Of a stretch of DNA of 64,000 nt, positions 1 through 64,000 are shown one piece after another. This stretch comes from Halorussus halobius (GTDB taxonomy: Archaea > Halobacteriota > Halobacteria > Halobacteriales > Haladaptataceae), in NCBI RefSeq assembly GCF_004765805.1, contig NZ_ML219773.1, positions 186,001-250,000 of the forward strand, given 5' to 3'. The translations under genes were made by a program, and so were the position numbers. The notes below the pieces were generated by a model, which did no database searches, was not told the DNA's origin, and worked only from the letters and a program-made list of their open reading frames with translations. How positions within the stretch are numbered: position 1 is the first letter of the stretch; every line of letters begins with the position of its first letter.

Positions 1-1239
1 ATGAGCGAGGAGGGCGAGCCGTCCGACAGGAAGAAGTACGAGTTCCGGAAGGTCATCGAGGACCTGAAGGACTACGAGGGGTCCGGAACTCAACTCGTCA
101 CCATCTACATCCCGGCGGACAAACAGGTCAGCGACGTGGTGGCCCACGTCACCCAGGAGCACAGCGAGGCGAGCAACATCAAGTCCAAGCAGACCCGGAC
201 CAACGTCCAGGACGCGCTGACGTCCATCAAGGACCGCCTGCGCTACTACGACACCTTCCCGCCCGAGAACGGCACGGTGCTGTTCAGCGGGGCCATCGAC
301 ACCGGCGGCGGCCGGACCGACATGATAACGAAGGTCCTGGACAGCCCGCCCGAACCCATCCAGTCGTTCCGCTACCACTGCGACTCCGAGTTTTTGACCG
401 AGCCCCTGGAGAACATGATGGCCGACAAGGGGCTGTACGGCCTCGTCGTCCTCGACCGCCGCGAGGCCAACGTCGGCTGGCTGAAGGGCAAGCGCGTCGA
501 GCCGGTCAAGTCGGCGTCGTCGCTCGTGCCGGGCAAACAGCGCAAGGGCGGCCAGTCCGCCCAGCGGTTCGCCCGCCTGCGTCTGGAGGCCATCGACAAC
601 TTCTATCAGGAGGTCGCCGAGATGGCAAACGAACTGTTCGTGCCCGAGCGCGGCGAGATGGACGGCGTGCTCGTGGGCGGCCCCTCGCCGACCAAAGACG
701 AGTTCCTCGACGGCGACTACCTCCACCACGAGATTCAGGACAAGGTCATCGGGAAGTTCGACGTGGCCTACACCGACGAGTCGGGCCTCTACGACCTCGT
801 CGACAGCGCCCAGGAGGCGCTGGCCGACGCCGAGGTGATGAAGGACAAGCGCGAGATGGAGGAGTTCTTCGCGGAGCTCAACGGCGGCGAACTCGCCACC
901 TACGGCTTCGAGCCGACCCGGCGCAACCTCGTGATGGGGTCGGTCGACCGCCTCCTGCTCAGCGAGGACCTCCGCAAGGACGTGGTGGTCTACGACTGCG
1001 GGGACCAAGAGGAGTTCGAGTTCGTCGACCAGCGCGCGGACACGCCGGCCCACACCTGCGACGACGGCTCGGAGGCCGAGGTGGCCGAGCGCGAGGACGC
1101 CATCGAGCACCTGATGAACATCGCCGACCAGCGCGGCACCGAGACCAAGTTCATCTCCACCGACTTCGAGAAGGGCGAGCAGTTGCAGTCGGCGTTCGGC
1201 GGCGTCGCCGGAATTTTGCGCTACTCGACCGGCGTGTAA
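1..1239 (+). CDS. prf1: Peptide chain release factor aRF1
   Basis: This is the archaeal class-1 release factor (412 aa), which recognises all three stop codons in the ribosomal A site and triggers peptidyl-tRNA hydrolysis. The decoding motif NIKS is at residues 59-62 and the catalytic GGQ at 183-185, followed by the C-terminal eRF1 domain that contacts partner factors. The length matches the family. The reading frame opens with ATG on the first base of the window, so its promoter is outside. It converges on the radical SAM gene, separated by a 117-base gap that contains a perfect 16-base palindrome. Confidence 0.97.
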   Translation: MSEEGEPSDRKKYEFRKVIEDLKDYEGSGTQLVTIYIPADKQVSDVVAHVTQEHSEASNIKSKQTRTNVQDALTSIKDRLRYYDTFPPENGTVLFSGAIDTGGGRTDMITKVLDSPPEPIQSFRYHCDSEFLTEPLENMMADKGLYGLVVLDRREANVGWLKGKRVEPVKSASSLVPGKQRKGGQSAQRFARLRLEAIDNFYQEVAEMANELFVPERGEMDGVLVGGPSPTKDEFLDGDYLHHEIQDKVIGKFDVAYTDESGLYDLVDSAQEALADAEVMKDKREMEEFFAELNGGELATYGFEPTRRNLVMGSVDRLLLSEDLRKDVVVYDCGDQEEFEFVDQRADTPAHTCDDGSEAEVAEREDAIEHLMNIADQRGTETKFISTDFEKGEQLQSAFGGVAGILRYSTGV

Positions 1240-1268
1240 ACTCGCGTCTCGCCCTTTGACGCCGCTCC

Positions 1269-1284
1269 GACGATTTAAATCGTC
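1269..1284. repeat. Perfect 16-base palindrome between convergent genes
   Basis: GACGATTTAAATCGTC reads the same on both strands. It lies between the 3' ends of prf1 and the convergent radical SAM gene. It could act as a two-way terminator hairpin or a protein-binding site. The function is inferred from position only. Confidence 0.5.
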
Positions 1285-1356
1285 CTTCCTCCGACGTCGA
1301 CGGTTTCTCTAGTCTCCGCGAAAAGCTGCTCGCTCACGTCCGTTCGCTCGCAGTCC

Positions 1357-2349
1357 TCACGCCAGCGGTGTGCGCTCGACGACTTGCCCGTCGTAACTCG
1401 GGTACTGCTCGACGATTTCGCCCTCCTCGACGTCGCCCTCGTCGACCATCTCTTCGAGCAGCCACCACGCTAACTCGACGTGGTCGGACTTGACGGTGTA
1501 GAACTCCTCGGGCACGCCCAGTTCCTCGAACCGCTCCTCGGCCTCCCACGTCTTGCCGTAGACCAGCGTGCCGTCGTCGGTCACGTCGTCGAACGCCCGG
1601 CGGACGTTCCGGGCCATGCGCTTGAGCCGGTTGCGGTGCTGGGCGGCGTCCTTGAACACGGAGGTACAGAAGTAGACGCGCTCGTGGTCGCCCATCTCGT
1701 CGAGAATCTCCTTCGAGCCTTCCACCGCGCTCATGTGGCCGTCCTGGAGTTCGTAGCCCTCCTCTTGCATCCGGCGGAAGTTCCCATCGCTCATCTCGAA
1801 CTCGTTGATGTTGCAGAAGTCGGCCGCGCCCTCGTCGAGGAAGTCGAGGAACTCCCGTTCGGCCCGGATGCCCGGAATCTCGAACGCGGGGGTCAACCCC
1901 TCCTCGCGGGCGACGTAGAGGATGTCCTCCCACTCGGTGCCGTGGAGGTCGCCCCACTGTTCGAGCGGCGGGTGGAACCGAATCTCGTCGAGGCCGGCCT
2001 CCGAGAGCCGCCGCATGTTCTCGCGCCCGCCCGTGATGCCGGTGTAGAGGTGGGTGTGATGGTCCTCGCCGAACTCGTCTTTGAGGAGCCGGAGGTACCG
2101 GCAGGTCTTGGCCATCGCCTCCTGCGGTTCGCCGCCCGTGATGGAGGTCCCGAGCGCGTCCATGCGCTTGGCTTCCTCGATGACGTCCTCGTCGGACTCG
2201 ACCTGCCGCTCGTTGGCGTAGACGTCGGTGACGTTCTTGCGGTTCTCGCCGAGCGGACAGTAGAAACAGTCGCGCTGGTCGCAGTAGCCGTAGACGAACA
2301 GCACCATCTTGCCCCCTTTGGCGCACTGTTCGCAGCCCTTCGAGATCAT
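1357..2349 (-). CDS. Radical SAM protein, COG2108-like
   Basis: A 330-aa radical SAM protein resembling the archaeal COG2108 group (related to pyruvate formate-lyase activating enzyme); the substrate is unknown. The cluster-binding cysteines are C23, C28 and C31 (CDQRDCFYC), giving CX4CX2C rather than the usual CX3CX2C. An extra CEQC pair lies at residues 6-9. The SAM-binding 'GGEP' motif follows (SITGGEPQEA). A TATA-like GCTTTTTGAAG lies about 30 bases before the ATG, suggesting a leaderless mRNA. It is divergent from the DUF373 gene. The family call is good; no specific role can be given. Confidence 0.85.
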   Translation of the reverse strand: MISKGCEQCAKGGKMVLFVYGYCDQRDCFYCPLGENRKNVTDVYANERQVESDEDVIEEAKRMDALGTSITGGEPQEAMAKTCRYLRLLKDEFGEDHHTHLYTGITGGRENMRRLSEAGLDEIRFHPPLEQWGDLHGTEWEDILYVAREEGLTPAFEIPGIRAEREFLDFLDEGAADFCNINEFEMSDGNFRRMQEEGYELQDGHMSAVEGSKEILDEMGDHERVYFCTSVFKDAAQHRNRLKRMARNVRRAFDDVTDDGTLVYGKTWEAEERFEELGVPEEFYTVKSDHVELAWWLLEEMVDEGDVEEGEIVEQYPSYDGQVVERTPLA

Positions 2350-2476
2350 TCGTTACGCGTGTTACCGGCTCAGGCTTCAAAAAGCGCACGGAACGGGATA
2401 GTCCGATGCCCGTCCGATTCCGACCTCCTCGCACCGTCCCGAAAAGAGTTAAACCCCGGACGCATAGGCCCGCACG

Positions 2477-3580
2477 ATGCTGCTGGTCCTGTGCGTGGAC
2501 CTCGACGACGACCTCGGTCGCAAGACCGACTTCGACACGCCAGTCGTCGGCCGCGACGAGGTCGAAGACGCCGCCGTGTCCCTCGCCACCGCCGACCCCG
2601 AGGACAGCGACGTGAACGTGCTGTTCGAGGGCGTCCACCTCGCCGACCGCATCGAGGACGAGACCGTCGAAGTCGCCGTGGTGACCGGCGAGGAGGGCGG
2701 CGACGTGGCCGCCAACCGGGCGGTCGGCGACGAGGTCGACGAGGTGCTGGCGGGCCTCTCGACCAGCGAGGAGGTCCGCGCGGTCGTGGTCACCGACGGC
2801 GCGCAGGACGAGAGCGTGATTCCGGTCGTCCGGTCGCGGGTCCCCATCGACGGCGTGCGCCGCGTGGTCGTCCGGCAGGCCCAGGACCTCGAATCGATGT
2901 ACTACACCATCAAGCAGGTGCTCGACGACCCCGAGACGCGCGGCACCATCCTCGTCCCGCTGGGCATCCTGTTGCTCATCTACCCGCTGGCAATCGTCTC
3001 GGACGCGGTGGGCCTGCCCGGCGGCGCGGTGTTCGGCATCACGTCCGGGCTGCTCGGACTCTACGTCCTCGGCCGGGGACTGGGTGTCGAGCGGTTCCTC
3101 GACCGGGCGGCCGAGCAGGCCAGAAACAGCCTCTACGCCGGCCGGGTCACGCTCATCACTTACGTCGTCGCGGCCGCACTGTTGGTCATCGGCGGGGTTC
3201 GCGGGGCCGAGACGCTCGAAGTGGTCCAGCGCGAGGCGACCGAGCCCATCGGCCCGCTCCGCGTCCTCGCCGCGCTGGTGTACGGGGCCGTGACGTGGTT
3301 CACCGCCGCCGGCATCACCACCAGCCTCGGCCAGATCACCGACGAGTATCTGGCCGACCGCTTCCGGTGGCGCTACCTCAACGCGCCGTTCTACGTCCTC
3401 TCCATCGCGGTGGTCCTCCACGCCATCAGCGCCTACTTCCTCCAGCGGGTGCCCCTCGAACTCCCCCGGCTGACCTACCTCGCGGTGACCCTGACCGCCG
3501 GTACCCTGCTGGGGCTGACGAGCACGCTCGCGTTCGCCATCGCGGAGTCGCGTCGGTCCGCGCGCGCGGAGCCGAGTTGA
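2477..3580 (+). CDS. DUF373 family membrane protein
   Basis: A 367-aa protein with an N-terminal soluble domain (about residues 1-150, beginning MLLVLCVDLDDDLG, a DUF373 hallmark) followed by about six hydrophobic segments from residue 155 to 355. DUF373 proteins are archaeal membrane proteins of unknown function. A TATA-like AGAGTTAAACC lies about 27 bases upstream of the ATG. The stop codon is eight bases from the stop of the convergent prenyl synthase gene, so the two genes are packed tail to tail. Confidence 0.8.
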   Translation: MLLVLCVDLDDDLGRKTDFDTPVVGRDEVEDAAVSLATADPEDSDVNVLFEGVHLADRIEDETVEVAVVTGEEGGDVAANRAVGDEVDEVLAGLSTSEEVRAVVVTDGAQDESVIPVVRSRVPIDGVRRVVVRQAQDLESMYYTIKQVLDDPETRGTILVPLGILLLIYPLAIVSDAVGLPGGAVFGITSGLLGLYVLGRGLGVERFLDRAAEQARNSLYAGRVTLITYVVAAALLVIGGVRGAETLEVVQREATEPIGPLRVLAALVYGAVTWFTAAGITTSLGQITDEYLADRFRWRYLNAPFYVLSIAVVLHAISAYFLQRVPLELPRLTYLAVTLTAGTLLGLTSTLAFAIAESRRSARAEPS

Positions 3581-3588
3581 ACCAGAAG

Positions 3589-4431
3589 TCAGTGCTCGCG
3601 GGTCACCACGAACGCCGCCAGATCGCGGAGGTACTCGGTGGCGGTGGGGTCGGACGTCTCGGCGCGGTCGAGCGCGGCCAGCGCGCCCTCGGACTCCTCG
3701 CGGGCGAGCGCGTCGGCCTGCTCGGCGTCGAGGTCGGTCACCTGCACGATAGAGGGCCGGCCCATCTCGGCGTCCTGACCCGTGGGCTTGCCGAGGTCGT
3801 CGGCGTCGGCCGTGGCGTCGAGCACGTCGTCGCGTATCTGGAACGCGACGCCGACCTTCTCGGCGTACTCGCCGAACGCCTCGACCGTGGCGGGGTCGGC
3901 GTCCGCGGCGATAGCGCCCAGCTCGGCGGCGGCCCGGAACAGCGCGCCGGTCTTCCGGCGGGCCAGTTCCATGTACTCCTCGCGGTTCGCGGGGCTGGCG
4001 ACCAGTTCCGTGGCCTCGCCTTCCCCCAACTCGACCATCGCGTCCGCGACCGCCTCCATCGCGCGCGGGTCGGGCGAGAACAGCTCGAAGGCTTCGCCGA
4101 TTAGGCCGTCGCTGGCGACGATGGCGGGCGAGTAGCCGAACTCGGCCCACGCGCTCGGGCTCCCCCGTCGGGTGTCCGACCGGTCGATGATGTCGTCGAC
4201 GACCAGCGAGGCGTCGTGAACGAGCTCCACCCCCACCGCGAAGTCGACGGCGTCCTCGGGGTCGCCTCCGGCAGCCTCACACGAGAGCACCGTGACGGTC
4301 GGCCGGACGCGCTTGCCCCCCGACAGCGCGACGTGGCGGACCTCCTCGGCGAGCTCCGTCGGTTCGACCCGGTCGAGCACGCGTTCGAGGCGCTCCTCGA
4401 CCAGCGCGCGCCGGGACTCGGGATGCTCCAT
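3589..4431 (-). CDS. Polyprenyl diphosphate synthase (GGPP/FPP type)
   Basis: A trans-isoprenyl diphosphate synthase of 280 aa that condenses isopentenyl diphosphate with allylic diphosphates for archaeal lipids, quinones or carotenoids. The first aspartate-rich motif is DDIID at residues 79-83 and the second is DDVLD at 201-205. The N-terminal GGKRVRP (38-44) binds IPP. It is shorter than the usual haloarchaeal GGPP synthase (about 340 aa), so it may be a paralogue with a different chain length. The TATA-like CACCTACTTTTTC about 30 bases before the ATG closely matches the promoter of the protease gene at 6789-8078. Confidence 0.88.
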   Translation of the reverse strand: MEHPESRRALVEERLERVLDRVEPTELAEEVRHVALSGGKRVRPTVTVLSCEAAGGDPEDAVDFAVGVELVHDASLVVDDIIDRSDTRRGSPSAWAEFGYSPAIVASDGLIGEAFELFSPDPRAMEAVADAMVELGEGEATELVASPANREEYMELARRKTGALFRAAAELGAIAADADPATVEAFGEYAEKVGVAFQIRDDVLDATADADDLGKPTGQDAEMGRPSIVQVTDLDAEQADALAREESEGALAALDRAETSDPTATEYLRDLAAFVVTREH

Positions 4432-4510
4432 CGGCCCGTACTCGGACCCGGTCGAAAAAGTAGGTGACGAATCTCCCGAGTCGGAAGCCCCTTCGGTCGC
4501 CGCCGCCGTA

Positions 4511-4528
4511 GCTTAAATCCCGGGTTAA
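4511..4528. promoter_or_regulatory. Inverted repeat upstream of surface-protein gene
   Basis: CTTAA and TTAAG arms (4511-4515 and 4524-4528) flank ATCCCGGG. The site lies just before a TATA-like AGCTTTTTGGG (about 4539-4549) in the divergent region between the prenyl synthase and surface-protein genes. A related sequence on the minus strand (GATTAAATCCGGATTGAAG) lies in the promoter of the HTH gene at 6081-6695. It is a possible operator, by inference. Confidence 0.35.
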
Positions 4529-4572
4529 GGTAACGTGACAGCTTTTTGGGTAGCCCCCGTCTCTCGACGTGC

Positions 4573-4659
4573 ATGTCCCCGACGCAACCGACGTACGACG
4601 ACGCATCGCCGCCCTCCGACTATCGACGACGCGAGCCGACGGGGGTGAACGGATGCTGA
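4573..4659 (+). other. Upstream ORF overlapping surface-protein start (28 codons)
   Basis: An ATG at 4573 opens a 28-codon frame ending TGA at 4657-4659, seven bases into the overlapping start of the surface-protein gene (ATG 4653). The TATA-like box at about 4539-4549 places the transcript start near 4570, so this ORF would be at the very 5' end of the mRNA. An alternative is that the main gene itself starts at GTG 4569, in which case this ORF is incidental. Confidence 0.3.
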
Positions 4660-6050
4660 GGTCGCGAACGCCCGTCGTGGCCCTCGCCGTGGTCGCGGCC
4701 GTGCTCGCGACCACGTCGGTCGCAGCCGCCGCCCCGGCGACACCGCTCGCGGAACCGACGACTGGCGACCCCGTCGCGGACGCGGCCGACGCCGCCTCGG
4801 CGCTTAGCGGAACCGCTTCGCAGTGGTCGAACAACACCACGATAGTCAGCGACGGCGACGAGCCGACCCTCCAGTCCGCGCCCGACCAGACGATTCGCGG
4901 CGAGACGTCGGTCGACCCCGACACCGAGGTCGTCGTCGTCCTCGAAGGGCCGACCTTCTACAAGTCGGCCACGACGACGGTGACCGACCGGGGGACGTTC
5001 GCCGCCTCGTTCGACCTGAGCAGCCTCTCGTCCGGCGTGACGGTCGGCGTGTCGGCGAAGACCGACCCGGCGAACGGCTCCGGGACCAAGCTCGTGGCGA
5101 CGACCGGTTACATCGGCTGCGACGACGACGACTGCCGCTCCGACGCGGGCGACGGCGAGACGACCGTCGACGCCAACGCGACCGACGTCCAGTCCATCAC
5201 GGAGGTCACGCAGGGCCGCGTCGCCTCCATCGACGTGTCGTTCGGCGACGCCGACGCACTCACCGTCTCCATCGGCGGCCCCTCGGTCAACTACGTCGTC
5301 AACGGGACCGTCCACGACGAGGACGGCGACGGGCGGGCGACCGTCCTGTTCTACACCGGCCGGGCCGGGACCGACGCGCCCACGCTGGGCGTCCTCGACG
5401 CCGGCCAGCGCCGCGTCGTCGAGGCGAGCGCCGAGACCTCGCTCGACTCGCCGCTCGCGCCGACCGTCTACGAGGTGAGCCTGCATCCAGGGACGGACGC
5501 GACTGGCGACGTAGCGTCCAGAGGTCAGGTCGTCGTCTTCGAGGAGGCTCAATCGTCCGCCGCGTCGGCGAACGCCTCCATCGTCACCGAGGGCGGGGAG
5601 TTGGTCCTCCAGCCCGAGACGAACCAGACGATTCGCGGCGAAACCGACCTCGAACCGGGAACCGAGGTGAGCGTGAACGTCGAGGGCGAGCGATTCCTGA
5701 CGACGTCCGTCGCCACCATTGCGGAGGACGGCACGTTCGAGTCGACCGTCGACCTGTCCGGCCAAGAGGGCGAACGCCTGGAGGTCAGCGTCCGCCACGA
5801 CGACGCGACGCTGGCCGCAGCCGAGGGACGAGTCGCCTGTGCGGGCGATTGCGAAACGCCGACCGACGCCGAGGACGGGAGCGGTTCCGATGCGACGACC
5901 GTGACCACCGACGTTTCGAACCCGGACCCGGGTACGCCGAGCACCGACGACTCCGGGTCACAGTTCCTCGACGGCGTCGGCATGATAGCGCTCGGCGGCG
6001 TGCTGGCGGTCGCCGGCATCGGCGTCGTACTCGGCCTGTTCCGGAACTAG
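4653..6050 (+). CDS. Secreted BGTF-type surface protein with C-terminal anchor
   Basis: A 465-aa secreted protein. An N-terminal signal peptide (residues 1-25, RSRTPVVALAVVAAVLATTS) leads to two related modules, each with a Q-T-I-R-G-E-T core (about residues 75-160 and 325-405), typical of haloarchaeal surface-layer-associated 'BGTF surface domain' proteins. Each module ends near a cysteine pair (CDDDDC and CAGDC). A Thr/Ser/Asp-rich stalk and a C-terminal hydrophobic helix (FLDGVGMIALGGVLAVAGIG) with a short tail follow. ATG 4653 was chosen because GGGGGTGA lies four bases before it and the signal peptide follows at once; GTG 4569 would add 28 residues. Confidence 0.75.
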   Translation: MLRSRTPVVALAVVAAVLATTSVAAAAPATPLAEPTTGDPVADAADAASALSGTASQWSNNTTIVSDGDEPTLQSAPDQTIRGETSVDPDTEVVVVLEGPTFYKSATTTVTDRGTFAASFDLSSLSSGVTVGVSAKTDPANGSGTKLVATTGYIGCDDDDCRSDAGDGETTVDANATDVQSITEVTQGRVASIDVSFGDADALTVSIGGPSVNYVVNGTVHDEDGDGRATVLFYTGRAGTDAPTLGVLDAGQRRVVEASAETSLDSPLAPTVYEVSLHPGTDATGDVASRGQVVVFEEAQSSAASANASIVTEGGELVLQPETNQTIRGETDLEPGTEVSVNVEGERFLTTSVATIAEDGTFESTVDLSGQEGERLEVSVRHDDATLAAAEGRVACAGDCETPTDAEDGSGSDATTVTTDVSNPDPGTPSTDDSGSQFLDGVGMIALGGVLAVAGIGVVLGLFRN

Positions 6051-6080
6051 GCCGACCGTCCTCTTCTCTTTCGCGTCCGC

Positions 6081-6695
6081 CTACCGGTCCATCGCGAGCG
6101 CCGCGACCGCGACCACGACCAGACAGCCACAGAAGAAGACCACGCCCGGCTCCGCGAGGTCGAACACGAACCACGCGATGGTCTCGCTCGCGGTCGTCGC
6201 GTCGGCGGACGGACTCGCCGGTCCCACCGCGTCGGTCCGACCGATTGCCGGGCTGGCGAGCCGCTCGACGCCCGACTGGACCAGCAGGCTGGCGGCCGCG
6301 AGGATGCCGAGTCCGCCGACCACGTCGGCCAGCGAGCGCCGGATCTGCGGCCGGATGTCGCGGTCGCCCACCAGCACGAGCGGGTCGGTCGCGGGCGCGT
6401 ACACCGTCATCTCGTTGCCCTTCTCGGAGTAGCGGGTGCCGACCCCCTCGACGAGCCCGGCCTCCTCCAGCGTCGAGAGGTGGTAGTGGAGGTTCTGGAC
6501 CGAGGTGTCCACGCGGTCGGCGATCTCCGAGGGGGTTCCCGGCGACTCGAACAGGGTCCGGTACACCTCCCGACGGGTGTCGGGGCCGAGCGCGTCGAGC
6601 ACGTCGTCGGTCTCCTCGCCCTCGACGTCGAGGACGCGCAACTGCTCGTCGCTGCCCGCCGTCCGGTCCTGTACCCGTTCGATGAGTCCCGACAT
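6081..6695 (-). CDS. Membrane-anchored winged-helix (ArsR-like) regulator
   Basis: A 204-aa protein with an N-terminal winged HTH (about residues 30-95: TRREVYRTLF, SEIADRVDTSVQNLHYHLSTL), then the segment YSEKGNEMTVYAPATDPLV, then two hydrophobic segments (about 122-142 and 170-200). This suggests a DNA-binding domain tethered to the membrane. A paralogue with the same layout and the same YSEKG-EMTVYAPA segment is at 54369-55025. It converges with the surface-protein gene. The 5' leader is about 45 bases or longer, with a palindrome at 6756-6765. The signal sensed is unknown. Confidence 0.8.
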   Translation of the reverse strand: MSGLIERVQDRTAGSDEQLRVLDVEGEETDDVLDALGPDTRREVYRTLFESPGTPSEIADRVDTSVQNLHYHLSTLEEAGLVEGVGTRYSEKGNEMTVYAPATDPLVLVGDRDIRPQIRRSLADVVGGLGILAAASLLVQSGVERLASPAIGRTDAVGPASPSADATTASETIAWFVFDLAEPGVVFFCGCLVVVAVAALAMDR

Positions 6696-6755
6696 GGTTC
6701 CTCGGTCTCCGGGGTCGTCTGCGCAACCGCGCCACTAAGTCCTGTCCATAGCTTC

Positions 6756-6765
6756 AATCCGGATT
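6756..6765. promoter_or_regulatory. AATCCGGATT palindrome in HTH gene promoter
   Basis: A perfect ten-base palindrome, extended by TT and AA outside one mismatch on each side. It overlaps the likely TATA element (GATTAAATCC on the minus strand) of the HTH gene that starts at 6695. The sequence resembles the inverted repeat at 4511-4528, so both could bind one regulator. This is inference. Confidence 0.35.
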
Positions 6766-6788
6766 TAATCGACCGGTCCCGCGCCGGC

Positions 6789-8078
6789 TCATCCGGTCGC
6801 GTTCGCCGCGCCGCCGACGGCCCGCTCGGGGGCGACCCGACCGTGACCGGCCGCCGGGTCGACGCCGCCCTCGTCCGCGCCGAGTGCGGTCGCTTCGAGC
6901 CGGCGCTCGACCTGCGCGGGCGAGAGGCCGGGGTTCGCGTCGAGGACCAGCGCCGACACGCCGCCGGCGTACGCGCTCGCGGCCGACGAGCCGACGAATC
7001 CCTCCACGTCGGCGACGCCGGGGCGACTGGGGGCCACCACGTCGACGCCCGCTCGCCCGTCGGGAGTCGGCCCGCGAGAGCTGAACGGCTCGACGCGGTC
7101 GAGACGCCCGTCGTACGCGCCGACCGACACTGCCGCGGGGGCGCTCGCCGGTGCGACTACACTCCCGTTCGGCCGGAGGTGCTGGAAGCGGTGGGTCGGC
7201 GAGGACAGCCGGAGGCGGGCGTCCGTCGCGTTCGCCGGGCCGGTGACGGTCACGAAGTAGGTCCCCGACTGGACGCGGGCAACGATGCGCTCGTTCGGCA
7301 CGTCGTCGCCGGCGTAGGGGCGGGAGCGCGCCACCAGCCTGGTGTCGTCGCCGTCGGTCCAGTAGAGTTCGGCGGTGTAGTCGGTCCCCCGGCCGGCGTC
7401 GTCCCACGACAGCCAGACCGTCACGTCGCGGTCGTCGCCCCGGAGGTAGTTGCGCGCGTTCCCGCCGAACGACAGGACGCCGTTCTCGACCGTCCGATAC
7501 CGTCCCGCCCAGTGGCCCCGCGCGAGGTTCCCGGACGGGGCGACGAAGACGACGCCCGCCTCGGTGGCGTTGGCCGCGACCTCGGCGACCCGCGAGGTGC
7601 CGTCGCCCGGCGTCCCGTAGAACGACGCCGGCGCGACCACGACGTCGACGTCCTCGGCGACGAGCCACTCGACCGCGCGCTCGTAGCCCTCGGGCGAGTC
7701 GAACGTCGCCAGATACAGGTCGGCGTCGGGCGCGACCCGTGCGACCGTCTCGGCCGCCGCCGTGCCGTGGTCGGTGGTGTCGTCGTCGATCGACCCGCCG
7801 GACTCGAAGGCTCGGGCGTCGGCGACTCGCCCGTCGAGCGCGCTCGCGTCGGCGTCGAACCCGGTCACGTCGACCACGCCCACCGTCACGTTCTCGCCGG
7901 TGATTCCGGCGGCGTGAACTGTCGACACGTTCGGGTCGACCGACGCGACCCGTGTCGCGTTCGCCGACTGTCCGGCGTCGGCCGACAGCGACACCGCGAG
8001 CAGGCCGAGGCTTCCGGCGAGGACGAACACGCCGAGCGCGGCTATCGCTAGCACGCGTCGGGAACGGGAGGGCTCCAT
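6789..8078 (-). CDS. Subtilisin-like (S8) serine protease, membrane-anchored or secreted
   Basis: A 429-aa protein with an N-terminal hydrophobic segment (residues 8-32), then a peptidase S8 domain. The likely catalytic triad is D70 (VGVVD), H104 (DHGTAA) and S365 (FVGSSAAS), with oxyanion Asn N184 (APSGN). The usual GTSMAAP serine motif is degenerate (GSSAASA) but keeps the serine. Between Asn and Ser is an inserted beta-rich stretch (about 205-295) resembling a pre-peptidase-type domain. The TATA-like CACCTACTTTTCC lies about 30 bases upstream of the ATG. Activity is likely but the substrate is unknown. Confidence 0.8.
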   Translation of the reverse strand: MEPSRSRRVLAIAALGVFVLAGSLGLLAVSLSADAGQSANATRVASVDPNVSTVHAAGITGENVTVGVVDVTGFDADASALDGRVADARAFESGGSIDDDTTDHGTAAAETVARVAPDADLYLATFDSPEGYERAVEWLVAEDVDVVVAPASFYGTPGDGTSRVAEVAANATEAGVVFVAPSGNLARGHWAGRYRTVENGVLSFGGNARNYLRGDDRDVTVWLSWDDAGRGTDYTAELYWTDGDDTRLVARSRPYAGDDVPNERIVARVQSGTYFVTVTGPANATDARLRLSSPTHRFQHLRPNGSVVAPASAPAAVSVGAYDGRLDRVEPFSSRGPTPDGRAGVDVVAPSRPGVADVEGFVGSSAASAYAGGVSALVLDANPGLSPAQVERRLEATALGADEGGVDPAAGHGRVAPERAVGGAANATG

Positions 8079-8174
8079 CGTCGGCCAGTCCGAGGCGGTC
8101 GGAAAAGTAGGTGGCGATAGCGCGGGACGTCTCGGCTCCGCGAACCCAAAGCGCCGACGAAAGGAACCGCTTCG

Positions 8175-8323
8175 CTACTCGAACTCCTGTCGACCACCTT
8201 TTTCCGCTCGCTCACTTCGTTCGCTCGCGCAAAATCCGCACCGGGAGAGCTTGCCTCTCCCGAGCCCTCGTGAGCGAAGCGAACGAGGAGACCAAAAAGA
8301 CCGCAGGTCCTTACTCGAACTCC
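8175..8323. repeat. Inverted-repeat segment bounded by 13-base duplication of the etfA end
   Basis: The sequence TACTCGAACTCCT occurs at 8176-8188 and again at 8312-8324, where it encodes the end of EtfA. Between them are a perfect hairpin (CGGGAGAG-CTTGC-CTCTCCCG, 8242-8262) flanked by opposed quasi-palindromes built from GAGCGAA/TTCGCTC units, and outer runs of T and A (CCTTTTTCC and CCAAAAAGA). It lies between etfA and the protease gene. It may be a terminator or a remnant of a small mobile repeat. Confidence 0.45.
8294..8298 (-). terminator. T-run terminator after etfA
   Basis: On the minus strand five T residues (GGTCTTTTTGG) follow the etfA stop codon by about a dozen bases. U-rich tracts of this kind end many archaeal transcripts. 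The adjacent inverted repeats may assist. Confidence 0.4.
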
Positions 8324-9261
8324 TCGATGAGTGCCGGAACCACGTCGAACAGGTCGCCGACGATGCCGTAGTCCGCGATGTCGAAGATGGGCGCGTTCGG
8401 GTCGGTGTTGACCGCGATGATGGTGTCGGCACCCTTCATCCCGGCGACGTGCTGGACCGCGCCCGAGATGCCGATAGCCAGGTAGACGTCGGGGGTGACG
8501 ACCTTGCCCGACTGGCCGACCTGCCGGTTCTTGGGGAGCCAGCCGTTGTCCACGATGGGCCGCGAGGACGCCAGCGTGGCACCGGTCGCCTCCACGAGGT
8601 CCTCGATGAGCGGGAGGTTGTCCTCCTCCTCGATGCCCCGGCCGATGGAGACGATGAACTCGGCTTCGCTGATGTCGACGTCCCCGCCGGCGACCTCTTC
8701 GAAGCCGGTGACCGTCGCGCCGGCGTCGGTGTCGACGTCGACGTCGGCCGCTGCGATTTCGGCGTCGCCGACGCCCTCGGCGGCGGGCCACTCCCCGCCC
8801 CGAACCGTGACCGCCTGCTGGTCGCCCGCGACCTCGACCGTGGTCTCGACCTTCGAGCCGTACATCTCGCGGGTGACCGTCAGGCCGCCGTCGTAGTCGA
8901 GCGCCACCGCGTCGGTCACCAGCGGGAGGTCGAGGGCGTTGGCGACTGCGGGCGCGTAGTCGAGGCCGTTGACGCTGTTGGGCAACACCAGCACCTCGGG
9001 GTCGAGGTCGGCGTGGAGCGCCTCGATTGCCTGGGCGTACACGTCGTGGTCGAACTCCTCGCCGTCCGCGACCGTGTGGATGGCGTCGACGCCGTCGCGG
9101 TTCAACTGGTCCGCGAACGTCTCGACGTCGCCGCTTATCACGGCGACGTGGAGGTCGCCGCCGGTCGCGTCCGCGAGCTGTCGCCCGGCGGTCAGGAGTT
9201 CGTAGCTCACGTCCCGGAGTTCGCCCCGGCGATGTTCGGCGGCGACCAGAACGTCACTCAT
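8311..9261 (-). CDS. etfA: Electron transfer flavoprotein alpha subunit
   Basis: A 316-aa FixB/EtfA protein carrying the FAD-binding C-terminal domain (SGKVVTPDVYLAIGISGAVQ, then HVAGMKGADTIIAVNTD). With EtfB it accepts electrons from acyl-CoA or other flavin dehydrogenases and passes them towards quinone. Its ATG overlaps the last four bases of etfB, so the two are translationally coupled. No partner dehydrogenase or FixC/FixX gene lies next to the pair. The length and motifs are normal. Confidence 0.95.
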   Translation of the reverse strand: MSDVLVAAEHRRGELRDVSYELLTAGRQLADATGGDLHVAVISGDVETFADQLNRDGVDAIHTVADGEEFDHDVYAQAIEALHADLDPEVLVLPNSVNGLDYAPAVANALDLPLVTDAVALDYDGGLTVTREMYGSKVETTVEVAGDQQAVTVRGGEWPAAEGVGDAEIAAADVDVDTDAGATVTGFEEVAGGDVDISEAEFIVSIGRGIEEEDNLPLIEDLVEATGATLASSRPIVDNGWLPKNRQVGQSGKVVTPDVYLAIGISGAVQHVAGMKGADTIIAVNTDPNAPIFDIADYGIVGDLFDVVPALIEEFE

Positions 9262-10049
9262 TGTGCCACCCCCTTCTCGCGGAGGAGCTCGGCCAGTTTC
9301 CCGGCCGTCTCGCCCGCGTCACCCTCGAATATCTCGGCGTCGCTCTCGCTCTCGGGCTCGTACATCGAGGTCAACTCGAGGTCGCTCTCGACCGCGTCGG
9401 CGTCGAGACCGAGGTCGGCGAGGCTCTTGGGCGCGATTTCCTTGCTCTGGGCCTGCCGGATGCCACGGAGGCTGGCGTACCGGGGCTCGTTGATGCCGGT
9501 CTGGATGGTCAACACCGCCGGCAGCGGGACGTCGGTCAGCTCCTCGACGCCGCCCTCCAGTTCGCGGTGGACGTGCGCGACGCCCTCGTCGTGGTCGTAG
9601 TCGAGCGCGTTGACGACCGCGCCCCACTGGAAGCCGAGTTCGTCGGCCAGCGAGACGCCGGTCGCGCCGAAGTTGTCGTCGCCCGACTGGACGCCGGTCA
9701 GCACGAGGTCGGGGTCCTCCTCCTCGACGACCGCCGCCAGCAGGTCGGTCTTGGTCTCGACGTCGAGCAGGTCGACGTCTTCGAGGGCGTCGTCCCACAC
9801 GCGGACCGCGCGGTCGGCTCCCTTCGCCAGCGCCATCCGGATGGTCTCCTCGGAGCGCTCCGGACCGACGCTGACGGCCACCACCTCCTCGGCCGGGCCG
9901 TCCTCCTTCAGTTGGACGGCCTCCTCGACCGCGTAGTCGTCCCACTCGTTCAGGTCGTATTCGAGGTAGCGCTCGCCTACCTCGGTCCCCTCTATCTCGA
10001 AGTCGTCGGCGACTTCGGCGACTTCTTTCACGGTCACCAGGACCTTCAT
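9258..10049 (-). CDS. etfB: Electron transfer flavoprotein beta subunit
   Basis: A 263-aa FixA/EtfB protein, the AMP-binding partner of EtfA. It begins MKVLVTVKEVAEV and contains the typical RMALAKGADRAVRVWDD and GVQSGDDNFGATG segments. It is the first gene of the etfBA operon. The promoter region holds a perfect palindrome GTAAACGTTTAC at 10074-10085, about 25-35 bases before the ATG, overlapping the TATA position, so the mRNA is probably leaderless and possibly controlled there. Confidence 0.95.
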   Translation of the reverse strand: MKVLVTVKEVAEVADDFEIEGTEVGERYLEYDLNEWDDYAVEEAVQLKEDGPAEEVVAVSVGPERSEETIRMALAKGADRAVRVWDDALEDVDLLDVETKTDLLAAVVEEEDPDLVLTGVQSGDDNFGATGVSLADELGFQWGAVVNALDYDHDEGVAHVHRELEGGVEELTDVPLPAVLTIQTGINEPRYASLRGIRQAQSKEIAPKSLADLGLDADAVESDLELTSMYEPESESDAEIFEGDAGETAGKLAELLREKGVAQ

Positions 10050-10073
10050 GGACGAACCGTTGGCGTCTCGGAG

Positions 10074-10085
10074 GTAAACGTTTAC
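10074..10085. promoter_or_regulatory. GTAAACGTTTAC palindrome at etfBA promoter
   Basis: A perfect 12-base palindrome located where the TATA box of etfB is expected (25-36 bases before the ATG at 10049). It may be both the core promoter and an operator. The bound factor is unknown. Confidence 0.45.
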
Positions 10086-10160
10086 GAAACGCGCGACCCG
10101 GTGTCGGCGGTTTCTCGGCTGCGGCCCGGGACGCGCTCGCGATGGGTTCGACCCCGGCGG

Positions 10161-11360
10161 TCAGTCCAGGTCGGTCACGTCCTCGTCGGGGAGCGTGATG
10201 AGGTTCTCGCGACCGATGCGGAGCTTGTTCACCTCGTCGTCGTCGTCCATCGCCGAGAGGAGCTGGGACACCTTCGCGTTCGACCAGTTGGTCTCCCGAA
10301 CGATGTCGGCCTGCTTCATCCGTCCGTCGTTGTCCCGGAGCAGGCGCAGGACGCGCTCCTCGTCGCTCAGCAGTTCGGTCGGTGGCCGGTCCCCGCCGTC
10401 GTCGGGCTCGTCGTCCCCGTCGTCCGGCGCGGGCTCGTCGGGGTCGGTCCCGGACGTGGCGGGCGACCGCGACTCGCCGGCGTCGTCGGCCGCTTCGACG
10501 TCCGCCTCTGGACCTTGCCGCTGGGAGATGGCGTACGCGCCGAAGCCGAGCCCGAAGACGACCACCACGACGACGAGGCCGGGTCCGCCCGCGAGCGGGA
10601 AGTCCCCGGTCGCGGTCGTCGTCGGGTTGCCGGTCGTGGTGGCCGTCCGCTTGGGCGCGTAGGTGATGGCGAAGTCGCCGTCGTCGAACGTCCACGGCCC
10701 GTCGAAGGCGATTCGGGTGCCGTTGGGCCCGACGCTCGAACTCGCGACGTAGTAGCCGGTCGGTCCCTCGACGGTCAGCGACTGGTCCTCGGCCAGCGCC
10801 GGGAGCCAGGTGTCCGACCCGGCCCAGAACGCGTCGCCGACGACGAGTCGATTGCCGTCGACGGCGGTGAAGTTCGTCCACGTGAACGACAGCGAGAGGA
10901 CGCCCACGGTCTCGTTCTCGCCGAGACTGCTGGTGCGCGAGACGTCTTCGAGCGCCATCTCCCGGTCGACGTCGGTCGCGGCGCGGTCGAGGACGCGCTC
11001 GAAGGTGTCCCGTGTGAATCCGACGTTGGCGTTGCCGCCCTTGTACTCCTGTGCCAACTCGCGGAACGCGGCCGTCTCGTTCCCGTCCTCGAGGGCGAAC
11101 CGGGCCGTGACGTTCCACCGGGCGTCGCCGTTCTCGCGGACCGTGACGTACATCTCAGTGGCGTCGCGCCCGGAGACGTTGGCCGACGAATTGATGGCCG
11201 ACGCGCCCGCGAGGCTATCGGCCGTCTCCGGGGCGGCGAACGCGGGGTCTTGGGGGGCAGTGGCGGAGCGCGCCGGGTCGGCGGCGACGTGGCTCGCGCC
11301 GACTCCGACGGCACTCACGACGAGGAGGACGCCGACGAGCAGGGCGGCAGATGACCGCAT
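10161..11360 (-). CDS. Membrane protein with C-terminal winged-helix domain
   Basis: A 399-aa protein: signal peptide (MRSSAALLVGVLLVVSAVGV), a large extracytoplasmic region (about 30-240), one membrane helix (LAGGPGLVVVVVVFGLGFGA), an acidic linker rich in D, E and P, and a C-terminal winged HTH (about 330-395: RVLRLLRDNDGRMKQADIV, NWSNAKVSQLLSAM). The layout suggests an outside sensor linked to a DNA-binding domain, as in haloarchaeal DUF7343/DUF7345-type proteins (names from memory). ATG 11360 is preferred over 11399 because the TATA-like AAGTATTTTCTTG lies about 28 bases upstream and the signal peptide starts there. Confidence 0.75.
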   Translation of the reverse strand: MRSSAALLVGVLLVVSAVGVGASHVAADPARSATAPQDPAFAAPETADSLAGASAINSSANVSGRDATEMYVTVRENGDARWNVTARFALEDGNETAAFRELAQEYKGGNANVGFTRDTFERVLDRAATDVDREMALEDVSRTSSLGENETVGVLSLSFTWTNFTAVDGNRLVVGDAFWAGSDTWLPALAEDQSLTVEGPTGYYVASSSVGPNGTRIAFDGPWTFDDGDFAITYAPKRTATTTGNPTTTATGDFPLAGGPGLVVVVVVFGLGFGAYAISQRQGPEADVEAADDAGESRSPATSGTDPDEPAPDDGDDEPDDGGDRPPTELLSDEERVLRLLRDNDGRMKQADIVRETNWSNAKVSQLLSAMDDDDEVNKLRIGRENLITLPDEDVTDLD

Positions 11361-11515
11361 ACCATCGCGTGAATCCGCCGACAAGAAAATACTTTCCATC
11401 CGGAGATAAAACGTCAGGTCGTTCCGTAAAACGTCTCGGCCGCTCTCGGTTGCTCCCCGCGCGTTTCACAGTTCCGTGCATATTTTTATGGGTGGTGTTC
11501 GTGCGTCCACACGAA

Positions 11516-12787
11516 ATGCGACCGAGCCCCGTTATGCTGGCGTTACTGCTCGCCCTCTCCCCCGGCGCAGTCGCGTTCCAGGCGTCCGCACCGATCGCAC
11601 ACGCCCAGTCCGGGACCGACGCGGCTGTGGCGCAGTCCGAGACCGACGCTCTCGCCGCACAGAACGGACCGCTCCAGTCGGGCGCGGACGGGAACGTGAC
11701 GAACGACACGACCGGCGTGATGACGCTGGGTACGGCTCCGACTCGAACGGCGTTCGACCGGCCGTCGCTCGCGCTCGGCAGTTCGCTCGCCACCGATTAC
11801 GACGGATTCCAGACGCAACTCGGCGTCAACACGCTCGACCAGCAGCTGTCGGCCGCAGGAAGCGACGAGGAACAACGACGGATTCTGAACCGGTATCAGT
11901 ATCGCATCGATAACCGAATCATCTCGCTGGAGGCCAGGGAAGGGCAAGCGACCCAGTCGTTCGTGAACGGCACGCTCTCGAAGAGCGAGTACCTCCGGAC
12001 GCTCGGCCAGATCGACCTGGCGGCCGCCGAGACGCGACAACAGATAAACGCGCTAGAAGAGCGCACGGACGAAGCCAACTTCGGGTTCGACGCGAGGTCT
12101 ATGGAAGCGAAACTGGCGTCGCTGGAAGGTCCCGTCCGAAACCACGTCGGTACCGTCGTCGACGGGTCCGACGCGAGTACCCGAATCTACGTCGAGGCCG
12201 GCGACAACGGCGTCATCCTGTCTATGATCGACGACGGTCAGTACGTTCGGGAAGTGTCCAGAACCGATAATCGCAACCCCGGCGAGACGGGCTCGATGTC
12301 CTTCGAGGAGGCCGAAAACGAGATTATCGGGCCACAGTTCCCGTGGGTGATGGACATCGACAACATCAACGGCGGGGAACAGCGTCAGTACTCGTCGCTG
12401 AGCGTCCTGCGGTTCATCTACTTCCACCAGCACGGTCAGTTCACGGCGTACCTCGACACGAGTACCGAGCAGATTTACCGGACGATTCAGCGCAAGCACC
12501 TCGCCGAGGAGGACTCGGTTCCGCCGGGTCCGGGCGTGGTCGAGTCCTCGACCGACCTCAGGCTCGCCGTCAATCGGACGTACGCCGGCGGACCGCTCCG
12601 GGTGAGGCTCACGAACGAGACGGGTGCCCCGGTCGAAAGCGAGATCACGGTCGACGGCGAGCCCGTGGGCCGGACCAGCGACAACGGCGTCCTCTGGACG
12701 CTCGGACCGGCCGAGCAGTTCACCGTCGGCGCGACGCACGACGGCCGGTCGGTCAACGTGACGACGACGCCGGTCGACCCGCGGTAG
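11516..12787 (+). CDS. Secreted protein of unknown function
   Basis: A 423-aa protein with an N-terminal signal peptide (MLALLLALSPGAVAFQASA), a central helical region (about residues 100-220, rich in L, E, R and Q and probably partly coiled coil), a YxxA-like globular part, and a C-terminal beta domain (about 345-423, GGPLRVRLTNETGAPVESEI) resembling carboxypeptidase-regulatory or Ig-like folds. There is no membrane anchor at the C-terminus. The TATA element CATATTTTTATG (11479-11490) lies about 30 bases before ATG 11516, so the transcript is probably nearly leaderless. I do not recognise a function. Confidence 0.7.
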   Translation: MRPSPVMLALLLALSPGAVAFQASAPIAHAQSGTDAAVAQSETDALAAQNGPLQSGADGNVTNDTTGVMTLGTAPTRTAFDRPSLALGSSLATDYDGFQTQLGVNTLDQQLSAAGSDEEQRRILNRYQYRIDNRIISLEAREGQATQSFVNGTLSKSEYLRTLGQIDLAAAETRQQINALEERTDEANFGFDARSMEAKLASLEGPVRNHVGTVVDGSDASTRIYVEAGDNGVILSMIDDGQYVREVSRTDNRNPGETGSMSFEEAENEIIGPQFPWVMDIDNINGGEQRQYSSLSVLRFIYFHQHGQFTAYLDTSTEQIYRTIQRKHLAEEDSVPPGPGVVESSTDLRLAVNRTYAGGPLRVRLTNETGAPVESEITVDGEPVGRTSDNGVLWTLGPAEQFTVGATHDGRSVNVTTTPVDPR

Positions 12788-12874
12788 GTCGAGTCGCGCC
12801 GACCGAGTTCCACCACACGCCCTCCCGGCAGCCCGACCCAAGATTCAAGGCCGAAGGCGGGACGAACCGTCCCC

Positions 12875-13336
12875 ATGTCGGACCGCTCGCTCTCCCCGGT
12901 CCTGGGGGTCGTCCTCCTGGTCGCGATCACCGCGACGCTCGCCGGCGTGGTCGGCAGCGTGGCGCTCGGCACCGACGTCCCGACGGACTCGACCACGGCC
13001 GCGCTCGACCTCCGGACGGACGCCGACGCGAACCGGGTGACCCTCGTCCACCGGGGCGGCGAGGCGCTCGACGTGACCGACCTGACTGTCCGCATCGCGG
13101 TCGACGGACGGGCGCTCGACGCCCAGCCGCCGGTGCCGTTCTTCTCGGCCCCGGGCTTCCGACCCGGGCCGACCGGTCCGTTCAACTCCGCGACCGACCG
13201 GGAGTGGACGGCGGGCGAGCGCGCGAGCGTTCGCCTCGCGCAGACGAACGACCCGCTCATCGCGCCCGGCGCGTCGGTTTCGGTGACGCTCTCGGCGGAC
13301 GGACGGGTTCTCGCGGAACTCGATGCGACGGCGTGA
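12875..13336 (+). CDS. Type IV pilin-like protein
   Basis: A 153-aa protein with an archaeal class III signal: a short charged start (MSDRSLSP) followed by a hydrophobic segment (VLGVVLLVAITATLAGVVGS). This is the pattern cut by prepilin peptidase PibD in haloarchaeal 'archaellin/type IV pilin N-terminal domain' proteins. The rest is a beta-rich head of low conservation. It probably forms or modifies adhesion pili or a surface filament. The final 20 bases of the gene are duplicated just after the stop codon. Confidence 0.85.
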   Translation: MSDRSLSPVLGVVLLVAITATLAGVVGSVALGTDVPTDSTTAALDLRTDADANRVTLVHRGGEALDVTDLTVRIAVDGRALDAQPPVPFFSAPGFRPGPTGPFNSATDREWTAGERASVRLAQTNDPLIAPGASVSVTLSADGRVLAELDATA

Positions 13337-13360
13337 GCACAACTCGATGCGACGGCGTGA
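13317..13360 (+). repeat. Tandem duplication of the pilin gene 3' end
   Basis: AACTCGATGCGACGGCGTGA occurs at 13317-13336, where it encodes the last residues and stop codon, and again at 13341-13360, with four bases between. The period is 24 bases. It looks like a recent slippage or recombination duplication at the gene end. Confidence 0.75.
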
Positions 13361-13756
13361 AGTAGTTCGGGCGCGCGCTGGCGCGACCCTCGTGGTCGCG
13401 CCACAGCGTGCGAGGGACGACCGAACGAAGTGAGGGCGGAGGCTGGGGAGGTGTGAGGGCCGCGGTCGCGGTGCGGGTGCAGTGTGGGGCGGTACGGATG
13501 CAGTGTGGGTGAGCGCGTAGGGCGGTCCGGATGCAGTGGGTCTCCCAGAGGCATCGGCGGTAGCTGTCGCCGCGTCCGGAAGTCCTTGCCGCACTAACTG
13601 ACAAGACCGAACGTCGTTCCTCGATTTTCGGACTCGATTCGGGAGACGAGTGAGTCCTTCCAGGGATCGCTACCACGCCGGTCGTCGTGGAACGTGAATC
13701 CGACGGCAACTAGCTACTGCCGACGCCTGTGAGAGACCGCACGGCACCGCACCGCG
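13361..13756. other. Non-coding region with hairpin and short direct repeats
   Basis: No convincing gene is seen in these 396 bases. A perfect stem-loop (TGGCGCGACC, loop CTCGT, GGTCGCGCCA) lies at 13379-13403. Three imperfect copies of a GGRTGCAGTG(TG)GG unit lie between about 13472 and 13541, two preceded by GCGGTMC. A 150-codon frame on the minus strand across this region (13257-13709) repeats HCIRTA-like units only because of these DNA repeats and is not credible. Confidence 0.5.
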
Positions 13757-14380
13757 CTACTCCTCGGGCGCTCGCGCGACCGTGGTGATGGCGACCTCCG
13801 GGTTGTACGACGGTCCCATCGCGCGGTGTTCGATGTCGACGTATCCGGCCTCCCGGAACATCCGGTCGGCCTCCTCGCGGTCGTAGAACAGCATGATGGC
13901 GTCGGCGAGCTTGCCCAGTAGCGTCGAGTCGGGGTCGTTCGGACCGACGACGAGCACCTGTCCGCCGGGCTCGACCACGCGGCGCATGTCCCGGAGCGTC
14001 GCGACCGGGTCGGGCCAGTACTCGATGGACCCCGACGACCACACCGCGTCGAAGCTGTCGTCGGCGAACGGCAGGCGCTCGGCGTCGCCGCGATAGAAGC
14101 TCACGGGGTCGTGCTTGCCGAGCTTGTCCCACGCTTTCTCCAGCTGGTGGACGCTCTGGTCGAGACCGTGGACGTTCCGGGTCTGCTCCAGCAGCGCCTC
14201 GGTACCGAACCCGGTGCCACACCCGACGTCGAGCACCCGGTCGCCCTCGTCGATGTCGAGCATCTCGACCGCCTCGTCCCGCATCTCCTCGTTCCAGATG
14301 AACGGGTTGATAGTGTCGTACACCGTCGAGAGGTACTTGTAGAACACCCGCGCTCGGCGCTTGTCTTCGAGGATACCCAT
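13757..14380 (-). CDS. Class I SAM methyltransferase, VTE3/MPBQ-methyltransferase-like
   Basis: A 207-aa methyltransferase with SAM motif I VLDVGCGTG, then GLDQSVHQLEKA, GDAERLPFADDSFDAVWSSG and SIEYWPDP. The SIEYWPDP, LDQS-HQL and MLF-x-EE segments recall plant MPBQ/MSBQ methyltransferase (VTE3), which methylates prenylquinone rings. A role in methylating menaquinone or another lipid quinone is therefore inferred. ATG 14380 was chosen because a TATA-like AGGATTATTTGG lies about 28 bases upstream and the long upstream frame has no coding character. The gene diverges from the ATP synthase operon. Confidence 0.8.
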   Translation of the reverse strand: MGILEDKRRARVFYKYLSTVYDTINPFIWNEEMRDEAVEMLDIDEGDRVLDVGCGTGFGTEALLEQTRNVHGLDQSVHQLEKAWDKLGKHDPVSFYRGDAERLPFADDSFDAVWSSGSIEYWPDPVATLRDMRRVVEPGGQVLVVGPNDPDSTLLGKLADAIMLFYDREEADRMFREAGYVDIEHRAMGPSYNPEVAITTVARAPEE

Positions 14381-14560
14381 CGCCGGGAGTTCGGCCCGCT
14401 GACCAAATAATCCTGCTGTTCCGTCCTGAGCCGCGGCGTCGACACGCCCGACGAGTCCGGGACTCGATAGTCCCCCGACCGGACCGTCAGGTCTGGGACC
14501 CCGTGGGCGAGTGGCTTGTGAACGAGAGGCACGGAATTGCGCGGACGAGAGTTCGCAAGT

Positions 14561-14570
14561 AGTATATACG
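14561..14570 (+). promoter_or_regulatory. TATA box of the ATP synthase operon
   Basis: AGTATATACG lies 28-37 bases before the atpH start at 14598, predicting a transcript start around 14588 and a leader of about ten bases. It is flanked by GCGCTTGCGC and other TTGCGC repeats. Confidence 0.6.
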
Positions 14571-14597
14571 CGCTTGCGCAACTTTCGCGTGATTAGT

Positions 14598-14930
14598 ATG
14601 CCGAGGCCAGAGGTTCTCGACCGAATCAAGGAGGCCGAGCAGGAGGCCGACGACATCGTCGCCGAGGCCGAGGAGGAGCGCGACCAGCGCATCGCCGAGG
14701 CCCGCGAGGAGGCCGAAGAGATACGCCGAGAGGCCGAGGCGGAGGCGTCCGAGCGCCACGAGGAGCGGCTCGCCGAGGCCCGCGAGGAGATCGAGGGCGA
14801 GCGCGAGGAACTCCTCGAGGAGGGCGACGCCGAGCGCGAGGAACTCGCCTCCCAGGCCCGCGAGAACGAGGACGGGGTGGTCGAACACGTCGTGGACCTG
14901 TTCGAGGAGGCGGTGCATGCTCAGACCTGA
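14598..14930 (+). CDS. atpH: A-type ATP synthase subunit H
   Basis: A 110-aa subunit AhaH, almost entirely a charged coiled coil (heptads rich in A, E and R from residue 5 to 100). In the A-ATPase it pairs with subunit E to form the peripheral stalk that holds the catalytic head against rotation. It is the first gene of the operon and its 3' end overlaps atpI by 14 bases. ATG 14598 is the only start matching the promoter at 14561. Confidence 0.9.
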   Translation: MPRPEVLDRIKEAEQEADDIVAEAEEERDQRIAEAREEAEEIRREAEAEASERHEERLAEAREEIEGEREELLEEGDAEREELASQARENEDGVVEHVVDLFEEAVHAQT

Positions 14931-17088
14931 ACGCATGAGCAAGGTGTCCGTGACGGGCTCGCGAGCCGTCATGGACGACGTCATCGAGACCGTCCACGAG
15001 CTGAATCTGGTCCACCTTTCGGACTACGACGGCTCGTGGGAGGGCTTCGAGCCGGGCGACCCCGTGGCGGGTGCCGACGAGGCCTCCGAGAAGCTGGTCA
15101 CCGTCCGGTCGCTCGAGAGCATCCTCGACCTCGACGACGCGGACGCCGGACCGAGCCGCATCGTCACCGAGGACGAACTCGACGAGGAACTGGAGGCCGT
15201 CCGGACGGAGGTCAACGAACTCGAGGACCGTCGCGGCGAACTCGAGGACGACCTCCGCGAGATCGACGAGCGCCTCGATGCGGTCAAGCCCTTCGCGGAA
15301 CTGGGCATCGACCTCGACCTGCTCTCGGGCTACGACACCCTGCAGATCGCGGTCGGGGAGGGCGACGCCGAGGCGGTCCGGAGCGCGCTCTCGGCCGCCG
15401 CCGACCTCCGCGCGTTCGAGGTCTACGACGGGGACGACACCCTCGCCGCCTTCGCCTACCCCGAGCCCGGGGCCGACGACGACGCGCTCGACGACGCGCT
15501 GGTCAGCGTCAACTTCGCCACGCTGGAGGTCCCCGACGCAGAGGGCAGCCCGGAGGAGTACGTCGAGGAGCTCGAACACGAGCGCCAGAAGCTCGAATCC
15601 GAACTCGACTCGGTCGAGCAGGAGCTCCGGAACGTCGAGCTCGACGCCGCCGGCTTCCTGCTCGCGGCCGAGGAGAAACTCTCCATCGAGGTCCAGAAGG
15701 CCGAAGCGCCGCTCAACTTCGCCACGACCGAGAACGCCTTCGTCGCCGAGGGCTGGATTCCGGCCGAGCGTTACACCGACCTCGCCACGGCGCTTCGGGA
15801 CGCGGTCGGCGACCGGGTCGAGGTCGACGAACTCGAACGGGCCTCCTACGACGCCCATCAGGCACACGCGCCCGGCGGCACCGACGACGAGGTCGCGGCC
15901 GACGGCGGGACGACCATGGACGACGACCAGCCACCGGTCGTGCAGGACAACCCCGGCGCGGTCAAGCCGTTCGAGCTGCTGGTCGAGACCATCAACCGGC
16001 CCAAGTACTTCGAGTTCGACCCGACCGTCGTGCTGTTCCTGACGTTCCCGCTGTTCTTCGGGTTCATGATCGGGGACTTCGGGTACGGTCTCCTGTACAT
16101 GGGCATCGGCTTCTGGCTCTACAGTAGCTTCGACAGCGACGCGATCAAGAGCCTCGGCGGCATCGCGCTGTGGGCGGGCGGGTTCACGGCGCTGTTCGGC
16201 GTGCTGTACGGCGAGGTGTTCGGGCTCCACCAGCTCGGCGAGATACTGTGGGGCGGCAATCCGCCGATGCACAAGGGGCTCCAGCCAGCCGAGGCCAGCT
16301 ACGCGCTGACGTGGCTGGTCGTCTCGATACTGGCCGGTCTGGCCCACATGACCGTCGGGTACGCGTTCGCGTTCATCGAGGAGTTCAACCACGACCCCGT
16401 CGAGGCGGTCCTCGAAAGTGGCTCGTGGGTCCTGCTGTTCGCGGGCGTCTGGACGTGGATTCTGAGCCGGCACCTGTCCGGAGCCAAGCCCGACTTCCTG
16501 TACAGCATCTTCGCGGGCGAGCCGTTCGCGTTCGGCTTCCCCGGCTTCTCGCCGACGGTGGGCATGCTGGGACTGGCGGTCGGTGCGGTCGGATTCGCGC
16601 TGTACCTCGCGGGCGAAATCCGGCACTTCGGCCCTCTCGCCGGCTCGGTCATCGGCGCGCTCGAGAGCCTGAGCGTCCTCTCGGACGCCCTCTCGTACAC
16701 CCGGATCGCGGCGGTCACGCTCGCCAAGGCGGGGATGGCCTTCGTGGTCAACCTGCTGTTTTTCGGCGTGTACGTCACCGAGACGGGCCACGGTGCCGAG
16801 TGGCACTTCGGTATCGGTCACATGCCCGAGGCCGGCACGACGTATCACGGCCACGAGGTGGCCGAGATCATGTTCGGCGGTCTGTTCCACTCGGGCATCG
16901 CCGGCATCGTCGTCGGCCTGCTCGTGCTCGTGCTCGGCCACCTGCTCGTGCTCGCGCTCGGCATTACCAGCGCGGGCCTGCAGGCGGTCCGCCTCGAGTA
17001 CGTCGAGTTCTTCGGGAAGTTCTACGAGGGCGGCGGCGACGAGTACGAGCCGTTCGGCTACGAGCGCCAGTACACCACGCAGGACTGA
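14917..17088 (+). CDS. atpI: A-type ATP synthase subunit I (a)
   Basis: The 723-aa membrane subunit that carries ions past the rotor. The N-terminal half (1-380) is cytoplasmic and coiled coil (two long Glu/Leu/Arg-rich helices near 85-125 and 205-240) and links to the stalks. The C-terminal half has about seven or eight membrane helices starting at VVLFLTFPLFFGFMIGDFGY. The helix LSDALSYTRIAAVTLAKAG carries the arginine expected at the ion half-channel. It overlaps atpH at its start and is separated from atpK by 213 bases. Confidence 0.95.
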   Translation: MLRPERMSKVSVTGSRAVMDDVIETVHELNLVHLSDYDGSWEGFEPGDPVAGADEASEKLVTVRSLESILDLDDADAGPSRIVTEDELDEELEAVRTEVNELEDRRGELEDDLREIDERLDAVKPFAELGIDLDLLSGYDTLQIAVGEGDAEAVRSALSAAADLRAFEVYDGDDTLAAFAYPEPGADDDALDDALVSVNFATLEVPDAEGSPEEYVEELEHERQKLESELDSVEQELRNVELDAAGFLLAAEEKLSIEVQKAEAPLNFATTENAFVAEGWIPAERYTDLATALRDAVGDRVEVDELERASYDAHQAHAPGGTDDEVAADGGTTMDDDQPPVVQDNPGAVKPFELLVETINRPKYFEFDPTVVLFLTFPLFFGFMIGDFGYGLLYMGIGFWLYSSFDSDAIKSLGGIALWAGGFTALFGVLYGEVFGLHQLGEILWGGNPPMHKGLQPAEASYALTWLVVSILAGLAHMTVGYAFAFIEEFNHDPVEAVLESGSWVLLFAGVWTWILSRHLSGAKPDFLYSIFAGEPFAFGFPGFSPTVGMLGLAVGAVGFALYLAGEIRHFGPLAGSVIGALESLSVLSDALSYTRIAAVTLAKAGMAFVVNLLFFGVYVTETGHGAEWHFGIGHMPEAGTTYHGHEVAEIMFGGLFHSGIAGIVVGLLVLVLGHLLVLALGITSAGLQAVRLEYVEFFGKFYEGGGDEYEPFGYERQYTTQD

Positions 17089-17233
17089 GCTCGTCGCTCC
17101 CCTCGTACCGCGGATTCTGCCGACCCGTCCCGGCGCTCGAGCGTCCGGTCTCCCGGCCACCTTCCTTGGTACACGATAGCATAAACTTCGGTCTGGGACG
17201 CTCAGACCCGCCTCTCGCCAACTCTTTTGGGAA

Positions 17234-17289
17234 GCTTTATGACCACAGTGACGGGAAATACGATTGTTCGGTTACGAGCGCAAAAGGAG
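17234..17289 (+). promoter_or_regulatory. Likely internal promoter and Shine-Dalgarno site for atpK
   Basis: The 213-base gap after atpI holds a TATA-like GCTTTATGAC (17234-17243) and an AAGGAG ribosome-binding sequence (17284-17289) 12 bases before the atpK ATG. This suggests extra transcription and strong translation of the proteolipid, which is needed in many copies per enzyme. Confidence 0.45.
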
Positions 17290-17301
17290 ACTCCATAAAC
17301 T

Positions 17302-17586
17302 ATGTTCGAAGCTGTATTCGCGATGGTCGAGATCAGTGCACTGTTCGCCCAAGCCGGACTTGAAGTGCTGACCCCGCTTCAGGTCCTCACCGACGTTGGT
17401 GCGGCCGCCATCGCCGTCGGCCTCGCGGCGCTGGCCGCCGGGTACGCCGAGCGCGGTATCGGGAGCGCGGCCGTCGGTGCCATCGCCGAGGACCAGGACC
17501 TCTTCGGGACGGGTCTCATCATGACGGTCCTGCCGGAGACGATTATCATCCTGGCGCTGGTCGTCGTGTTCCTCGTCCAAGGATAA
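17302..17586 (+). CDS. atpK: A-type ATP synthase subunit K (rotor proteolipid c)
   Basis: A 94-aa proteolipid that forms the rotor ring. After an amphipathic N-terminal extension (1-28), there are two membrane helices (about 29-50 and 68-93) joined by a polar loop (ERGIGS...AEDQ). The ion-binding carboxylate is E79 in VLPETIIIL of the second helix. One carboxylate in a two-helix hairpin is the simple c-subunit form. It has its own Shine-Dalgarno sequence. Confidence 0.93.
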   Translation: MFEAVFAMVEISALFAQAGLEVLTPLQVLTDVGAAAIAVGLAALAAGYAERGIGSAAVGAIAEDQDLFGTGLIMTVLPETIIILALVVVFLVQG

Positions 17587-17609
17587 CCACCCGCTTTCCC
17601 TCTTCATCA

Positions 17610-18191
17610 ATGAGTCTGGACACGGTAGTTGAGGATATACGAAACGAAGCCCGCGAGCGCGCGCAGGAGATTCGGTCGGAGGGCGACGAGCGCGCCGACG
17701 AGATCGTCTCGGAGGCCGAGGCCGACGCCGACGAGATACTCGCGGAGCAAGAACAGGACACCGAGCAGGCTATCGCCCAAGAGCGCGAGCAGAAGCTCTC
17801 CAGCGCCAAGCTGGAGGCCAAGCAAAAGCGACTCGAAGCCCGCCGCGACGTGCTACAGGACGTCCGGGATGCGGTCGAGGAGCGACTCGCCGACGTCGGG
17901 GGCGACCGACGCGAGGAGCTGACTCGCGCGCTACTCGACGCCGCCAGCCAGGAGTTCGACGCCGGCGACACCGTGCGGGTGTACGGCGCGGCCGGCGACG
18001 ACGAGCTCCTGACCGACGTGGTGGCCGACTACGACGGCTACGAGTACGCCGGGGAGTACGACTGCCTCGGCGGCGTCGTGGTCGAGAGCGACCAGTCGCG
18101 CGTCCGGGTGAACAACACGTTCGACTCGGTGCTGGAGGACGTCTGGGAGGACAACCTGCAGGACATCAGCAACCGTCTGTTCGAGCAATGA
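17610..18191 (+). CDS. atpE: A-type ATP synthase subunit E
   Basis: The 193-aa peripheral-stalk subunit: an N-terminal coiled coil (about 1-95, rich in A, E, R and Q) and a globular C-terminal domain (about 100-193) that binds the A/B head. It partners subunit H. Its stop overlaps the atpC ATG by four bases. Confidence 0.92.
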   Translation: MSLDTVVEDIRNEARERAQEIRSEGDERADEIVSEAEADADEILAEQEQDTEQAIAQEREQKLSSAKLEAKQKRLEARRDVLQDVRDAVEERLADVGGDRREELTRALLDAASQEFDAGDTVRVYGAAGDDELLTDVVADYDGYEYAGEYDCLGGVVVESDQSRVRVNNTFDSVLEDVWEDNLQDISNRLFEQ

Positions 18192-19249
18192 GCGCACGAA
18201 AGACCGAGGGTTCGTCGAACTACGAGTACGTCAACGCGAGGGTCCGCAAGCGACGCTCCCTGCTGTTCGACGACGAGGACTACCGGAAGCTCCTCCGGAT
18301 GGGGCCGGGCGAGATCGCCCGGTACATGGAGGAGACCGAGTACGAGGAGGAGGTGAACGCGCTGGGGTCGCGCTACGGCGGCGTCGACCTCATCGAGTAC
18401 GCGCTCAACCGCAACCTCGCCAAGCACTTCGACGACCTCCTCCGGTGGGCCGACGGGCAACTGTACGACCTCATCGCTCGCTACCTCCGCAAGTTCGACG
18501 AGTGGAACGTCAAGACCATCATCCGTGGCGTCTATTCGGGCTCGGACCCGGAGACCGTCGAGTCCGACCTCGTGTACGCCGGCGAGTTCGACCGTCGGTT
18601 CCTCGAACGGCTCACCGAGGCCGATTCCATCGAGGAGGTCGTCGAACTGCTCGACGGCACGCGGTACGGCGAGCCGCTCGCGGCGGCCTACGAGGACTAC
18701 GAGGAGACCGACCTGCTCGTCCCCCTCGAGAACGCGGTCGACCGCACCTACTACGAGGGGCTGCTGGCCGAGACGCCCCGGTCGAAGGGTCGCGCGATGG
18801 AGCTGTACGTCGAGTTCCTGCAGGCCGAAATCGACTTCCGGAACGCCCGGAACGCGCTCCGAATCGCCCGGAGCGGCGCGGACCTCGACCCGGCCGAGTA
18901 CTTCATCGACGGCGGACAGCTGTTCCGCGAGTCGGAGCTGTCACGGCTGTCGACGGACCTCGACGAGCTCACGACGTTCATCCGGGATAGCACGTACGGC
19001 GACGAACTGTCCGCCGCGCTCGACGACCTCGAGCGCACCGACAGCCTCATCGGCTTCGAGCACGCACTAGACGCTGCGCTCCTCGAGTACTCCGACCACC
19101 TGTCGCACGTCTTCCCGATGTCGATCTGTCCGGTGCTGGCGTACGTGTTGGCCAAGGAGCGGGAGGTCGACAACATCCGCGCCATCGCTCGGGGACGCGA
19201 GGCCGGACTGAGCGAGGACGAGATCGAGAGCGAACTGGTGATACTATGA
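18188..19249 (+). CDS. atpC: A-type ATP synthase subunit C
   Basis: The 353-aa V/A-type subunit C (yeast Vma6/subunit d homologue), an all-helical funnel that joins the central stalk to the proteolipid ring. The conserved N-terminal YEYVNARVRKRRSLL and C-terminal AYVLAKEREVDNIRAIARG are present. It overlaps atpE and atpF by four bases each. Confidence 0.94.
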   Translation: MSARKTEGSSNYEYVNARVRKRRSLLFDDEDYRKLLRMGPGEIARYMEETEYEEEVNALGSRYGGVDLIEYALNRNLAKHFDDLLRWADGQLYDLIARYLRKFDEWNVKTIIRGVYSGSDPETVESDLVYAGEFDRRFLERLTEADSIEEVVELLDGTRYGEPLAAAYEDYEETDLLVPLENAVDRTYYEGLLAETPRSKGRAMELYVEFLQAEIDFRNARNALRIARSGADLDPAEYFIDGGQLFRESELSRLSTDLDELTTFIRDSTYGDELSAALDDLERTDSLIGFEHALDAALLEYSDHLSHVFPMSICPVLAYVLAKEREVDNIRAIARGREAGLSEDEIESELVIL

Positions 19250-19587
19250 GCCAGGAGATCGCGGTCGTCGGCAGTCCCGAGTTCACGACCGGGTTCCGAC
19301 TCGCCGGCGTCCGGAAGTTCGAGAACGTTCCGGACGACGACAAAGAGACGGAACTCGACGACGCCGTGAACCGGGTCCTCGGCGACGACGACGTCGGCAT
19401 CGTCGTGATGCACGACGAGGACCTCGATTACCTGTCCCGACAGGTGCGCGAGGACGTCGAGACCAGCGTCGAACCGGTGATGGTCTCGCTCGGCGGCGGT
19501 TCGGGCAGCGGCGGCCTGCGCGACCAGATAAAGCGCGCCATCGGTATCGACCTCATGGACGACGACGAACACGGTGACAACGAATGA
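19246..19587 (+). CDS. atpF: A-type ATP synthase subunit F
   Basis: The 113-aa central-stalk subunit with the Rossmann-like fold ([28 protein letters not shown]) and a flexible C-terminal helix. It contacts D and C and modulates activity. It is longer than average for the family, with an acidic tail (DDDEHGDNE). It overlaps atpC and atpA by four bases. Confidence 0.93.
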
Positions 19588-21350
19588 GCCAAGCAACTGA
19601 CACCGACGCCGTGCGAGAGGACGGCGTCATCGAGAGCGTGAGTGGACCGGTCGTCACGGCGACCGACCTCGGAGCCCGGATGAACGACGTGGTGTACGTC
19701 GGCGAGGAAGGGCTGATGGGCGAGGTCATCGAGATCGAGGGCAACCTGACGACGATTCAGGTGTACGAGGAGACCTCGAGCGTCGCGCCGGGCGAACCGG
19801 TCGAGAACACCGGCGAACCGCTGTCCGTGGACCTCGGGCCGGGCATGCTGGACTCCATCTACGACGGCGTCCAGCGCCCGCTGACGGTCCTCGAAGACAA
19901 GATGGGCGCGTTCCTCGACCGCGGGGTCGACGCGCCCGGCATCGACCTCGAGAAGACGTGGTCGTTCGAGCCCGAAGTCGAGGAGGGTGACGCGGTCGAG
20001 CCCGGCGACGTCCTCGGCATCGTGCCCGAGACCGAGAGCATCGACCACAAGGTGATGGTGCCGCCCGACTACGAGGGCGGCGAGGTCGTCGCCGTCGAGA
20101 GCGGCAACTACACCGTCGAGCAGACGGTGGTCGAACTCGACAACGGCGAGGAGATTCAGATGCGCCAGGAGTGGCCGGTCCGCGAGGCCCGACCCTCCGC
20201 CGACAAGAAGACGCCCCGGACGCCGCTGGTGACGGGCCAGCGCGTCCAGGACGGCCTGTTCCCGCTCGCGAAGGGCGGGACCGCCGCGATTCCGGGACCC
20301 TTCGGCTCCGGGAAGACCGTCACCCAGCAGCAACTCGCCAAGTGGGCCGACGCCGACATCGTCGTCTACATCGGCTGTGGCGAGCGGGGCAACGAGATGA
20401 CCGAGGTCATCGACGACTTCCCGGAGCTCGAAGACCCCGTCACGGGGAAGCCGCTGATGTCCCGGACCTGCCTCATCGCCAACACGTCGAACATGCCGGT
20501 GGCAGCACGCGAATCCTGCGTGTACACGGGCATCACCATCGCGGAGTTCTACCGCGACATGGGCTACGACGTCGCGCTGATGGCCGACTCCACCTCGCGG
20601 TGGGCCGAGGCGATGCGCGAAATCTCCTCGCGGCTCGAGGAGATGCCCGGCGAGGAGGGGTACCCCGCGTATCTGGCCGCGCGACTCAGCGAGTTCTACG
20701 AGCGCGCGGGCTACTTCGAGAACATCAACGACACCGAGGGGTCGGTCACCGTGGTCGGCGCGGTCAGCCCGCCCGGCGGCGACTTCTCGGAGCCGGTGAC
20801 CCAGAACACGCTGCGCATCGTGAAGACGTTCTGGGCGCTCGACGCCGACCTCGCCGAACGGCGTCACTTCCCCTCGATAAACTGGAACGAGTCGTACTCG
20901 CTGTACACCGACCAGCTCGACCCGTGGTTCCGGGAGAACGTCGCCGACGACTGGCCCGAGCAGCGCCAGTGGGCCGTCGACATCCTCGACGAGGAGGACG
21001 AACTCCAGGAAATCGTCCAGCTGGTCGGTCAGGACGCGCTGCCCGACGACCAGCAGCTCACCCTGGAGGTCGCCCGCTACATCCGCGAGGCGTTCCTCCA
21101 GCAGAACGCGCTCCACGACGTCGACACCAACTGTCCGCCCGAGAAGACCTACCTCATCCTCGGCGCGATCCGGACGTACAACGACGAGGCGTTCGAGGCG
21201 CTCGACGCCGGCGTGCCGGTCGACGAGATCACGGACATCGACGCCGCGCCCCGGCTGAACCGCATCGCGACCACCCCGGACGACGAGGCCGAGGAGTTCG
21301 TCGAGGAACTGGAAGCCGAGATGACCGACCAACTCCGCGACCTCTACTAG
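19584..21350 (+). CDS. atpA: A-type ATP synthase catalytic subunit A
   Basis: The 588-aa catalytic subunit. The Walker A loop GPFGSGKTV is at residues 238-246, preceded by the 'non-homologous region' (about 115-200) typical of A/V-type A subunits. [25 protein letters not shown] and [13 protein letters not shown] follow in order. No intein is present. It is four bases before atpB. Confidence 0.97.
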
Positions 21351-21354
21351 AACG

Positions 21355-22779
21355 ATGAAAGAATACCAAACTATCACGGAGATTAGCGGTCCGCTGGTGT
21401 TCGCCGAAGTCGACGAGCCCATCGGGTACGACGAGATCGTCGAGATCGAGACCCCGGACGGCGAGACCAAGCGCGGACAGGTGCTCGAATCGAGCGACGG
21501 GCTCGTCTCGATTCAGGTGTTCGAGGGCACCGAGGGCATCGACACCGAGAGTTCGGTGCGATTCCTCGGCGAGACGATGAAGATGCCGGTGACCGAGGAC
21601 CTGCTCGGGCGCGTGCTCGACGGGTCGGGCAACCCCATCGACGGCGGTCCCGACATCGTGCCCGACGAGCGTCGGGACATCGTCGGCGCGGCCATCAACC
21701 CGTACGCCCGCGAGTACCCCGAGGAGTTCATCCAGACCGGCGTCTCGGCCATCGACGGCATGAACACGCTGGTCCGGGGCCAGAAGCTCCCCATCTTCTC
21801 GGCGTCCGGGCTTCCGCACAACGAACTCGCGCTCCAGATCGCGCGACAGGCGACCGTGCCCGAAGAGGAGGAAGCCGGCGACGACGACGATGGCTCGGAG
21901 TTCGCGGTCGTCTTCGGCGCGATGGGCATCACCGCCGAGGAGGCCAACGAGTTCATGGAGGACTTCGAGCGCACGGGCGCGCTCGAGCGCTCGGTCGTGT
22001 TCACCAACCTCGCCGACGACCCGGCGGTCGAGCGGCAGGTCACCCCGCGACTCGTGCTCACCACCGCCGAGTACCTCGCGTTCGAGAAGGGCTACCACGT
22101 GCTGGTCATCCTGACGGACATGACCAACTACTGCGAGGCCCTGCGCGAGATCGGCGCGGCCCGCGAGGAGGTGCCGGGCCGGCGTGGCTACCCCGGGTAC
22201 ATGTACACCGACCTCGCCCAGCTCTACGAGCGCGCGGGCCGCATCAAGGGTCGCGAGGGGTCGGTCACCCAGATTCCCATCCTCACGATGCCGGGCGACG
22301 ACGACACCCACCCGATTCCGGACCTGACCGGCTACATCACTGAGGGCCAGATCATGCTCGACCGCGGGCTCGACAGCGAGGGCATCGACCCGCCGATAAA
22401 CGTGCTGCCGAGCCTCTCGCGGCTGATGGACGACGGTATCGGCGAGGGGCTGACCCGCGAGGACCACGGCGACATCTCCGACCAGATGTACGCCGCCTAC
22501 GCGCAGGGCGAGGACCTGCGCGACCTCGTGAACATCGTCGGCCGCGAGGCCCTCTCCGAGCGCGACAACCAGTACCTCGACTTCGCCGACCGGTTCGAGC
22601 AGGAGTTCGTCCAGCAGGGCTTCGACACGGACCGCTCCATCGACGAGACCCTCGACATCGGCTGGGACCTGCTCGGGATGCTCCCGAAGGAGGAGCTCAA
22701 CCGCATCGACGAGGAACTCATCGAGAAGTACTACCCCGAGAGCGACGAGGAGACGGCCGAGGAAGTCGCGGCCGACTGA
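21355..22779 (+). CDS. atpB: A-type ATP synthase subunit B
   Basis: The 474-aa regulatory (non-catalytic) subunit that alternates with A in the head. It lacks a Walker A loop at the position where A has one ([20 protein letters not shown]), as expected. The [15 protein letters not shown] segment contributes to the A/B interface. It is followed by a T-run likely to end the main operon transcript; atpD lies 1.4 kb further on. Confidence 0.97.
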
Positions 22780-22802
22780 CGACGCTTCGCGTTTCGGTCC
22801 CG

Positions 22803-22807
22803 TTTTT
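22803..22807 (+). terminator. T-run terminator after atpB
   Basis: CCCGTTTTTCGC follows the atpB stop by about two dozen bases. This U-rich tract probably ends the atpHIKECFAB transcript, leaving atpD to its own promoter. Confidence 0.5.
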
Positions 22808-22932
22808 CGCGGTGGGATTCTGCGTGCTATCGGGTCTCGACAGCACCGACGTAGCGATATTTCGGGAACCGGGTAAAATCTACGCGGGCAAAAGATTGAT
22901 TTATGTGGGGTGGGGACTTGTGGGTGGTTCCC

Positions 22933-23022
22933 ATGAACCACTTCATCGAAGAACTCGACGACGAACCGGACCACACCAAGGACGCGAACCACTACACGGA
23001 CGACGACCCCCACATCGGGTGA
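22933..23022 (+). CDS. Acidic 29-residue microprotein ORF between atpB and ATP-grasp gene
   Basis: An ATG-to-TGA frame of 29 residues starting MNHFIEELDDEPDH. It holds ten Asp/Glu, four His, two Thr, one Lys and one Tyr, and ends DDDPHIG. A TATA-like GATTTATGTG lies about 30 bases before the ATG, which suits a leaderless or short-leader mRNA. It converges with the ATP-grasp ligase gene, whose stop is 76 bases away. A substrate peptide for that ligase is one possibility. No homologue is known to me, and it could be a chance frame. Confidence 0.4.
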   Translation: MNHFIEELDDEPDHTKDANHYTDDDPHIG

Positions 23023-23098
23023 GTCGCGCCGTCGCGGTTCCGGCGGCTTCGAACGTTGGTCTCTCGACGTTCGGGGCGCGGCGGGACTCGCGTCCCAC

Positions 23099-24040
23099 TC
23101 ATTCGACGAGAAGTTCCGCGAGCGCGCCGGAAACGTCCTGCCCGGCGTCCACGTCGGCCGGCGCGAACTGCGGCGATTCGTTCAGTTCCAACACTGCGTG
23201 AGTCCCGTCCGGTCGCCGGCGGACGTCCGCCGCCGCGAACGCGAGGCCCGCCAGTTCGGCCGCACGGACCACGTCGTCCTCGACCTCGTCGGGGACCGGG
23301 ACCGCCTCGACGTCGACTTCCTCGTCGCGCACGAGGTCGATTTTGAACGAGAAGTTGTCAGTCCGGCTTTCGTACCGAATCGCCCCCGCGACCTCGCCGT
23401 CCACGACGTAGATGCGGAGGTCGTCGCCGTCGACGTACTCCTGAAACTGGACCGGCGCGGTCGCGAGGTCGGCGAGCCGGTCGGGTTCGACGTCGGCCTC
23501 GGTCAGTTCGTGGGGGACGCCGCCTCTGGTGACCGGTTTGTACACCACGCGGTCGTGGGACTCGTAGAACGAGACGACCTCGCTCGGGTCGTTCGTGAAC
23601 AGCGTGTCGGGAACGGGGACGTTCGCGCGTCCGAGCAGGTACAGTTGCCACGGCTTCCGGTCCTGCCATCGGTGTTTCGACGGTCGCGTGACCACTTCGG
23701 CACCGTGCCAGTCGAGTATCCGACAGAGGCTGTCGAACATCCCCCGGTACTCCCGCAACTGGTTGAGCGCCGGAACGGGGTCGTCCCGAAGCCGCTCCCC
23801 GTGTCGCGGTTCGAACGGCCGGAAGAGCTGATGGCAGTTCACCAACGCGCCGGTCACCGCCTCGAACTCGACCCGCGTGCCGAACACGGCGGCCTCGTCG
23901 TCGGTTGCGAGCGCGAGGGGTTCGTCCCCCGGCCAGTCGGTTACGTCGCAGACGACGGCTTCGTGCCCGAGGCGCTCGATAGCCTCGGTGAGCAGGTCAA
24001 TCTCCGCTCGTTCCTCGGCGTCGATGACGAGAACCGACAT
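23099..24040 (-). CDS. ATP-grasp ligase, RimK/graspetide-ligase-like
   Basis: A 313-aa ATP-grasp enzyme that would join a carboxylate to an amine or hydroxyl through an acyl phosphate. Visible motifs: RKPWQLYLLGRANVPVPDTL then FTND (128-151), VVYKP with the ATP lysine (165-169), FQEYVDGDDLRIYVV (199-213) and the metal-binding LELNESPQF (284-292). The KP-x-QL...P-TL-TND...VVYKP series is close to peptide-modifying (microviridin/graspetide-type) ligases as I recall them; a RimK-like glutamate ligase is the alternative. ATG 24040 was chosen over GTG 24049 because CGATTTATTCG lies about 28 bases before it. It separates atpB from atpD on the opposite strand. Confidence 0.8.
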   Translation of the reverse strand: MSVLVIDAEERAEIDLLTEAIERLGHEAVVCDVTDWPGDEPLALATDDEAAVFGTRVEFEAVTGALVNCHQLFRPFEPRHGERLRDDPVPALNQLREYRGMFDSLCRILDWHGAEVVTRPSKHRWQDRKPWQLYLLGRANVPVPDTLFTNDPSEVVSFYESHDRVVYKPVTRGGVPHELTEADVEPDRLADLATAPVQFQEYVDGDDLRIYVVDGEVAGAIRYESRTDNFSFKIDLVRDEEVDVEAVPVPDEVEDDVVRAAELAGLAFAAADVRRRPDGTHAVLELNESPQFAPADVDAGQDVSGALAELLVE

Positions 24041-24182
24041 ACGTTCCACGTCGAACGCCGGACGAATAAATCGGTTCCGCTGGACGCCCCGTCACCCGCG
24101 GGATACCGACCTGACCCGAACGGCGTCGCCGGGACACCGACTGTAAACAGTTAACCCGTTCCAGCAACAAACACCACCCAAG

Positions 24183-24881
24183 ATGGCCAACGACGTCAAA
24201 CCCACTCGGAAGAACTTGATGCAGATCGAGGACCGCATCGAGCTCTCCGAGCAGGGCCACGACACGCTCGAACAGAAGCGCGACGGCCTCATCATGGAGT
24301 TCATGGACATCCTCGACCAGGCCCAGGACGTCCGGTCGGACGTCGAGGCCGACTACGAGCGCGCCCAGCGGACCATCAACATGGCCCGGGCGATGGAGGG
24401 CGACGTGGCGGTTCGCGGGGCTGCGGCCGCGCTCAAGGAGTACCCCGAGATCACCACCGAGTCCAAGAACATCATGGGCGTCGTCGTCCCGCAGATCGAG
24501 TCGAGCAAGGTCCGAAAGAGCCTCGACGAGCGCGGGTACGGCGTGCTCGGCACCAGCGGCCGCATCGACGAGGCCGCCGAGGCCTACGAGGACCTCCTCG
24601 ACCAGATCATCCTCGCGGCCGAGGTCGAGACCGCGATGAAGAAGATGCTCACCGAGATCGAGACCACCAAGCGCCGCGTGAACGCCCTCGAATTCAAGCT
24701 CCTGCCCGAACTCCGCGAGAACCAGGAGTACATCGAGCAGAAGCTCGAAGAGCAAGAGCGCGAGGAGACCTTCCGGCTCAAGAAGATAAAGGCCAAGAAG
24801 GAACAGGAGGAGAAAGAAGAGCGCGAGGCCGCAGCGGCCGAGGACGCCGCCGAGGCCGAGACGGTCACCGCCGACGACTGA
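24183..24881 (+). CDS. atpD: A-type ATP synthase subunit D
   Basis: The 232-aa central-shaft subunit, made of two long helices (about 8-75 and 125-215) in a coiled coil that turns inside the A/B head. The N-terminal [20 protein letters not shown] is typical. The C-terminus has an unusually long Lys/Glu then Ala/Glu tail. It is separated from the main operon by two genes and has its own promoter (ACAGTTAACCC about 30 bases upstream), so its dosage may be set separately. Confidence 0.95.
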
Positions 24882-25176
24882 CGAATCGAGTCGACGCCCG
24901 CGACCGATTCGCGGGCCGATTGTGGCGTCGTCGCGCCGCCCCTATTCTCGCGCCCGACGCGGGCTCTACCGTTCAGTCGACCGAGCGCCGCCGCCGTCGG
25001 TCGGGGTCGACGTCGGAACCACTTCCGCCCGACTCCGTCCGACGTTCTCGGTGCAAACAATCCGGTTATACTGTATATATTCTATAAATTTTCACGAGCA
25101 TAGCTCTTTATCCCAAAACTTTCTACGGTATCCAACACAAGAATTAAGTCCTTTCAATCTCTCCGGCAGCCTATAC
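24882..25176. other. Intergenic region with AT-rich promoter of the importer operon
   Basis: The first 150 bases are GC-rich with no gene seen. From about 25055 the sequence becomes AT-rich (GGTTATACTGTATATATTC, TATAAATTTTCACG, CTCTTTATCCC). TTAAGT at about 25144-25149 is placed for a leaderless start at 25177. The extra upstream AT-rich blocks may bind a regulator of the importer. Confidence 0.45.
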
Positions 25177-26202
25177 ATGAGTGAAACCAGTTTCGTCGAT
25201 AGGCGGTCGGTACTCAAGGCGACCGGCGGTCTCGGCGTCGCCGGCCTCGCCGGATGCCTCGGCGGGAACGACGAGGTCGAACTGACCGTCACCCACTACG
25301 GCGGCATCTGGGAGGACGCGATGCGGGACATCGGCGACGAGTTCGAGTCTAACAACGACGGCGTCACCGTCCAGCTCACGCCGTATACGACCGTCGCGGA
25401 ACTCGAGGAGACGGTCGACGACCCGACCGTCGACGTGGCCCTGCTCGACGACTTCGACGTGATTCTGGGCGGGTCGGACCTGTTCGCCGAGATCGACACC
25501 GACATCGTGACGAACTACGACTCGCTGTACGAGTCGGCCTACCTCCCGGGCGACGTGGGCGTCTCGCAGGTATTCGACGCTTACGGTATCGCGTACGACT
25601 CCGAAGACTGGAGCGGCGACGACTTCCAGTCGTGGAGCGCCCTCTGGGACGAGCAGTTCGAGGGCGAGATCGCCATCCAGGACAGCTGGATTCCGTTCAT
25701 GGTGATGGGCGCGCTCGCGTGGGGCGGCGACGAGCGGAACATGGAGCCCCTCTGGGAGCGCCTGCCCGACCTCGCGGACAACGCGGCGGTGTTCTACGAG
25801 GGCTTCTCGCAGCCCGAACAGTTGTTCAACCAGGGCGAGGTGTCGGTCGCGTCGTGGTTCGGGGCGCGGACGCGTGCGCTGCGCGCGGACGGCCTCTCGC
25901 TGGACTTCCGGATTCCCGAGGAGGGCGCGACCCAGATTCGGGGCGCGATGGCCGTGACGAAAAACAGCGAGAACGTCGAGACCGCACAGGAGTTCGTGAA
26001 CCTGAACCTCGACCCGGAGATGCAGGAGTTGCTCGCCGAACAGCTCACCCAGGGCCCGGTCAACGCCGAGGCCGAACTGTCCGGGGAGCTCGCCGAGCAA
26101 GTCACGACCGAGGAGGAACTCGAGGACCTCTACCTGCCCGACTGGGAGTACATCAACGGGGTCAGGGACGAGTGGCTCGAGCGCTGGGGAGCGAACGTCT
26201 GA
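25177..26202 (+). CDS. ABC importer substrate-binding lipoprotein, polyamine/PotD-like
   Basis: A 341-aa solute-binding protein. The N-terminus has a twin-arginine signal and lipobox (DRRSVLKATGG...AGLAGC), so it is exported folded and lipid-anchored. The mature part is a PotD/spermidine-putrescine-type domain (TVTHYGGIWEDAM, ALLDDFDVILGG, LAWGGDERNMEPLWE). It heads an operon with an ATPase, a ureohydrolase and two permeases. The ureohydrolase suggests a guanidino compound such as agmatine or guanidinobutyrate as the imported solute. ATG 25177 fits the twin-arginine signal; longer frames upstream lack coding character. Confidence 0.88.
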   Translation: MSETSFVDRRSVLKATGGLGVAGLAGCLGGNDEVELTVTHYGGIWEDAMRDIGDEFESNNDGVTVQLTPYTTVAELEETVDDPTVDVALLDDFDVILGGSDLFAEIDTDIVTNYDSLYESAYLPGDVGVSQVFDAYGIAYDSEDWSGDDFQSWSALWDEQFEGEIAIQDSWIPFMVMGALAWGGDERNMEPLWERLPDLADNAAVFYEGFSQPEQLFNQGEVSVASWFGARTRALRADGLSLDFRIPEEGATQIRGAMAVTKNSENVETAQEFVNLNLDPEMQELLAEQLTQGPVNAEAELSGELAEQVTTEEELEDLYLPDWEYINGVRDEWLERWGANV

Positions 26203-26205
26203 ACG

Positions 26206-27381
26206 ATGGACGGTGTCGAACTGGTCGACGTCACCAAGCGGTTCGAGGACGTCACCGCGGTCGACGGCGTCTCGCTGTCCGTCCGCGACGGGGAGTTTTT
26301 CACTATCGTCGGCCCGTCGGGCTGTGGCAAGTCCACGACCCTGCGGATGATCGCGGGCTTCGAGGAGCCGACCGAGGGCCGCATCGAGATCGCCGGGACG
26401 GACGTGACCGACCAGCCGCCCGACGACCGCGACGTGGGCCTGGTCTTCCAGAGCTACGCGCTGTTCCCGCACATGACCGCCGCGGAGAACGTCGGCTTCG
26501 GCCTCCGGATGCAGGGCGTTCCCGAGGACGAGCGCCGCGACCGCGTCGCGGCGATGCTCGACCTCGTCGACCTGCCGGGCGTCGGCGACCAGTCCCCGGA
26601 CGAACTCTCCGGCGGCCAACAGCAGCGGATCGCGCTGGCCCGGTCGCTCGTCGTCGAACCCGACGTGCTCTTGCTCGACGAACCGCTCAGCAATCTGGAC
26701 AAACAGCTCCGGGAGTCGCTGCAGATTGAACTCAAACGGATTCAGGAGGAGACCGATGTCACGACGATTCACGTCACGCACAACCAGGAGGAGGCGATGA
26801 CGCTGGCCGACCGGATGTGCGTGCTCGACGGCGGGACCGTCGAACAGGTCGACGAGCCCCGGGCGGTGTACAACCGGCCCGAGACCCCGTTCGTCTCGCA
26901 GTTCGTGGGCAAGTCGAACGTCTTTCCGGCCGCCGTCCGGCGCGTCGACGGCGCGGTCGAGGTCGAACTCGACGAGGAGCCGTCGCTTCGGTTCCGGTGG
27001 TCGGGCGCGGCGGACGCCGAGCCGCTTCCCGGGGCGGGACTGCTCGTGTTGCGCCCGGAGCGACTCCGACTGGAGCGCCGGTCGGACTCGTCGGTCGCCG
27101 GGACCGACGCGACGACCCGCGAGGGCGGTTCCGGACCGAACGGCTCGGTCCGGGGCGACTCCGGCTCCGCGGAACGGAACGAGTTCCCGGTCACGGTGCT
27201 CGACCACCAGTTCAAGGGCGACAAGACCCGGTACGAACTCGCGGTCGACGGGTCGAGCGACTCGTCGCTCCGACTGGTCGCCCACGGGCCGGACGGGTTC
27301 GAGGTCGGCGAGCGACTGACCGCCTCGGTCGGCACCGACGAACTGATCGTGGTCCCCGAGTCGCGCGCGGAGGCACCGTGA
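26206..27381 (+). CDS. ABC importer ATPase, PotA-like
   Basis: A 391-aa ATP-binding subunit with Walker A GPSGCGKST (36-44), Q-loop VFQSYALFPH, signature LSGGQ (134-138), Walker B LLLDEP (155-160) and a C-terminal TOBE-like domain (about 240-385) containing a low-complexity acidic insert (ATTREGGSGPNGSVRG). It energises uptake of the operon's substrate. Its TGA overlaps the GTG start of the ureohydrolase gene (GTGA). Confidence 0.93.
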   Translation: MDGVELVDVTKRFEDVTAVDGVSLSVRDGEFFTIVGPSGCGKSTTLRMIAGFEEPTEGRIEIAGTDVTDQPPDDRDVGLVFQSYALFPHMTAAENVGFGLRMQGVPEDERRDRVAAMLDLVDLPGVGDQSPDELSGGQQQRIALARSLVVEPDVLLLDEPLSNLDKQLRESLQIELKRIQEETDVTTIHVTHNQEEAMTLADRMCVLDGGTVEQVDEPRAVYNRPETPFVSQFVGKSNVFPAAVRRVDGAVEVELDEEPSLRFRWSGAADAEPLPGAGLLVLRPERLRLERRSDSSVAGTDATTREGGSGPNGSVRGDSGSAERNEFPVTVLDHQFKGDKTRYELAVDGSSDSSLRLVAHGPDGFEVGERLTASVGTDELIVVPESRAEAP

Positions 27382-28352
27382 CGTTCGACAATCCGCACCT
27401 CCTCGACCCGGGCGTCACGGTCAACTCCTACATCGAGGACGACTACGAGACGCGGTTCAACGCGGCGCTCCGCCCGTGGGACCGCGAGTCGGTCCCCGAC
27501 GCGGGACTGCTCGGCGTGCCCTACGACGGCGCGTCGGTCGTCCGCTCGGGCTCCCGGGAGGCTCCCGACTCCATCCGGCAGTCGTTCCAGTACACTACCA
27601 CGTACTCGCCCGACTTCGACGTGGACGTGGCCGACCTCGACCTCGCGGACCTCGGCGACGTGAACGTCGACCTCATGGACCTCCGGACGACGCAGGCCCG
27701 GACCGCGAGCGTCCTCGGGGACCTGTACGACCTCGGGGTCACGCCGCTGGTGGTCGGGGGCGACCACTCCGTCTCGTACGCCACGGTCGCGGCCGCGTGC
27801 CAGCGTCCGGACGTCGACTCGCTCGGGTTCGTCCAGTTCGACGCCCACCAGGACCTGCGCCACTCCCACGGCGGGCAACCGTCCTCGGGCGTCCAGTTCC
27901 GCGAACTCCTCGAGGACGACGAGTTCCCCGAGTTCGCGGGCGAGAACTACGCGCAGGTCGGCATCCAGGGGTTCACCAACTCCAGGTACTACATGGACTA
28001 CGCCGACGAGCAGGGGATAACGGTGTTCACGGGGCGGGAGGTGCACAAGCGCGGCATCGAGGACGTGGTCGAGGACGCGCTCGACGTGGCCTCGACCGGC
28101 ACCGACGCCATCTTCGTGACCGTCGACATCGACTGTCTCGACCTGTCGGTCGCGCCCGGGACGGCCGGACTCAACGCCGGCGGTCTGTCGTCGTGGGACC
28201 TCCTCGAAGGCGCGTTCGTGGTCGGCAACCACCCCAAGACCGTCGGGATGGACCTCGTGGAGGTGTCGCCGCCAAACGACGTCGAGGACCTGACCAGCGT
28301 GGTGGCCGCGAACGTGCTCCTCCACTTCCTGGGTGGTCTGACGTGTCGGTAG
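27378..28352 (+). CDS. Arginase/agmatinase-family ureohydrolase
   Basis: A 324-aa ureohydrolase that hydrolyses a guanidino or amidino group using a two-manganese centre. The ligands are visible: H130 (GGDHSVSY), D155, H157 and D159 (FDAHQDLRH), and the VDIDCLD aspartates. It could be agmatinase, guanidinobutyrase or a similar enzyme; the sequence alone does not decide. GTG 27378 is the start since it gives a GTGA overlap with the ATPase gene. The location inside an importer operon implies that it acts on the imported solute. Confidence 0.85.
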   Translation: MTFDNPHLLDPGVTVNSYIEDDYETRFNAALRPWDRESVPDAGLLGVPYDGASVVRSGSREAPDSIRQSFQYTTTYSPDFDVDVADLDLADLGDVNVDLMDLRTTQARTASVLGDLYDLGVTPLVVGGDHSVSYATVAAACQRPDVDSLGFVQFDAHQDLRHSHGGQPSSGVQFRELLEDDEFPEFAGENYAQVGIQGFTNSRYYMDYADEQGITVFTGREVHKRGIEDVVEDALDVASTGTDAIFVTVDIDCLDLSVAPGTAGLNAGGLSSWDLLEGAFVVGNHPKTVGMDLVEVSPPNDVEDLTSVVAANVLLHFLGGLTCR

Positions 28353-29188
28353 CGTCGTTCTACGAGGCTCGCTCGCCGCTCGCCCGGCGACTGCTGTTGC
28401 TCGCGCCCGGCCTCGCCGCGTTCGCCGTCCTCTTCGTCGTCCCGGTCGTCCAGTTGCTGGCCGAGGCGTTCGTCCGGGACGGGTCGTTCACCCTCGACCG
28501 GTTCGCGACGATATTCACGAGCGACGAGTACCTCGGAGTCATCTGGCGCACCCTCTGGATAGCGACGGTCAGCACGGTCGTAACCGTCGTGGCGGGCTAC
28601 GGGCTGAGCTACTACATCGTCTTCCGGGCCGAGCGCAAGCGGTTGCTCGTCCTGTTGTTGTTCGTGTCGATGCTCGTCGACCTCGTCGTCCGCATCTTCG
28701 GCTGGATGGTGTTTTTCGCCCGCGAGGGCATCTTCTCGACCGTGCTCCAGTGGGTCGGCCTCCTGAACGAACCGTACTCGCTGCTGTTCACGAAGACCAT
28801 CATCGTCATCGGAATCGTACAGTTTTGCCTCCCGCTGATGGCGATGGTGCTGATCGGGGTGCTGTCGGGGCTCGACCGGTCGCTGCAGGAGGCCGCCCGG
28901 AACCTCGGTGCTTCGAGGTTCGAGACGTTCCGGCGGGTGACGTTCCCGCTCAGCCTCGACGGCGTCATCGCGGGCGGTAGCCTCTCGTTCGCGCTCTCGG
29001 TGAGCGCGTTCGTGATGCCCCAGTTGCTCGGCGGGGCGCAAAACCGCATGCTGGCCAACTCGGTGTACAGCGTGGTGACCACGACGGGCGACACCGCCCT
29101 GGCGGCCGCCCTCTCTATCGTCCTGGTGGTCGGGGCGATCGGACTCCTGGCGACCGTCGAATCGGGGGCCCGGGTCGGTGGTGCATAG
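28343..29188 (+). CDS. ABC importer permease 1, PotB-like
   Basis: A 281-aa inner-membrane permease with about six helices and the EAA loop LQEAARNLGASRFETFRRV that docks on the ATPase. The GTG start at 28343 overlaps the ureohydrolase end by ten bases and follows the coding pattern. It forms the channel with the second permease. Confidence 0.9.
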   Translation: MSVASFYEARSPLARRLLLLAPGLAAFAVLFVVPVVQLLAEAFVRDGSFTLDRFATIFTSDEYLGVIWRTLWIATVSTVVTVVAGYGLSYYIVFRAERKRLLVLLLFVSMLVDLVVRIFGWMVFFAREGIFSTVLQWVGLLNEPYSLLFTKTIIVIGIVQFCLPLMAMVLIGVLSGLDRSLQEAARNLGASRFETFRRVTFPLSLDGVIAGGSLSFALSVSAFVMPQLLGGAQNRMLANSVYSVVTTTGDTALAAALSIVLVVGAIGLLATVESGARVGGA

Positions 29189-29974
29189 ATGAACGGACGG
29201 GCATTGGTCTGGAAGGCGTTCGCCGCGCTCTGTTACCTGTTCCTGTTCGCGCCGCTGTTCGCCATCGCCATCGCGTCCATCAACCCCGCGGGGCTCACGT
29301 TCCCGCCGACCGGCGTCACCGCAGAGTGGTACGTCGCCGCGTTCACCGACGACCGACTGGTGTCGGCCGCGACGGTCTCGCTCGTCGTGGCGGTCGCGAC
29401 TACGGCGGTGACGCTCCCGCTCGTGGTCCTGATGGGGCTGGCGCTCCGGGACGAGGACGTCCCCGGGAGCACCGCGATAGAGAACTTCTTCCTCGCGCCG
29501 CTGTCGGTCCCGCAGGTCGTCCTCGGGCTGGCGCTGTTGATATACTTCATCGAGTTCGGCGTCCAGGGGACCGTCGTCGGGCTCGTGCTCGGGCACCTCG
29601 TCATCACGCTCCCGTACGCGCTCCGGACGGTGCTGGCCGCGCTCAAGGGGTTCGACCCGTCGATGGAGGAGGCCGCCCGGAACCTCGGGGCCTCGCGCGT
29701 CGAGACGGTGCGGTACGTCACGCTCCCCCAGATACGGTCGGCGCTCATCGCCGGCGGCGGGTTCGCGTTCATCATGAGCCTGACCAACTTCACCATCTCG
29801 GTCTTCCTGGTGGGTCCGGGCACGACCACGCTCCCCATCCAGATTTACCAGTACATCACGTTCGACATCGACCCCGCGGTGTCGGCGGTCGCGACCGTGC
29901 TCGCGCTCGCGTCGCTGGCGGTCGTCGCACTCATCGAACTCACGTTCGGCGTCGAGGAGATGTCGGAGGTGTGA
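29189..29974 (+). CDS. ABC importer permease 2, PotC-like
   Basis: A 261-aa permease with six predicted membrane helices and the EAA loop MEEAARNLGASRVETVRYV. Its ATG directly follows the stop of permease 1 with no gap. It is the last gene of the five-gene importer operon. Confidence 0.91.
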   Translation: MNGRALVWKAFAALCYLFLFAPLFAIAIASINPAGLTFPPTGVTAEWYVAAFTDDRLVSAATVSLVVAVATTAVTLPLVVLMGLALRDEDVPGSTAIENFFLAPLSVPQVVLGLALLIYFIEFGVQGTVVGLVLGHLVITLPYALRTVLAALKGFDPSMEEAARNLGASRVETVRYVTLPQIRSALIAGGGFAFIMSLTNFTISVFLVGPGTTTLPIQIYQYITFDIDPAVSAVATVLALASLAVVALIELTFGVEEMSEV

Positions 29975-30055
29975 CGGGGTCGCGAGGCGGCTCCCCGGGC
30001 GGTCGCTCCCGCCGCGACCGGTACTGCTAAAGTCGCCTCCTCCATACCGAGACCC

Positions 30056-30760
30056 GTGCTCCACATCGCTCACCGCGGCTGTGCCGACCAGTTCCCGGAG
30101 AACACCCTCGCCGCGTTCCGGTCGGTCGTCGACGACGTCGACCGGATCGAGTTGGACGTGGTCCAGTGTGGCTCGGGCGAACTCGTCGCCTTTCACGACG
30201 CCGAGACCGACGACCTCACCGACGGCTCGTACGCGGTCGCCGAGACCGACTACGAGACGCTGGCCGATCTCAGCGTCCTCGGCACCGACGAGCACATCCC
30301 GCTGCTCGCCGACGCGCTCGACGCGATTCCGGCGTCGGTCGACGTGCAACTCGACCTGAAACGACCGGGCATCGCCCGCGCGGCCCGCGAGGTCACCGAC
30401 CGGTACGACCACGACCTGTACCTCTGTGCGACCGACCCCGACATCCTGGCGGAGGCAGGACGGCACTCGTGGGACGTCCGGCCCGGCTACGTGTCGTTCG
30501 GCCACTTCCAGTACGAGGACGTCGACCCCGACTCGGTCACCGAGTCCGAGTGGCGCGAGGCCGTCGCGACGGCGACCGACCACGACTGCACGTTCCTGGA
30601 GGTGCCCCACGAACTCTGCGTCCGGACCGACGTCGTCGAGGCCGCCCACGAGGCCGACCTCTCGGTGGTCGCGTGGACTATCCGCACGGCCGACCGACTC
30701 GCCGACCTGGACGAGCGTGGCGTCGACGCGGCGATGGTCGACCGGATCGACATCCTGTAG
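30056..30760 (+). CDS. Glycerophosphodiester phosphodiesterase
   Basis: A 234-aa GDPD-family enzyme that hydrolyses glycerophosphodiesters to glycerol 3-phosphate and an alcohol. The catalytic HRG...PENT (HRGCADQFPENTLAAF) and ELDVVQCGSGELVAFHD motifs are intact. It is cytoplasmic, with no signal peptide. The GTG start at 30056 is supported by a TATA-like CTGCTAAAGTCG about 27 bases upstream (leaderless). Confidence 0.9.
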   Translation: MLHIAHRGCADQFPENTLAAFRSVVDDVDRIELDVVQCGSGELVAFHDAETDDLTDGSYAVAETDYETLADLSVLGTDEHIPLLADALDAIPASVDVQLDLKRPGIARAAREVTDRYDHDLYLCATDPDILAEAGRHSWDVRPGYVSFGHFQYEDVDPDSVTESEWREAVATATDHDCTFLEVPHELCVRTDVVEAAHEADLSVVAWTIRTADRLADLDERGVDAAMVDRIDIL

Positions 30761-30906
30761 TCCGGGCGTGCATCGAGTCCCGGAGCGCGAGTGGGATTCG
30801 ACGTCCCGGAGCGCGGGCCTCGCCAGTCCGCAGGGGCGACCGGCGCGGGGGCGAATCGCCGGCCGCCACCGGCCACGCTTTTGGCGGCGTGTGACCTACC
30901 TCCGAT

Positions 30907-31305
30907 ATGGCCTGTCCAGAGTGTGGCAGCGAACGGGTACCGTTCCGGGTTCCGCCCGACCGCCGCGAGCTCCTCCCCGAGGCGTCCGAGGCGGTGGCGC
31001 TCTGTACGCGCTGTCTGAGCGTCGCCCCGACCGACGCCGCGAGCGCGACCGACGCCCCCGACTTCTCGGCGGTCGGCGATGCCTTCCCCGACGGCGACGC
31101 CGGCGTCTCGATGGCGCTCGCGGTCGGGCTGCTCGACTCCCTGGCGCTGTACCGCGCGGAGCTGTCGGCGCTGCTGGAGCGCGTCGAGCGGCGGGGCGTC
31201 GACCCCCTGCTGGTGCTCGACCGGCTGGCGGCCGACCCGTCGGTCGACCCCCGCTTCGACCTCGACGGCCGGCGGACGCAGGTCGAACAGCTCCTCTACG
31301 AGTGA
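30907..31305 (+). CDS. Small protein with N-terminal zinc-ribbon motif, DUF6276-like
   Basis: A 132-aa protein with MACPECGSE (CX2C) at the start and ALCTRCL (CX2C) near residue 33, together a likely zinc site. The remainder is helical and acidic. It resembles a haloarchaea-specific family labelled DUF6276 (label from memory); the function is unknown. TATA-like CGCTTTTGGCGG lies about 27 bases upstream. Confidence 0.75.
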   Translation: MACPECGSERVPFRVPPDRRELLPEASEAVALCTRCLSVAPTDAASATDAPDFSAVGDAFPDGDAGVSMALAVGLLDSLALYRAELSALLERVERRGVDPLLVLDRLAADPSVDPRFDLDGRRTQVEQLLYE

Positions 31306-31327
31306 CCGGCCGAGCGCGGTGGCCACC

Positions 31328-31340
31328 GCGGTTAAACCGC
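31328..31340. promoter_or_regulatory. GCGGTTAAACCGC palindrome at small membrane protein promoter
   Basis: A 13-base palindrome around a central A, with TTAA at its core, 24-36 bases before the ATG at 31364. It coincides with the expected TATA box, so it could be core promoter, operator or both. Confidence 0.4.
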
Positions 31341-31363
31341 TGGGCGACGTTTCTCGGCCCGTC

Positions 31364-31582
31364 ATGGCCGACTCCGCCTTCGACCGCGAGACGCTGCTGG
31401 ACGTCAGCGTCAACCTCGTCCCGATGGTCATCATCCTGTTTTTCACGCTGTTGCTCCTGTTCGCCTCGCCGTTCGCGCCCAACCTGTTTCTCGACGTGGT
31501 CGCGCTGGGCCTCCACCTCGTCCCGTTCGTCCTGCTCGGCTTGCTGACCTACGTCTCGGCGACGGTCATCGAGAAGGGGTGA
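31364..31582 (+). CDS. Small membrane protein, two helices (DUF6684-like)
   Basis: A 72-aa protein with a short acidic N-terminus and two hydrophobic helices (about 17-37 and 42-66). It resembles a haloarchaeal family labelled DUF6684 (label from memory). The function is unknown. It follows the zinc-ribbon gene but has its own TATA-containing palindrome. Confidence 0.7.
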   Translation: MADSAFDRETLLDVSVNLVPMVIILFFTLLLLFASPFAPNLFLDVVALGLHLVPFVLLGLLTYVSATVIEKG

Positions 31583-31643
31583 GGACTCCCGGCGCAGCTT
31601 CGAGCGCGTCGCCAGCGAGACGCACGCGACCGCTTGCTGTCAG

Positions 31644-31679
31644 TTTCACTTTCGCTCCGGACGGCTCACCTTCAATACC
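31644..31679 (+). promoter_or_regulatory. CACTTTC-type element plus TATA, upstream of 58-aa gene
   Basis: TTTCACTTTCGCTCC (31644-31658) is followed after 11 bases by the TATA-like CTTCAATACC (31670-31679). The start codon lies 31 bases from the first TATA base. The rpa promoter at 37986-38021 has the same arrangement with the same 11-base spacing. Confidence 0.55.
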
Positions 31680-31700
31680 GTTGCCCGACAGGTGGTGGAC

Positions 31701-31877
31701 ATGAACGCACAGTTCGCCCGCGGCCGACGCTCGACCGACGGCGACGACCGAACCGTAGTCGACGTCTCGGACGTCGAAACCGAGCGCGTCGACGAGTACG
31801 TCTGCGAGTGGTTCCCGGACGTCGACGTCTACCTCGAGCGCAAGGGCGGTCGGACCTTCCTCGTCGCGGGAACGTAA
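31701..31877 (+). CDS. 58-residue protein of unknown function
   Basis: A small soluble protein: a basic N-terminus (NAQFARGRRSTDGDD), then VVDVSDVETERVDEYVCEWF and DVDVYLERKGGRTFLVAGT, suggesting a compact alpha/beta fold. I do not recognise a family. ATG 31701 is preferred since it is placed for a leaderless transcript from the TATA at 31670. The promoter matches that of the rpa operon, so it may belong to the same regulon. Confidence 0.65.
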   Translation: MNAQFARGRRSTDGDDRTVVDVSDVETERVDEYVCEWFPDVDVYLERKGGRTFLVAGT

Positions 31878-32056
31878 GTCGACGCCGTGGGAATCGCGAC
31901 GTCGACGAGCCGCCGGCAGCGCGCCGAGCGCGCACACCGGCGACCGTCCCGCGGCCGACCGAGCGGTAGCGCGCCGCGCGGGAGCGACCGGCCGGCCCGA
32001 AGCGGGCGAAACGGTTGTACGTAAAGGTTTAGGCTACCCGGCCAGTAGCCACGCGC
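31878..32056. promoter_or_regulatory. TRAM gene promoter region with GGCTAC/GTAGCC inverted repeat
   Basis: GC-rich at first, then GTAAAGGTTTAGGC near 32021-32034 is a TATA candidate for the gene at 32057. A perfect six-base inverted repeat, GGCTAC (32032-32037) and GTAGCC (32045-32050), follows, covering the likely transcript start. It may be an operator. Confidence 0.35.
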
Positions 32057-32512
32057 ATGGCGGACTGTCCACTCGCGGAGGAGTGCCCGAGTTTTCAGGA
32101 GCGAATCGAAGGCATGGGCTGCCAGCACTACGGCGACCGGGGCGGAGCCGAGTGGTGCAACCACTACAGCCAGCCCATCTCGGAACTCAAGACCGCGCCG
32201 GTCCAGCCGGGCGAGGAGGTCGTCGTCGACGTCGAGGACATCCACGAGAGCGGTGCCGGCGTCGGCCGGACCGACGACGGGTTCATCGTCCTCGTCGACG
32301 GCGTGCTCCCCGACGCCCGCGCGAAGGTGGAGGTCACGAACGTCCACGGCAACCACGCGCAGGGCGAGGAGGTCGAGCGGCTCCCCCGCGAGGACGCCGT
32401 CGACGAGTCGCCCGCCGACGGCGAGGTCGACACAGAGGGCGAGTCCGACGAGAGCGACGACGACGACAGCGGGCCGCGACTCGGCAGCCGCGACAACTTC
32501 TGGGGTAGCTGA
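32057..32512 (+). CDS. TRAM-domain protein with N-terminal cysteine cluster
   Basis: A 151-aa protein. The first 40 residues hold four cysteines (C4, C10, C22, C34) that may bind zinc or an Fe-S cluster. A TRAM domain follows (about 52-110: GEEVVVDVEDIHESGAGVGR, FIVLVDGVLP), an RNA-binding beta barrel found in tRNA-modifying enzymes and archaeal cold-shock-like proteins. The tail is very acidic. A role in RNA binding is inferred; the cysteine part sets it apart from the single-domain TRAM proteins. Confidence 0.75.
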   Translation: MADCPLAEECPSFQERIEGMGCQHYGDRGGAEWCNHYSQPISELKTAPVQPGEEVVVDVEDIHESGAGVGRTDDGFIVLVDGVLPDARAKVEVTNVHGNHAQGEEVERLPREDAVDESPADGEVDTEGESDESDDDDSGPRLGSRDNFWGS

Positions 32513-32627
32513 CGCCGCTCCGACCCGCGCCGCGGGGTGGACAGTCCCGACGCCGGTCCCCGTTCCGGGTGCTTCGGCCGGCGTTCCGCGCCACGGGTTT
32601 TTTCGGGTGGAGCGCGTAGGCCGGACC

Positions 32628-32714
32628 ATGAGACGCGCGAACCGCGAGGCGGTCGCCGATGCGCGGAACCGGCGACCCGCCACCCGGACCGCCGGGCGGG
32701 AGGGCCGACCGTGA
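32628..32714 (+). other. Upstream ORF (28 codons) coupled to tfx by GTGA overlap
   Basis: ATG 32628 opens a frame of 28 residues, MRRANREAVADARNRRPATR then eight more, with nine Arg. Its TGA (32712-32714) overlaps the GTG start of tfx at 32711. A T-rich element GGTTTTTTCGG (32596-32606) lies 22-32 bases upstream, so a leaderless mRNA would start at this ORF. Such a basic peptide is unusual in an acidic proteome. It may be a leader that couples translation. Confidence 0.4.
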
Positions 32715-33196
32715 GCGCCGACTACGACGTCGAGGAGATACTCGACCGGGCGGGGTTCGACGCCGACACGAACGTACTGACCCGCCGACAGGCCGAGGTG
32801 CTGGTCCTGCGCGAGCGCGGCGTTGCGCAGGCGGCCATCGCCGACCGGCTCGGCACCTCGCGCGCGAACGTCTCCAGCGTCGAGGCCAGCGCGCGCGAGA
32901 ACGTCCGGAAGGCCCGCGAGACGGTGGCGTTCGCCGAGGCGCTTCGCGCGCCGGTCCGGGTGGAGGTCGCGGCCGGCACCGACCTCTACGACGTGCCCTC
33001 CCGCGTGTACGACGCCTGCGACGAGGCCGGCGTCAAGGTCAACCACGCCGCGCCCGAACTCATGAAGCGCGTCAGCGACGAGGCCGGCGACGCCGTGGCC
33101 GGCCGCGAGGTCCAGGCGGACCTGCTGGTCGGCGTGACGACGGCGGGCGAGGTGACGGTGCGCCGGTCGCGGGCGGCCGACGGCCCCGAGCGATAG
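32711..33196 (+). CDS. tfx: Tfx family DNA-binding protein
   Basis: A 161-aa archaeal transcription regulator. The N-terminal HTH (about 20-70: LTRRQAEVLVLRERG, AIADRLGTSRANVSSVEA) is followed by the conserved Tfx C-terminal domain (ALRAPVRVEVAAGTDLYDVP, VYDACDEAGVKVNHAAPELM). In methanogens Tfx binds downstream of the fmdECB promoter and was proposed as an activator of molybdenum formylmethanofuran dehydrogenase genes; haloarchaea lack that pathway, so the target here is unknown. GTG 32711 overlaps an upstream ORF stop. Confidence 0.9.
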   Translation: MSADYDVEEILDRAGFDADTNVLTRRQAEVLVLRERGVAQAAIADRLGTSRANVSSVEASARENVRKARETVAFAEALRAPVRVEVAAGTDLYDVPSRVYDACDEAGVKVNHAAPELMKRVSDEAGDAVAGREVQADLLVGVTTAGEVTVRRSRAADGPER

Positions 33197-33266
33197 CCGG
33201 GACGACCGGCGCATCTCGATTGCCCGCACCCCGAGACCTTTTAGCTCGGCCGCCCAACCGGCGGGT

Positions 33267-34052
33267 ATGGACCTCGAACTGGACGGCAACGCGGCACTGG
33301 TGACGGCGAGTTCGAGCGGACTCGGACGCGCCTCGGCGAAGGCGCTCGCGGCCGAGGGCGCGAACGTCGCCATCTGCGCGCGCGGCGAGGAGCAACTCGA
33401 AGACGCGAAAGCGGAGATCGACGCGGTCGGCGACGGCGACGTGGTGGCGGTCCCGACCGACATCACCGACCCCGACGAGATAGAGGCGCTGGTCGACGCC
33501 ACCGTCGAGGAGTTCGGCGGCCTCGACCACGTCGTCACCTCGGCCGGCGGCCCGCCCAGCGGGAGCTTCCTCGACACCACCGAGCGCGACTGGTACGAGG
33601 CCTACGACCTGCTGGTGATGAGCGTGGTCCGGGTCACGAAGGCCGCCCACCCCCATCTCGTCGAGAGCGACGCCGGCAGCATCGTCAACGTCACCTCGAC
33701 CAGCGTCCGGGAGGCCATCGACGGGCTCGTGCTGTCGAACGCGGTCCGACGCGGCGTCATCGGCCTGATGAAGACCCAGGCCCGCGAGTGGGCACCGGAC
33801 GTGCGGGCCAACGCCGTCCTGCCCGGCGCACACGAGACGCCCCGCATCCAGGAACTCGTGGAGGCGTCGGTCGAGCGCGGCGAGTTCGACAGCTACGACG
33901 AGGGGCTGGCCGACTGGTCGGCCGACATCCCGCTGGACCGCGTGGGCCAGCCGAGCGAGTTCGGCGACGCCGTCGCCTTCCTCGCCAGCGAGCGCGCGAG
34001 CTTCGTCAACGGCGCGGCGGTGCCGGTCGACGGCGGTCGGCTCAGGAGCTGA
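33267..34052 (+). CDS. Short-chain dehydrogenase/reductase lacking the usual Tyr-Lys
   Basis: A 261-aa SDR with a Rossmann NAD(P) motif (TASSSGLGRASAKALAAEGA), VTSAGGPPSG and the C-terminal FLASERASFVNGAAVPVDGG. At the active site the YxxxK is replaced: after VNVTSTSV comes LVLSNAVRRGVIGL, so Tyr and Lys are not in their places. It belongs to a divergent FabG-like subgroup; whether it reduces a ketone by another mechanism is unknown. The dph6-like gene follows with no gap. Confidence 0.85.
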   Translation: MDLELDGNAALVTASSSGLGRASAKALAAEGANVAICARGEEQLEDAKAEIDAVGDGDVVAVPTDITDPDEIEALVDATVEEFGGLDHVVTSAGGPPSGSFLDTTERDWYEAYDLLVMSVVRVTKAAHPHLVESDAGSIVNVTSTSVREAIDGLVLSNAVRRGVIGLMKTQAREWAPDVRANAVLPGAHETPRIQELVEASVERGEFDSYDEGLADWSADIPLDRVGQPSEFGDAVAFLASERASFVNGAAVPVDGGRLRS

Positions 34053-34775
34053 ATGGACTCTTCGGACGCCCCGACCACGGTGCTGTCGTGGAGCGGCGGC
34101 AAGGACGCCAGCTACGCGCTCGGGCAGATGCGCCGAGGGACCGCCGGCGAGCGTGGCGACGAGGCCCCCGAGGTGGTCGAACTCCTCACCAGCGTCTCGG
34201 CCGACACCGGCCGGTCGAGCATGCACGGCGTCCGCCGGGACCTCTACGAGCGACAGGCAGAGGCGGTCGGTCTCCCGATTCGGTTCGTGGAGATTCCCGA
34301 GGCCGCCTCGAACGACGAGTACGAGGCGGCGATGGCCGAGGCGACCGCCGACTACGAGCGGCGGGGCGTCGACCGAATCGCGTTCGCCGACCTCTACCTC
34401 GACGACGTGCGGGCCTATCGCGAGGCGCGACTCGAAGACGCCGAACTCGCGGGCTACTGGCCCATCTGGGGCCGGGACACCGAGGCGGTCGCCCGCGAGT
34501 TCGCCGAGGCATTCGAGGCCGTCGTGGTCGCGGTCGAGGGCGAGTCGCTCGACCCCTCGTTCGCGGGGCGGCGATTCGACGCCGACTTCCTCGCGGCCCT
34601 GCCCGACGACGTGGACCCCTGCGGCGAGGACGGCGAGTTCCACACGTTCGTCCGCGACGGCCCGATATTCGACGCGCCGGTTCCCGTCGAGACTGGCGAA
34701 ACGGTGACGAAGGAAGTCGGCGGGGGCGGACACGACGCGACCGTCCACTACTGCGACCTGCAGCTCGCGGAGTGA
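34053..34775 (+). CDS. dph6: Diphthine--ammonia ligase-like ATP pyrophosphatase
   Basis: A 240-aa N-type ATP pyrophosphatase with the PP-loop SWSGGKDASYAL (12-23) and the family segments TSVSADTGRSSMHGVR, GVDRIAFADLYLDD and YWPIWGRDT. In eukaryotes and archaea Dph6 amidates diphthine on elongation factor 2 (last diphthamide step). The ATG starts directly after the SDR stop. Confidence in the family is high; the exact substrate is by homology. Confidence 0.88.
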   Translation: MDSSDAPTTVLSWSGGKDASYALGQMRRGTAGERGDEAPEVVELLTSVSADTGRSSMHGVRRDLYERQAEAVGLPIRFVEIPEAASNDEYEAAMAEATADYERRGVDRIAFADLYLDDVRAYREARLEDAELAGYWPIWGRDTEAVAREFAEAFEAVVVAVEGESLDPSFAGRRFDADFLAALPDDVDPCGEDGEFHTFVRDGPIFDAPVPVETGETVTKEVGGGGHDATVHYCDLQLAE

Positions 34776-34787
34776 CGCGACGCCGCC

Positions 34788-35057
34788 TCACTCCGCTATC
34801 TTCTCGACTACCTTCTCGGCCTGCTCGCGGGCCTTCTCCTCGCCGACGCTCTTCTGTATCAGGACGCTCTGGACCAGCCAGTCGTCGTCGCCTTCCCGGT
34901 CGCCGGTCCGGACCTCCGCGCCCTCCGAGACGTCCCGGGCGGCGTGGGCGGCCCAGTCGGGCGTCCGAATCTCGTCGAACTCGTCGGGGTCCCTGAAGCG
35001 AACGTGGATGAACTCGTCGCCGGTCTCGACGGCTCGAACGTCTGGCACGTCGGCCAT
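34788..35057 (-). CDS. Conserved small acidic protein
   Basis: An 89-aa soluble protein (VPDVRAVETGDEFIHVRFRD...) with a beta-rich first half and a C-terminal helix (SVGEEKAREQAEKVVEKIAE). I recognise no function. A TATA-like CCGGTTTTCCC about 28 bases before the ATG supports it as a separate gene. It converges with the dph6-like gene. Confidence 0.7.
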   Translation of the reverse strand: MADVPDVRAVETGDEFIHVRFRDPDEFDEIRTPDWAAHAARDVSEGAEVRTGDREGDDDWLVQSVLIQKSVGEEKAREQAEKVVEKIAE

Positions 35058-35108
35058 GTACTTGGTCCGACGTGCTGTGGGAAAACCGGAACGGCCGTCG
35101 GAAGCGGA

Positions 35109-35501
35109 TTACAGATACTCCTCGACGTCGAGGACCCGTTGACAAGACGGGTGAGTGTGGTCGCTGTCGCTGCTGACGAGCGGCGCGCCCAACTCGCGGG
35201 ACACACCCGCGACGAGCGCGTCGACTGCCGACAGGTGTGGCCCGCGTTCGTCGACTTCGTCCGCTATTTCAGTGGCGTGATCGGCGGTCTCCTCGCTCAC
35301 GGGATACGTTTCGACCCATTCGAGGTTTCGTCGTGCCCTCTGGGGCGAACTTTCCTCCCCATATATCCCGCCGAGCAGGAATTCGACGTAGATTGGAACC
35401 GGCACCAGGAACTCCTCGTCACTGTGGTCCAGTAGATAGTCCTTCGTGGCCGGATGCCCGTCTTCGTAGTCCATCAGAAACGAACTGTCGAGAACTTTCA
35501 C
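35109..35501 (-). CDS. vapC: PIN-domain ribonuclease toxin (VapC)
   Basis: A 130-aa PIN-domain protein. The acidic site residues are visible: D5 in VLDSSFL, E40 in YVEFLL, D93 in SAVDALVA and the C-terminal DSDH. VapC toxins cleave tRNA or rRNA. It overlaps the antitoxin gene by four bases, the usual coupled order (antitoxin first). Confidence 0.85.
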   Translation of the reverse strand: MKVLDSSFLMDYEDGHPATKDYLLDHSDEEFLVPVPIYVEFLLGGIYGEESSPQRARRNLEWVETYPVSEETADHATEIADEVDERGPHLSAVDALVAGVSRELGAPLVSSDSDHTHPSCQRVLDVEEYL

Positions 35502-35752
35502 TCGTCGTCGCTCCGTTGACGAGCGATTTTCTCGATTCTCTCCGCGCTCTCGTGCTTGCTACTGCTGTGGATATCTTCGACTACCTCGCGATGGTTCGTC
35601 CCGTCCCACGCACCGAATCCTGCGAGGAGGTCACGGTCGTCGTCGAGAAGTCGGACCACCACGTCGTCGAAACTCTCGCCCTCGCGACGGCGTGCTTTCA
35701 ACCGTTCGTAGCTCTCCTCGCTGATTCGCACGTGTTTGTCCGTAGTGCCCAT
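35498..35752 (-). CDS. vapB: VapB-type antitoxin
   Basis: An 84-aa protein with an N-terminal ribbon-helix-helix-like segment (KHVRISEESYERLKARRREG, ESFDDVVVRLL) and a C-terminal part that should bind VapC. It is the first gene of the pair. The upstream region (35753-35800) is AT-rich, with TTGATGTTAACG and GAGTTTACATTC on the coding strand, giving both TATA and a likely autorepression site. Confidence 0.82.
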   Translation of the reverse strand: MGTTDKHVRISEESYERLKARRREGESFDDVVVRLLDDDRDLLAGFGAWDGTNHREVVEDIHSSSKHESAERIEKIARQRSDDE

Positions 35753-35802
35753 GCACGAATGTAAACTCTCACGTTAACATCAATGTTTGGCACGCCTTTC
35801 AA

Positions 35803-36843
35803 TCAAAACCGCCCCTGTTCGCGCAACTCCGTCACCACCTCGCGCACGCGCTGGGCGTCGTCTTTCGGCGCGACCAGCACCCGGTCGTCGTACGCGGCGA
35901 CGACCAGTCCCTCGACGCCGACGACGCTGACGTGCGCGTCGTCGTCGGTCGCGACGACGTTGTCGGCGGCGTCGACTGTCAGGGCGTCACCCAGAACCGC
36001 GTTGCCGTCAGCGTCGGTCTCGACGATTCGCTCGATGGCGTCCCACGACCCCACGTCGTCCCACTCGAAGTCGGCGGGCACGACGTAGGCGTCGTCGGCC
36101 CGCTCCAACACCGCGTAGTCGACGCTGACCGACTCGACCGCCTCGAACCCGCGCTCGGGGTCGCCCTCGTCCAACGCCGCGACGAGCGGTGCCAGCGGGG
36201 AGTCGCGGGTCGCCCGGAGGAAGGCGGCGGGCGTCCACGCGAACAGCCCGGCGTTCCAGTAGAAGCCCTGCTCCACGAACCGCTCGGCGGTCGCCTCGTC
36301 GGGCTTCTCCCTGAACTGCTCGATTTCGGCGTACTCGCCCCGGCTCTCGCCCGGCTCGACGTAGCCGTATCCCGTCGCGGGTCTCGTCGGCTCCACGCCG
36401 AACGTTACCAACCCCCCGGTTTCGACTGCGGCGCGGGCGGCGGCCCGGGCGGTCGACCCGAAGTCGCCGGCGATTCGGTGGTCGCTCGGGACGCACAGCA
36501 GCACGCACTCGCCGACCTGCCGTCGCACGCGGTGGGTGGCGTACGCCAGCGCCGGCCCGGTGTCCTTCGAGGCGGGTTCGACGAGGACGCCGGCCTCGGG
36601 GACCGCTTCGCGCACGCGGTCGGCGTACTCGGCGGCGGTCGAGACGTACACCTCGTCGGCGAATCCCACGCGCTCGACGGTCTGCCGGAGGAGCGAGCCG
36701 TCCCCCTCGTTCCCACCGACCGAGAGGAACTGCTTGGGCCGGTCGGCCCTGCTCGCGGGATAGAGCCGGGTTCCGGTCCCGCCGGCCATCACGACCGCGA
36801 CGAGAGGGGGCGTCGAGCGCTTGCGGTCCGAGTCGCCCGCCAT
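35803..36843 (-). CDS. Mannose-1-phosphate guanylyltransferase-like
   Basis: A 346-aa sugar nucleotidyltransferase. The N-terminal GTP-binding loop is MAGGTGTRLYPASRADRPKQ; CVPSDHRI, GYGYVEPG, FREKPDEATA, GFYWNAGLFAW and FEWDDVGSWDA are typical of ManC-type GDP-mannose pyrophosphorylases. The product would feed N-glycosylation or other surface glycans. It is the second gene after a small gene one base upstream. Confidence 0.88.
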   Translation of the reverse strand: MAGDSDRKRSTPPLVAVVMAGGTGTRLYPASRADRPKQFLSVGGNEGDGSLLRQTVERVGFADEVYVSTAAEYADRVREAVPEAGVLVEPASKDTGPALAYATHRVRRQVGECVLLCVPSDHRIAGDFGSTARAAARAAVETGGLVTFGVEPTRPATGYGYVEPGESRGEYAEIEQFREKPDEATAERFVEQGFYWNAGLFAWTPAAFLRATRDSPLAPLVAALDEGDPERGFEAVESVSVDYAVLERADDAYVVPADFEWDDVGSWDAIERIVETDADGNAVLGDALTVDAADNVVATDDDAHVSVVGVEGLVVAAYDDRVLVAPKDDAQRVREVVTELREQGRF

Positions 36844-36844
36844 C

Positions 36845-37123
36845 CTACCACGTCTCGATTCGGCCGTCGCGCACGTCGCGGACGCAGCCCTCGCAGTCGG
36901 GGTGGTCGGCGTCGAAGCAGGCCGGTCGGGCGGCCCGGTCGAGGTCGACGGCGCGGCGCTCGGCGTACCGCCGGCAGACGATGCGGGCCTTCCCCGTCTC
37001 GTCCTGCGGGAGGTCCGCGAGCGCGGCCCGCCGGGCGTTGGCGTAGGCGCGCTTCGCGTCGGCGTACTGTCGCCCCGCCGACTGGAGTTTCGAGCGGAGG
37101 AAGCTTTCGAGGCGGTCGTCCAT
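36845..37123 (-). CDS. Small Cys-containing helical protein
   Basis: A 92-aa basic, helical protein (MDDRLESFLRSKLQSAGRQY, then KRAYANARRAALADLP) with a C-terminal cysteine group, CFDADHPDCEGC plus VCRRY, which may bind metal. It resembles a haloarchaeal family of unknown function. It ends one base before the sugar nucleotidyltransferase gene, so they share an operon. Confidence 0.7.
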   Translation of the reverse strand: MDDRLESFLRSKLQSAGRQYADAKRAYANARRAALADLPQDETGKARIVCRRYAERRAVDLDRAARPACFDADHPDCEGCVRDVRDGRIETW

Positions 37124-37285
37124 GTGACCGGGCGTTAGGCGTCGGGAATCATAGGTCTGTTCGTGGGCTACCGTCCGACGGGGTCGACGTCGGTGCCGGG
37201 ACGAGTGACCGAACCGGGCGCGTCGACGCCGTTTGCACAAAACCTCACGCTTAACCCACTCACAATCGACATGCGACTCACGCTG

Positions 37286-37951
37286 ATGGCCCCGAGCGTC
37301 GACCTGCAAAGCTACCTCGTGTTCGTCTCGGCCGCAGCGGCGCTCGTCCTCACGCCCGGCCCGGACACCGTCTTCGTCCTCACGCAGGGGGTCGCCGGGG
37401 GCAAGCGCGGCGGCGTCGCGGCCGCGCTGGGAGTCAGCACGGGTATCGTCGTCCACACGACGGCCGCGACGCTCGGGCTCGCCGCGCTCTTGCGGGCGTC
37501 CGCGCTCGCGTACGCGGCGGTCAAGTACGCGGGGGCTGCCTACCTCGTCTACCTCGGCGCGAAGACCATCCGGCAGGACGGCCAGCTATCCCTGTCGGAC
37601 GCCGGCCCGGATTCGCCCCTGGGCTCGGACTTGCGGACCAGCTATCGGCGGGGCGTGACGGTCAACGTCCTGAACCCGAAGGTCGCGCTGTTCTTCCTCG
37701 CCTTCCTCCCGCAGTTCGTGGGCTCTGGACCCGGTTCGGGCGTCACCAGCGTTGCACCCGCCGCCGAGATGCTGGCGCTGGGCGCGACCTACGCCGCCCT
37801 GACCGCGCTGTATCTCGGCGCGGTCGGCCTGCTCTCGGGGGGCGTGCGGTCGGCGCTTCGCTCCCGGCCGCGCTTTGCCGACGGCCTGCGGTGGGTCTCC
37901 GGGTCGGTGCTGGTCGGTCTCGGCGCGGCGCTCGCGCTGGCGTCGTCGTAG
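37286..37951 (+). CDS. LysE-family transporter
   Basis: A 221-aa LysE/RhtB-type amino acid exporter with about six membrane helices. The family motif ALVLTPGPDTVFVLTQG lies after the first residues, followed by GGVAAALGVSTGIVVHT and NVLNPKVALFFLAFLPQF. ATG 37286 (MAPSVDLQSYLVFV) matches relatives and has GCTTAACCCA about 30 bases upstream; ATG 37271 would add five residues. Confidence 0.87.
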   Translation: MAPSVDLQSYLVFVSAAAALVLTPGPDTVFVLTQGVAGGKRGGVAAALGVSTGIVVHTTAATLGLAALLRASALAYAAVKYAGAAYLVYLGAKTIRQDGQLSLSDAGPDSPLGSDLRTSYRRGVTVNVLNPKVALFFLAFLPQFVGSGPGSGVTSVAPAAEMLALGATYAALTALYLGAVGLLSGGVRSALRSRPRFADGLRWVSGSVLVGLGAALALASS

Positions 37952-37985
37952 ACAGAACAGGCGGTAGCGGCGCTGACGGCTTCAC

Positions 37986-38021
37986 GTTCACTTTCACTCC
38001 GCGTACCAAGCCTTTTATACC
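37986..38021 (+). promoter_or_regulatory. CACTTTC-type element plus TATA of the rpa operon
   Basis: GTTCACTTTCACTCC (37986-38000) is followed after 11 bases by the TATA box CTTTTATACC (38012-38021). The predicted transcript start is near 38042, where an upstream ORF begins. The layout matches the site at 31644-31679 base for base in spacing. Confidence 0.6.
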
Positions 38022-38041
38022 ATAGCGCACTAACCAGTCGC

Positions 38042-38083
38042 ATGTCTCCCGGAGAAAACGACGCGGAGACGGATACCCCATGA
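38042..38083 (+). other. Leader ORF (13 codons) coupled to rpa by ATGA overlap
   Basis: ATG 38042 encodes MSPGENDAETDTP and stops at TGA 38081-38083, sharing ATGA with the rpa start at 38080. The TATA at 38012 puts the mRNA start at about this ATG. The leader would thus be translated first from a leaderless mRNA, and ribosomes would restart on rpa. Confidence 0.5.
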
Positions 38084-39012
38084 GCGATGTGCGCCAGCAC
38101 GCCGAAGACGTGACCGAACAGTTCTCCGAGCATCTCGACCTGTCCGTAGAGGAGGTCGAAGACCGCCTCGACAACCTCGTCAACGAGTACCGGGTGCCCC
38201 TCGACGAGGCCCGCCGGAGCGTCGTGAGCCACTACCTCGACGAGGCGGGACTCGAACGCGACGACATCCACAGCGGCGGCGGCACCGAGGAGGTGAACGT
38301 CGAGGACGTCGACGAGGACGAGATGTGGCTCAGCCTCACCGCCAAGGTCGTCGACCTCTGGGACCCCCGGAGCGACGCGGTCGGGCAGGTCGGCCTGCTC
38401 GGCGACGAGACCGGCACCATCAAGTTCACCAAGTGGGCCGACTCCGACCTCCCGGAACTGGAGGAGGGAGCGGTCTACCACCTCGCCAACCTCGTCTCCG
38501 ACGAGTACCAGGGCGACTACTCGGTGAAGCTCAACCGGACCACGACGGTCGCGGACGTCGACGAGGACATCGAGGTCGGCGACGACACCGCCGAGGTCGA
38601 GGGCGCGCTAGTGGACATCCAGAGCGGGTCCGGGCTCATCAAACGCTGTCCCGAGGACGACTGCACTCGCGTCCTCCAGAACGGGCGGTGTTCGGAACAC
38701 GGCGAGGTCGACGGCGAGTTCGACCTCCGCATCAAGGGCGTGCTCGACGACGGCCGGGAGGTCCGCGAGGTCATCCTCGACGAGGAGGCCACCGAGGAGT
38801 TCACCGGTATCGGGCTTCAGGAGGCCCAGGACATGGCGATGGACGCGCTCGACACCTCGGTCGTCGCCGAGGAGATGCGCGAGAAGACCCTCGGGAAGTA
38901 CTACCGCGTGACCGGGCCGACGATGGGCCGGTATCTGCTGGCCGACGAGGTCGAGGAACTCGCCGGGCCGGCCGACGCCGAAAGCGTCCTCATCAAAGCG
39001 AGGTCGATCTGA
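38080..39012 (+). CDS. rpa3: Single-stranded DNA-binding protein RPA (RPA3-type)
   Basis: A 310-aa replication protein A that coats single-stranded DNA in replication and repair. After a helical N-terminus there is an OB fold (about 75-165: MWLSLTAKVVDLWDPRSDAV, GTIKFTKWADSDLP), a weaker second fold and a zinc finger with C190, C195, C204 and H207. It is followed after one base by a COG3390-type RPA-associated protein gene, the same pairing as haloarchaeal rpa operons. A leader ORF and a shared promoter element lie upstream. Confidence 0.9.
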   Translation: MSDVRQHAEDVTEQFSEHLDLSVEEVEDRLDNLVNEYRVPLDEARRSVVSHYLDEAGLERDDIHSGGGTEEVNVEDVDEDEMWLSLTAKVVDLWDPRSDAVGQVGLLGDETGTIKFTKWADSDLPELEEGAVYHLANLVSDEYQGDYSVKLNRTTTVADVDEDIEVGDDTAEVEGALVDIQSGSGLIKRCPEDDCTRVLQNGRCSEHGEVDGEFDLRIKGVLDDGREVREVILDEEATEEFTGIGLQEAQDMAMDALDTSVVAEEMREKTLGKYYRVTGPTMGRYLLADEVEELAGPADAESVLIKARSI

Positions 39013-39013
39013 G

Positions 39014-39652
39014 ATGTCCGGAGCACCCACCCGAGAGGTCGCCCGCCGCGTGTTCGCCGGCGAGTTCAACGACGCGACCCACACGTTCAAGGAGTCCGAG
39101 GAGGAGCGCGCGCCGGTGTACGCCCTGCTGCCGACCGGCGAGAAGGCCAACCGCATCTTCGTCGTCGGCACGCTGACCGAGACCGAGGACGTCGGCGAGG
39201 ACAGCGAGTACTGGCAGGGCCGGGTCGTGGACCCGAACGGCGACCCGTTCTTCGTCTATGCGGGCCAGTACCAGCCCGAGGCCGCGAGCATGCTGCGAGA
39301 ACTCGAACCGCCGGCGTACGTCGCTATCACGGGCAAGCCCCGGACCTACGAGACCGACGACGGCGACGTGAACGTCTCCGTGCGTCCCGAGTCCATCACG
39401 CTGGTCGACGCCGCCACCCGGGACCGCTGGGTGGTCGAGACGGCCGAACGAACCCTCGAACGCGTCGAGCGATTCGAGGACGACACCAACGAGTACGCCC
39501 GGATGGCCGACGAGCAGTACGACCGGTCGCCCGCGCAGTACCGCGACCTCGTCGTCGCGGCGCTCGAGAGCCTCGAAGACGACCCGGACGCGGGTAGCGG
39601 CGAGTCGGCATCCGACGAGACCGACGAAGTCGAACCGGAGCCACAGCCGTAG
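39014..39652 (+). CDS. RPA-associated protein (COG3390)
   Basis: A 212-aa partner of the RPA just upstream. It has an N-terminal EVARRVFAGEFNDATHTF motif, an OB-like beta region (about 35-125: IFVVGTLTETEDVG, YWQGRVVDPNGDPFFVYAG) and an acidic tail. In haloarchaea such proteins are co-transcribed and interact with the cognate RPA. The TGA of rpa and this ATG nearly touch (TGAGATG). Confidence 0.9.
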   Translation: MSGAPTREVARRVFAGEFNDATHTFKESEEERAPVYALLPTGEKANRIFVVGTLTETEDVGEDSEYWQGRVVDPNGDPFFVYAGQYQPEAASMLRELEPPAYVAITGKPRTYETDDGDVNVSVRPESITLVDAATRDRWVVETAERTLERVERFEDDTNEYARMADEQYDRSPAQYRDLVVAALESLEDDPDAGSGESASDETDEVEPEPQP

Positions 39653-39869
39653 GCGGCGTCGGACGAGGTCGACGCCGGGCCGCGTTCGGGGCGACCGACG
39701 CGGAATCGACGCGATATCGTCGCGGAATCGACGTTCGGGGGAGGGTGGACGGGACGCTATCGAGGACGCGGGAGAATCGCACGACGAGTAGCCCAGCGAC
39801 CGCGCGTTCGAAACGCGCCGGGTGGTACCAGCACCCGGACGCCGGGCGTGCCCCAGTTCGGACGGCCCA

Positions 39870-40118
39870 ATGGCTACGCATACGTCACGGTCACAAGAAC
39901 GTATCGGGACCGTCTCCGGACCGCGCGAGGAGACGGGTAGGCACGGCCGCGTCGACCACCGCTACTGGCGGTGTCACCGGTGCGGCTCGGGGAGGACGGA
40001 CCCGCGGCTCCGGGAGGGATGTTTCCGGTGTGAGTCGCGCGCTCGTCGGGCGAGCGACCGCAGTCGCGACGAGCGCGGCGAGGAAGGCACCCGCCGCGAC
40101 GAGGTGGGACGTGGTTGA
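39870..40118 (+). CDS. Small zinc-ribbon protein (82 aa)
   Basis: MATHTSRSQERIG... carries WRCHRC and CFRC (two CX2C pairs, about residues 34 and 50), a zinc-ribbon. The rest is rich in Arg, Glu and Ser, unlike the acidic proteome. I find no clear TATA; a CCGGGTG/CACCCGG inverted repeat at 39818-39838 lies before it. It overlaps the next small gene by eight bases. The frame is plausible but moderately supported. Confidence 0.5.
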   Translation: MATHTSRSQERIGTVSGPREETGRHGRVDHRYWRCHRCGSGRTDPRLREGCFRCESRARRASDRSRDERGEEGTRRDEVGRG

Positions 40119-40365
40119 CGACCGAACCTCGCCCAGCGCGGGCTGGCGGGCGGTGTACGCGGAACTCGGGGTCGACCCCGACGTCGAGGGGCAGCCCCGC
40201 GCGTGCCCGGACTGCGGCCGGGAATGCGACGGCCCGCTCGGGGGCGCGTACGAGTGTCCCGTACACGGGGTCGTCGCCGCGTCGGCGTCCAGCGAGGCGC
40301 ACGCCGACGCGTCGTCGGACGCGGACGACTTCGGCGAAGCCGACCGGCACGGCCGGGCGGACTGA
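40111..40365 (+). CDS. Small zinc-ribbon protein (84 aa)
   Basis: A GTG-started frame, with SAGWRAVYAELGVDPDVEG then CPDCGREC and YECPVHG, which together form a CX2C...CX2H zinc site, and an acidic Ala/Ser/Asp tail typical of haloarchaea. It overlaps the preceding zinc-ribbon gene by eight bases, suggesting a pair made together. The function is unknown. Confidence 0.55.
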   Translation: MVDDRTSPSAGWRAVYAELGVDPDVEGQPRACPDCGRECDGPLGGAYECPVHGVVAASASSEAHADASSDADDFGEADRHGRAD

Positions 40366-40395
40366 CCGCACCCGGCGTCTCCGGGCCGACGGCGT

Positions 40396-40797
40396 CTACT
40401 CGCCGACCTTTCCGGGCCCGACGACGAGGACCGGACGCTCGGATTCGAGCAGCACCTGCTGGGTCACGCTGCCGAACAGCGCCTTGCCCGCCGGCGAGCG
40501 ACCGCGGGGGGCGAGACACAGCAGGTCGACGTCGCGGTCGTCGGCCACGTCGAGGATGGCCTGGGCAGCGTCGCCGCTGGACTCGGCGTACTCGACTTCG
40601 ACGCCCGCGTCTTCGAGGCGCTCTGCGGCCCGCCGGACCGCGGCGACCTGATGGACCGACGCCCCCGAGGGGTTGTCCGTGAAGTCGTGGAACAGCGTTA
40701 CCTCGACGTCCTCCTCGCGGGGCAGGTCAGCGACGGCCGCGGCCTGTTCGAGCGCGCGCTCCTCGTCGGTGCCGATGGCGGCAAGTATCCGATACAT
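40396..40797 (-). CDS. Universal stress protein (UspA family)
   Basis: A 133-aa UspA-fold protein. It starts MYRILAAIGTDEERALEQAA and ends with the nucleotide-binding GRSPAGKALFGSVTQQVLLE and RPVLVVGPG. It probably binds ATP as a dimer. ATG 40797 is supported by a TATA-like CACTTATGAGG about 29 bases upstream. It diverges from doxX. Confidence 0.9.
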   Translation of the reverse strand: MYRILAAIGTDEERALEQAAAVADLPREEDVEVTLFHDFTDNPSGASVHQVAAVRRAAERLEDAGVEVEYAESSGDAAQAILDVADDRDVDLLCLAPRGRSPAGKALFGSVTQQVLLESERPVLVVGPGKVGE

Positions 40798-40925
40798 ACT
40801 CGTCCGTTCGCGTTCGTCCCTCATAAGTGTCGGACCGACTTTCGGGCCGCTGGAACCACCGCAACGGGTTTGGGTCGCCACCGCACCGATTTTCAGCGAC
40901 TGGGATTCGCTGGCCCAGTTAAAGT

Positions 40926-40940
40926 GTTGTCCCGAACAAC
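40926..40940. promoter_or_regulatory. GTTGT/ACAAC inverted repeat upstream of doxX
   Basis: GTTGTCCCGAACAAC has perfect five-base arms around CCCGA. It lies right after the TATA-like CCAGTTAAAGTG (about 40916-40927) and before a GAGGTGA ribosome-binding site (40952-40958). A repressor bound here would block the promoter. Inference. Confidence 0.4.
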
Positions 40941-40963
40941 TTCCACACGTGAGGTGACTGACG

Positions 40964-41494
40964 ATGTCCACACGAGAACTCGAAACCGAGCTGTTCGGAC
41001 GGCACACGAACTTCCAGTACTCCGAGACGTGGATCGGCTACGCCCTGCTCACGCTCCGGCTCGTGATGGGGTGGACGATGTTCTACGCCGGCATCACCAA
41101 GGTACTCGACCCCTCGTGGTCGGCGGGGGGCTTCTTGGGTAACGCCATCCCCGCGGGGAACCCCTTCACCGCGTTCTGGACGACACTCGCCAACGACTGG
41201 CTGTGGCTCATCGACCCCCTGAACCAGTGGGGCCTGACGCTGGTCGGGCTGGCGCTGCTGGTCGGCGCGTTCGTCCGGTGGAGCGCCTTCTGGGGTGCCG
41301 TCATGATGCTGTTCTACTGGGCGGCCAGCCTCCCGCTGTCGAACGGCATCGTCATCGACGACCACGTCGTGTACGCCATGCTGCTGTTCGGCCTCGGCGC
41401 GTTCGGGGCGGGGCGCATCCTCGGACTCGACGAGTTCCTCGAAGACACCGGGTTCGTGGAGAACAACCCGTGGCTCCGGTACCTGATGGGCTGA
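40964..41494 (+). CDS. DoxX family membrane protein
   Basis: A 176-aa protein with four membrane helices (about 25-45, 75-95, 97-115, 122-142) and the DoxX signature ALLTLRLVMGWTMFYAGITK. DoxX/DoxD proteins are linked to quinone-dependent sulfur or thiol oxidation, though most haloarchaeal members are uncharacterised. A GAGGTGA ribosome-binding site precedes the ATG by five bases. Confidence 0.85.
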   Translation: MSTRELETELFGRHTNFQYSETWIGYALLTLRLVMGWTMFYAGITKVLDPSWSAGGFLGNAIPAGNPFTAFWTTLANDWLWLIDPLNQWGLTLVGLALLVGAFVRWSAFWGAVMMLFYWAASLPLSNGIVIDDHVVYAMLLFGLGAFGAGRILGLDEFLEDTGFVENNPWLRYLMG

Positions 41495-41520
41495 CGGGAC
41501 CGACCCGTCGCCCCCGTGAC

Positions 41521-43152
41521 TCACGCGAGCGACTCGCCTAACGCCGACTCGACCCGCTCTTCGAGCAGTCCCGACGCGACGAGCGCGTCGGCGGTTTCGA
41601 TTTCCTCGTGGAGCGGCCGGTCCTCGACCAGCGGGGCCACGGCCTCGCGAACCGCCTCGTAGGCCGCGCCGGTGCCGACGCCGTGCGAGAGCGAATCGTC
41701 GTCTCGCGGTTCGTCACCGCTCGACCGGTCCGAGGCAGTCGCCTCGCCACCGACGAATTCGGCGGCCTGCGCGCCACAGAGCAACTCGATGCCGACCACG
41801 GTGACGGCGTTCTCGACCGCGCGCCGGGCGTCGAACGCCGACTGGGCGCTCATGCTGACGTGGTCCTCCTGGTTGCCGCTGACCGGCGTGTTGTCCATCG
41901 AGGGCCGCCCGGTCGCGCGGTTCTCGTTGACCAGCGCGGCCGCCGTGTACTGTGCTATCATGTAGCCCGAGCGCAGGCCGCTTTTCTCGGTGAGAAACGG
42001 CGGCAGGTGGGCCTCCTGGACGTTCGGATTCACCATCCGGTCGACCCGGCGCTCGCAGACGGCCGCGAGTTCGGTCACGGCGTTGGTGAGGTAGTCCAGC
42101 GGGAGCGCGAGCGGGTCGCCGTGGAAGTTGCCGCCCGACAGCACGGCGGCCTCGTCGGTGCCCGACGCCCGGTCGTCGGCGTCGGCGGCGTCGAAGATGA
42201 GCGGGTTGTCGGTCGCGCTGTTCAACTCGACCTCGACGGCCTCCCGGAGGTGGCGGACGGCGTCCCGGACCGCGCCGTGGACCTGGGGCAGACACCGAAT
42301 CGAGTAGGCGTCCTGCACCCGGTCGCAGTTGCGGTGGGACTCGACGATCTCGGAGTCGGCCGTCAGTCGCTTGACGTTGCGCGCGCTCTCGGCGTGGCCC
42401 CGATGGGGCCGGACCGCCGCGATGGCGTCGTCCGACGAGGCGGTGGTTCCCATCGTCACCTCCGTCGTGAGCGCGCCCGCGACGTCGGCGGCTCGGACCG
42501 CGCGTTCGGCGTCCACGACAGCGAGCGCCGCGAGCCCGACCGTGAGCTGGGTGCCGTTGATGAGCGCCAGCCCCTCCTTGGCCCGGAGGGTCAGGGGGTC
42601 GAGGCCGGCGGTCGCGAGCGCCTCGTCGCCCGGCAGTCGCTCGGTGTCGGATTCCGTCTCCACGTCGGCCTCGCCCTCGCCGACCAGCACGAGCGCGAGG
42701 TGCGCGAGCGGCGCGAGGTCGCCGCTCGCGCCGAGCGACCCCCGCGACTTCACGACCGGGTGGACGCCCTCGTCGAGCATCGTCACGAGGTGGTCGACGA
42801 CGACTTCCCGGACGCCCGAGTGGCCCTTCACGAGCGCGTTGAGCCGGCCGAGCAACAGCGCCCGGACCTCCTCGCGCGCGAGTTCGCGGCCGGCACCCGC
42901 CGCGTGGCTCCGGACCAGATTCAACTGGAGCCGTTCGATGTCCTCGTCGGGGATGCGCTCGTCCACGAGTTCGCCAAAGCCCGTGTTGACGCCGTAGACG
43001 GCCTCGCCGCTCTCGACGACCGCCTCGACGCGCTCGCGGGCGACTCGGACCCGCTCGCGGGCGGCCTCGGGCACGACGACCGGGGCGTCCTCGCGGGCGA
43101 CTCGGGCGACGTCTTCGGGGGTGAGGCGCTCGCCGCCGGCTTCGACGGTCAT
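41521..43152 (-). CDS. hutH: Histidine ammonia-lyase
   Basis: A 543-aa aromatic amino acid lyase that converts histidine to urocanate and ammonia. The MIO cofactor is formed from the ASG at residues 142-144 (GSLGASGDLAPLAH). The YGVNTGFG loop (53-60), SSDDAIAAVRPH and RCLPQVHGAVRD are present. Specificity for His over Phe is inferred from the hut context. It is separated from hutI by an opposite-strand two-gene unit. ATG 43152 is preceded by GAGGGAG. Confidence 0.95.
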   Translation of the reverse strand: MTVEAGGERLTPEDVARVAREDAPVVVPEAARERVRVARERVEAVVESGEAVYGVNTGFGELVDERIPDEDIERLQLNLVRSHAAGAGRELAREEVRALLLGRLNALVKGHSGVREVVVDHLVTMLDEGVHPVVKSRGSLGASGDLAPLAHLALVLVGEGEADVETESDTERLPGDEALATAGLDPLTLRAKEGLALINGTQLTVGLAALAVVDAERAVRAADVAGALTTEVTMGTTASSDDAIAAVRPHRGHAESARNVKRLTADSEIVESHRNCDRVQDAYSIRCLPQVHGAVRDAVRHLREAVEVELNSATDNPLIFDAADADDRASGTDEAAVLSGGNFHGDPLALPLDYLTNAVTELAAVCERRVDRMVNPNVQEAHLPPFLTEKSGLRSGYMIAQYTAAALVNENRATGRPSMDNTPVSGNQEDHVSMSAQSAFDARRAVENAVTVVGIELLCGAQAAEFVGGEATASDRSSGDEPRDDDSLSHGVGTGAAYEAVREAVAPLVEDRPLHEEIETADALVASGLLEERVESALGESLA

Positions 43153-43253
43153 CGTTGGCTCCCTCGCTGGCGGTGGTACTCGTCCATGGGTCGTCGTTCG
43201 CTCGCCGGTCGTTTCGTCGTTTCGCCTCGGCGTCGCGACGAATCGGTCGTGGC

Positions 43254-43279
43254 CGAAAATCTGAAATACGTAGATTTCG
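43254..43279. promoter_or_regulatory. CGAAAATCT/AGATTTCG inverted repeat between hutH and HTH/PIN pair
   Basis: The left arm CGAAAATCT (43254-43262) and right arm AGATTTCG (43272-43279) flank GAAATACGT, which fits the TATA position for the leaderless HTH gene at 43292. It also lies about 100 bases upstream of hutH on the other strand. It is a likely operator for autoregulation of the HTH/PIN pair. Confidence 0.5.
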
Positions 43280-43291
43280 TACGCACGGTCG

Positions 43292-43948
43292 ATGCCTACA
43301 CTCACCGACTGGAAACCGGACGAGAGCGCGGTCGACGCGCCCTCGCTGGGCGACTTCGACGGCTTCGTCGCTGCGGCCACCCTCGTCCGCACTCCCCGAC
43401 TCGCCCGTCTCTACGTCTACGTCTGCTACTACGGCCCGACGACCGTCCCGAACGTCGTTGAGGCGCTCGATGTCGCGCGAGCCACCGCGTACGAAGACGT
43501 GGACCGACTCGAATCGCTCGGCGTCCTCGCCCGCGACGACTCCACGCGCCCGCATCGTCTCTCGGTCGAACCGTTCGCGTTCGTCGACGACGCCGAGGTG
43601 GCGATTACCCCGACCGCCCTCCACGCGGTCGCACTCAGCGTGATCGACGACGACGTGGACTACTTCCTGAATCGGTACGGCGTCTCCCGTCTCGTCGCCG
43701 CCCTCCGGGTCGCTGGGGCCCACTACGCCGGGGACCTCACCCAGCGGATGGCTGCGGACGAACTCGACGTGACCGCCGCCGAAGGGATGGCGGTCGTCGC
43801 GGCGCTTCGGCCGGCGCTCGCCGCCGGACGGGCGTACGACCCGTTCTTCGACCGCCTGCTTCCCGAGCAGGCCGGGGAACTGGACCTCGACGTCGACGTT
43901 TCCGAACCGACGTCCGGTCGGCCGGACGACGACGCGAACGCGGGGTAG
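43292..43948 (+). CDS. HTH-domain protein paired with PIN ribonuclease
   Basis: A 218-aa protein with a winged HTH near residues 35-80 (RLARLYVYVCYYGPTTVPNV, ARATAYEDVDRLESLGVL) and a helical C-terminal half (about 100-195) ending in an acidic tail. It precedes the PIN gene by four bases, the layout of an antitoxin-toxin pair in which the DNA-binding protein represses its own operon. An inverted repeat sits at its promoter. The antitoxin role is inferred. Confidence 0.75.
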   Translation: MPTLTDWKPDESAVDAPSLGDFDGFVAAATLVRTPRLARLYVYVCYYGPTTVPNVVEALDVARATAYEDVDRLESLGVLARDDSTRPHRLSVEPFAFVDDAEVAITPTALHAVALSVIDDDVDYFLNRYGVSRLVAALRVAGAHYAGDLTQRMAADELDVTAAEGMAVVAALRPALAAGRAYDPFFDRLLPEQAGELDLDVDVSEPTSGRPDDDANAG

Positions 43949-43952
43949 GCCG

Positions 43953-44474
43953 GTGAGCGAATACCTTCGACCGGAGACCGTCGCTCTCGTCGACACGAAT
44001 CTCTTCGTGGCTGTCGGCGGTCCCGACAACGACAAGTATCGAGCGCTCCGGGAGTACGTCGAGAATCGGGACGCCTCCCTCAAGGTCCCTCGTCGGGTCG
44101 AACGAGAACTCACCACGATGCACTACGCGGACCGCGTACAGCGGGCCGTCGACGAGGGATGGGCCGAACGCATCGACCCGCCGTCGCCGACCGACCCCGG
44201 CGCGGTGAGCGCGATGGACTTCGTTCGTCGGGAAATCGCCCGCCGAACGGGGGAAGACGAACACGAGGTCGAGAAGGCGGACACGGCTCTCGCAGGGCTC
44301 GCGGTCGAGTATCTGAAACGAACCGACGACCCCGTAGCGGTGGTAACCGACGACCGAGTCTCCGCGCGGGCGATAGAGGCCGGAACGGCACGTAGCGACT
44401 GTGAGGGGTCGGTTTCAGTCTTCACCCGCGAGGACTTGATCGGGGGCGGTGGCGACGACCTCCGAATAATCTAG
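43953..44474 (+). CDS. PIN-domain ribonuclease, probable toxin
   Basis: A 173-aa PIN-domain protein. Visible acidic residues are D14 in VALVDTNLFV, E49/E51 region (RRVERELTT), D115 in EKADTALAG and the C-terminal VVTDDR. It is longer than VapC. GTG 43953 is the start, four bases after the HTH gene. The pair lies on the strand opposite to the hut genes, between hutI and hutH. Confidence 0.78.
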   Translation: MSEYLRPETVALVDTNLFVAVGGPDNDKYRALREYVENRDASLKVPRRVERELTTMHYADRVQRAVDEGWAERIDPPSPTDPGAVSAMDFVRREIARRTGEDEHEVEKADTALAGLAVEYLKRTDDPVAVVTDDRVSARAIEAGTARSDCEGSVSVFTREDLIGGGGDDLRII

Positions 44475-44480
44475 GCTCGT

Positions 44481-45749
44481 TCAGTACACCACCTCGCCGC
44501 CCTTCAGCACGGTCTCGACCGCGTTCACGCCGAAGTTGTACGGGACGTGGACGTAGCTCGGCGCGTCCAGCACCGCGAGGTCGCCCGGCGCGCCCTCCCG
44601 AAGCGTCCCGACCGCCTCGGGCAGGTCGAGCGCCGCCGCCGCGTTGGTCGTTCCGGCGACCAGCGCCTCGCCCGGCGTCATCCCCATCTCGACGCAGGCC
44701 AGCGAGGCCGCAAAGCCCATGCTCTGGCTGTAGCAGTTGGGGTTGAAGTCGGTCGCGACGGCCACGTCCGCGCCCGCGTCGAGGAACTGCCGGGCGTCGG
44801 CGTACGCCGCGCCCAGGCCGAACGCCGTGCCGGGCAGCAGGACCGGGACGACGTCGCTGTCGACCAGCGCGGCGACGTCCTCCTCGGTCGAGTGGAGCAG
44901 GTGGTCGGCGCTCGCTGCCCCGACTTCGGCGGCGAGCTTCGTGCCGCCAATGCGGGCCAGCTCCTCGGCGTGGACCTTCGGCGTGAGACCCGCGTCCCGC
45001 CCGGCGTCGAGGACCCGGCGGGACTGCTCGACCGAGAAGACGCCCTCCTCGCAGAACACGTCGACGAACTCGGCGATTCCCTGTTCCGCGACGGCCGGAA
45101 TCTGTTCGGCGACGACCTCCTCGACGTACTCGTCGGCGTCCCGACCCTCGGGCACCGCGTGAGCGCCCATGAACGTCGGGACCACGTCGACCGGGTGGCG
45201 GTCGTCGGCGCGGTCGATGACGTCCAGCAGCCGGAGTTCCGTCTCGGCGTCCAGCCCGTAGCCCGACTTGACCTCGACCGTGGTGGTGCCGTGGGCCAGC
45301 ATCTCGTCGAGGTGGCGGAGTAGATTCCCGAGCAGGCGCTCGTCGCCGGCCTCCCGGGTGGCCCGGACCGTCCGGAGGATGCCGCCGCCCTCGTCGAGTA
45401 TCTCCTGATACGACTTCCCCCGGAGTTTGGCCTCGAACTCGTCGGAGCGGTCGCCCGCGAACACGGCGTGGGTGTGCGGGTCGACGAACCCCGGAATCAC
45501 CGCCTTCTCGGTGGCGTCGACCGCGTAGGCCGCGTTCTCCGGCGGGAACTCGCGGGTCACAGGTCCCGTGGGGCCGACCCGGGCGACCTCGCCGTCCTCG
45601 ATGGCGACGGCGGCGTCCTCGTAGATTCCGAGCGCCGCGTGTTCGTCGGTCGCCTCGCTCGCGCCGTCGTCGGTCGCGTCGGCCTCGTCGTCGGTGGCTT
45701 CCAGCGTCACGACCTGTGCAGCGTCGTGAACGACTGCTGTCAGCGTCAT
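44481..45749 (-). CDS. hutI: Imidazolonepropionase
   Basis: A 422-aa amidohydrolase that opens imidazolonepropionate to formiminoglutamate, the third step of histidine breakdown. The metal-binding HTH is at 92-94 ([14 protein letters not shown]), with KVHAEEL and [13 protein letters not shown] further on. An acidic low-complexity insert ([18 protein letters not shown], about 19-36) sits in the N-terminal beta domain. Its ATG overlaps the end of hutG by four bases. Confidence 0.95.
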
Positions 45750-46696
45750 GGTCGCTCCTTCGCGGGCCCGCTACTTAGCAAGTGGGCGATAGCTCGCGCG
45801 CCGGCGGTCGCGGTCCGGTTCGCGGTCCCGGAGTCGAGCGGCGGGGCGCACTCGACGACCTCGAACCCGGCGAGTCGGTCGTCGCTGCCGGCCAGGCGCA
45901 GCGCCCGGAACAGTTCCCGCGTCGTGAGACCGCCGGGCGTTGGCGCGCTCACGCCCGGCGCGGCCGCCGCGTCGAGCACGTCGAGGTCGACGCTGACGTA
46001 GACGCGGTCGACCTCCCCCATCGCCTCTAACGCGCGGTCGACCGCCGCGACCGCGTCGTCGCCGACCTCCTCGCTCGTGACGACCTCGCCGCCGCGCTCC
46101 CGGACGAACTCGGCGTACGCCGTCGAGGTCTCGAAGTGGCGCGCGCCGACGCAGGCGTAGGCGTCGAGCCCGTCCTCGTAGAGCTGGCGGTACGGCGTCC
46201 CCGAGGTCGGGCCGACGTCCTCCCGAACCTCCCGCACGTCGAGGTGGGCGTCGAAGTTGAGTACGCCGACGCTGCCTTCGTCCAGCAGGGGCGCGACGTT
46301 GGGGTAGGTCATCGAGTTGTCGCCGCCGAGGAACACCGGGAACGCGTCGGTGGCGTGGACGCGCTCGGCGATGGTCCGGACCCGGTTCTGGAGGTCGGCG
46401 ACTGAATCGACGTCACCGTCCCCGAGCGTCACGTCGCCGAGGTCGGCGACCGACCTCACCGGGCCCGCGTCGAAGTGGTGGGTCTTGGTGCCCGCGAGGC
46501 GCTGGCGGAGGGCGCTCGGTCCCTCCGCGGCCCCCTTCCGGCCGATGACCGCCTCGTCGAACGGTTCCCCGACCAGCACGGCGTCGAAGCGGTCGGCGTC
46601 GTCGATGCTCGACAGTTCGACCACGTGGCCGAACTGCTCGTCGGTGGCGTCGTTGGAGGGTCCCATCCAGTCGAAGGTTCGTCCGAGTCGCGTCAT
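45746..46696 (-). CDS. hutG: Formimidoylglutamase
   Basis: A 316-aa arginase-superfamily enzyme that hydrolyses N-formimidoyl-glutamate to glutamate and formamide. Metal ligands include D149, H151 and D153 (FDAHLDVRE) and the VDLDVLD pair. The first ligand position is N127 (GGDNSMTY) instead of His. It overlaps hutU and hutI by four bases on each side, so the three are coupled. Confidence 0.93.
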
Positions 46697-48456
46697 TCGT
46701 CCTCACTGTCCCGCATCGGCACCGCGACGTTCGATTCGGCCGCCTCGGCGAGCGCTTCGTCGTAGCCGGCGTCGGCGTGCCGGATGACGCCCATGCCGGG
46801 GTCGGTGGTGAACACCCGGCGGGCCGTCTCGGCCGCGCGGTCCGACCCGTCGAGGACGACGTGGTTGTTGGCGTGGACGGCGTTCCCGATGCCGACCCCG
46901 CCGCCGTCGTGGACCGACACGATGTCCGCGCCGGCCGCGCAGTTGAGCAGGGCGTTGAGAATCGGCCAGTCGGCCACCGCGTCGGAACCGTCCCGCATGG
47001 CCTCGGTCTCCCGGTTGGGGCTGGCGACGCTCCCGGCGTCGAGGTGGTCGCGCGTGACGACGATTGGGGCCGATATCTCGCCCGCCGCGACGAGGTCGTT
47101 GATGCGGAGCGCGAACCGCGCGCGCTCGGTCAGTCCGTCTTCCTCCTGATACCCCAGCCAGCAGACCCGCGACGGGAGGCCCTGGAACTCGACCTGCTCT
47201 TGGGCGAGGTCTATCCAGCGATGGAGGTGGTCCTTCTCGGGGAACAGTTCCGTGACCGCCTCGTCGGTCCGGCGGATGTCCTCGGGGTCGCCCGACAGCG
47301 CGGCCCACCGGAACGGACCCTTCCCGCGACAGAACAGCGGTCGGATGTACGCGGGCACGAAGCCGGGGTAGTCGAAGGCGTCCGGTCTGTCGCGGTGGGC
47401 TTCGACCTGCCCCCGGATGTTGTTGCCGTACTCGACGGCGACCGCGCCCCGCTCTTGCATCGTCAGAATCCCGTCGACGTGGCGCTCCATCGTGTCCAGA
47501 CTCTCCTCGCGGTAGCGCTCGGGGTCCGTCTCGCGGAGTTCGTCGGCCTCGGCGACCGTGTACCCCGAGGGGTAGTAGCCCTCCAACTCGTCGTGGGCGC
47601 TGGTCTGGTCGGTCACCACGTCCGGCACGAAGTCCCGGTCGAGCATCCCCTCCAGCATGTCGGCCGCGTTGAGGTGGACCCCGACCGAGTACGATTCCCC
47701 GTTTTCGGCCGCTTCCTCGGCCTTCCGGATGGCCTCGTCCAGGTCGTCGGTCTTCTCCTCGCAGTAGCCCGTCTCGATGCGGCGGTCGATGCGGGCCTCG
47801 TCCACTTCGGCCGCGATGCAGACGCCGTGGTTCATCGTGACCGCGAGCGGTTGGGCACCGCCCATGCCGCCGAGCCCGCCCGTGGCGACGATTTTGCCTT
47901 CGAGGCCCCGATTGTCGGGGTAGTGCTGTCTGGCCAGTTCGGCCAGCGTCTCGTAGGTTCCCTGGATGATGCCCTGCGTGCCGATGTACGCCCACGACCC
48001 GGCGGTCATCTGGCCGTACATGATGAGCCCCTTTGCCTCCAGCTCGTGGAAGTGGGCCCAGTCGTCCCACTTGCCGACGAGGTTGGAGTTGGCGATGAGG
48101 ACGCGGGGTGCCTTCTCGTGGGTCCGGAATCGACCCACTGGCTTGCCCGACTGGACGAGCAGCGTCTCGTCGTCGCCGAGGTCGCGCAGTTCCGCGAGGA
48201 TGGCGTCGTAGGCGTCCCACGACCGCGCGGCCCGGCCGGTGCCGCCGTACACCACCAGCTCCTCGGGCTTCTCGGCCACCTCGGGGTCGAGGTTGTTGTT
48301 CAGCATTCGGAGCGCGGCCTCCTGTCGCCAGCCCTCGCACTCGATGTCGGTGCCGGTGGGCGCGCCCTGATACTCCTTCCACTGGTCGCTCGGCTCGCCG
48401 ACGCCGAAGCCGTCGGCGTCGCCTTCCTCGGGGATGTCTGTCTGGCCGTCGCTCAT
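46693..48456 (-). CDS. hutU: Urocanate hydratase
   Basis: A 587-aa urocanase that adds water to urocanate with NAD+ as electrophile. The NAD-binding [16 protein letters not shown] and [20 protein letters not shown] segments and the C-terminal [19 protein letters not shown] motif are intact. ATG 48456 is preferred over longer frames: it directly follows GAGGAGGT and is about 30 bases from a TATA-like AGCTATTTG. It is the first gene of hutUGI. Confidence 0.96.
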
Positions 48457-48520
48457 ACCTCCTCGTTCGGGCGCGAGACGCAAATAGCTGCACACCGCCA
48501 CACGGAGGGTGTTTTAAGTG
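48457..48520. promoter_or_regulatory. Divergent hutU / regulator promoters
   Basis: On the minus strand AGCTATTTG (48481-48489) is the TATA for hutU, and GGAGGT (48457-48462) abuts its ATG, so the ribosome site would be at the extreme mRNA 5' end. On the plus strand GTTTTAAGTG (48511-48520) is the TATA for the regulator gene at 48544. The closeness of the two suggests joint control. Confidence 0.5.
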
Positions 48521-48543
48521 CTATCGCCCCGGAACCCGATGCG

Positions 48544-49188
48544 ATGCACGAAGCGGTTCTGGGAATCGAACACCCCGGCGCGTACGCGGCGGCGACCGCA
48601 GGCACCGACACGACGGTCGAACTCTGGTGTAACGACCACTGCGACCTCCTGCACGTCGGGGGCGAGGGCGGCGAGGCGGTCGTCGCGCACGTCGAGGACG
48701 CGGTCGGCGTCCGCGAGCGCATCGCGGAGGGCGACGAGCGGCTGCTCATCACCGAGGCGTGCCTGAAAGCGAGCGAGGGCGACGCCATCGAGACCACGCT
48801 CGCGGCCCACGACTGCCTGCTCGTCCCGCCGCTCCGATACTCCGAGGGCCGCAAGTGGTGTCGCGTGCTGGCGCTGGACCCGGCGAACCTGACCGCGTTC
48901 TACCGCGACGTGGCGGCCGAGTTCCCCGTCGTCGTGGACTCGAAGCGCGAGGTGGCGTCGGTCCGGGCCGACCGACCCCTGCTGACCCTCGACTCGGCGC
49001 TCCCGGACCTCTCGACGCGCCAGCGCGACGCCCTGCTGGCCGCCGTCGAGTCGGGCTACTACCGGATTCCGCGCGAGACGACGACCGCCGAACTCGCCGA
49101 CGAGCTGGGCGTCGAACGCCGTACGGTCGAGGAACACCTCCGGCGGGCCGAGAACAAGCTCCTCGGGTCGTTCGCGGACGCGCTGTGA
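48544..49188 (+). CDS. Bat-type HTH regulator, probable hut regulator
   Basis: A 214-aa protein with an N-terminal sensing-like domain (about 1-145; Cys and His in WCNDHCDLLHVG and the ACLKAS region) and a C-terminal HTH of the bacterio-opsin activator type (about 150-210: LSTRQRDALLAAVESGYYRI, ELADELGVERRTVEEHLRRA). It diverges from hutU, so it probably controls the hut genes in response to a pathway compound. Leaderless start inferred from TATA at 48511. Confidence 0.85.
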   Translation: MHEAVLGIEHPGAYAAATAGTDTTVELWCNDHCDLLHVGGEGGEAVVAHVEDAVGVRERIAEGDERLLITEACLKASEGDAIETTLAAHDCLLVPPLRYSEGRKWCRVLALDPANLTAFYRDVAAEFPVVVDSKREVASVRADRPLLTLDSALPDLSTRQRDALLAAVESGYYRIPRETTTAELADELGVERRTVEEHLRRAENKLLGSFADAL

Positions 49189-49212
49189 CCGCCGTCCGGG
49201 CCGACGCCCTGA

Positions 49213-50028
49213 CTACCAGTTCTGCGGCAGGTCGATTCCGGCGTCCCGGAATCGCGCGCTGACGGCTTCGAGGTACTCCGACCGGATCGTCACGAACGCT
49301 TCCCGCGAGGGGCGGTCTATCCAGTAGCGGGCCTGCACGCCGGCCCGGCCGTCGTCGAGTTCGACCACGCGGACCGTCGGCGAGGGTCGGTCGAGCACGT
49401 CGTCGTGGCCCTTCGCGGCTGCCACGAGCAGGGCGGCCACCTCGCCGAGGTCCTCGTCGTCGTCGACGTGGAAGGTGTGCGAGAGCCGGCGCGGCGACTT
49501 CGCGACCGCGTTGACCACCGCGCTGGTCGCCAGCTGGGAGTTGGGCACCGTCAGCAGTTCGTTGTCGAACGTCCGGACGCGGGTCACGCGGAAGCTGACG
49601 TCCTCGATGACGCCCTCCTCGTCCTGCCAGCGTATCCAGTCGCCGATGTTGAACTCCGGGTCGGTGACGATGAACACGCCGCCGACGAGGTTCGACGCGA
49701 TGTCCCGACTGGCGAACCCGACCGCGACCGTGAGCGCGGCCACGACCGTCGGCGGAATCGAGAGCAGGTGGCCGTAGTCGGCGGCGTCGAGCGCGACCCG
49801 GAGCGCCGCCACCGCTACCGCGACGTGGACCAGCTTCACGACCGCGCTCGCGACCGTCTCCTGAATCCGGCGGGTGCTCAGCGCGCGCTCGGCCAGCGGG
49901 ACGACGACCCGCCGCCCCACGGCGTACACCGCCGCGAACGTGACGAGGAAGACCCCGACGTCCCAGAGCACCGCGAGGTAGCCGTCCACCGGCACGTCCG
50001 ACAGGTCGACTTGCGGAGGGGTTCGCAC
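49213..50028 (-). CDS. Small-conductance mechanosensitive channel (MscS family)
   Basis: A 271-aa MscS-type channel that opens under membrane tension on osmotic downshock. Three membrane helices (about 17-37, 55-78, 85-105) end in the pore helix ALTVAVGFASRDIASNLVGG, followed by the beta domain (VGGVFIVTDPEFNIGDWIRW, RTFDNELLTVPNSQL) and the C-terminal domain. The GTG at 50028 is the best start (VRTPPQVDLSDV), with a TATA-like GGAATCTTGAGG about 33 bases upstream. Confidence 0.88.
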   Translation of the reverse strand: MRTPPQVDLSDVPVDGYLAVLWDVGVFLVTFAAVYAVGRRVVVPLAERALSTRRIQETVASAVVKLVHVAVAVAALRVALDAADYGHLLSIPPTVVAALTVAVGFASRDIASNLVGGVFIVTDPEFNIGDWIRWQDEEGVIEDVSFRVTRVRTFDNELLTVPNSQLATSAVVNAVAKSPRRLSHTFHVDDDEDLGEVAALLVAAAKGHDDVLDRPSPTVRVVELDDGRAGVQARYWIDRPSREAFVTIRSEYLEAVSARFRDAGIDLPQNW

Positions 50029-50099
50029 TGTCAGGCAATCCACGGCGCGGCCGGCCCTCAAGATTCCGGCCGACTCGGAGTTTCCGGTCGACCCGTTCC

Positions 50100-52292
50100 T
50101 CACGGCGTCGGGGCGTCGCCGTCCCACGCGTCGTTGTCGGTGAAGAAGTTGAGCATGGCGAACTTCAGCTTCGTCGGGTCGATGTCGACCATCTCGTCGC
50201 GCTCCTCGGCCGGGAACGTCCCGCGCACGCTGTACTTGCCCATCTCGCGTTCGCCCGCCTCGGTGTAGCGTCTGTCGACCAGCGCCCGGACCCCGAAGTC
50301 CTCGGGCGAGCGGATGACCCGGCCGAGCGCCTGCCGCGTCTTCCGGATGGTCGGAATCTCGACGGCGTACTCCCACCCGGAGTCGCGTCCGGACCGGTCG
50401 GCGAACGCCCGGTCGTAGGCGTCCTGGACCGCGTCCATCCGGTCGTCGAGGTGGGGGTAGGGTACGCCCACCACGACCACCGTGCGGGCGTCGTCGCCGT
50501 CGAAGCTGACGCCCTCCGCGAGGGTGCCCCACAGGGAGGTGAACAGCGCGGCGTCGTCGTCGGCAACGAACTGCTGGCGCAACTCCTCGACGGAGGTGCC
50601 GGGTTCGTCGAGGTAGAGCGTGGCGTCGGGGTCGCCGTCGGTCTCTCGGTCGAGTCGCTCGTGGTAGCGCTCGGCCTCGGCGTAACTCGGGAAGAAGAGG
50701 AGGGCGTTGCCGGCCGTGAACTCGACGGCGTCGCGGAGGACGCCCGCGACGACCGCCTGGGTCTCGGGGTCGTCGCGCTCGCTGGCGAACAGCGCGGGCG
50801 ACTCGACCGCGAACGTCCGGCGGTTGTCCTCGGGGAACTGGAGGCCGTAGGCCATCTCGACCGGGTCTTCGAGGCCCAGCACGTCGCCGATGACGTCGAA
50901 CGGCCGGAGGGTCGCGCTCATCAGCACCGTGGCGTACACCTCCGAGAACAGGTCGGCCGTCACCTCGCGCGGGATGCAGGTGTACAGTTCGGCCCGGCCG
51001 TACACCTCGTCGGTGGCCTCGTCGCGCCGGACGGACACCACCGGATACTGGCCGAGTTCGGTACTCCCGTCCATGAAGTCCCGGACGAACGTCGCGACCT
51101 GCAGGGTCTGGCACTCCTCGCGGGTCGTGGTCTCGCCGTTCCTGTACGCCTCCTCGTACTCCTCGTCTAACTCGCGACCGAGGTGGACCGCAAGGTCGAG
51201 TTCGGTGTCGATGCCCTTGCCGGTGTACTGTTGGAGGAACGCCAGGGTGAGGTCGTCGCGCTTGCCCTCGTTGGTGATGGAGACGTCCTCCCACGCGTCC
51301 CCGACCTGCTCGCGGTCGCCGAATCCGAAGCTGTCCTCGTAGACCTCCTCTACGGCCGCGCGGAACGCCGAGACGACGTTGTAGGCGGGTTCGCTCCGGG
51401 CGTCGTCGCTGTCCTGTAGCTCGTCGAGCGCCGAATCCAGCGTGTTCTCGGTCAGGGTCCGGGTGGCGTGCTCGCGGGCGGTGTCCTCGACGTTGTGGGC
51501 CTCGTCGAAGATGGTGACCACGTCCTCGGGGTCCCTGCCGAGCCACCGGAAGAACTGCTCGCGGATGGTCGGGTCGAGCAGGTGGTGGTAGTTGCACACG
51601 ACGAGGTCGACGCCCTCCATCCCGTCCTTCAAAAGCTCGTACCCGCAGAGGTGCTGTCGCTCGGCGTACTCGTAGACGTCGTCGGGCGTGCGCACGTCGT
51701 CGTACAACCACGAGTAGAACTCCTCGTTGTCGCCGACGAGGTTGTTGTAGTAGTAGTCGCAGGTGTTCTGCTCGCCGAGGTCCTCGACGCGCTGTTCGAC
51801 GGCCTCCAGTTCGTCCATCACCGTGCTCCGTGCCTCTGCGGCCTGCTCGTCGCCGTCCTGGGCCTGCTCCAGCAGTTCCTCCTGTCGGGCTTCGAGCTCG
51901 CGCTCCTCGCGCTCGGCGTCGACCACCTCGTAGGTGTTGTCCCGCAACACCTGGCACTCCTCGAACCCCACGTCGATGTGGCACATCGACCCCTTCCCCC
52001 GGAAGACGACCGCTCGGATGGGTTCGTTCTCGGTGATAGCGCGGGCGTCCGCGACGAACTGGCGCATCTGCTGGTGGACGTTGGTCGTGATGACGACCGT
52101 CTTGTCCTCCTCGCGGGCGTACTCCAGCGCGGGCACGAGCGACGACAGCGTCTTGCCCGTGCCGCAGGCCCCCTCGAAGAGCACGTCCTGCCCGCGCGAG
52201 AAGGCGTTGTAGATGCGGTCCATCGCCTCCCGCTGGTTGGCATACGGCTCCTCGTAGGGGAAAAACCGCATGTAGTCGTCGGTCTCTGCCAC
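50100..52292 (-). CDS. XPD/Rad3-like ATP-dependent DNA helicase
   Basis: A 730-aa superfamily 2 helicase. Walker A GACGTGKT (41-48) and DEAH box (263-266) are present. Four cysteines, C104, C113, C178 and C216, fit the Fe-S cluster domain, and a glutamate-rich coiled-coil insert lies between the second and third. This 5'-3' helicase family acts in repair (XPD, DinG). GTG 52292 is a likely leaderless start, as GCTTTTAAACCCG lies 20-32 bases upstream. Confidence 0.92.
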   Translation of the reverse strand: MAETDDYMRFFPYEEPYANQREAMDRIYNAFSRGQDVLFEGACGTGKTLSSLVPALEYAREEDKTVVITTNVHQQMRQFVADARAITENEPIRAVVFRGKGSMCHIDVGFEECQVLRDNTYEVVDAEREERELEARQEELLEQAQDGDEQAAEARSTVMDELEAVEQRVEDLGEQNTCDYYYNNLVGDNEEFYSWLYDDVRTPDDVYEYAERQHLCGYELLKDGMEGVDLVVCNYHHLLDPTIREQFFRWLGRDPEDVVTIFDEAHNVEDTAREHATRTLTENTLDSALDELQDSDDARSEPAYNVVSAFRAAVEEVYEDSFGFGDREQVGDAWEDVSITNEGKRDDLTLAFLQQYTGKGIDTELDLAVHLGRELDEEYEEAYRNGETTTREECQTLQVATFVRDFMDGSTELGQYPVVSVRRDEATDEVYGRAELYTCIPREVTADLFSEVYATVLMSATLRPFDVIGDVLGLEDPVEMAYGLQFPEDNRRTFAVESPALFASERDDPETQAVVAGVLRDAVEFTAGNALLFFPSYAEAERYHERLDRETDGDPDATLYLDEPGTSVEELRQQFVADDDAALFTSLWGTLAEGVSFDGDDARTVVVVGVPYPHLDDRMDAVQDAYDRAFADRSGRDSGWEYAVEIPTIRKTRQALGRVIRSPEDFGVRALVDRRYTEAGEREMGKYSVRGTFPAEERDEMVDIDPTKLKFAMLNFFTDNDAWDGDAPTP

Positions 52293-52385
52293 GGCCGGGG
52301 TTTGCTCGGCTTCGGGTTTAAAAGCTCGCTTGCGAGTGGAAGTGTCGGACTGAAGGCCTCTTCTCCGACAGGCTGTCGGTCGCGG

Positions 52386-53363
52386 TTACTCCGCCGTCCC
52401 TCCGGTCCTGCTCAACTCCCGCGCCTCCGGTTCGACGTACACCCGATTCACGCTCGGGTTGGCCTCGCGCAGGGCGTCCTCGATGGCGGTGATGCGGTCG
52501 TCCATCCCGGCCGTGTCGAGGCCGTTCTCGAAGGCGACGTCGGCGGTGAGCATCACCTGCTCGGGGCCGAAGTAGACCGTCCGGAAGTCGACGATTCGGC
52601 CGACGCCGTCCCACTCCTCGACGATGGTCCGGAGCTTCTGCTCCTCGTCCTTCGGCAGGCTCTCGCCAAGCAGCAGGCGCTTGTTCTCCCACGCCAGCGC
52701 GAGCGCGAAGCCCATCAGCATGATGCCGATGAGCAGCGCGGAGACGGCGTCGTAGATGTAGTTGCCCGTGACTCGGGTGAGGTACACCCCGGCCAGCGCG
52801 AGCCCCGCACCGACCAGCGCGATGGTGTCCTCGGTGAACGCGGTCAGCGTGGTCACGTTGCTGGTCTTCCGGAACGCCTCGCGGAGGCCGCTCCACTCGT
52901 GCTGCTCGATGTCGGCCTTCATCCCGGCCCACGCCTTCCTGAGCGCGTAGGTCTCGAACGCGATGGCCCCCAGCAGCACGGCGTAGTTGACGTACACCGG
53001 GTCGAAGGGGCCGAAGCCGAGCAGTTCGACCGGCGTGCCGCCGCCGTGGCCGGGATGCATGATGGCGTCGTAGCCGTGCTTGGCGCTCTCCCACCCAGCG
53101 ATGCCAAAGAGGAGGACGCTCACGAGGAAGCTGTAGAAGAACTGCGCCTTCCCGTAGCCGAACGGGTGGCCGCGACTCGCCTCCCGGTTGCTGTACCGGA
53201 TGCCGATGAGCAAGAACACCTGATTGCCCGTGTCCGAGATGGAGTGGTACGTCTCCGAGAGCATCGCCGGACTCCCCGTCAGCAGGAAGCCGCCGAACTT
53301 CAGCACGGCTATCGCGCCGTTCGCGACCAGCGCCGCCATGACGACCGACTTGCTTTCAGCCAT
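52386..53363 (-). CDS. Cation diffusion facilitator transporter
   Basis: A 325-aa CDF-family metal exporter with six membrane helices and a C-terminal cytoplasmic domain (about 240-315). Helix II carries ETYHSISDTGNQ (H and D ligands); helix V has FTEDTIALVG with E and D in place of the usual HxxxD, as in the ZnT9/SLC30A9-like subgroup. ATG 53363 is preferred because a TATA-like TTTCTTAT at 53388-53395 suits it; ATG 53384 would add seven residues. Confidence 0.88.
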   Translation of the reverse strand: MAESKSVVMAALVANGAIAVLKFGGFLLTGSPAMLSETYHSISDTGNQVFLLIGIRYSNREASRGHPFGYGKAQFFYSFLVSVLLFGIAGWESAKHGYDAIMHPGHGGGTPVELLGFGPFDPVYVNYAVLLGAIAFETYALRKAWAGMKADIEQHEWSGLREAFRKTSNVTTLTAFTEDTIALVGAGLALAGVYLTRVTGNYIYDAVSALLIGIMLMGFALALAWENKRLLLGESLPKDEEQKLRTIVEEWDGVGRIVDFRTVYFGPEQVMLTADVAFENGLDTAGMDDRITAIEDALREANPSVNRVYVEPEARELSRTGGTAE

Positions 53364-53484
53364 CGTGCCCTCGTTCTCGGCCATCGGATAAGAAAGTGGC
53401 CGCCGGCGAACGCGGCCCCGGGGCGTCGGGACGCCCGCCGTCGGACGGAAACGCTCAGGGAGGTGGCCCGCCTACTTCCGCGCG

Positions 53485-54009
53485 ATGATAACCGTCCTCT
53501 CGGACACCCACAGCACGTCGGGGCACGAACTGGAGGGCCGCGCGCGGGAGGCCGTCGAGGCGGCCGACGCCGTCGTCCACGCCGGCGACTTCACGAACGA
53601 GGCGGCCCTCGACGCCTTCCGCGAGGTCTGCGAGCGACTGTACGCGGTCCACGGCAACAACGCCACGCCGGGGGTGTGCGACCGATTGCCGCCCGAGCGA
53701 ACGGTCGAGGTCGCCGGCGTGCGATTCGTGCTGACCCACGGCGACGGCCAGTCGGCGACCGCGCTGTCGCTTTTGGGCCGTCAGCAGGCCGCCGACGCGG
53801 TGGTGTTCGGCCACTCGCACCGTCACGCGGTCAGCCACGGCGAGGACGTCGTCCTGCTCAACCCCGGCAGTCACGCCGACCCGCGCGGTGGCCGGCCGAC
53901 CCACGCGGAACTCAGGCCCCGAGGCGGCGACGCGGAGGGCGACGGTCGACTGACGGGTGAAATCCGCCACCGGGACGGGAGCGTCCTCGAAGCGTTCGAG
54001 ATTCGCTGA
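53485..54009 (+). CDS. YfcE/MJ0936-type metallophosphoesterase
   Basis: A 174-aa calcineurin-like phosphoesterase. The metal-binding series is complete: SDTH (6-9), HAGD, GNNA, THGD and GHSH. The family includes small phosphodiesterases of broad specificity. It diverges from the CDF gene. The last 40 residues are a charged beta hairpin. Confidence 0.9.
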   Translation: MITVLSDTHSTSGHELEGRAREAVEAADAVVHAGDFTNEAALDAFREVCERLYAVHGNNATPGVCDRLPPERTVEVAGVRFVLTHGDGQSATALSLLGRQQAADAVVFGHSHRHAVSHGEDVVLLNPGSHADPRGGRPTHAELRPRGGDAEGDGRLTGEIRHRDGSVLEAFEIR

Positions 54010-54368
54010 GGGTCGAATCCGGCGAACCGGTCGCTGTCGAAGGAGGTGACGGTCGGCGAGAAACCGACATGGTGTGCCGCCCCGCCGGGAGGGTGGTGGG
54101 GACCGGGCGACTGCGGTGGCACGGTCGACAGTGATTCGGGCAGGGCGCGTCGCCGGCGGTGGGAGGTCCGACGGCGGCGCGGTACGGCCGGCAGCGGGGT
54201 CGCGGTTCGACCGACGCGGCGCGACCGGGAGGGCCGAAGCGGGGCGGTACACCTCTGCCTACGACCCGACCTCCCAAATAGCTCCCGTAAGCTCAAAGAC
54301 TCGTTTTAGTTACCGACGCCGAAGCTCGAAACGACGGATAGGGGCGCGCTACGGGTTGTTATAGACAG
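54010..54368. other. Intergenic region with no gene seen
   Basis: These 359 bases separate the phosphoesterase gene from the convergent HTH gene. Frames of up to 141 codons here are Arg/Gly/Pro-rich and lack coding character. The last 80 bases are AT-richer (GACTCGTTTTAGTTACCG, GTTGTTATAGACAG), which may hold terminators for both neighbours. Confidence 0.4.
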
Positions 54369-55025
54369 TTACGACTCGCGGTTCGCGTAGTACCACCACG
54401 CGAACCCGAGCGCGAGGACGAGCGCGCCGCCCGCGAAGAACAGCACGCCGGGCGGAATCGTCGAGGCGGCCGTCTCGGCTCCCTGCTGGACCGCGTCCGC
54501 CGAGTAGAGCGTCGCGTCGCCGCCGGTGGTCTCGGCCGCGTCGCCGGCTCCGCCGAGCGGTCCGCCCTCGAACAGCGCCCCGACGCCGTCGCCGAACGCC
54601 TGCTGGACCGCGAGGCTCAGCAGCGCCAGCGCGCCGACCGCGCCGGCGAGCCGCGAGAGCGCGTCCTTCAGCCCCGTGGTGTCGTCCTCGCCGCCCGCGA
54701 ACACCACGAGCGGCCGGTCGGCGGGCGCGTACACCGTCATCTCGCGGCCCTTCTCCGAGTAGACCGTGTCGGCCGCCTCGATGACGTCGGCGTCTTCGAG
54801 CTTGCCGAGGTGGTGCTGGGCGTTCTGGAGCGAGGTGTCGACGGTCTCGGCGAGGTCGGAGGGCGTCGATGGTTCGTCGTGGAGGGCGGCCAGCAGTTCG
54901 CGGGCGGTCGCCGGCGAGAGCGCGCCCAGCAGGTCGTCGGCGTCCTCGCTGTCGACGCCGACCACGCGGGGCTCGGCCGACTCCGAGGCCGACGCGTCGG
55001 CGGAGGAGGGCAGGAGGTCAGCCAT
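54369..55025 (-). CDS. Membrane-anchored winged-helix (ArsR-like) regulator, paralogue
   Basis: A 218-aa protein with an N-terminal winged HTH (about 30-95: TARELLAALHDEPSTPSDLA, VDTSLQNAQHHLGKLEDADV), the segment YSEKGREMTVYAPADRPLV, and two hydrophobic segments (about 128-146 and 193-212). The order and the YSEKG motif match the protein at 6081-6695. A TATA-like AACGTTCAAGGG lies about 30 bases before the ATG. The target and signal are unknown. Confidence 0.82.
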   Translation of the reverse strand: MADLLPSSADASASESAEPRVVGVDSEDADDLLGALSPATARELLAALHDEPSTPSDLAETVDTSLQNAQHHLGKLEDADVIEAADTVYSEKGREMTVYAPADRPLVVFAGGEDDTTGLKDALSRLAGAVGALALLSLAVQQAFGDGVGALFEGGPLGGAGDAAETTGGDATLYSADAVQQGAETAASTIPPGVLFFAGGALVLALGFAWWYYANRES

Positions 55026-55138
55026 GGGTCGGGGTTGTCGCCGTCCGCCCTTGAACGTTGCTCCCGGTCGCGCGAATCGGCGGACTCGGGCGCGCGAGCG
55101 TCGAAACCGATTTGTTCGGCCAACTGAATGTGACGCAC

Positions 55139-55273
55139 ATGGAGTTCGTCTACAACAATCCCCTGGTCGTCGGGTTCGTCGTGGTTCTACTCGGCTTCGT
55201 GCTGTTCATGTACCTGTTCATCCGGCGGACCGTGACGGGCTTCCGCGAGGGGATGCAGAACGGCGACCGGTAG
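55139..55273 (+). CDS. 44-residue single-helix membrane protein
   Basis: MEFVYNNPLVVGF... is one membrane helix (about 8-29) followed by a basic tail (RRTVTGFREGMQNGDR). The TATA-like GATTTGTTCGG about 27 bases before the ATG suggests a leaderless gene. It may stabilise a membrane complex. The function is unknown. Confidence 0.65.
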   Translation: MEFVYNNPLVVGFVVVLLGFVLFMYLFIRRTVTGFREGMQNGDR

Positions 55274-55281
55274 TCGACGCG

Positions 55282-56304
55282 CTACGCGTCGAGCGCCTCG
55301 CCCACGCGCTCGGCCGCCGTCTCGACATCCTCGCGGTCCACGTCCCAGTGGGTGCAAAAGCGCGCGACGTGGGTGTCGAACTGGGTGCCGAGGACGCCCG
55401 CGTCCTCGCAGTCGTCGAGGAACGCCTCGGCGGTCAGCCCAGTGCGCTCGGTGTCCACGAGGACGATGTTGGTCTCGGGTTCCTGCACGTCGAGGCCGTC
55501 GATGCCGGCGAGTCGCTCGGCCAGCACGCGGGCGTTCTCGTGGTCGTCGGCCAGTCGGTCGACGTTGTCGAGCGCCGCGAGGCCGGGCGCGGCGATTACC
55601 CCGGCCTGTCGCATCCCGCCACCGAACAGCTTGCGGTTGCGCCGCGCCCGTGCGACGAACGCCTCGCTGCCGGCCAGCATCGAGCCGACGGGCGCGCCCA
55701 GCCCCTTCGAGAGACAGAACATCACCGAGTCGACGCTCTCGGCGATGCGCGCCGGCGGGACGTCGAGCGCCACGGCCGCGTTGCACACCCGCGCGCCGTC
55801 GAGGTGGACCGGGACGCCGTGGTCGTGGGCCGCCTCGGCGGCGGCGTCGATTTTCCCGGGGTCGATGGCGATACCGCCCTTGCTGTTGTGTGTGTTTTCG
55901 AGGGTCAGCAGCCCCGTTCCGGGTCGGTGGGCGTCCTCCTCGACGTAGCCCTCCCGGACCTGCTCGGGCGTCGGCACCCCGCGCTCGCCGCCGTCGAGGC
56001 TCCGGAGCTGGAGGCCCGAGAGCTGGGCCATCCCGCCGAGTTCCCACTTGACGACGTGGCTCTCGCGCTCGCTCAGCACCTCCTGGCCGCGCTCGGTGTG
56101 GGTCCGGACCGCGACCTGATTGCCCATCGTCCCGGTCGGGACGTAGAGGGCGTCCTCGAACCCCACGAGGTCGGCCGCGCGGGCCTCCAACTCGTTGACG
56201 GTCGGGTCCTCGCCGTACACGTCGTCGCCCACCTCGGCGTCGCGGGCGGCCTCGCGCATGGCGTCGTCGGGCTTCGTGACGGTGTCGCTCCGCAGGTCTA
56301 TCAT
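55282..56304 (-). CDS. Low-specificity threonine aldolase-like PLP enzyme
   Basis: A 340-aa fold-type I PLP enzyme of the threonine aldolase/beta-eliminating lyase family. It begins IDLRSDTVTKPDDAMREA and has the PLP lysine in FCLSKGLGAPVGSML, with VHLDGARVCNAA upstream. It probably splits threonine or allo-threonine into glycine and acetaldehyde. The ATG has GGGGTATTTGGCG about 30 bases upstream. It converges with the 44-residue gene, eight bases apart. Confidence 0.9.
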   Translation of the reverse strand: MIDLRSDTVTKPDDAMREAARDAEVGDDVYGEDPTVNELEARAADLVGFEDALYVPTGTMGNQVAVRTHTERGQEVLSERESHVVKWELGGMAQLSGLQLRSLDGGERGVPTPEQVREGYVEEDAHRPGTGLLTLENTHNSKGGIAIDPGKIDAAAEAAHDHGVPVHLDGARVCNAAVALDVPPARIAESVDSVMFCLSKGLGAPVGSMLAGSEAFVARARRNRKLFGGGMRQAGVIAAPGLAALDNVDRLADDHENARVLAERLAGIDGLDVQEPETNIVLVDTERTGLTAEAFLDDCEDAGVLGTQFDTHVARFCTHWDVDREDVETAAERVGEALDA

Positions 56305-56426
56305 GGTCGGCTCTTACCGGTGGGACGCCAAATACCCCGCGATGGCGGCGAGTCTGCTGGCACGGTCCCGCGATCGGAGGGCCGGAGACCGAAAGCGGTT
56401 TGCGCCTCTCGCGTCGAGTCGTCGAC

Positions 56427-57509
56427 ATGGACCCTCGAATCCGAAATCACGCCGAGACCGTCGTCGACCACTCCACCGAGGTCGAGGCCGGCGACGACGT
56501 GGTCGTCAGCGCGCCGTCCGTGGCCGAGGACCTGACGCTCGCGCTCTGTGAGGAAATCGCCGAGCGCGGCGCGAACCCCTTCCACGTCTCGTTCCGCATG
56601 GACCGGACCCGCGCGGCGTTCCTCGGCGCGGCCGACCCCGAGGAACTCGAACTGCCCGAACACGAACTCGCGCTCGCGGAGGCGGCCGACGTGTGGATTC
56701 ACGTTCGCGCCCACGACAACGTCGCCGAGATGAGCGGCGTGCCGAGCGAGACGATGTCGACCTTCCGGAAGGTCAGCCAGCCCGTCCGCGAGGAGATACT
56801 CGACTCGCGGTGGGTGCTCACCCAGTACCCCGCGCCCGCCGACGCCCAGAACGCCGAGATGAGCACCGACGAGTACGAGGAATTCGTCTGGTCGGCCATC
56901 GACAAGGACTGGGCCGCCCAGCGGGACCACCAGCAACAGATGGTCGAGATACTCGACGCCGGCGAGGAGGTCCACATCGTCTCGGGCGACACCACCGACC
57001 TCCGGATGAGCGTCGCGGGGATGACCACTATCAACGACGACGCCGGCAACAACCTCCCCGGCGGCGAGGTGTTCACCGCGCCGGTCGCCGACTCGGTCGA
57101 GGGCGAGGTGCTGTTCGACAAACCGCTGGTCCATCAGGGCCACGAGGTCGAAGACGCCTACCTCCGATTCGAGGGCGGCGAGGTGGTCGACCACAGCGCG
57201 ACCAAGAACGAGGACGTGCTGACCGAGGTGCTGAACACCGACGAGGGCGCGCGCCGCCTCGGCGAACTCGGCATCGGGATGAACCGCGACATCGACCGGT
57301 TCACCTACAACATGCTGTTCGACGAGAAGATGGGCGACACGGTCCACCTCGCGGTCGGGATGGCCTACGAGGCGTGTCTGCCCGAGGGCGAGACGGGCAA
57401 CGAGAGTGCGGTCCACGTCGACATGATCGTAGACATGAGCGAGGACTCGTTCATCGAGGTCGACGGCGAAATCGTCCAGCGCAACGGCACCTTCCGGTTC
57501 GAGGAGTAG
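56427..57509 (+). CDS. M29-type aminopeptidase
   Basis: A 360-aa metallopeptidase of the M29 (thermophilic aminopeptidase) family. The C-terminal metal-site segments are seen: LPGGEVFTAPV, NEDVLTEV, GELGIGMN, GDTVHLAVGMAYE and VHVDMIVDM. It releases N-terminal residues from peptides. ATG 56427 is supported by GCGGTTTGCGCC about 28 bases upstream and by the usual short N-terminus. Confidence 0.88.
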   Translation: MDPRIRNHAETVVDHSTEVEAGDDVVVSAPSVAEDLTLALCEEIAERGANPFHVSFRMDRTRAAFLGAADPEELELPEHELALAEAADVWIHVRAHDNVAEMSGVPSETMSTFRKVSQPVREEILDSRWVLTQYPAPADAQNAEMSTDEYEEFVWSAIDKDWAAQRDHQQQMVEILDAGEEVHIVSGDTTDLRMSVAGMTTINDDAGNNLPGGEVFTAPVADSVEGEVLFDKPLVHQGHEVEDAYLRFEGGEVVDHSATKNEDVLTEVLNTDEGARRLGELGIGMNRDIDRFTYNMLFDEKMGDTVHLAVGMAYEACLPEGETGNESAVHVDMIVDMSEDSFIEVDGEIVQRNGTFRFEE

Positions 57510-57878
57510 CGAGGCCGGCGTGAGACGAGCCCCGAGCTGGAGCGGGGAGCGTGGCGACCGCGGCGGACGGCTTCGAGGACCGAGCGCCCGATTTCCCCGG
57601 GGAACCGCGGCGGTCGCTCGCTCCCGTCACGGGACATTATTCCAATCACTTCTGTCCGGTGAAAACGCGCGTCGAGTCGGCAACCGCGTCGGCTCCGTCG
57701 AGAGCGCCGATTGCCCGGATACGCGTTCCGCGCTGCGGCGGCCGGGAACCCGGAGGCTTCCGTCGTTCCGTCGGTCGAGAGCGGTCCTCGCGGGACGGCG
57801 AGGCGACGAACCGGCCGTAACGCTTCTCCCTCGCGCTCACCTTAGAATTTAAGTATTTGGGCCATAGATTGATTTCCC
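57510..57878. other. Intergenic region, promoter of a zinc-ribbon gene at its end
   Basis: No gene is seen in 369 bases. The region is GC-rich apart from GACATTATTCCAATCAC near 57633-57649 and GAATTTAAGTATTTGG (57845-57860), which holds the TATA for the microgene at 57879. Confidence 0.45.
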
Positions 57879-58028
57879 GTGACGAAGGTCTCGTGTCCCG
57901 ATTGCGGTCGCAGCATCGCGATGCACGAACTCGAAACGCGAACCGTCGCCCAGCGCAACGACTTCCAGACCAACTACCGGTGTCCGTTCTGCCGGTCCGA
58001 CATCAACGACGTCGGCGACCTGTTCTGA
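57879..58028 (+). CDS. 49-residue zinc-ribbon microprotein
   Basis: A GTG-started frame (MTKVSCPDCGRSIAMHEL...) with CPDC near the start and RCPFC near residue 35, a complete four-cysteine zinc ribbon in 49 residues. TTTAAGTATTTG lies 22-31 bases before the GTG, as expected for a leaderless mRNA. Haloarchaea have many such zinc-finger microproteins; the role is unknown. Confidence 0.7.
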   Translation: MTKVSCPDCGRSIAMHELETRTVAQRNDFQTNYRCPFCRSDINDVGDLF

Positions 58029-58036
58029 GGTCGCGC

Positions 58037-58216
58037 TCAGGTTCGGAGTCGGTCGAGAAGCGAGCGGAGCGACCGCGTCAGGCGTTCGGCCCGGACTCGG
58101 TGGGGGGTCGCGCGTCGCGTCGGCCACTCGTCGAGCGTCGCGTGTTCGTCCCGCGCCCAGTCGAGGGTCGCGGTGCTGTACCGGAACTCGGCGTCGGTGG
58201 ATGGAGGGCTGGACAC
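58037..58216 (-). CDS. Possible 59-residue basic protein
   Basis: A GTG-started frame ending in a basic helix (RAERLTRSLRSLLDRLRT). AAAACTTACC lies about 30 bases before the GTG, an acceptable TATA. The first half (TDAEFRYSTATLDWARDEHA) has haloarchaeal composition. It could be a small gene or the remnant of a larger one; support is weak. Confidence 0.35.
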   Translation of the reverse strand: MSSPPSTDAEFRYSTATLDWARDEHATLDEWPTRRATPHRVRAERLTRSLRSLLDRLRT

Positions 58217-58373
58217 GCTCGGGGCGTCCCGCGACCGTGGGGTAAGTTTTCCGCTTCGGCGTGACGGGCCGGCCCTCCTCGTCGACGATGGGCCGCTTCG
58301 CACCGCACTGGCACGATGAGATTCGACCCGGAGCAAACGGTCCGGGCCTGCGGCCGTTCCGGGGCCGGGACTT

Positions 58374-58392
58374 GCAGGGTTCGAATCCCTGC
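58374..58392 (+). repeat. Isolated tRNA T-arm sequence
   Basis: GCAGGGTTCGAATCCCTGC forms a perfect six-base stem with the canonical T-loop TTCGAAT. No matching acceptor or anticodon arm lies upstream, so it is not a complete tRNA. It is on the strand opposite to tRNA-Arg, which starts 28 bases further on. It looks like a tRNA 3' remnant, such as an old integration site would leave. Confidence 0.5.
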
Positions 58393-58419
58393 GAGTCGGT
58401 CGCTCGCGACGGTCGTTCA

Positions 58420-58494
58420 CGGGCACGATGGGATTCGAACCCACGGCCATCGGATTAGAAGTCCGACGCTCTCTCCGGACTGAGCTACGTGCCC
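58420..58494 (-). tRNA. tRNA-Arg (anticodon TCT)
   Basis: The minus strand folds into a full cloverleaf: acceptor GGGCACG/CGTGCCC, D-stem GCTC/GAGC, anticodon stem TCGGA/TCCGA with loop CTTCTAA (anticodon TCT, reading AGA), variable TGGCC, T-arm GTGGG-TTCGAAT-CCCAT, and discriminator G. No intron and no encoded CCA are seen. AGA is a rare codon in this GC-rich genome. Confidence 0.93.
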
Positions 58495-58757
58495 TCACGG
58501 ATTCGTTGGTTTCGCTTCGACAAAAGGCCTTAGGATTCGTAGAGGCGCGATTCCACCGGCAGGAATCCGATTCGACCGGTCCGTCGCAGCGGAATTCGGC
58601 GTAGAGCGGCCGAAGACGATGGCTTCCGCGTGAGCCGCGCCGAGACCGCACCGCCGTCAGCGCGTGCCGGCCCGGAACCACGCGCTCGCTCGGAGACGAA
58701 GCGAGCACCCCGAACGGAACGCAGTACTTAAGCGGACTTCGACACTATCCAGACCCG

Positions 58758-59333
58758 ATGAAGGTCATCGGAACCGTGGGGCTACCGGGAAGCGGCAAGG
58801 GCGAGGCCGCCTCGGTGGCCGAGGACCTCGGCGTCCCCGTCGTGACCATGGGCGACGTGATCCGACAGGAGTGTCGCGAGCGCGGCCTCGACCCGGCCGA
58901 GCACCACGGCACGATCGCCGCCGCGCTCCGGGAGGAGAACGGCCCGGACGCCATCGCCCAGCGCTCGCTCCCCATCGTCGAGGACGCGCTCGACGACAGC
59001 GACGCCGTGCTGGTCGACGGCATCCGGTCGGGCGTCGAGGTCGAGCGCTTCGAGTCGGCGTTCGGCGACGCGTTCACGCTGGTCAACGTCGCGGCTCCCT
59101 TCGAGGTCCGGGCCGAGCGCGTGACCGAGCGCGGCCGCGACGACACCGACGGCGGCGAGTCGCTGCGCGAGCGCGACGAGCGCGAGCGCGGGTTCGGCAT
59201 GGACGAGGCCATCGCGCGGGCCGACGTGACCGTCGACAACACCGGCTCGCTGGAGTCGTTCCACGCCAAGATACGCGCGCTCCTGACCGAGGGCGTCGAG
59301 GGACTCGAACGGACCGCCGAGCGACAAGCGTGA
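58758..59333 (+). CDS. UPF0200 family P-loop nucleotide kinase-like protein
   Basis: A 191-aa P-loop protein starting MKVIGTVGLPGSGKGEAA (Walker A GLPGSGKG, 8-15), with VVTMGDVIRQECRERGL and VLVDGIRSGVEVERF as in UPF0200 archaeal proteins, related to dephospho-CoA and adenylate kinases. The substrate is not established. The UPF0201 gene follows by ten bases; the two often adjoin in haloarchaea (from memory). TATA-like GTACTTAAGCGG is upstream. Confidence 0.87.
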   Translation: MKVIGTVGLPGSGKGEAASVAEDLGVPVVTMGDVIRQECRERGLDPAEHHGTIAAALREENGPDAIAQRSLPIVEDALDDSDAVLVDGIRSGVEVERFESAFGDAFTLVNVAAPFEVRAERVTERGRDDTDGGESLRERDERERGFGMDEAIARADVTVDNTGSLESFHAKIRALLTEGVEGLERTAERQA

Positions 59334-59343
59334 CTCCACAGCT

Positions 59344-59763
59344 ATGATTTACAGCATCGACGTCCAGATCACCGCGCCCGTCAACGACACCGAGCTCGCC
59401 GACCGGGTGGCCGCCGCCGTCGAGAACGTCTTCCCCGGTGCGGACCCCGAACAGCGCCACGGCGAGGTCGTCGCCGAGGTCCACTCGCTCGACCACTTCT
59501 CGGAACTGCTCCATCGCCGGGAGATACTCGACACCGCGCGCTCGGAGTTCTTCGCGAACCGTCGCGGCGACACCGTCTCGTTCGACCTGAAGAAGCAGGC
59601 CGCCTTCGAGGGCGTCGTCAACTTCGCGGTGGGCAACCCCGACGAGCTCGGCGACCTCCACGTCCGGGTCCGGGTCGAGGAGCCGAGCGTCGAGGCGTTC
59701 GTCGACCACGTCGCCCCGCCGACCGAGGAGGGCACGCCCGTCACGGACGACGCCGACTCGTAG
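59344..59763 (+). CDS. UPF0201 family protein (COG1325)
   Basis: A 139-aa archaeal protein (MIYSIDVQITAPVNDTELAD..., EVHSLDHFSELLHRREILDT, FDLKKQAAFEGVVNF). The COG1325 family has an RNA-binding-like fold, and some relatives are annotated as exosome-related; the role is unproven. It is the second gene of a pair with UPF0200. Confidence 0.87.
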   Translation: MIYSIDVQITAPVNDTELADRVAAAVENVFPGADPEQRHGEVVAEVHSLDHFSELLHRREILDTARSEFFANRRGDTVSFDLKKQAAFEGVVNFAVGNPDELGDLHVRVRVEEPSVEAFVDHVAPPTEEGTPVTDDADS

Positions 59764-59803
59764 CGGGCCGGGTCGCTGTCCGGTTGGGCCCGCGATGGCG
59801 GGC

Positions 59804-60361
59804 TCACACCAGCACCCGCACGACGCCGAACAGCACCACCACGCCCAGCACGTCGCAGACGTTGGTCACCACCGGAATCACCACGTCGTCGGGGTCGAGT
59901 TCGAGCCGGTAGGCTGCGTAGGTCGCCGCGAACGTCACGGCGACCGCGAGCGCGGCCAGTACGAGCCCCGAGAGCGTCGCGACCGCGACCACGGTTCGGG
60001 CCGGAAGCGCCGTCCCGCCGGTCGCCAGCGAGAGCAACCACGCGCTCGCCCCGACCAGCGGGAAGACCGTGGCCGCGAGCCCGACCGTGGCGACCGCGTT
60101 CCCGACCAGCTCGTCGTCGCGGGCGTCGAACGACAGCGTGCCGAGGTGGAAGGCGGTCGAGAGCCGCGCCGCGAGGATGCTCCCGAGGTTGCCCGCGGTG
60201 CCGATCATCACCGGCACGAGCACCAGCAACGAGGGGTACCGGAGCAGGTACTCCTCGAAGGTGTCGAGGACGAGCCCGCTTCCGACCTCGACGACCGCGA
60301 GCACCACCAGCAGCGGGAGCATCGCGCGCGTGATGCCCCGGACCGACCACGTCGTCCCCAC
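59804..60361 (-). CDS. MgtE-type divalent cation transporter, half protein B
   Basis: A 185-aa protein with about five membrane helices: the MgtE/SLC41 channel domain alone, lacking the cytoplasmic N and CBS domains. PVMIGTAGNLGSILAARLST and the C-terminal DDVVIPVVTNVCDVLG carry the expected polar pore residues. It starts directly after the stop of a homologous half gene, so the two products probably form one heterodimeric transporter. Confidence 0.87.
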   Translation of the reverse strand: MGTTWSVRGITRAMLPLLVVLAVVEVGSGLVLDTFEEYLLRYPSLLVLVPVMIGTAGNLGSILAARLSTAFHLGTLSFDARDDELVGNAVATVGLAATVFPLVGASAWLLSLATGGTALPARTVVAVATLSGLVLAALAVAVTFAATYAAYRLELDPDDVVIPVVTNVCDVLGVVVLFGVVRVLV

Positions 60362-60940
60362 CTACCCACCTCCGAGCCCGACGACGAGTCGCACTGCGGC
60401 CAGCAGGGCGGCCATCCCGAACACGTCGCCGGTCGTGGTGACGACCGGCCCGACCAGCGTGTCGGGGTTGAGCCCCCGGCGATACCCCGCGAACGCGACC
60501 GCGACCACCGCGACCGTGAGCGCAACGCCGGACAGCAGCCCCGCAACCAGCGCGATGGCGACCAGCGCGCCCAGCGAGGCGCTGGGTCGGCCGACCGCGA
60601 CGAGGACGCCGTAGGTCACCGCGGCGGCGAACGCGCTGATGGCGACGCCGTTGAGCATCGCGGCCGCGACCGCGGCGTACACGCGCCGGTCGTCGGGAAC
60701 CAGCGTGGGTTCGACCAGCCCCTGATGGAGCCCGGTCGAGAGCTTCGCGCCCATCGCGCCGTAGACGTTCCCCCGGGTCGCGAGCAGTGCCGGAACCAGC
60801 ACCAGCAGCCCCGAGACCGTCCGCAGGTCCGAGCGCATCCCGCCCAACACCAGGCCGGCGAACAGCCCGCCGACGGCGCTGACTGCCAGCACCGGCAGGG
60901 CCTCCCGGTAGGCTCGCTCGGCGACGTCGCGGGCGGACAT
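60362..60940 (-). CDS. MgtE-type divalent cation transporter, half protein A
   Basis: A 192-aa MgtE/SLC41 channel domain with about five membrane helices: LVPALLATRGNVYGAMGAKLST and LNPDTLVGPVVTTTGDVFG correspond to the segments of the second half. The pair resembles a eukaryotic two-repeat SLC41 protein split into two genes with zero spacing. CTTTTTTCACG about 28 bases before the ATG is the TATA box. It probably moves Mg2+ or a similar ion. Confidence 0.88.
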   Translation of the reverse strand: MSARDVAERAYREALPVLAVSAVGGLFAGLVLGGMRSDLRTVSGLLVLVPALLATRGNVYGAMGAKLSTGLHQGLVEPTLVPDDRRVYAAVAAAMLNGVAISAFAAAVTYGVLVAVGRPSASLGALVAIALVAGLLSGVALTVAVVAVAFAGYRRGLNPDTLVGPVVTTTGDVFGMAALLAAVRLVVGLGGG

Positions 60941-61055
60941 CTACCGAACACGTCTCGGCGCCGCGTGAAAAAAGCGGGTGTGGCCGTCGTTGGCATTTCG
61001 GAGCCGCCCGACGACAGCCCGCGCGGGCGACCCGTGGTCGACTCCGAGAGGGTCG

Positions 61056-62450
61056 TCAGTCACCGAACGGTCCGAGTCCGCCCATCCCGCCGCCACCGCC
61101 GCCGCCCTGGTTTTGCATCTTCTTCATCATGCGCTCCATGTTCCCCTGTCCCATCCCCTGGAACTGCTTGAGGGTCTGGGACATCATCTTGTGCTGTTCG
61201 AGGAGTTCCCGCACCCGGTCGGCGTCCGTCCCGCTGCCGCGGGCGATGCGCTCGACCTGGCTCGCGCCGATGGCGCGCGGATTCTCCAGTTCCGCGTCGG
61301 TCATCGAGTCCATGATGACCTCGAACGAGCGCATCCGGTCCTGTGTCACGTCCATGGCGTCGTCGGGGAGTTCGTCCATCAGGCCGCCGCCCATGCCCGG
61401 AATCATGTCCATCACCTGGTCGAGCGGCCCCATGTTGTTCATCGCCTGCATCTGGCGACGCATGTCCTTCAGGGTGAACTCGCCTTTCAGCATGTCCTCG
61501 GGGTCCCAGTCGCCGTCGTCTTCCTGGGTCTCCTCCATGGCGCGCTCGACGCGCTCGGTCAACTGCTTGAGGTCGCCCATCCCGAGCAGCCGGGAGATGA
61601 ACCCCGAGGGCTCGAAGCGCTCGACGTCCTCGACCGTCTCGCCGGTGCCGAGGAACGCGATCGAGGAGTCGGTCTCGTTGACGGCGGTCAGCGCGCCGCC
61701 ACCTTTCGCGGTGCCGTCGAGCTTCGTGACGACGACGCCCTCGATGCCGATGGCGTCGTCGAACTGGCGGGCCTGGTCTTTCGCGCCCTGCCCGATGGCG
61801 GCGTCGAGCACGAGCAGGTTGCGGTCGGGGTCGACCGCGCGCTCTATCTCCTCGATCTCGGCGATGAGGTCGTCTTCGAGCGCGTGTCGCCCGGCGGTGT
61901 CGACGATGTGGACGTCGGCGTCGCTGGTGGCGTCGAGGCCGTCGCGGGCGATCTGGACCGGGTCGTCGGCGTCGGGGTCGCCGTAGAAGTCCACCTCGGC
62001 GCGCTCGGCCATCTCCTCGGCCTGGTCGTACGCGCCGGGCCGGAAGGTGTCGGTCTGAATCACGGCTGGCCGCAGGCCCTTCTTGGAGAACCACCACGCC
62101 ATCTTGGCCGCGCTGGTGGTCTTCCCGGACCCCTGCAACCCCGCGAGCAGGATGGTCTGTCCTTCGAGCGGAATCTCGGTGCTGTCGCCCACGAGGTCGA
62201 CCATCTCCTCGTAGACGATGCTGAGGACGTGGTCGCGTGCCGAGGTGCCGCCGGGCGGCTCTTCTTCGAGCGCCCGCTCCTCGATGGAGTCCGAGAGGTC
62301 CATCACGAGGCTGACTTCGACGTCGGCCTGCAGGAGCGACCGCTGAATCTCCTTGACGATGTCCTTCACGTCCGCCTCGGTCACGCGGGACTGCCCGCTG
62401 AGTTCGCCGAGAGAGTCGCGGAGGGAACTCCCGAGATCGTCGAGTACCAT
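61056..62450 (-). CDS. srp54: Signal recognition particle 54 kDa protein
   Basis: The 464-aa SRP GTPase that binds signal sequences and 7S RNA. N domain 1-90; G domain with GLQGSGKTT (104-112), [17 protein letters not shown] and [10 protein letters not shown]; Met-rich M domain (about 300-435) with the RNA-binding [19 protein letters not shown]. The tail is Gly/Met-rich. ATG 62450 fits the TATA GCCTTTAACG about 30 bases upstream. Its receptor gene ftsY is one gene away. Confidence 0.97.
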
Positions 62451-62645
62451 CGTTGTCGTAGGGTAGGCCGCGTGGGCGTTAAAGGCTTTTTCTACCGTAC
62501 AGGTCAGGTCCGGCCGTCGAGCCACCGATGGCGTCGACCGGCTCGCACTCGCCCCCGTATGCGTCGCGTACGAGTGACCAGACGATGGAATTGCGTCGCG
62601 CGATGGACAGAGTTATGCCTCGAATCTCGAAACTCACGGACGTTC

Positions 62646-63038
62646 ATGTCCGACATCCACGTCGAGACCACCGCCGAAACGGGGTACGACACGCGCTCGA
62701 CTATCGACGACCACGAGGTCGACGTCGACGCGGGCGGCCCGAGCGCGCCGTCGCCGGTCGAGATGCTGGTCGCGGCGTACACGTCGTGTTTCCTCGCGTC
62801 GTTTCGCGCCGCCGCGAAGCGCAACGGCGTCCGTGACCCCGGACGCATCGACGTCGACGCCGACGCGTGGCGCGACGACGACGACCGTCTCGACGCCATC
62901 TCGTTCGCCGTCTCGGTAGAAGCGGACCTCGACGACGCGACCGAAATCGTCGCCGACGCGCGCGAGGAGTGTCACGTCGACGCCTCGCTGAAACAGTCGG
63001 TGCGGGCCGACGTCACCGTCGAAGACGACGCGTTCTGA
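62646..63038 (+). CDS. OsmC family protein
   Basis: A 130-aa OsmC-fold protein, a family of thiol peroxidases that reduce organic hydroperoxides. One cysteine is in the central helix (AAYTSCFLASFRAAA) and the second in EECHVDASL, the two redox positions of the family, and an R/E partner is plausible near the N-terminus. It lies on the opposite strand between srp54 and ftsY. TATA-like AGAGTTATGCC is about 30 bases upstream. Confidence 0.87.
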   Translation: MSDIHVETTAETGYDTRSTIDDHEVDVDAGGPSAPSPVEMLVAAYTSCFLASFRAAAKRNGVRDPGRIDVDADAWRDDDDRLDAISFAVSVEADLDDATEIVADAREECHVDASLKQSVRADVTVEDDAF

Positions 63039-63059
63039 AACGCCGTCGGGCCGCTCCGC

Positions 63060-64000
63060 TCACTCCCCGTCGCCGAGGAGCCGGTCGACCAGTTCCTCCG
63101 GGTCGAACGCCTCGATGTGGTCGTAGCCCTGCCCGACGCCCAGAAAGAGGATGGGCTTGCCCGTGACGTGCGCGATGGAGATGGCCGCGCCGCCCTGCGA
63201 GTCGGCGTCGGCCTTCGTGAGGACGGCACCGTCGATCTCGGCCGCCTCGTCGAACTGCTTGGCGCGCTGGACCGCGTCCTGTCCGGCCACGGCCTCGTCG
63301 ACGAACAGGGTCATGTCCGGGCCGACCACGCGGTCTATCTTCTCTAGCTGGTCCATCAGCCCCTCGTCGGTGTGGAGCCGCCCGGCGGTGTCGCCCAGCA
63401 CGACGTCGACGTCGTTCGAGTCGGCGTACTCGACGGCGTCGTAGATGACGGCCGCCGGGTCGCCGCCCTGCTCGTGGGCGATGAGCTCGGTGCCGAGGTT
63501 GTCGGCGTGCTCCCGAATCTGCTCGTTGGCTCCCGCCCGATAGGTGTCGCCGTTCGCCATCACGGTCGAGTACCCCCGGTCTTCGAGGTACTTCGAGAGC
63601 TTCGCGATGGTGGTGGTCTTGCCCACGCCGTTGACGCCCGTGAAGATGATGGTGACCGGCTTGTCGGCCTCGGCGATGCGCTGGTCGAAGTCGAACTGGC
63701 CGACCGAGATGACCTTCAGCAGCGAGTCGGCCAGTGCCTGCTCGACCACGTCCGCGGTCTCGCTGCTGAACGACCGGGTCGCGCCCACGAGGTCCTCGCG
63801 GATGCTGTCGAGTATCTCCTGGGCGACGCTCATCTCCACGTCGCTCTCCAGCAACGCCATCTCCAGCTCCCAGAGCGGGTCCTTGAGGTCCTGCTCCTCG
63901 ATGACGATCTCGCCCTTCGCGAACGACTTGGCCTTCGCGGCGAAGCCGCCGCCCGACGAGCCCTCGTCGCCCGACGATTCGCTCGCGTCCGACGCCGACT
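63060..64000 (-). CDS. ftsY: SRP receptor FtsY (5' part beyond window)
   Basis: The GTPase receptor for SRP at the membrane. The window holds the C-terminal 313 residues; the frame stays open to base 64000 through an acidic Ser/Gly-rich segment, so the start is outside. The NG domain is complete: FTGVNGVGKTTTIAKLSKYL (Walker A), GDTYRAGANEQIREHA, GDTAGRLHTDEGLMDQ and LTKADADSQGG. It works with SRP54 encoded 600 bases downstream. Confidence 0.95.
   Translation of the reverse strand, partial: SASDASESSGDEGSSGGGFAAKAKSFAKGEIVIEEQDLKDPLWELEMALLESDVEMSVAQEILDSIREDLVGATRSFSSETADVVEQALADSLLKVISVGQFDFDQRIAEADKPVTIIFTGVNGVGKTTTIAKLSKYLEDRGYSTVMANGDTYRAGANEQIREHADNLGTELIAHEQGGDPAAVIYDAVEYADSNDVDVVLGDTAGRLHTDEGLMDQLEKIDRVVGPDMTLFVDEAVAGQDAVQRAKQFDEAAEIDGAVLTKADADSQGGAAISIAHVTGKPILFLGVGQGYDHIEAFDPEELVDRLLGDGE

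Follow-up and report, generated by a model that had tools for sequence, protein, structure and literature searches.

To our knowledge, the modified peptides characterized so far from archaea are mainly lanthipeptides, and leader proteases are known for few members of the graspetides. A graspetide core is defined by donor residues (Ser, Thr or Lys) and acceptor residues (Asp or Glu) (PMC9576775). According to one survey, which mentions archaea only in general terms, every graspetide characterized up to then was a protease inhibitor (PMC8939145). A 2026 survey (PMC13097080) describes a tandem-repeat precursor for plesiocin and an NHLM transporter/peptidase for the group 2 graspetides, and lists one group (36) found only in the Thermoprotea. 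For groups 26, 30, 32 and 40 the same survey gives neighbouring proteases or peptidase transporters whose family is left unstated, so that haloarchaeal members may be hidden in its tables; no report of a haloarchaeal graspetide family was found in the literature, and the main text of two archaeal RiPP surveys mentions neither ATP-grasp enzymes nor graspetides. Proteases of the M50 family are known to process two other kinds of peptide, the epipeptides and the pearlins (PMC10885120).

Here these systems are compared with a two-gene cassette, consisting of a precursor gene and a ligase gene, that lies between atpB and atpD within the window (the whole stretch of 64,000 nucleotides of Halorussus halobius DNA that was analysed). 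Judged from profile comparisons and a structural model, precursor and ligase very probably form a minimal graspetide-type RiPP cassette. If true, this adds a graspetide family in the haloarchaea, a group with good genetics, whose precursors are 28-49 residues long; some of these approach or fall under the length at which genes are usually called, and this helps to account for such loci having been overlooked.

A cassette within the ATP synthase genes

The features of the locus, in window coordinates, are the following.

21355-22779, forward strand: atpB (A-type ATP synthase subunit B), the upstream flank, outside the system
22900-22904, forward strand: TATA-like box TTTAT, 33 bases 5' of the precursor ATG, recognized from the DNA sequence
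22933-23022, forward strand: precursor peptide gene MNHFIEELDDEPDHTKDANHYTDDDPHIG, 29 codons plus TGA, with homologous frames at ligase loci
22933-22956, forward strand: conserved leader motif MNHFIEEL, residues 1-8, from the family consensus
22987-23019, forward strand: putative core NHYTDDDPHIG, residues 19-29, by alignment with the C-terminal region, which varies across the family
23099-24040, reverse strand: graspetide-type ATP-grasp ligase, 313 aa, ATG at 24040, from profiles, fold and conserved residues
24183-24881, forward strand: atpD (A-type ATP synthase subunit D), the downstream flank

The precursor and ligase genes are convergent, their stop codons being 76 bases apart (23023-23098), and the 29-residue peptide contains ten Asp/Glu, one Lys and two Thr. 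In these respects, as in the TATA-like box and the position inside the ATP synthase locus, a preliminary description of this DNA was accurate. It had also held the tail-to-tail order to be atypical for such clusters, an objection that falls away, given that the precursors of relatives are convergent, divergent or co-directional with respect to the ligase.

Among the Halorussus genomes in which both atpB and atpD are readable on the fetched stretch, the cassette occupies the gap between them in the window genome (a gap of 1,403 bases) and in one other genome (G012); in the others the gap measures about 140-290 bases (in some cases including variable last codons of atpB) and contains neither cassette gene. 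The atpD upstream element ACTGTAAA..GTTAACCC is retained 5' of atpD in the window, which points to a separate promoter for atpD and to a site where insertions are tolerated. The cassette lies between two genes, atpB and atpD, that are probably expressed separately.

The gap itself (window 22780-24182; atpB loci L080-L097) is a variable site within the genus, short in most genomes, and several other Halorussus genomes carry a different, unrelated sequence inserted 3' of atpB. At another locus (L002) a TnpB-like gene with Cas12f1-like TNB and OrfB_IS605 domains (L002:3023-3910) lies upstream of the ligase, its end 50-90 bases away, and the same arrangement occurs at L010, that is, in two Halorussus genomes; the presence of this gene beside the ligase suggests a mobility route for the cassette.

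The ligase, its precursors and their distribution

The ligase ORF on the reverse strand contains the motifs RKPWQLYLLGRANVPVPDTL, FTND, VVYKP and LELNESPQF, from which the preliminary description had likened it to graspetide ligases while leaving a RimK-like role open. Among NCBIfam models the best family is TIGR04187 (ribosomal peptide maturase; GRASP_SAV_5884) with 106 bits, as against 61 for MvdC, 60 for MvdD, 58 for the RimK family and 45 for LysX; these 106 bits fall below the curated TIGR04187 cut-off of 350, so that the ligase is taken to be a distant relative inside the branch. (In Pfam the top score belongs to the broad RimK domain, which does not discriminate among such enzymes.) When solved structures are searched by phmmer with the single ligase sequence, PsnB is the best match (1.2e-39), and a profile of 16 relatives yields 209 bits for PsnB, 80 for CdnC, 76 for PruB, 74 and 72 for MdnB and MdnC, 68 for AMdnB and 50 or less for RimK, ArgX and LysX. 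An AF2 model of the ligase (pLDDT 91, from 26 aligned sequences) retrieves PsnB chains as its first 15 PDB matches by Foldseek, then PruB, AMdnB and MdnC, with ArgX, LysX and RimK appearing later. The ten conserved ATP-grasp positions that were checked (Lys129, Lys168, Glu201, Asp207, Arg209, Asp214, Asp272, Arg274, Glu285 and Asn287) are all intact. On profile scores and predicted fold, the window protein is a graspetide-type ligase whose nearest solved relative is PsnB, as the preliminary description had surmised; a RimK or LysX identity is rejected on the same scores and fold ranking.

In a tree that included only three reference ligases, the haloarchaeal sequences form two clades, and PsnB and a Vampirovibrio sequence fall between these with modest support (81/68 for the placement of PsnB). 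Three loci encode tandem ligases (L046:7027-7980 at the second locus of the window genome, G000 C2; L054:7043-7990; L055:6688-7644). In all three genomes the first ligase of the tandem carries Lys129->Arg and Lys168->Gln and has thus lost both ATP-grasp lysines, with Glu285 and Asn287 retained; it may be a non-catalytic subunit that partners the second ligase.

Nearly all ligase loci examined have a short acidic ORF nearby, and these ORFs resemble one another at the N-terminus; in total there are 22 related precursor genes. Examples are MDHYINDLNDEDEHRENIQHTCDGACPT from Halorussus aquaticus (likewise tail-to-tail within the atp locus), MEHFIENINEEDFAEVEERENTYYTGGCIAYC from G011 and MNETFIEALNEEETLEDREQTQHTSAPHDDK from the second locus of the window genome. 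Nearly all share the consensus H-F-I/V-E-x-L close to the N-terminus, a leader motif that may serve as the docking site for the ligase, and vary at the C-terminus. Most of the 22 genes have TTTA(A/T) or a similar element at about -32 to -39, in keeping with a promoter function for the TATA-like box. When the window peptide is left out of the profile, it is still recovered, with E = 1e-4 among some 8,400 small ORFs (the best non-family ORF having E = 0.76); with the window and G012 peptides both held out, they are recovered with E = 0.0019 and 2.2e-6 (best non-family, 0.34), and in leave-clade-out profiles every held-out group ranks above all non-family ORFs. A search of 28 family genomes with the precursor profile gives 13 strong matches (E of 2e-8 or better), every one of them no more than about 2 kb from one of the 13 ligase loci (a count that omits a distant ligase homologue in G013), and the next match, with E = 0.01, lies inside a long ORF. 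Because these 13 matches were themselves training members of the profile, the weight of this result rests on the lack of strong matches elsewhere and on the held-out test.

Codon comparisons, which had been proposed as a check on the microgene, give a signal for close relatives. Judged by their substitutions, close precursor pairs show purifying selection: pS is 0.34 and pN 0.03 for G182/G136 (where third positions account for 10 of 11 changes), 0.32 and 0.11 for G000b/G021, and 0.50 and 0.24 for G011a/G019, the pair G136/G141 having been left out of the comparison for indel misalignment. For the window and G012 peptides themselves the third-base pattern gives no signal (pS 0.41, pN 0.40), as these are so divergent that no codon signature persists and gap placement is uncertain. 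Neither of the two outcomes that the preliminary description had named as refuting its idea, a best score to RimK/LysX or a frame not conserved alongside the ligase, came about: the frame is conserved in company with the ligase and is missing where the ligase is missing. In Pfam and NCBIfam the 29-codon frame has no family match. Because of its held-out recovery and of the one-to-one, genome-wide co-occurrence with ligase loci, the 29-codon frame is, on these comparative measures, a real gene, and at the level of genes the preliminary proposal of a new archaeal peptide-modifying pair was right.

Ligase relatives occur in 10 of the 28 family genomes, all of one genus; at the level of the order, 21 of 392 sampled genomes, representing 10 genera, have them; the only bacterial homologue found is in a Vampirovibrio MAG (L003). 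The usual haloarchaeal set consists of a precursor, a ligase and a membrane M50 protease. More distant haloarchaeal ATP-grasp relatives at L065 (G175) and L069 (G013) have neither a precursor nor an M50 gene that can be recognised in their vicinity. Two public plasmid records, from Halorussus salilacus and Halocatena salina, annotate the ligase as an ATP-grasp protein, and that of Halorussus salilacus annotates the M50 protease too; at the positions of the precursors identified in this analysis neither record lists a gene, in a gene table that is by design incomplete.

Core chemistry, leader removal and alternative readings

TTxxxxEE is the plesiocin-type motif that Lee, Park and Kim are said to have described in 2017. 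The clade I precursors have TTLAVGEE, TTMAMGEE or TT(M/L)ATGE cores behind an HF(V/I)E(D/E)LEERxNA leader, and TTxxxxEE cores are present in the haloarchaeal relatives G191, G285 and G338, which share the leader with the rest of the family. The window sequences belong to clade II, whose cores are short and divergent, and the window peptide lacks the TTxxxxEE motif: its putative core contains Thr22 and Asp23-25, with Thr15, Lys16 and Asp17 just before it, a boundary placed by alignment. The plesiocin leader is LFIEDL-like, a resemblance of use only as a lead, and the plesiocin precursor was not found among PDB sequences, whether the query was the precursor profile or a single precursor. The haloarchaeal leader precedes canonical TTxxxxEE cores in one clade and cores free of acids in another, which provides a directly testable series for drift in ligase chemistry. 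In the Vampirovibrio MAG, a glycine-rich protein with seven [ST]TxxxxEE repeats (L003:3206-3931) is encoded upstream of the ATP-grasp ligase and is a probable multi-core precursor of plesiocin type.

Under the favoured reading, the 29-residue peptide would be a ribosomally made precursor with MNHFIEEL as a very short leader. The ligase would bind this leader, phosphorylate a carboxylate with ATP and couple the activated carboxylate to the side chain of a Thr (or Lys) close by, so that the C-terminal segment would form one or two rings, macrolactone or macrolactam, with the loss of one water per ring. Candidate donors in the window peptide are Thr15, Thr22 and Lys16, and candidate acceptors Asp17 and Asp23-25, among which the connectivity is not predictable. 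In most relatives the membrane M50 metalloprotease would then remove the leader and free the peptide; in the window this step might fall to a different protease or be performed in trans by the one at G000 C2, the only such enzyme in the genome. The peptide so released would probably be secreted as a protease inhibitor, an antagonist or a signal.

The M50 protease, a third partner overlooked in the preliminary description, is encoded in most relatives by a gene for a membrane protein of 300-350 aa that adjoins the ligase. HExxH and GDG are invariant across 18 such M50 proteins, all of which match the model of the daptide HExxH protease (NF041824), 14 of them also matching that of the YydH/LiaK epipeptide protease, with scores below the cut-offs of both models (56 against 300 and 31 against 225 bits); in a fold search the top-ranked match is the site-2 protease SpoIVFB, at a weak E-value. 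Predicted secondary structure hinted at an RRE/PqqD domain at the M50 N-terminus, which had no profile or fold match and is not claimed. Within the family the M50 gene occurs in eight genomes, all eight of which carry the ligase, so recurrent a partner being a candidate leader protease for graspetides. No M50 gene lies beside the ligase at the window locus or at that of G012; the window genome has a single copy, at its second locus, and G012 has none anywhere in its genome. At one further locus (L057:5793-7285, in G035) the cassette is decayed, with an M50 protein of 170 aa that lacks HExxH and no recognisable precursor.

Several other readings bear on these observations. Four of the 22 precursors (G019, G025, G011b and G024a) have no Asp or Glu after the R/K-x-N motif, and their ligases keep the conserved residues, except that Glu201 is Ala in G011b; hence the canonical cross-link is not universal in the window clade. 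Because these members lack an acceptor acid in the core and retain largely intact ligases, it is conceivable, if unlikely, that ligases of the Halorussus-type clade form no links to Asp/Glu side chains and instead close the C-terminal carboxylate on a conserved Thr, Ser or Cys, giving lactone or thiolactone signal peptides that a site-2-type protease would release. Such archaeal signals would be analogous in form to the staphylococcal autoinducing peptides. A pearlin-like or RimK/LysX-like pathway, in which the ligase would add an amino acid to the C-terminus of the peptide (or to a Glu side chain) with the peptide as carrier and the M50 protease releasing the product, as do TglG and TmoG in pearlins, is quite improbable: it draws on the common ATP-grasp superfamily, on the 45-58 bits of the RimK and LysX profiles, on the small, acidic peptides and on the release of C-terminal products by M50 proteases in pearlin pathways (PMC10885120), but PsnB and other graspetide ligases rank far above RimK and LysX by sequence and fold, the C-termini of the peptides are their most variable part, unlike those of a carrier with a C-terminal acceptor, and the sister clade has TTxxxxEE cores behind the same leader.

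That the window copy is a relic, its protease partner lost and its precursor and ligase silent or decaying within the atp operon, is improbable; the missing M50 gene in cis, its complete absence from G012 with the same atp-locus arrangement, and the decay seen in G035 speak for it, whereas both window ORFs are intact, the ligase has every checked residue, a TATA-like box is present and the two genomes with the cassette at this site have both preserved the microgene even though their ligases are only 60% identical. The very shortness of the 29-codon frame and its lack of a database family would suit a chance ORF, with the substrate of the ligase lying elsewhere; its recovery by held-out profiles, its one-to-one pairing with ligase loci across the 28 genomes and purifying selection in close relative pairs make the likelihood of this almost negligible. 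A graspetide-type cassette remains the favoured reading.

Comparison with described systems

The RimK, LysX and ArgX enzymes share the ATP-grasp superfamily with the window ligase but rank below graspetide ligases in score and fold, and the locus contains neither a LysW nor an S6 partner. The M50 proteases of daptides (NF041824) and epipeptides (YydH/LiaK/EpeP) are the best matches of the haloarchaeal third gene, which differs in being paired with an ATP-grasp ligase and which is not part of the window cassette. The Thermoprotea graspetides of group 36 (PMC13097080) resemble the present loci in being archaeal; they belong to another lineage and are reported to have a segregation-like partner rather than an M50 protease. 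Ligases of the microviridin type (MdnB/MdnC) and chryseoviridin type (CdnC) have the same fold and domain plan as the window ligase, but score 72-80 bits against 209 for PsnB, and their PFFARFL-type leader motif is absent from the haloarchaeal precursors.

The closest described system is that of plesiocin (PsnA/PsnB, group 2; PDB 7drm-7drp), which likewise employs a single ATP-grasp ligase, of the same branch, and whose TTxxxxEE cores recur in the haloarchaeal sister clade. It differs from the window clade in that the precursors of the latter are 28-40 aa long, contain one diverged core without TTxxxxEE and come from an archaeal host, and in that most haloarchaeal relatives have an M50 membrane protease where group 2 has an NHLM transporter/peptidase (PMC13097080).
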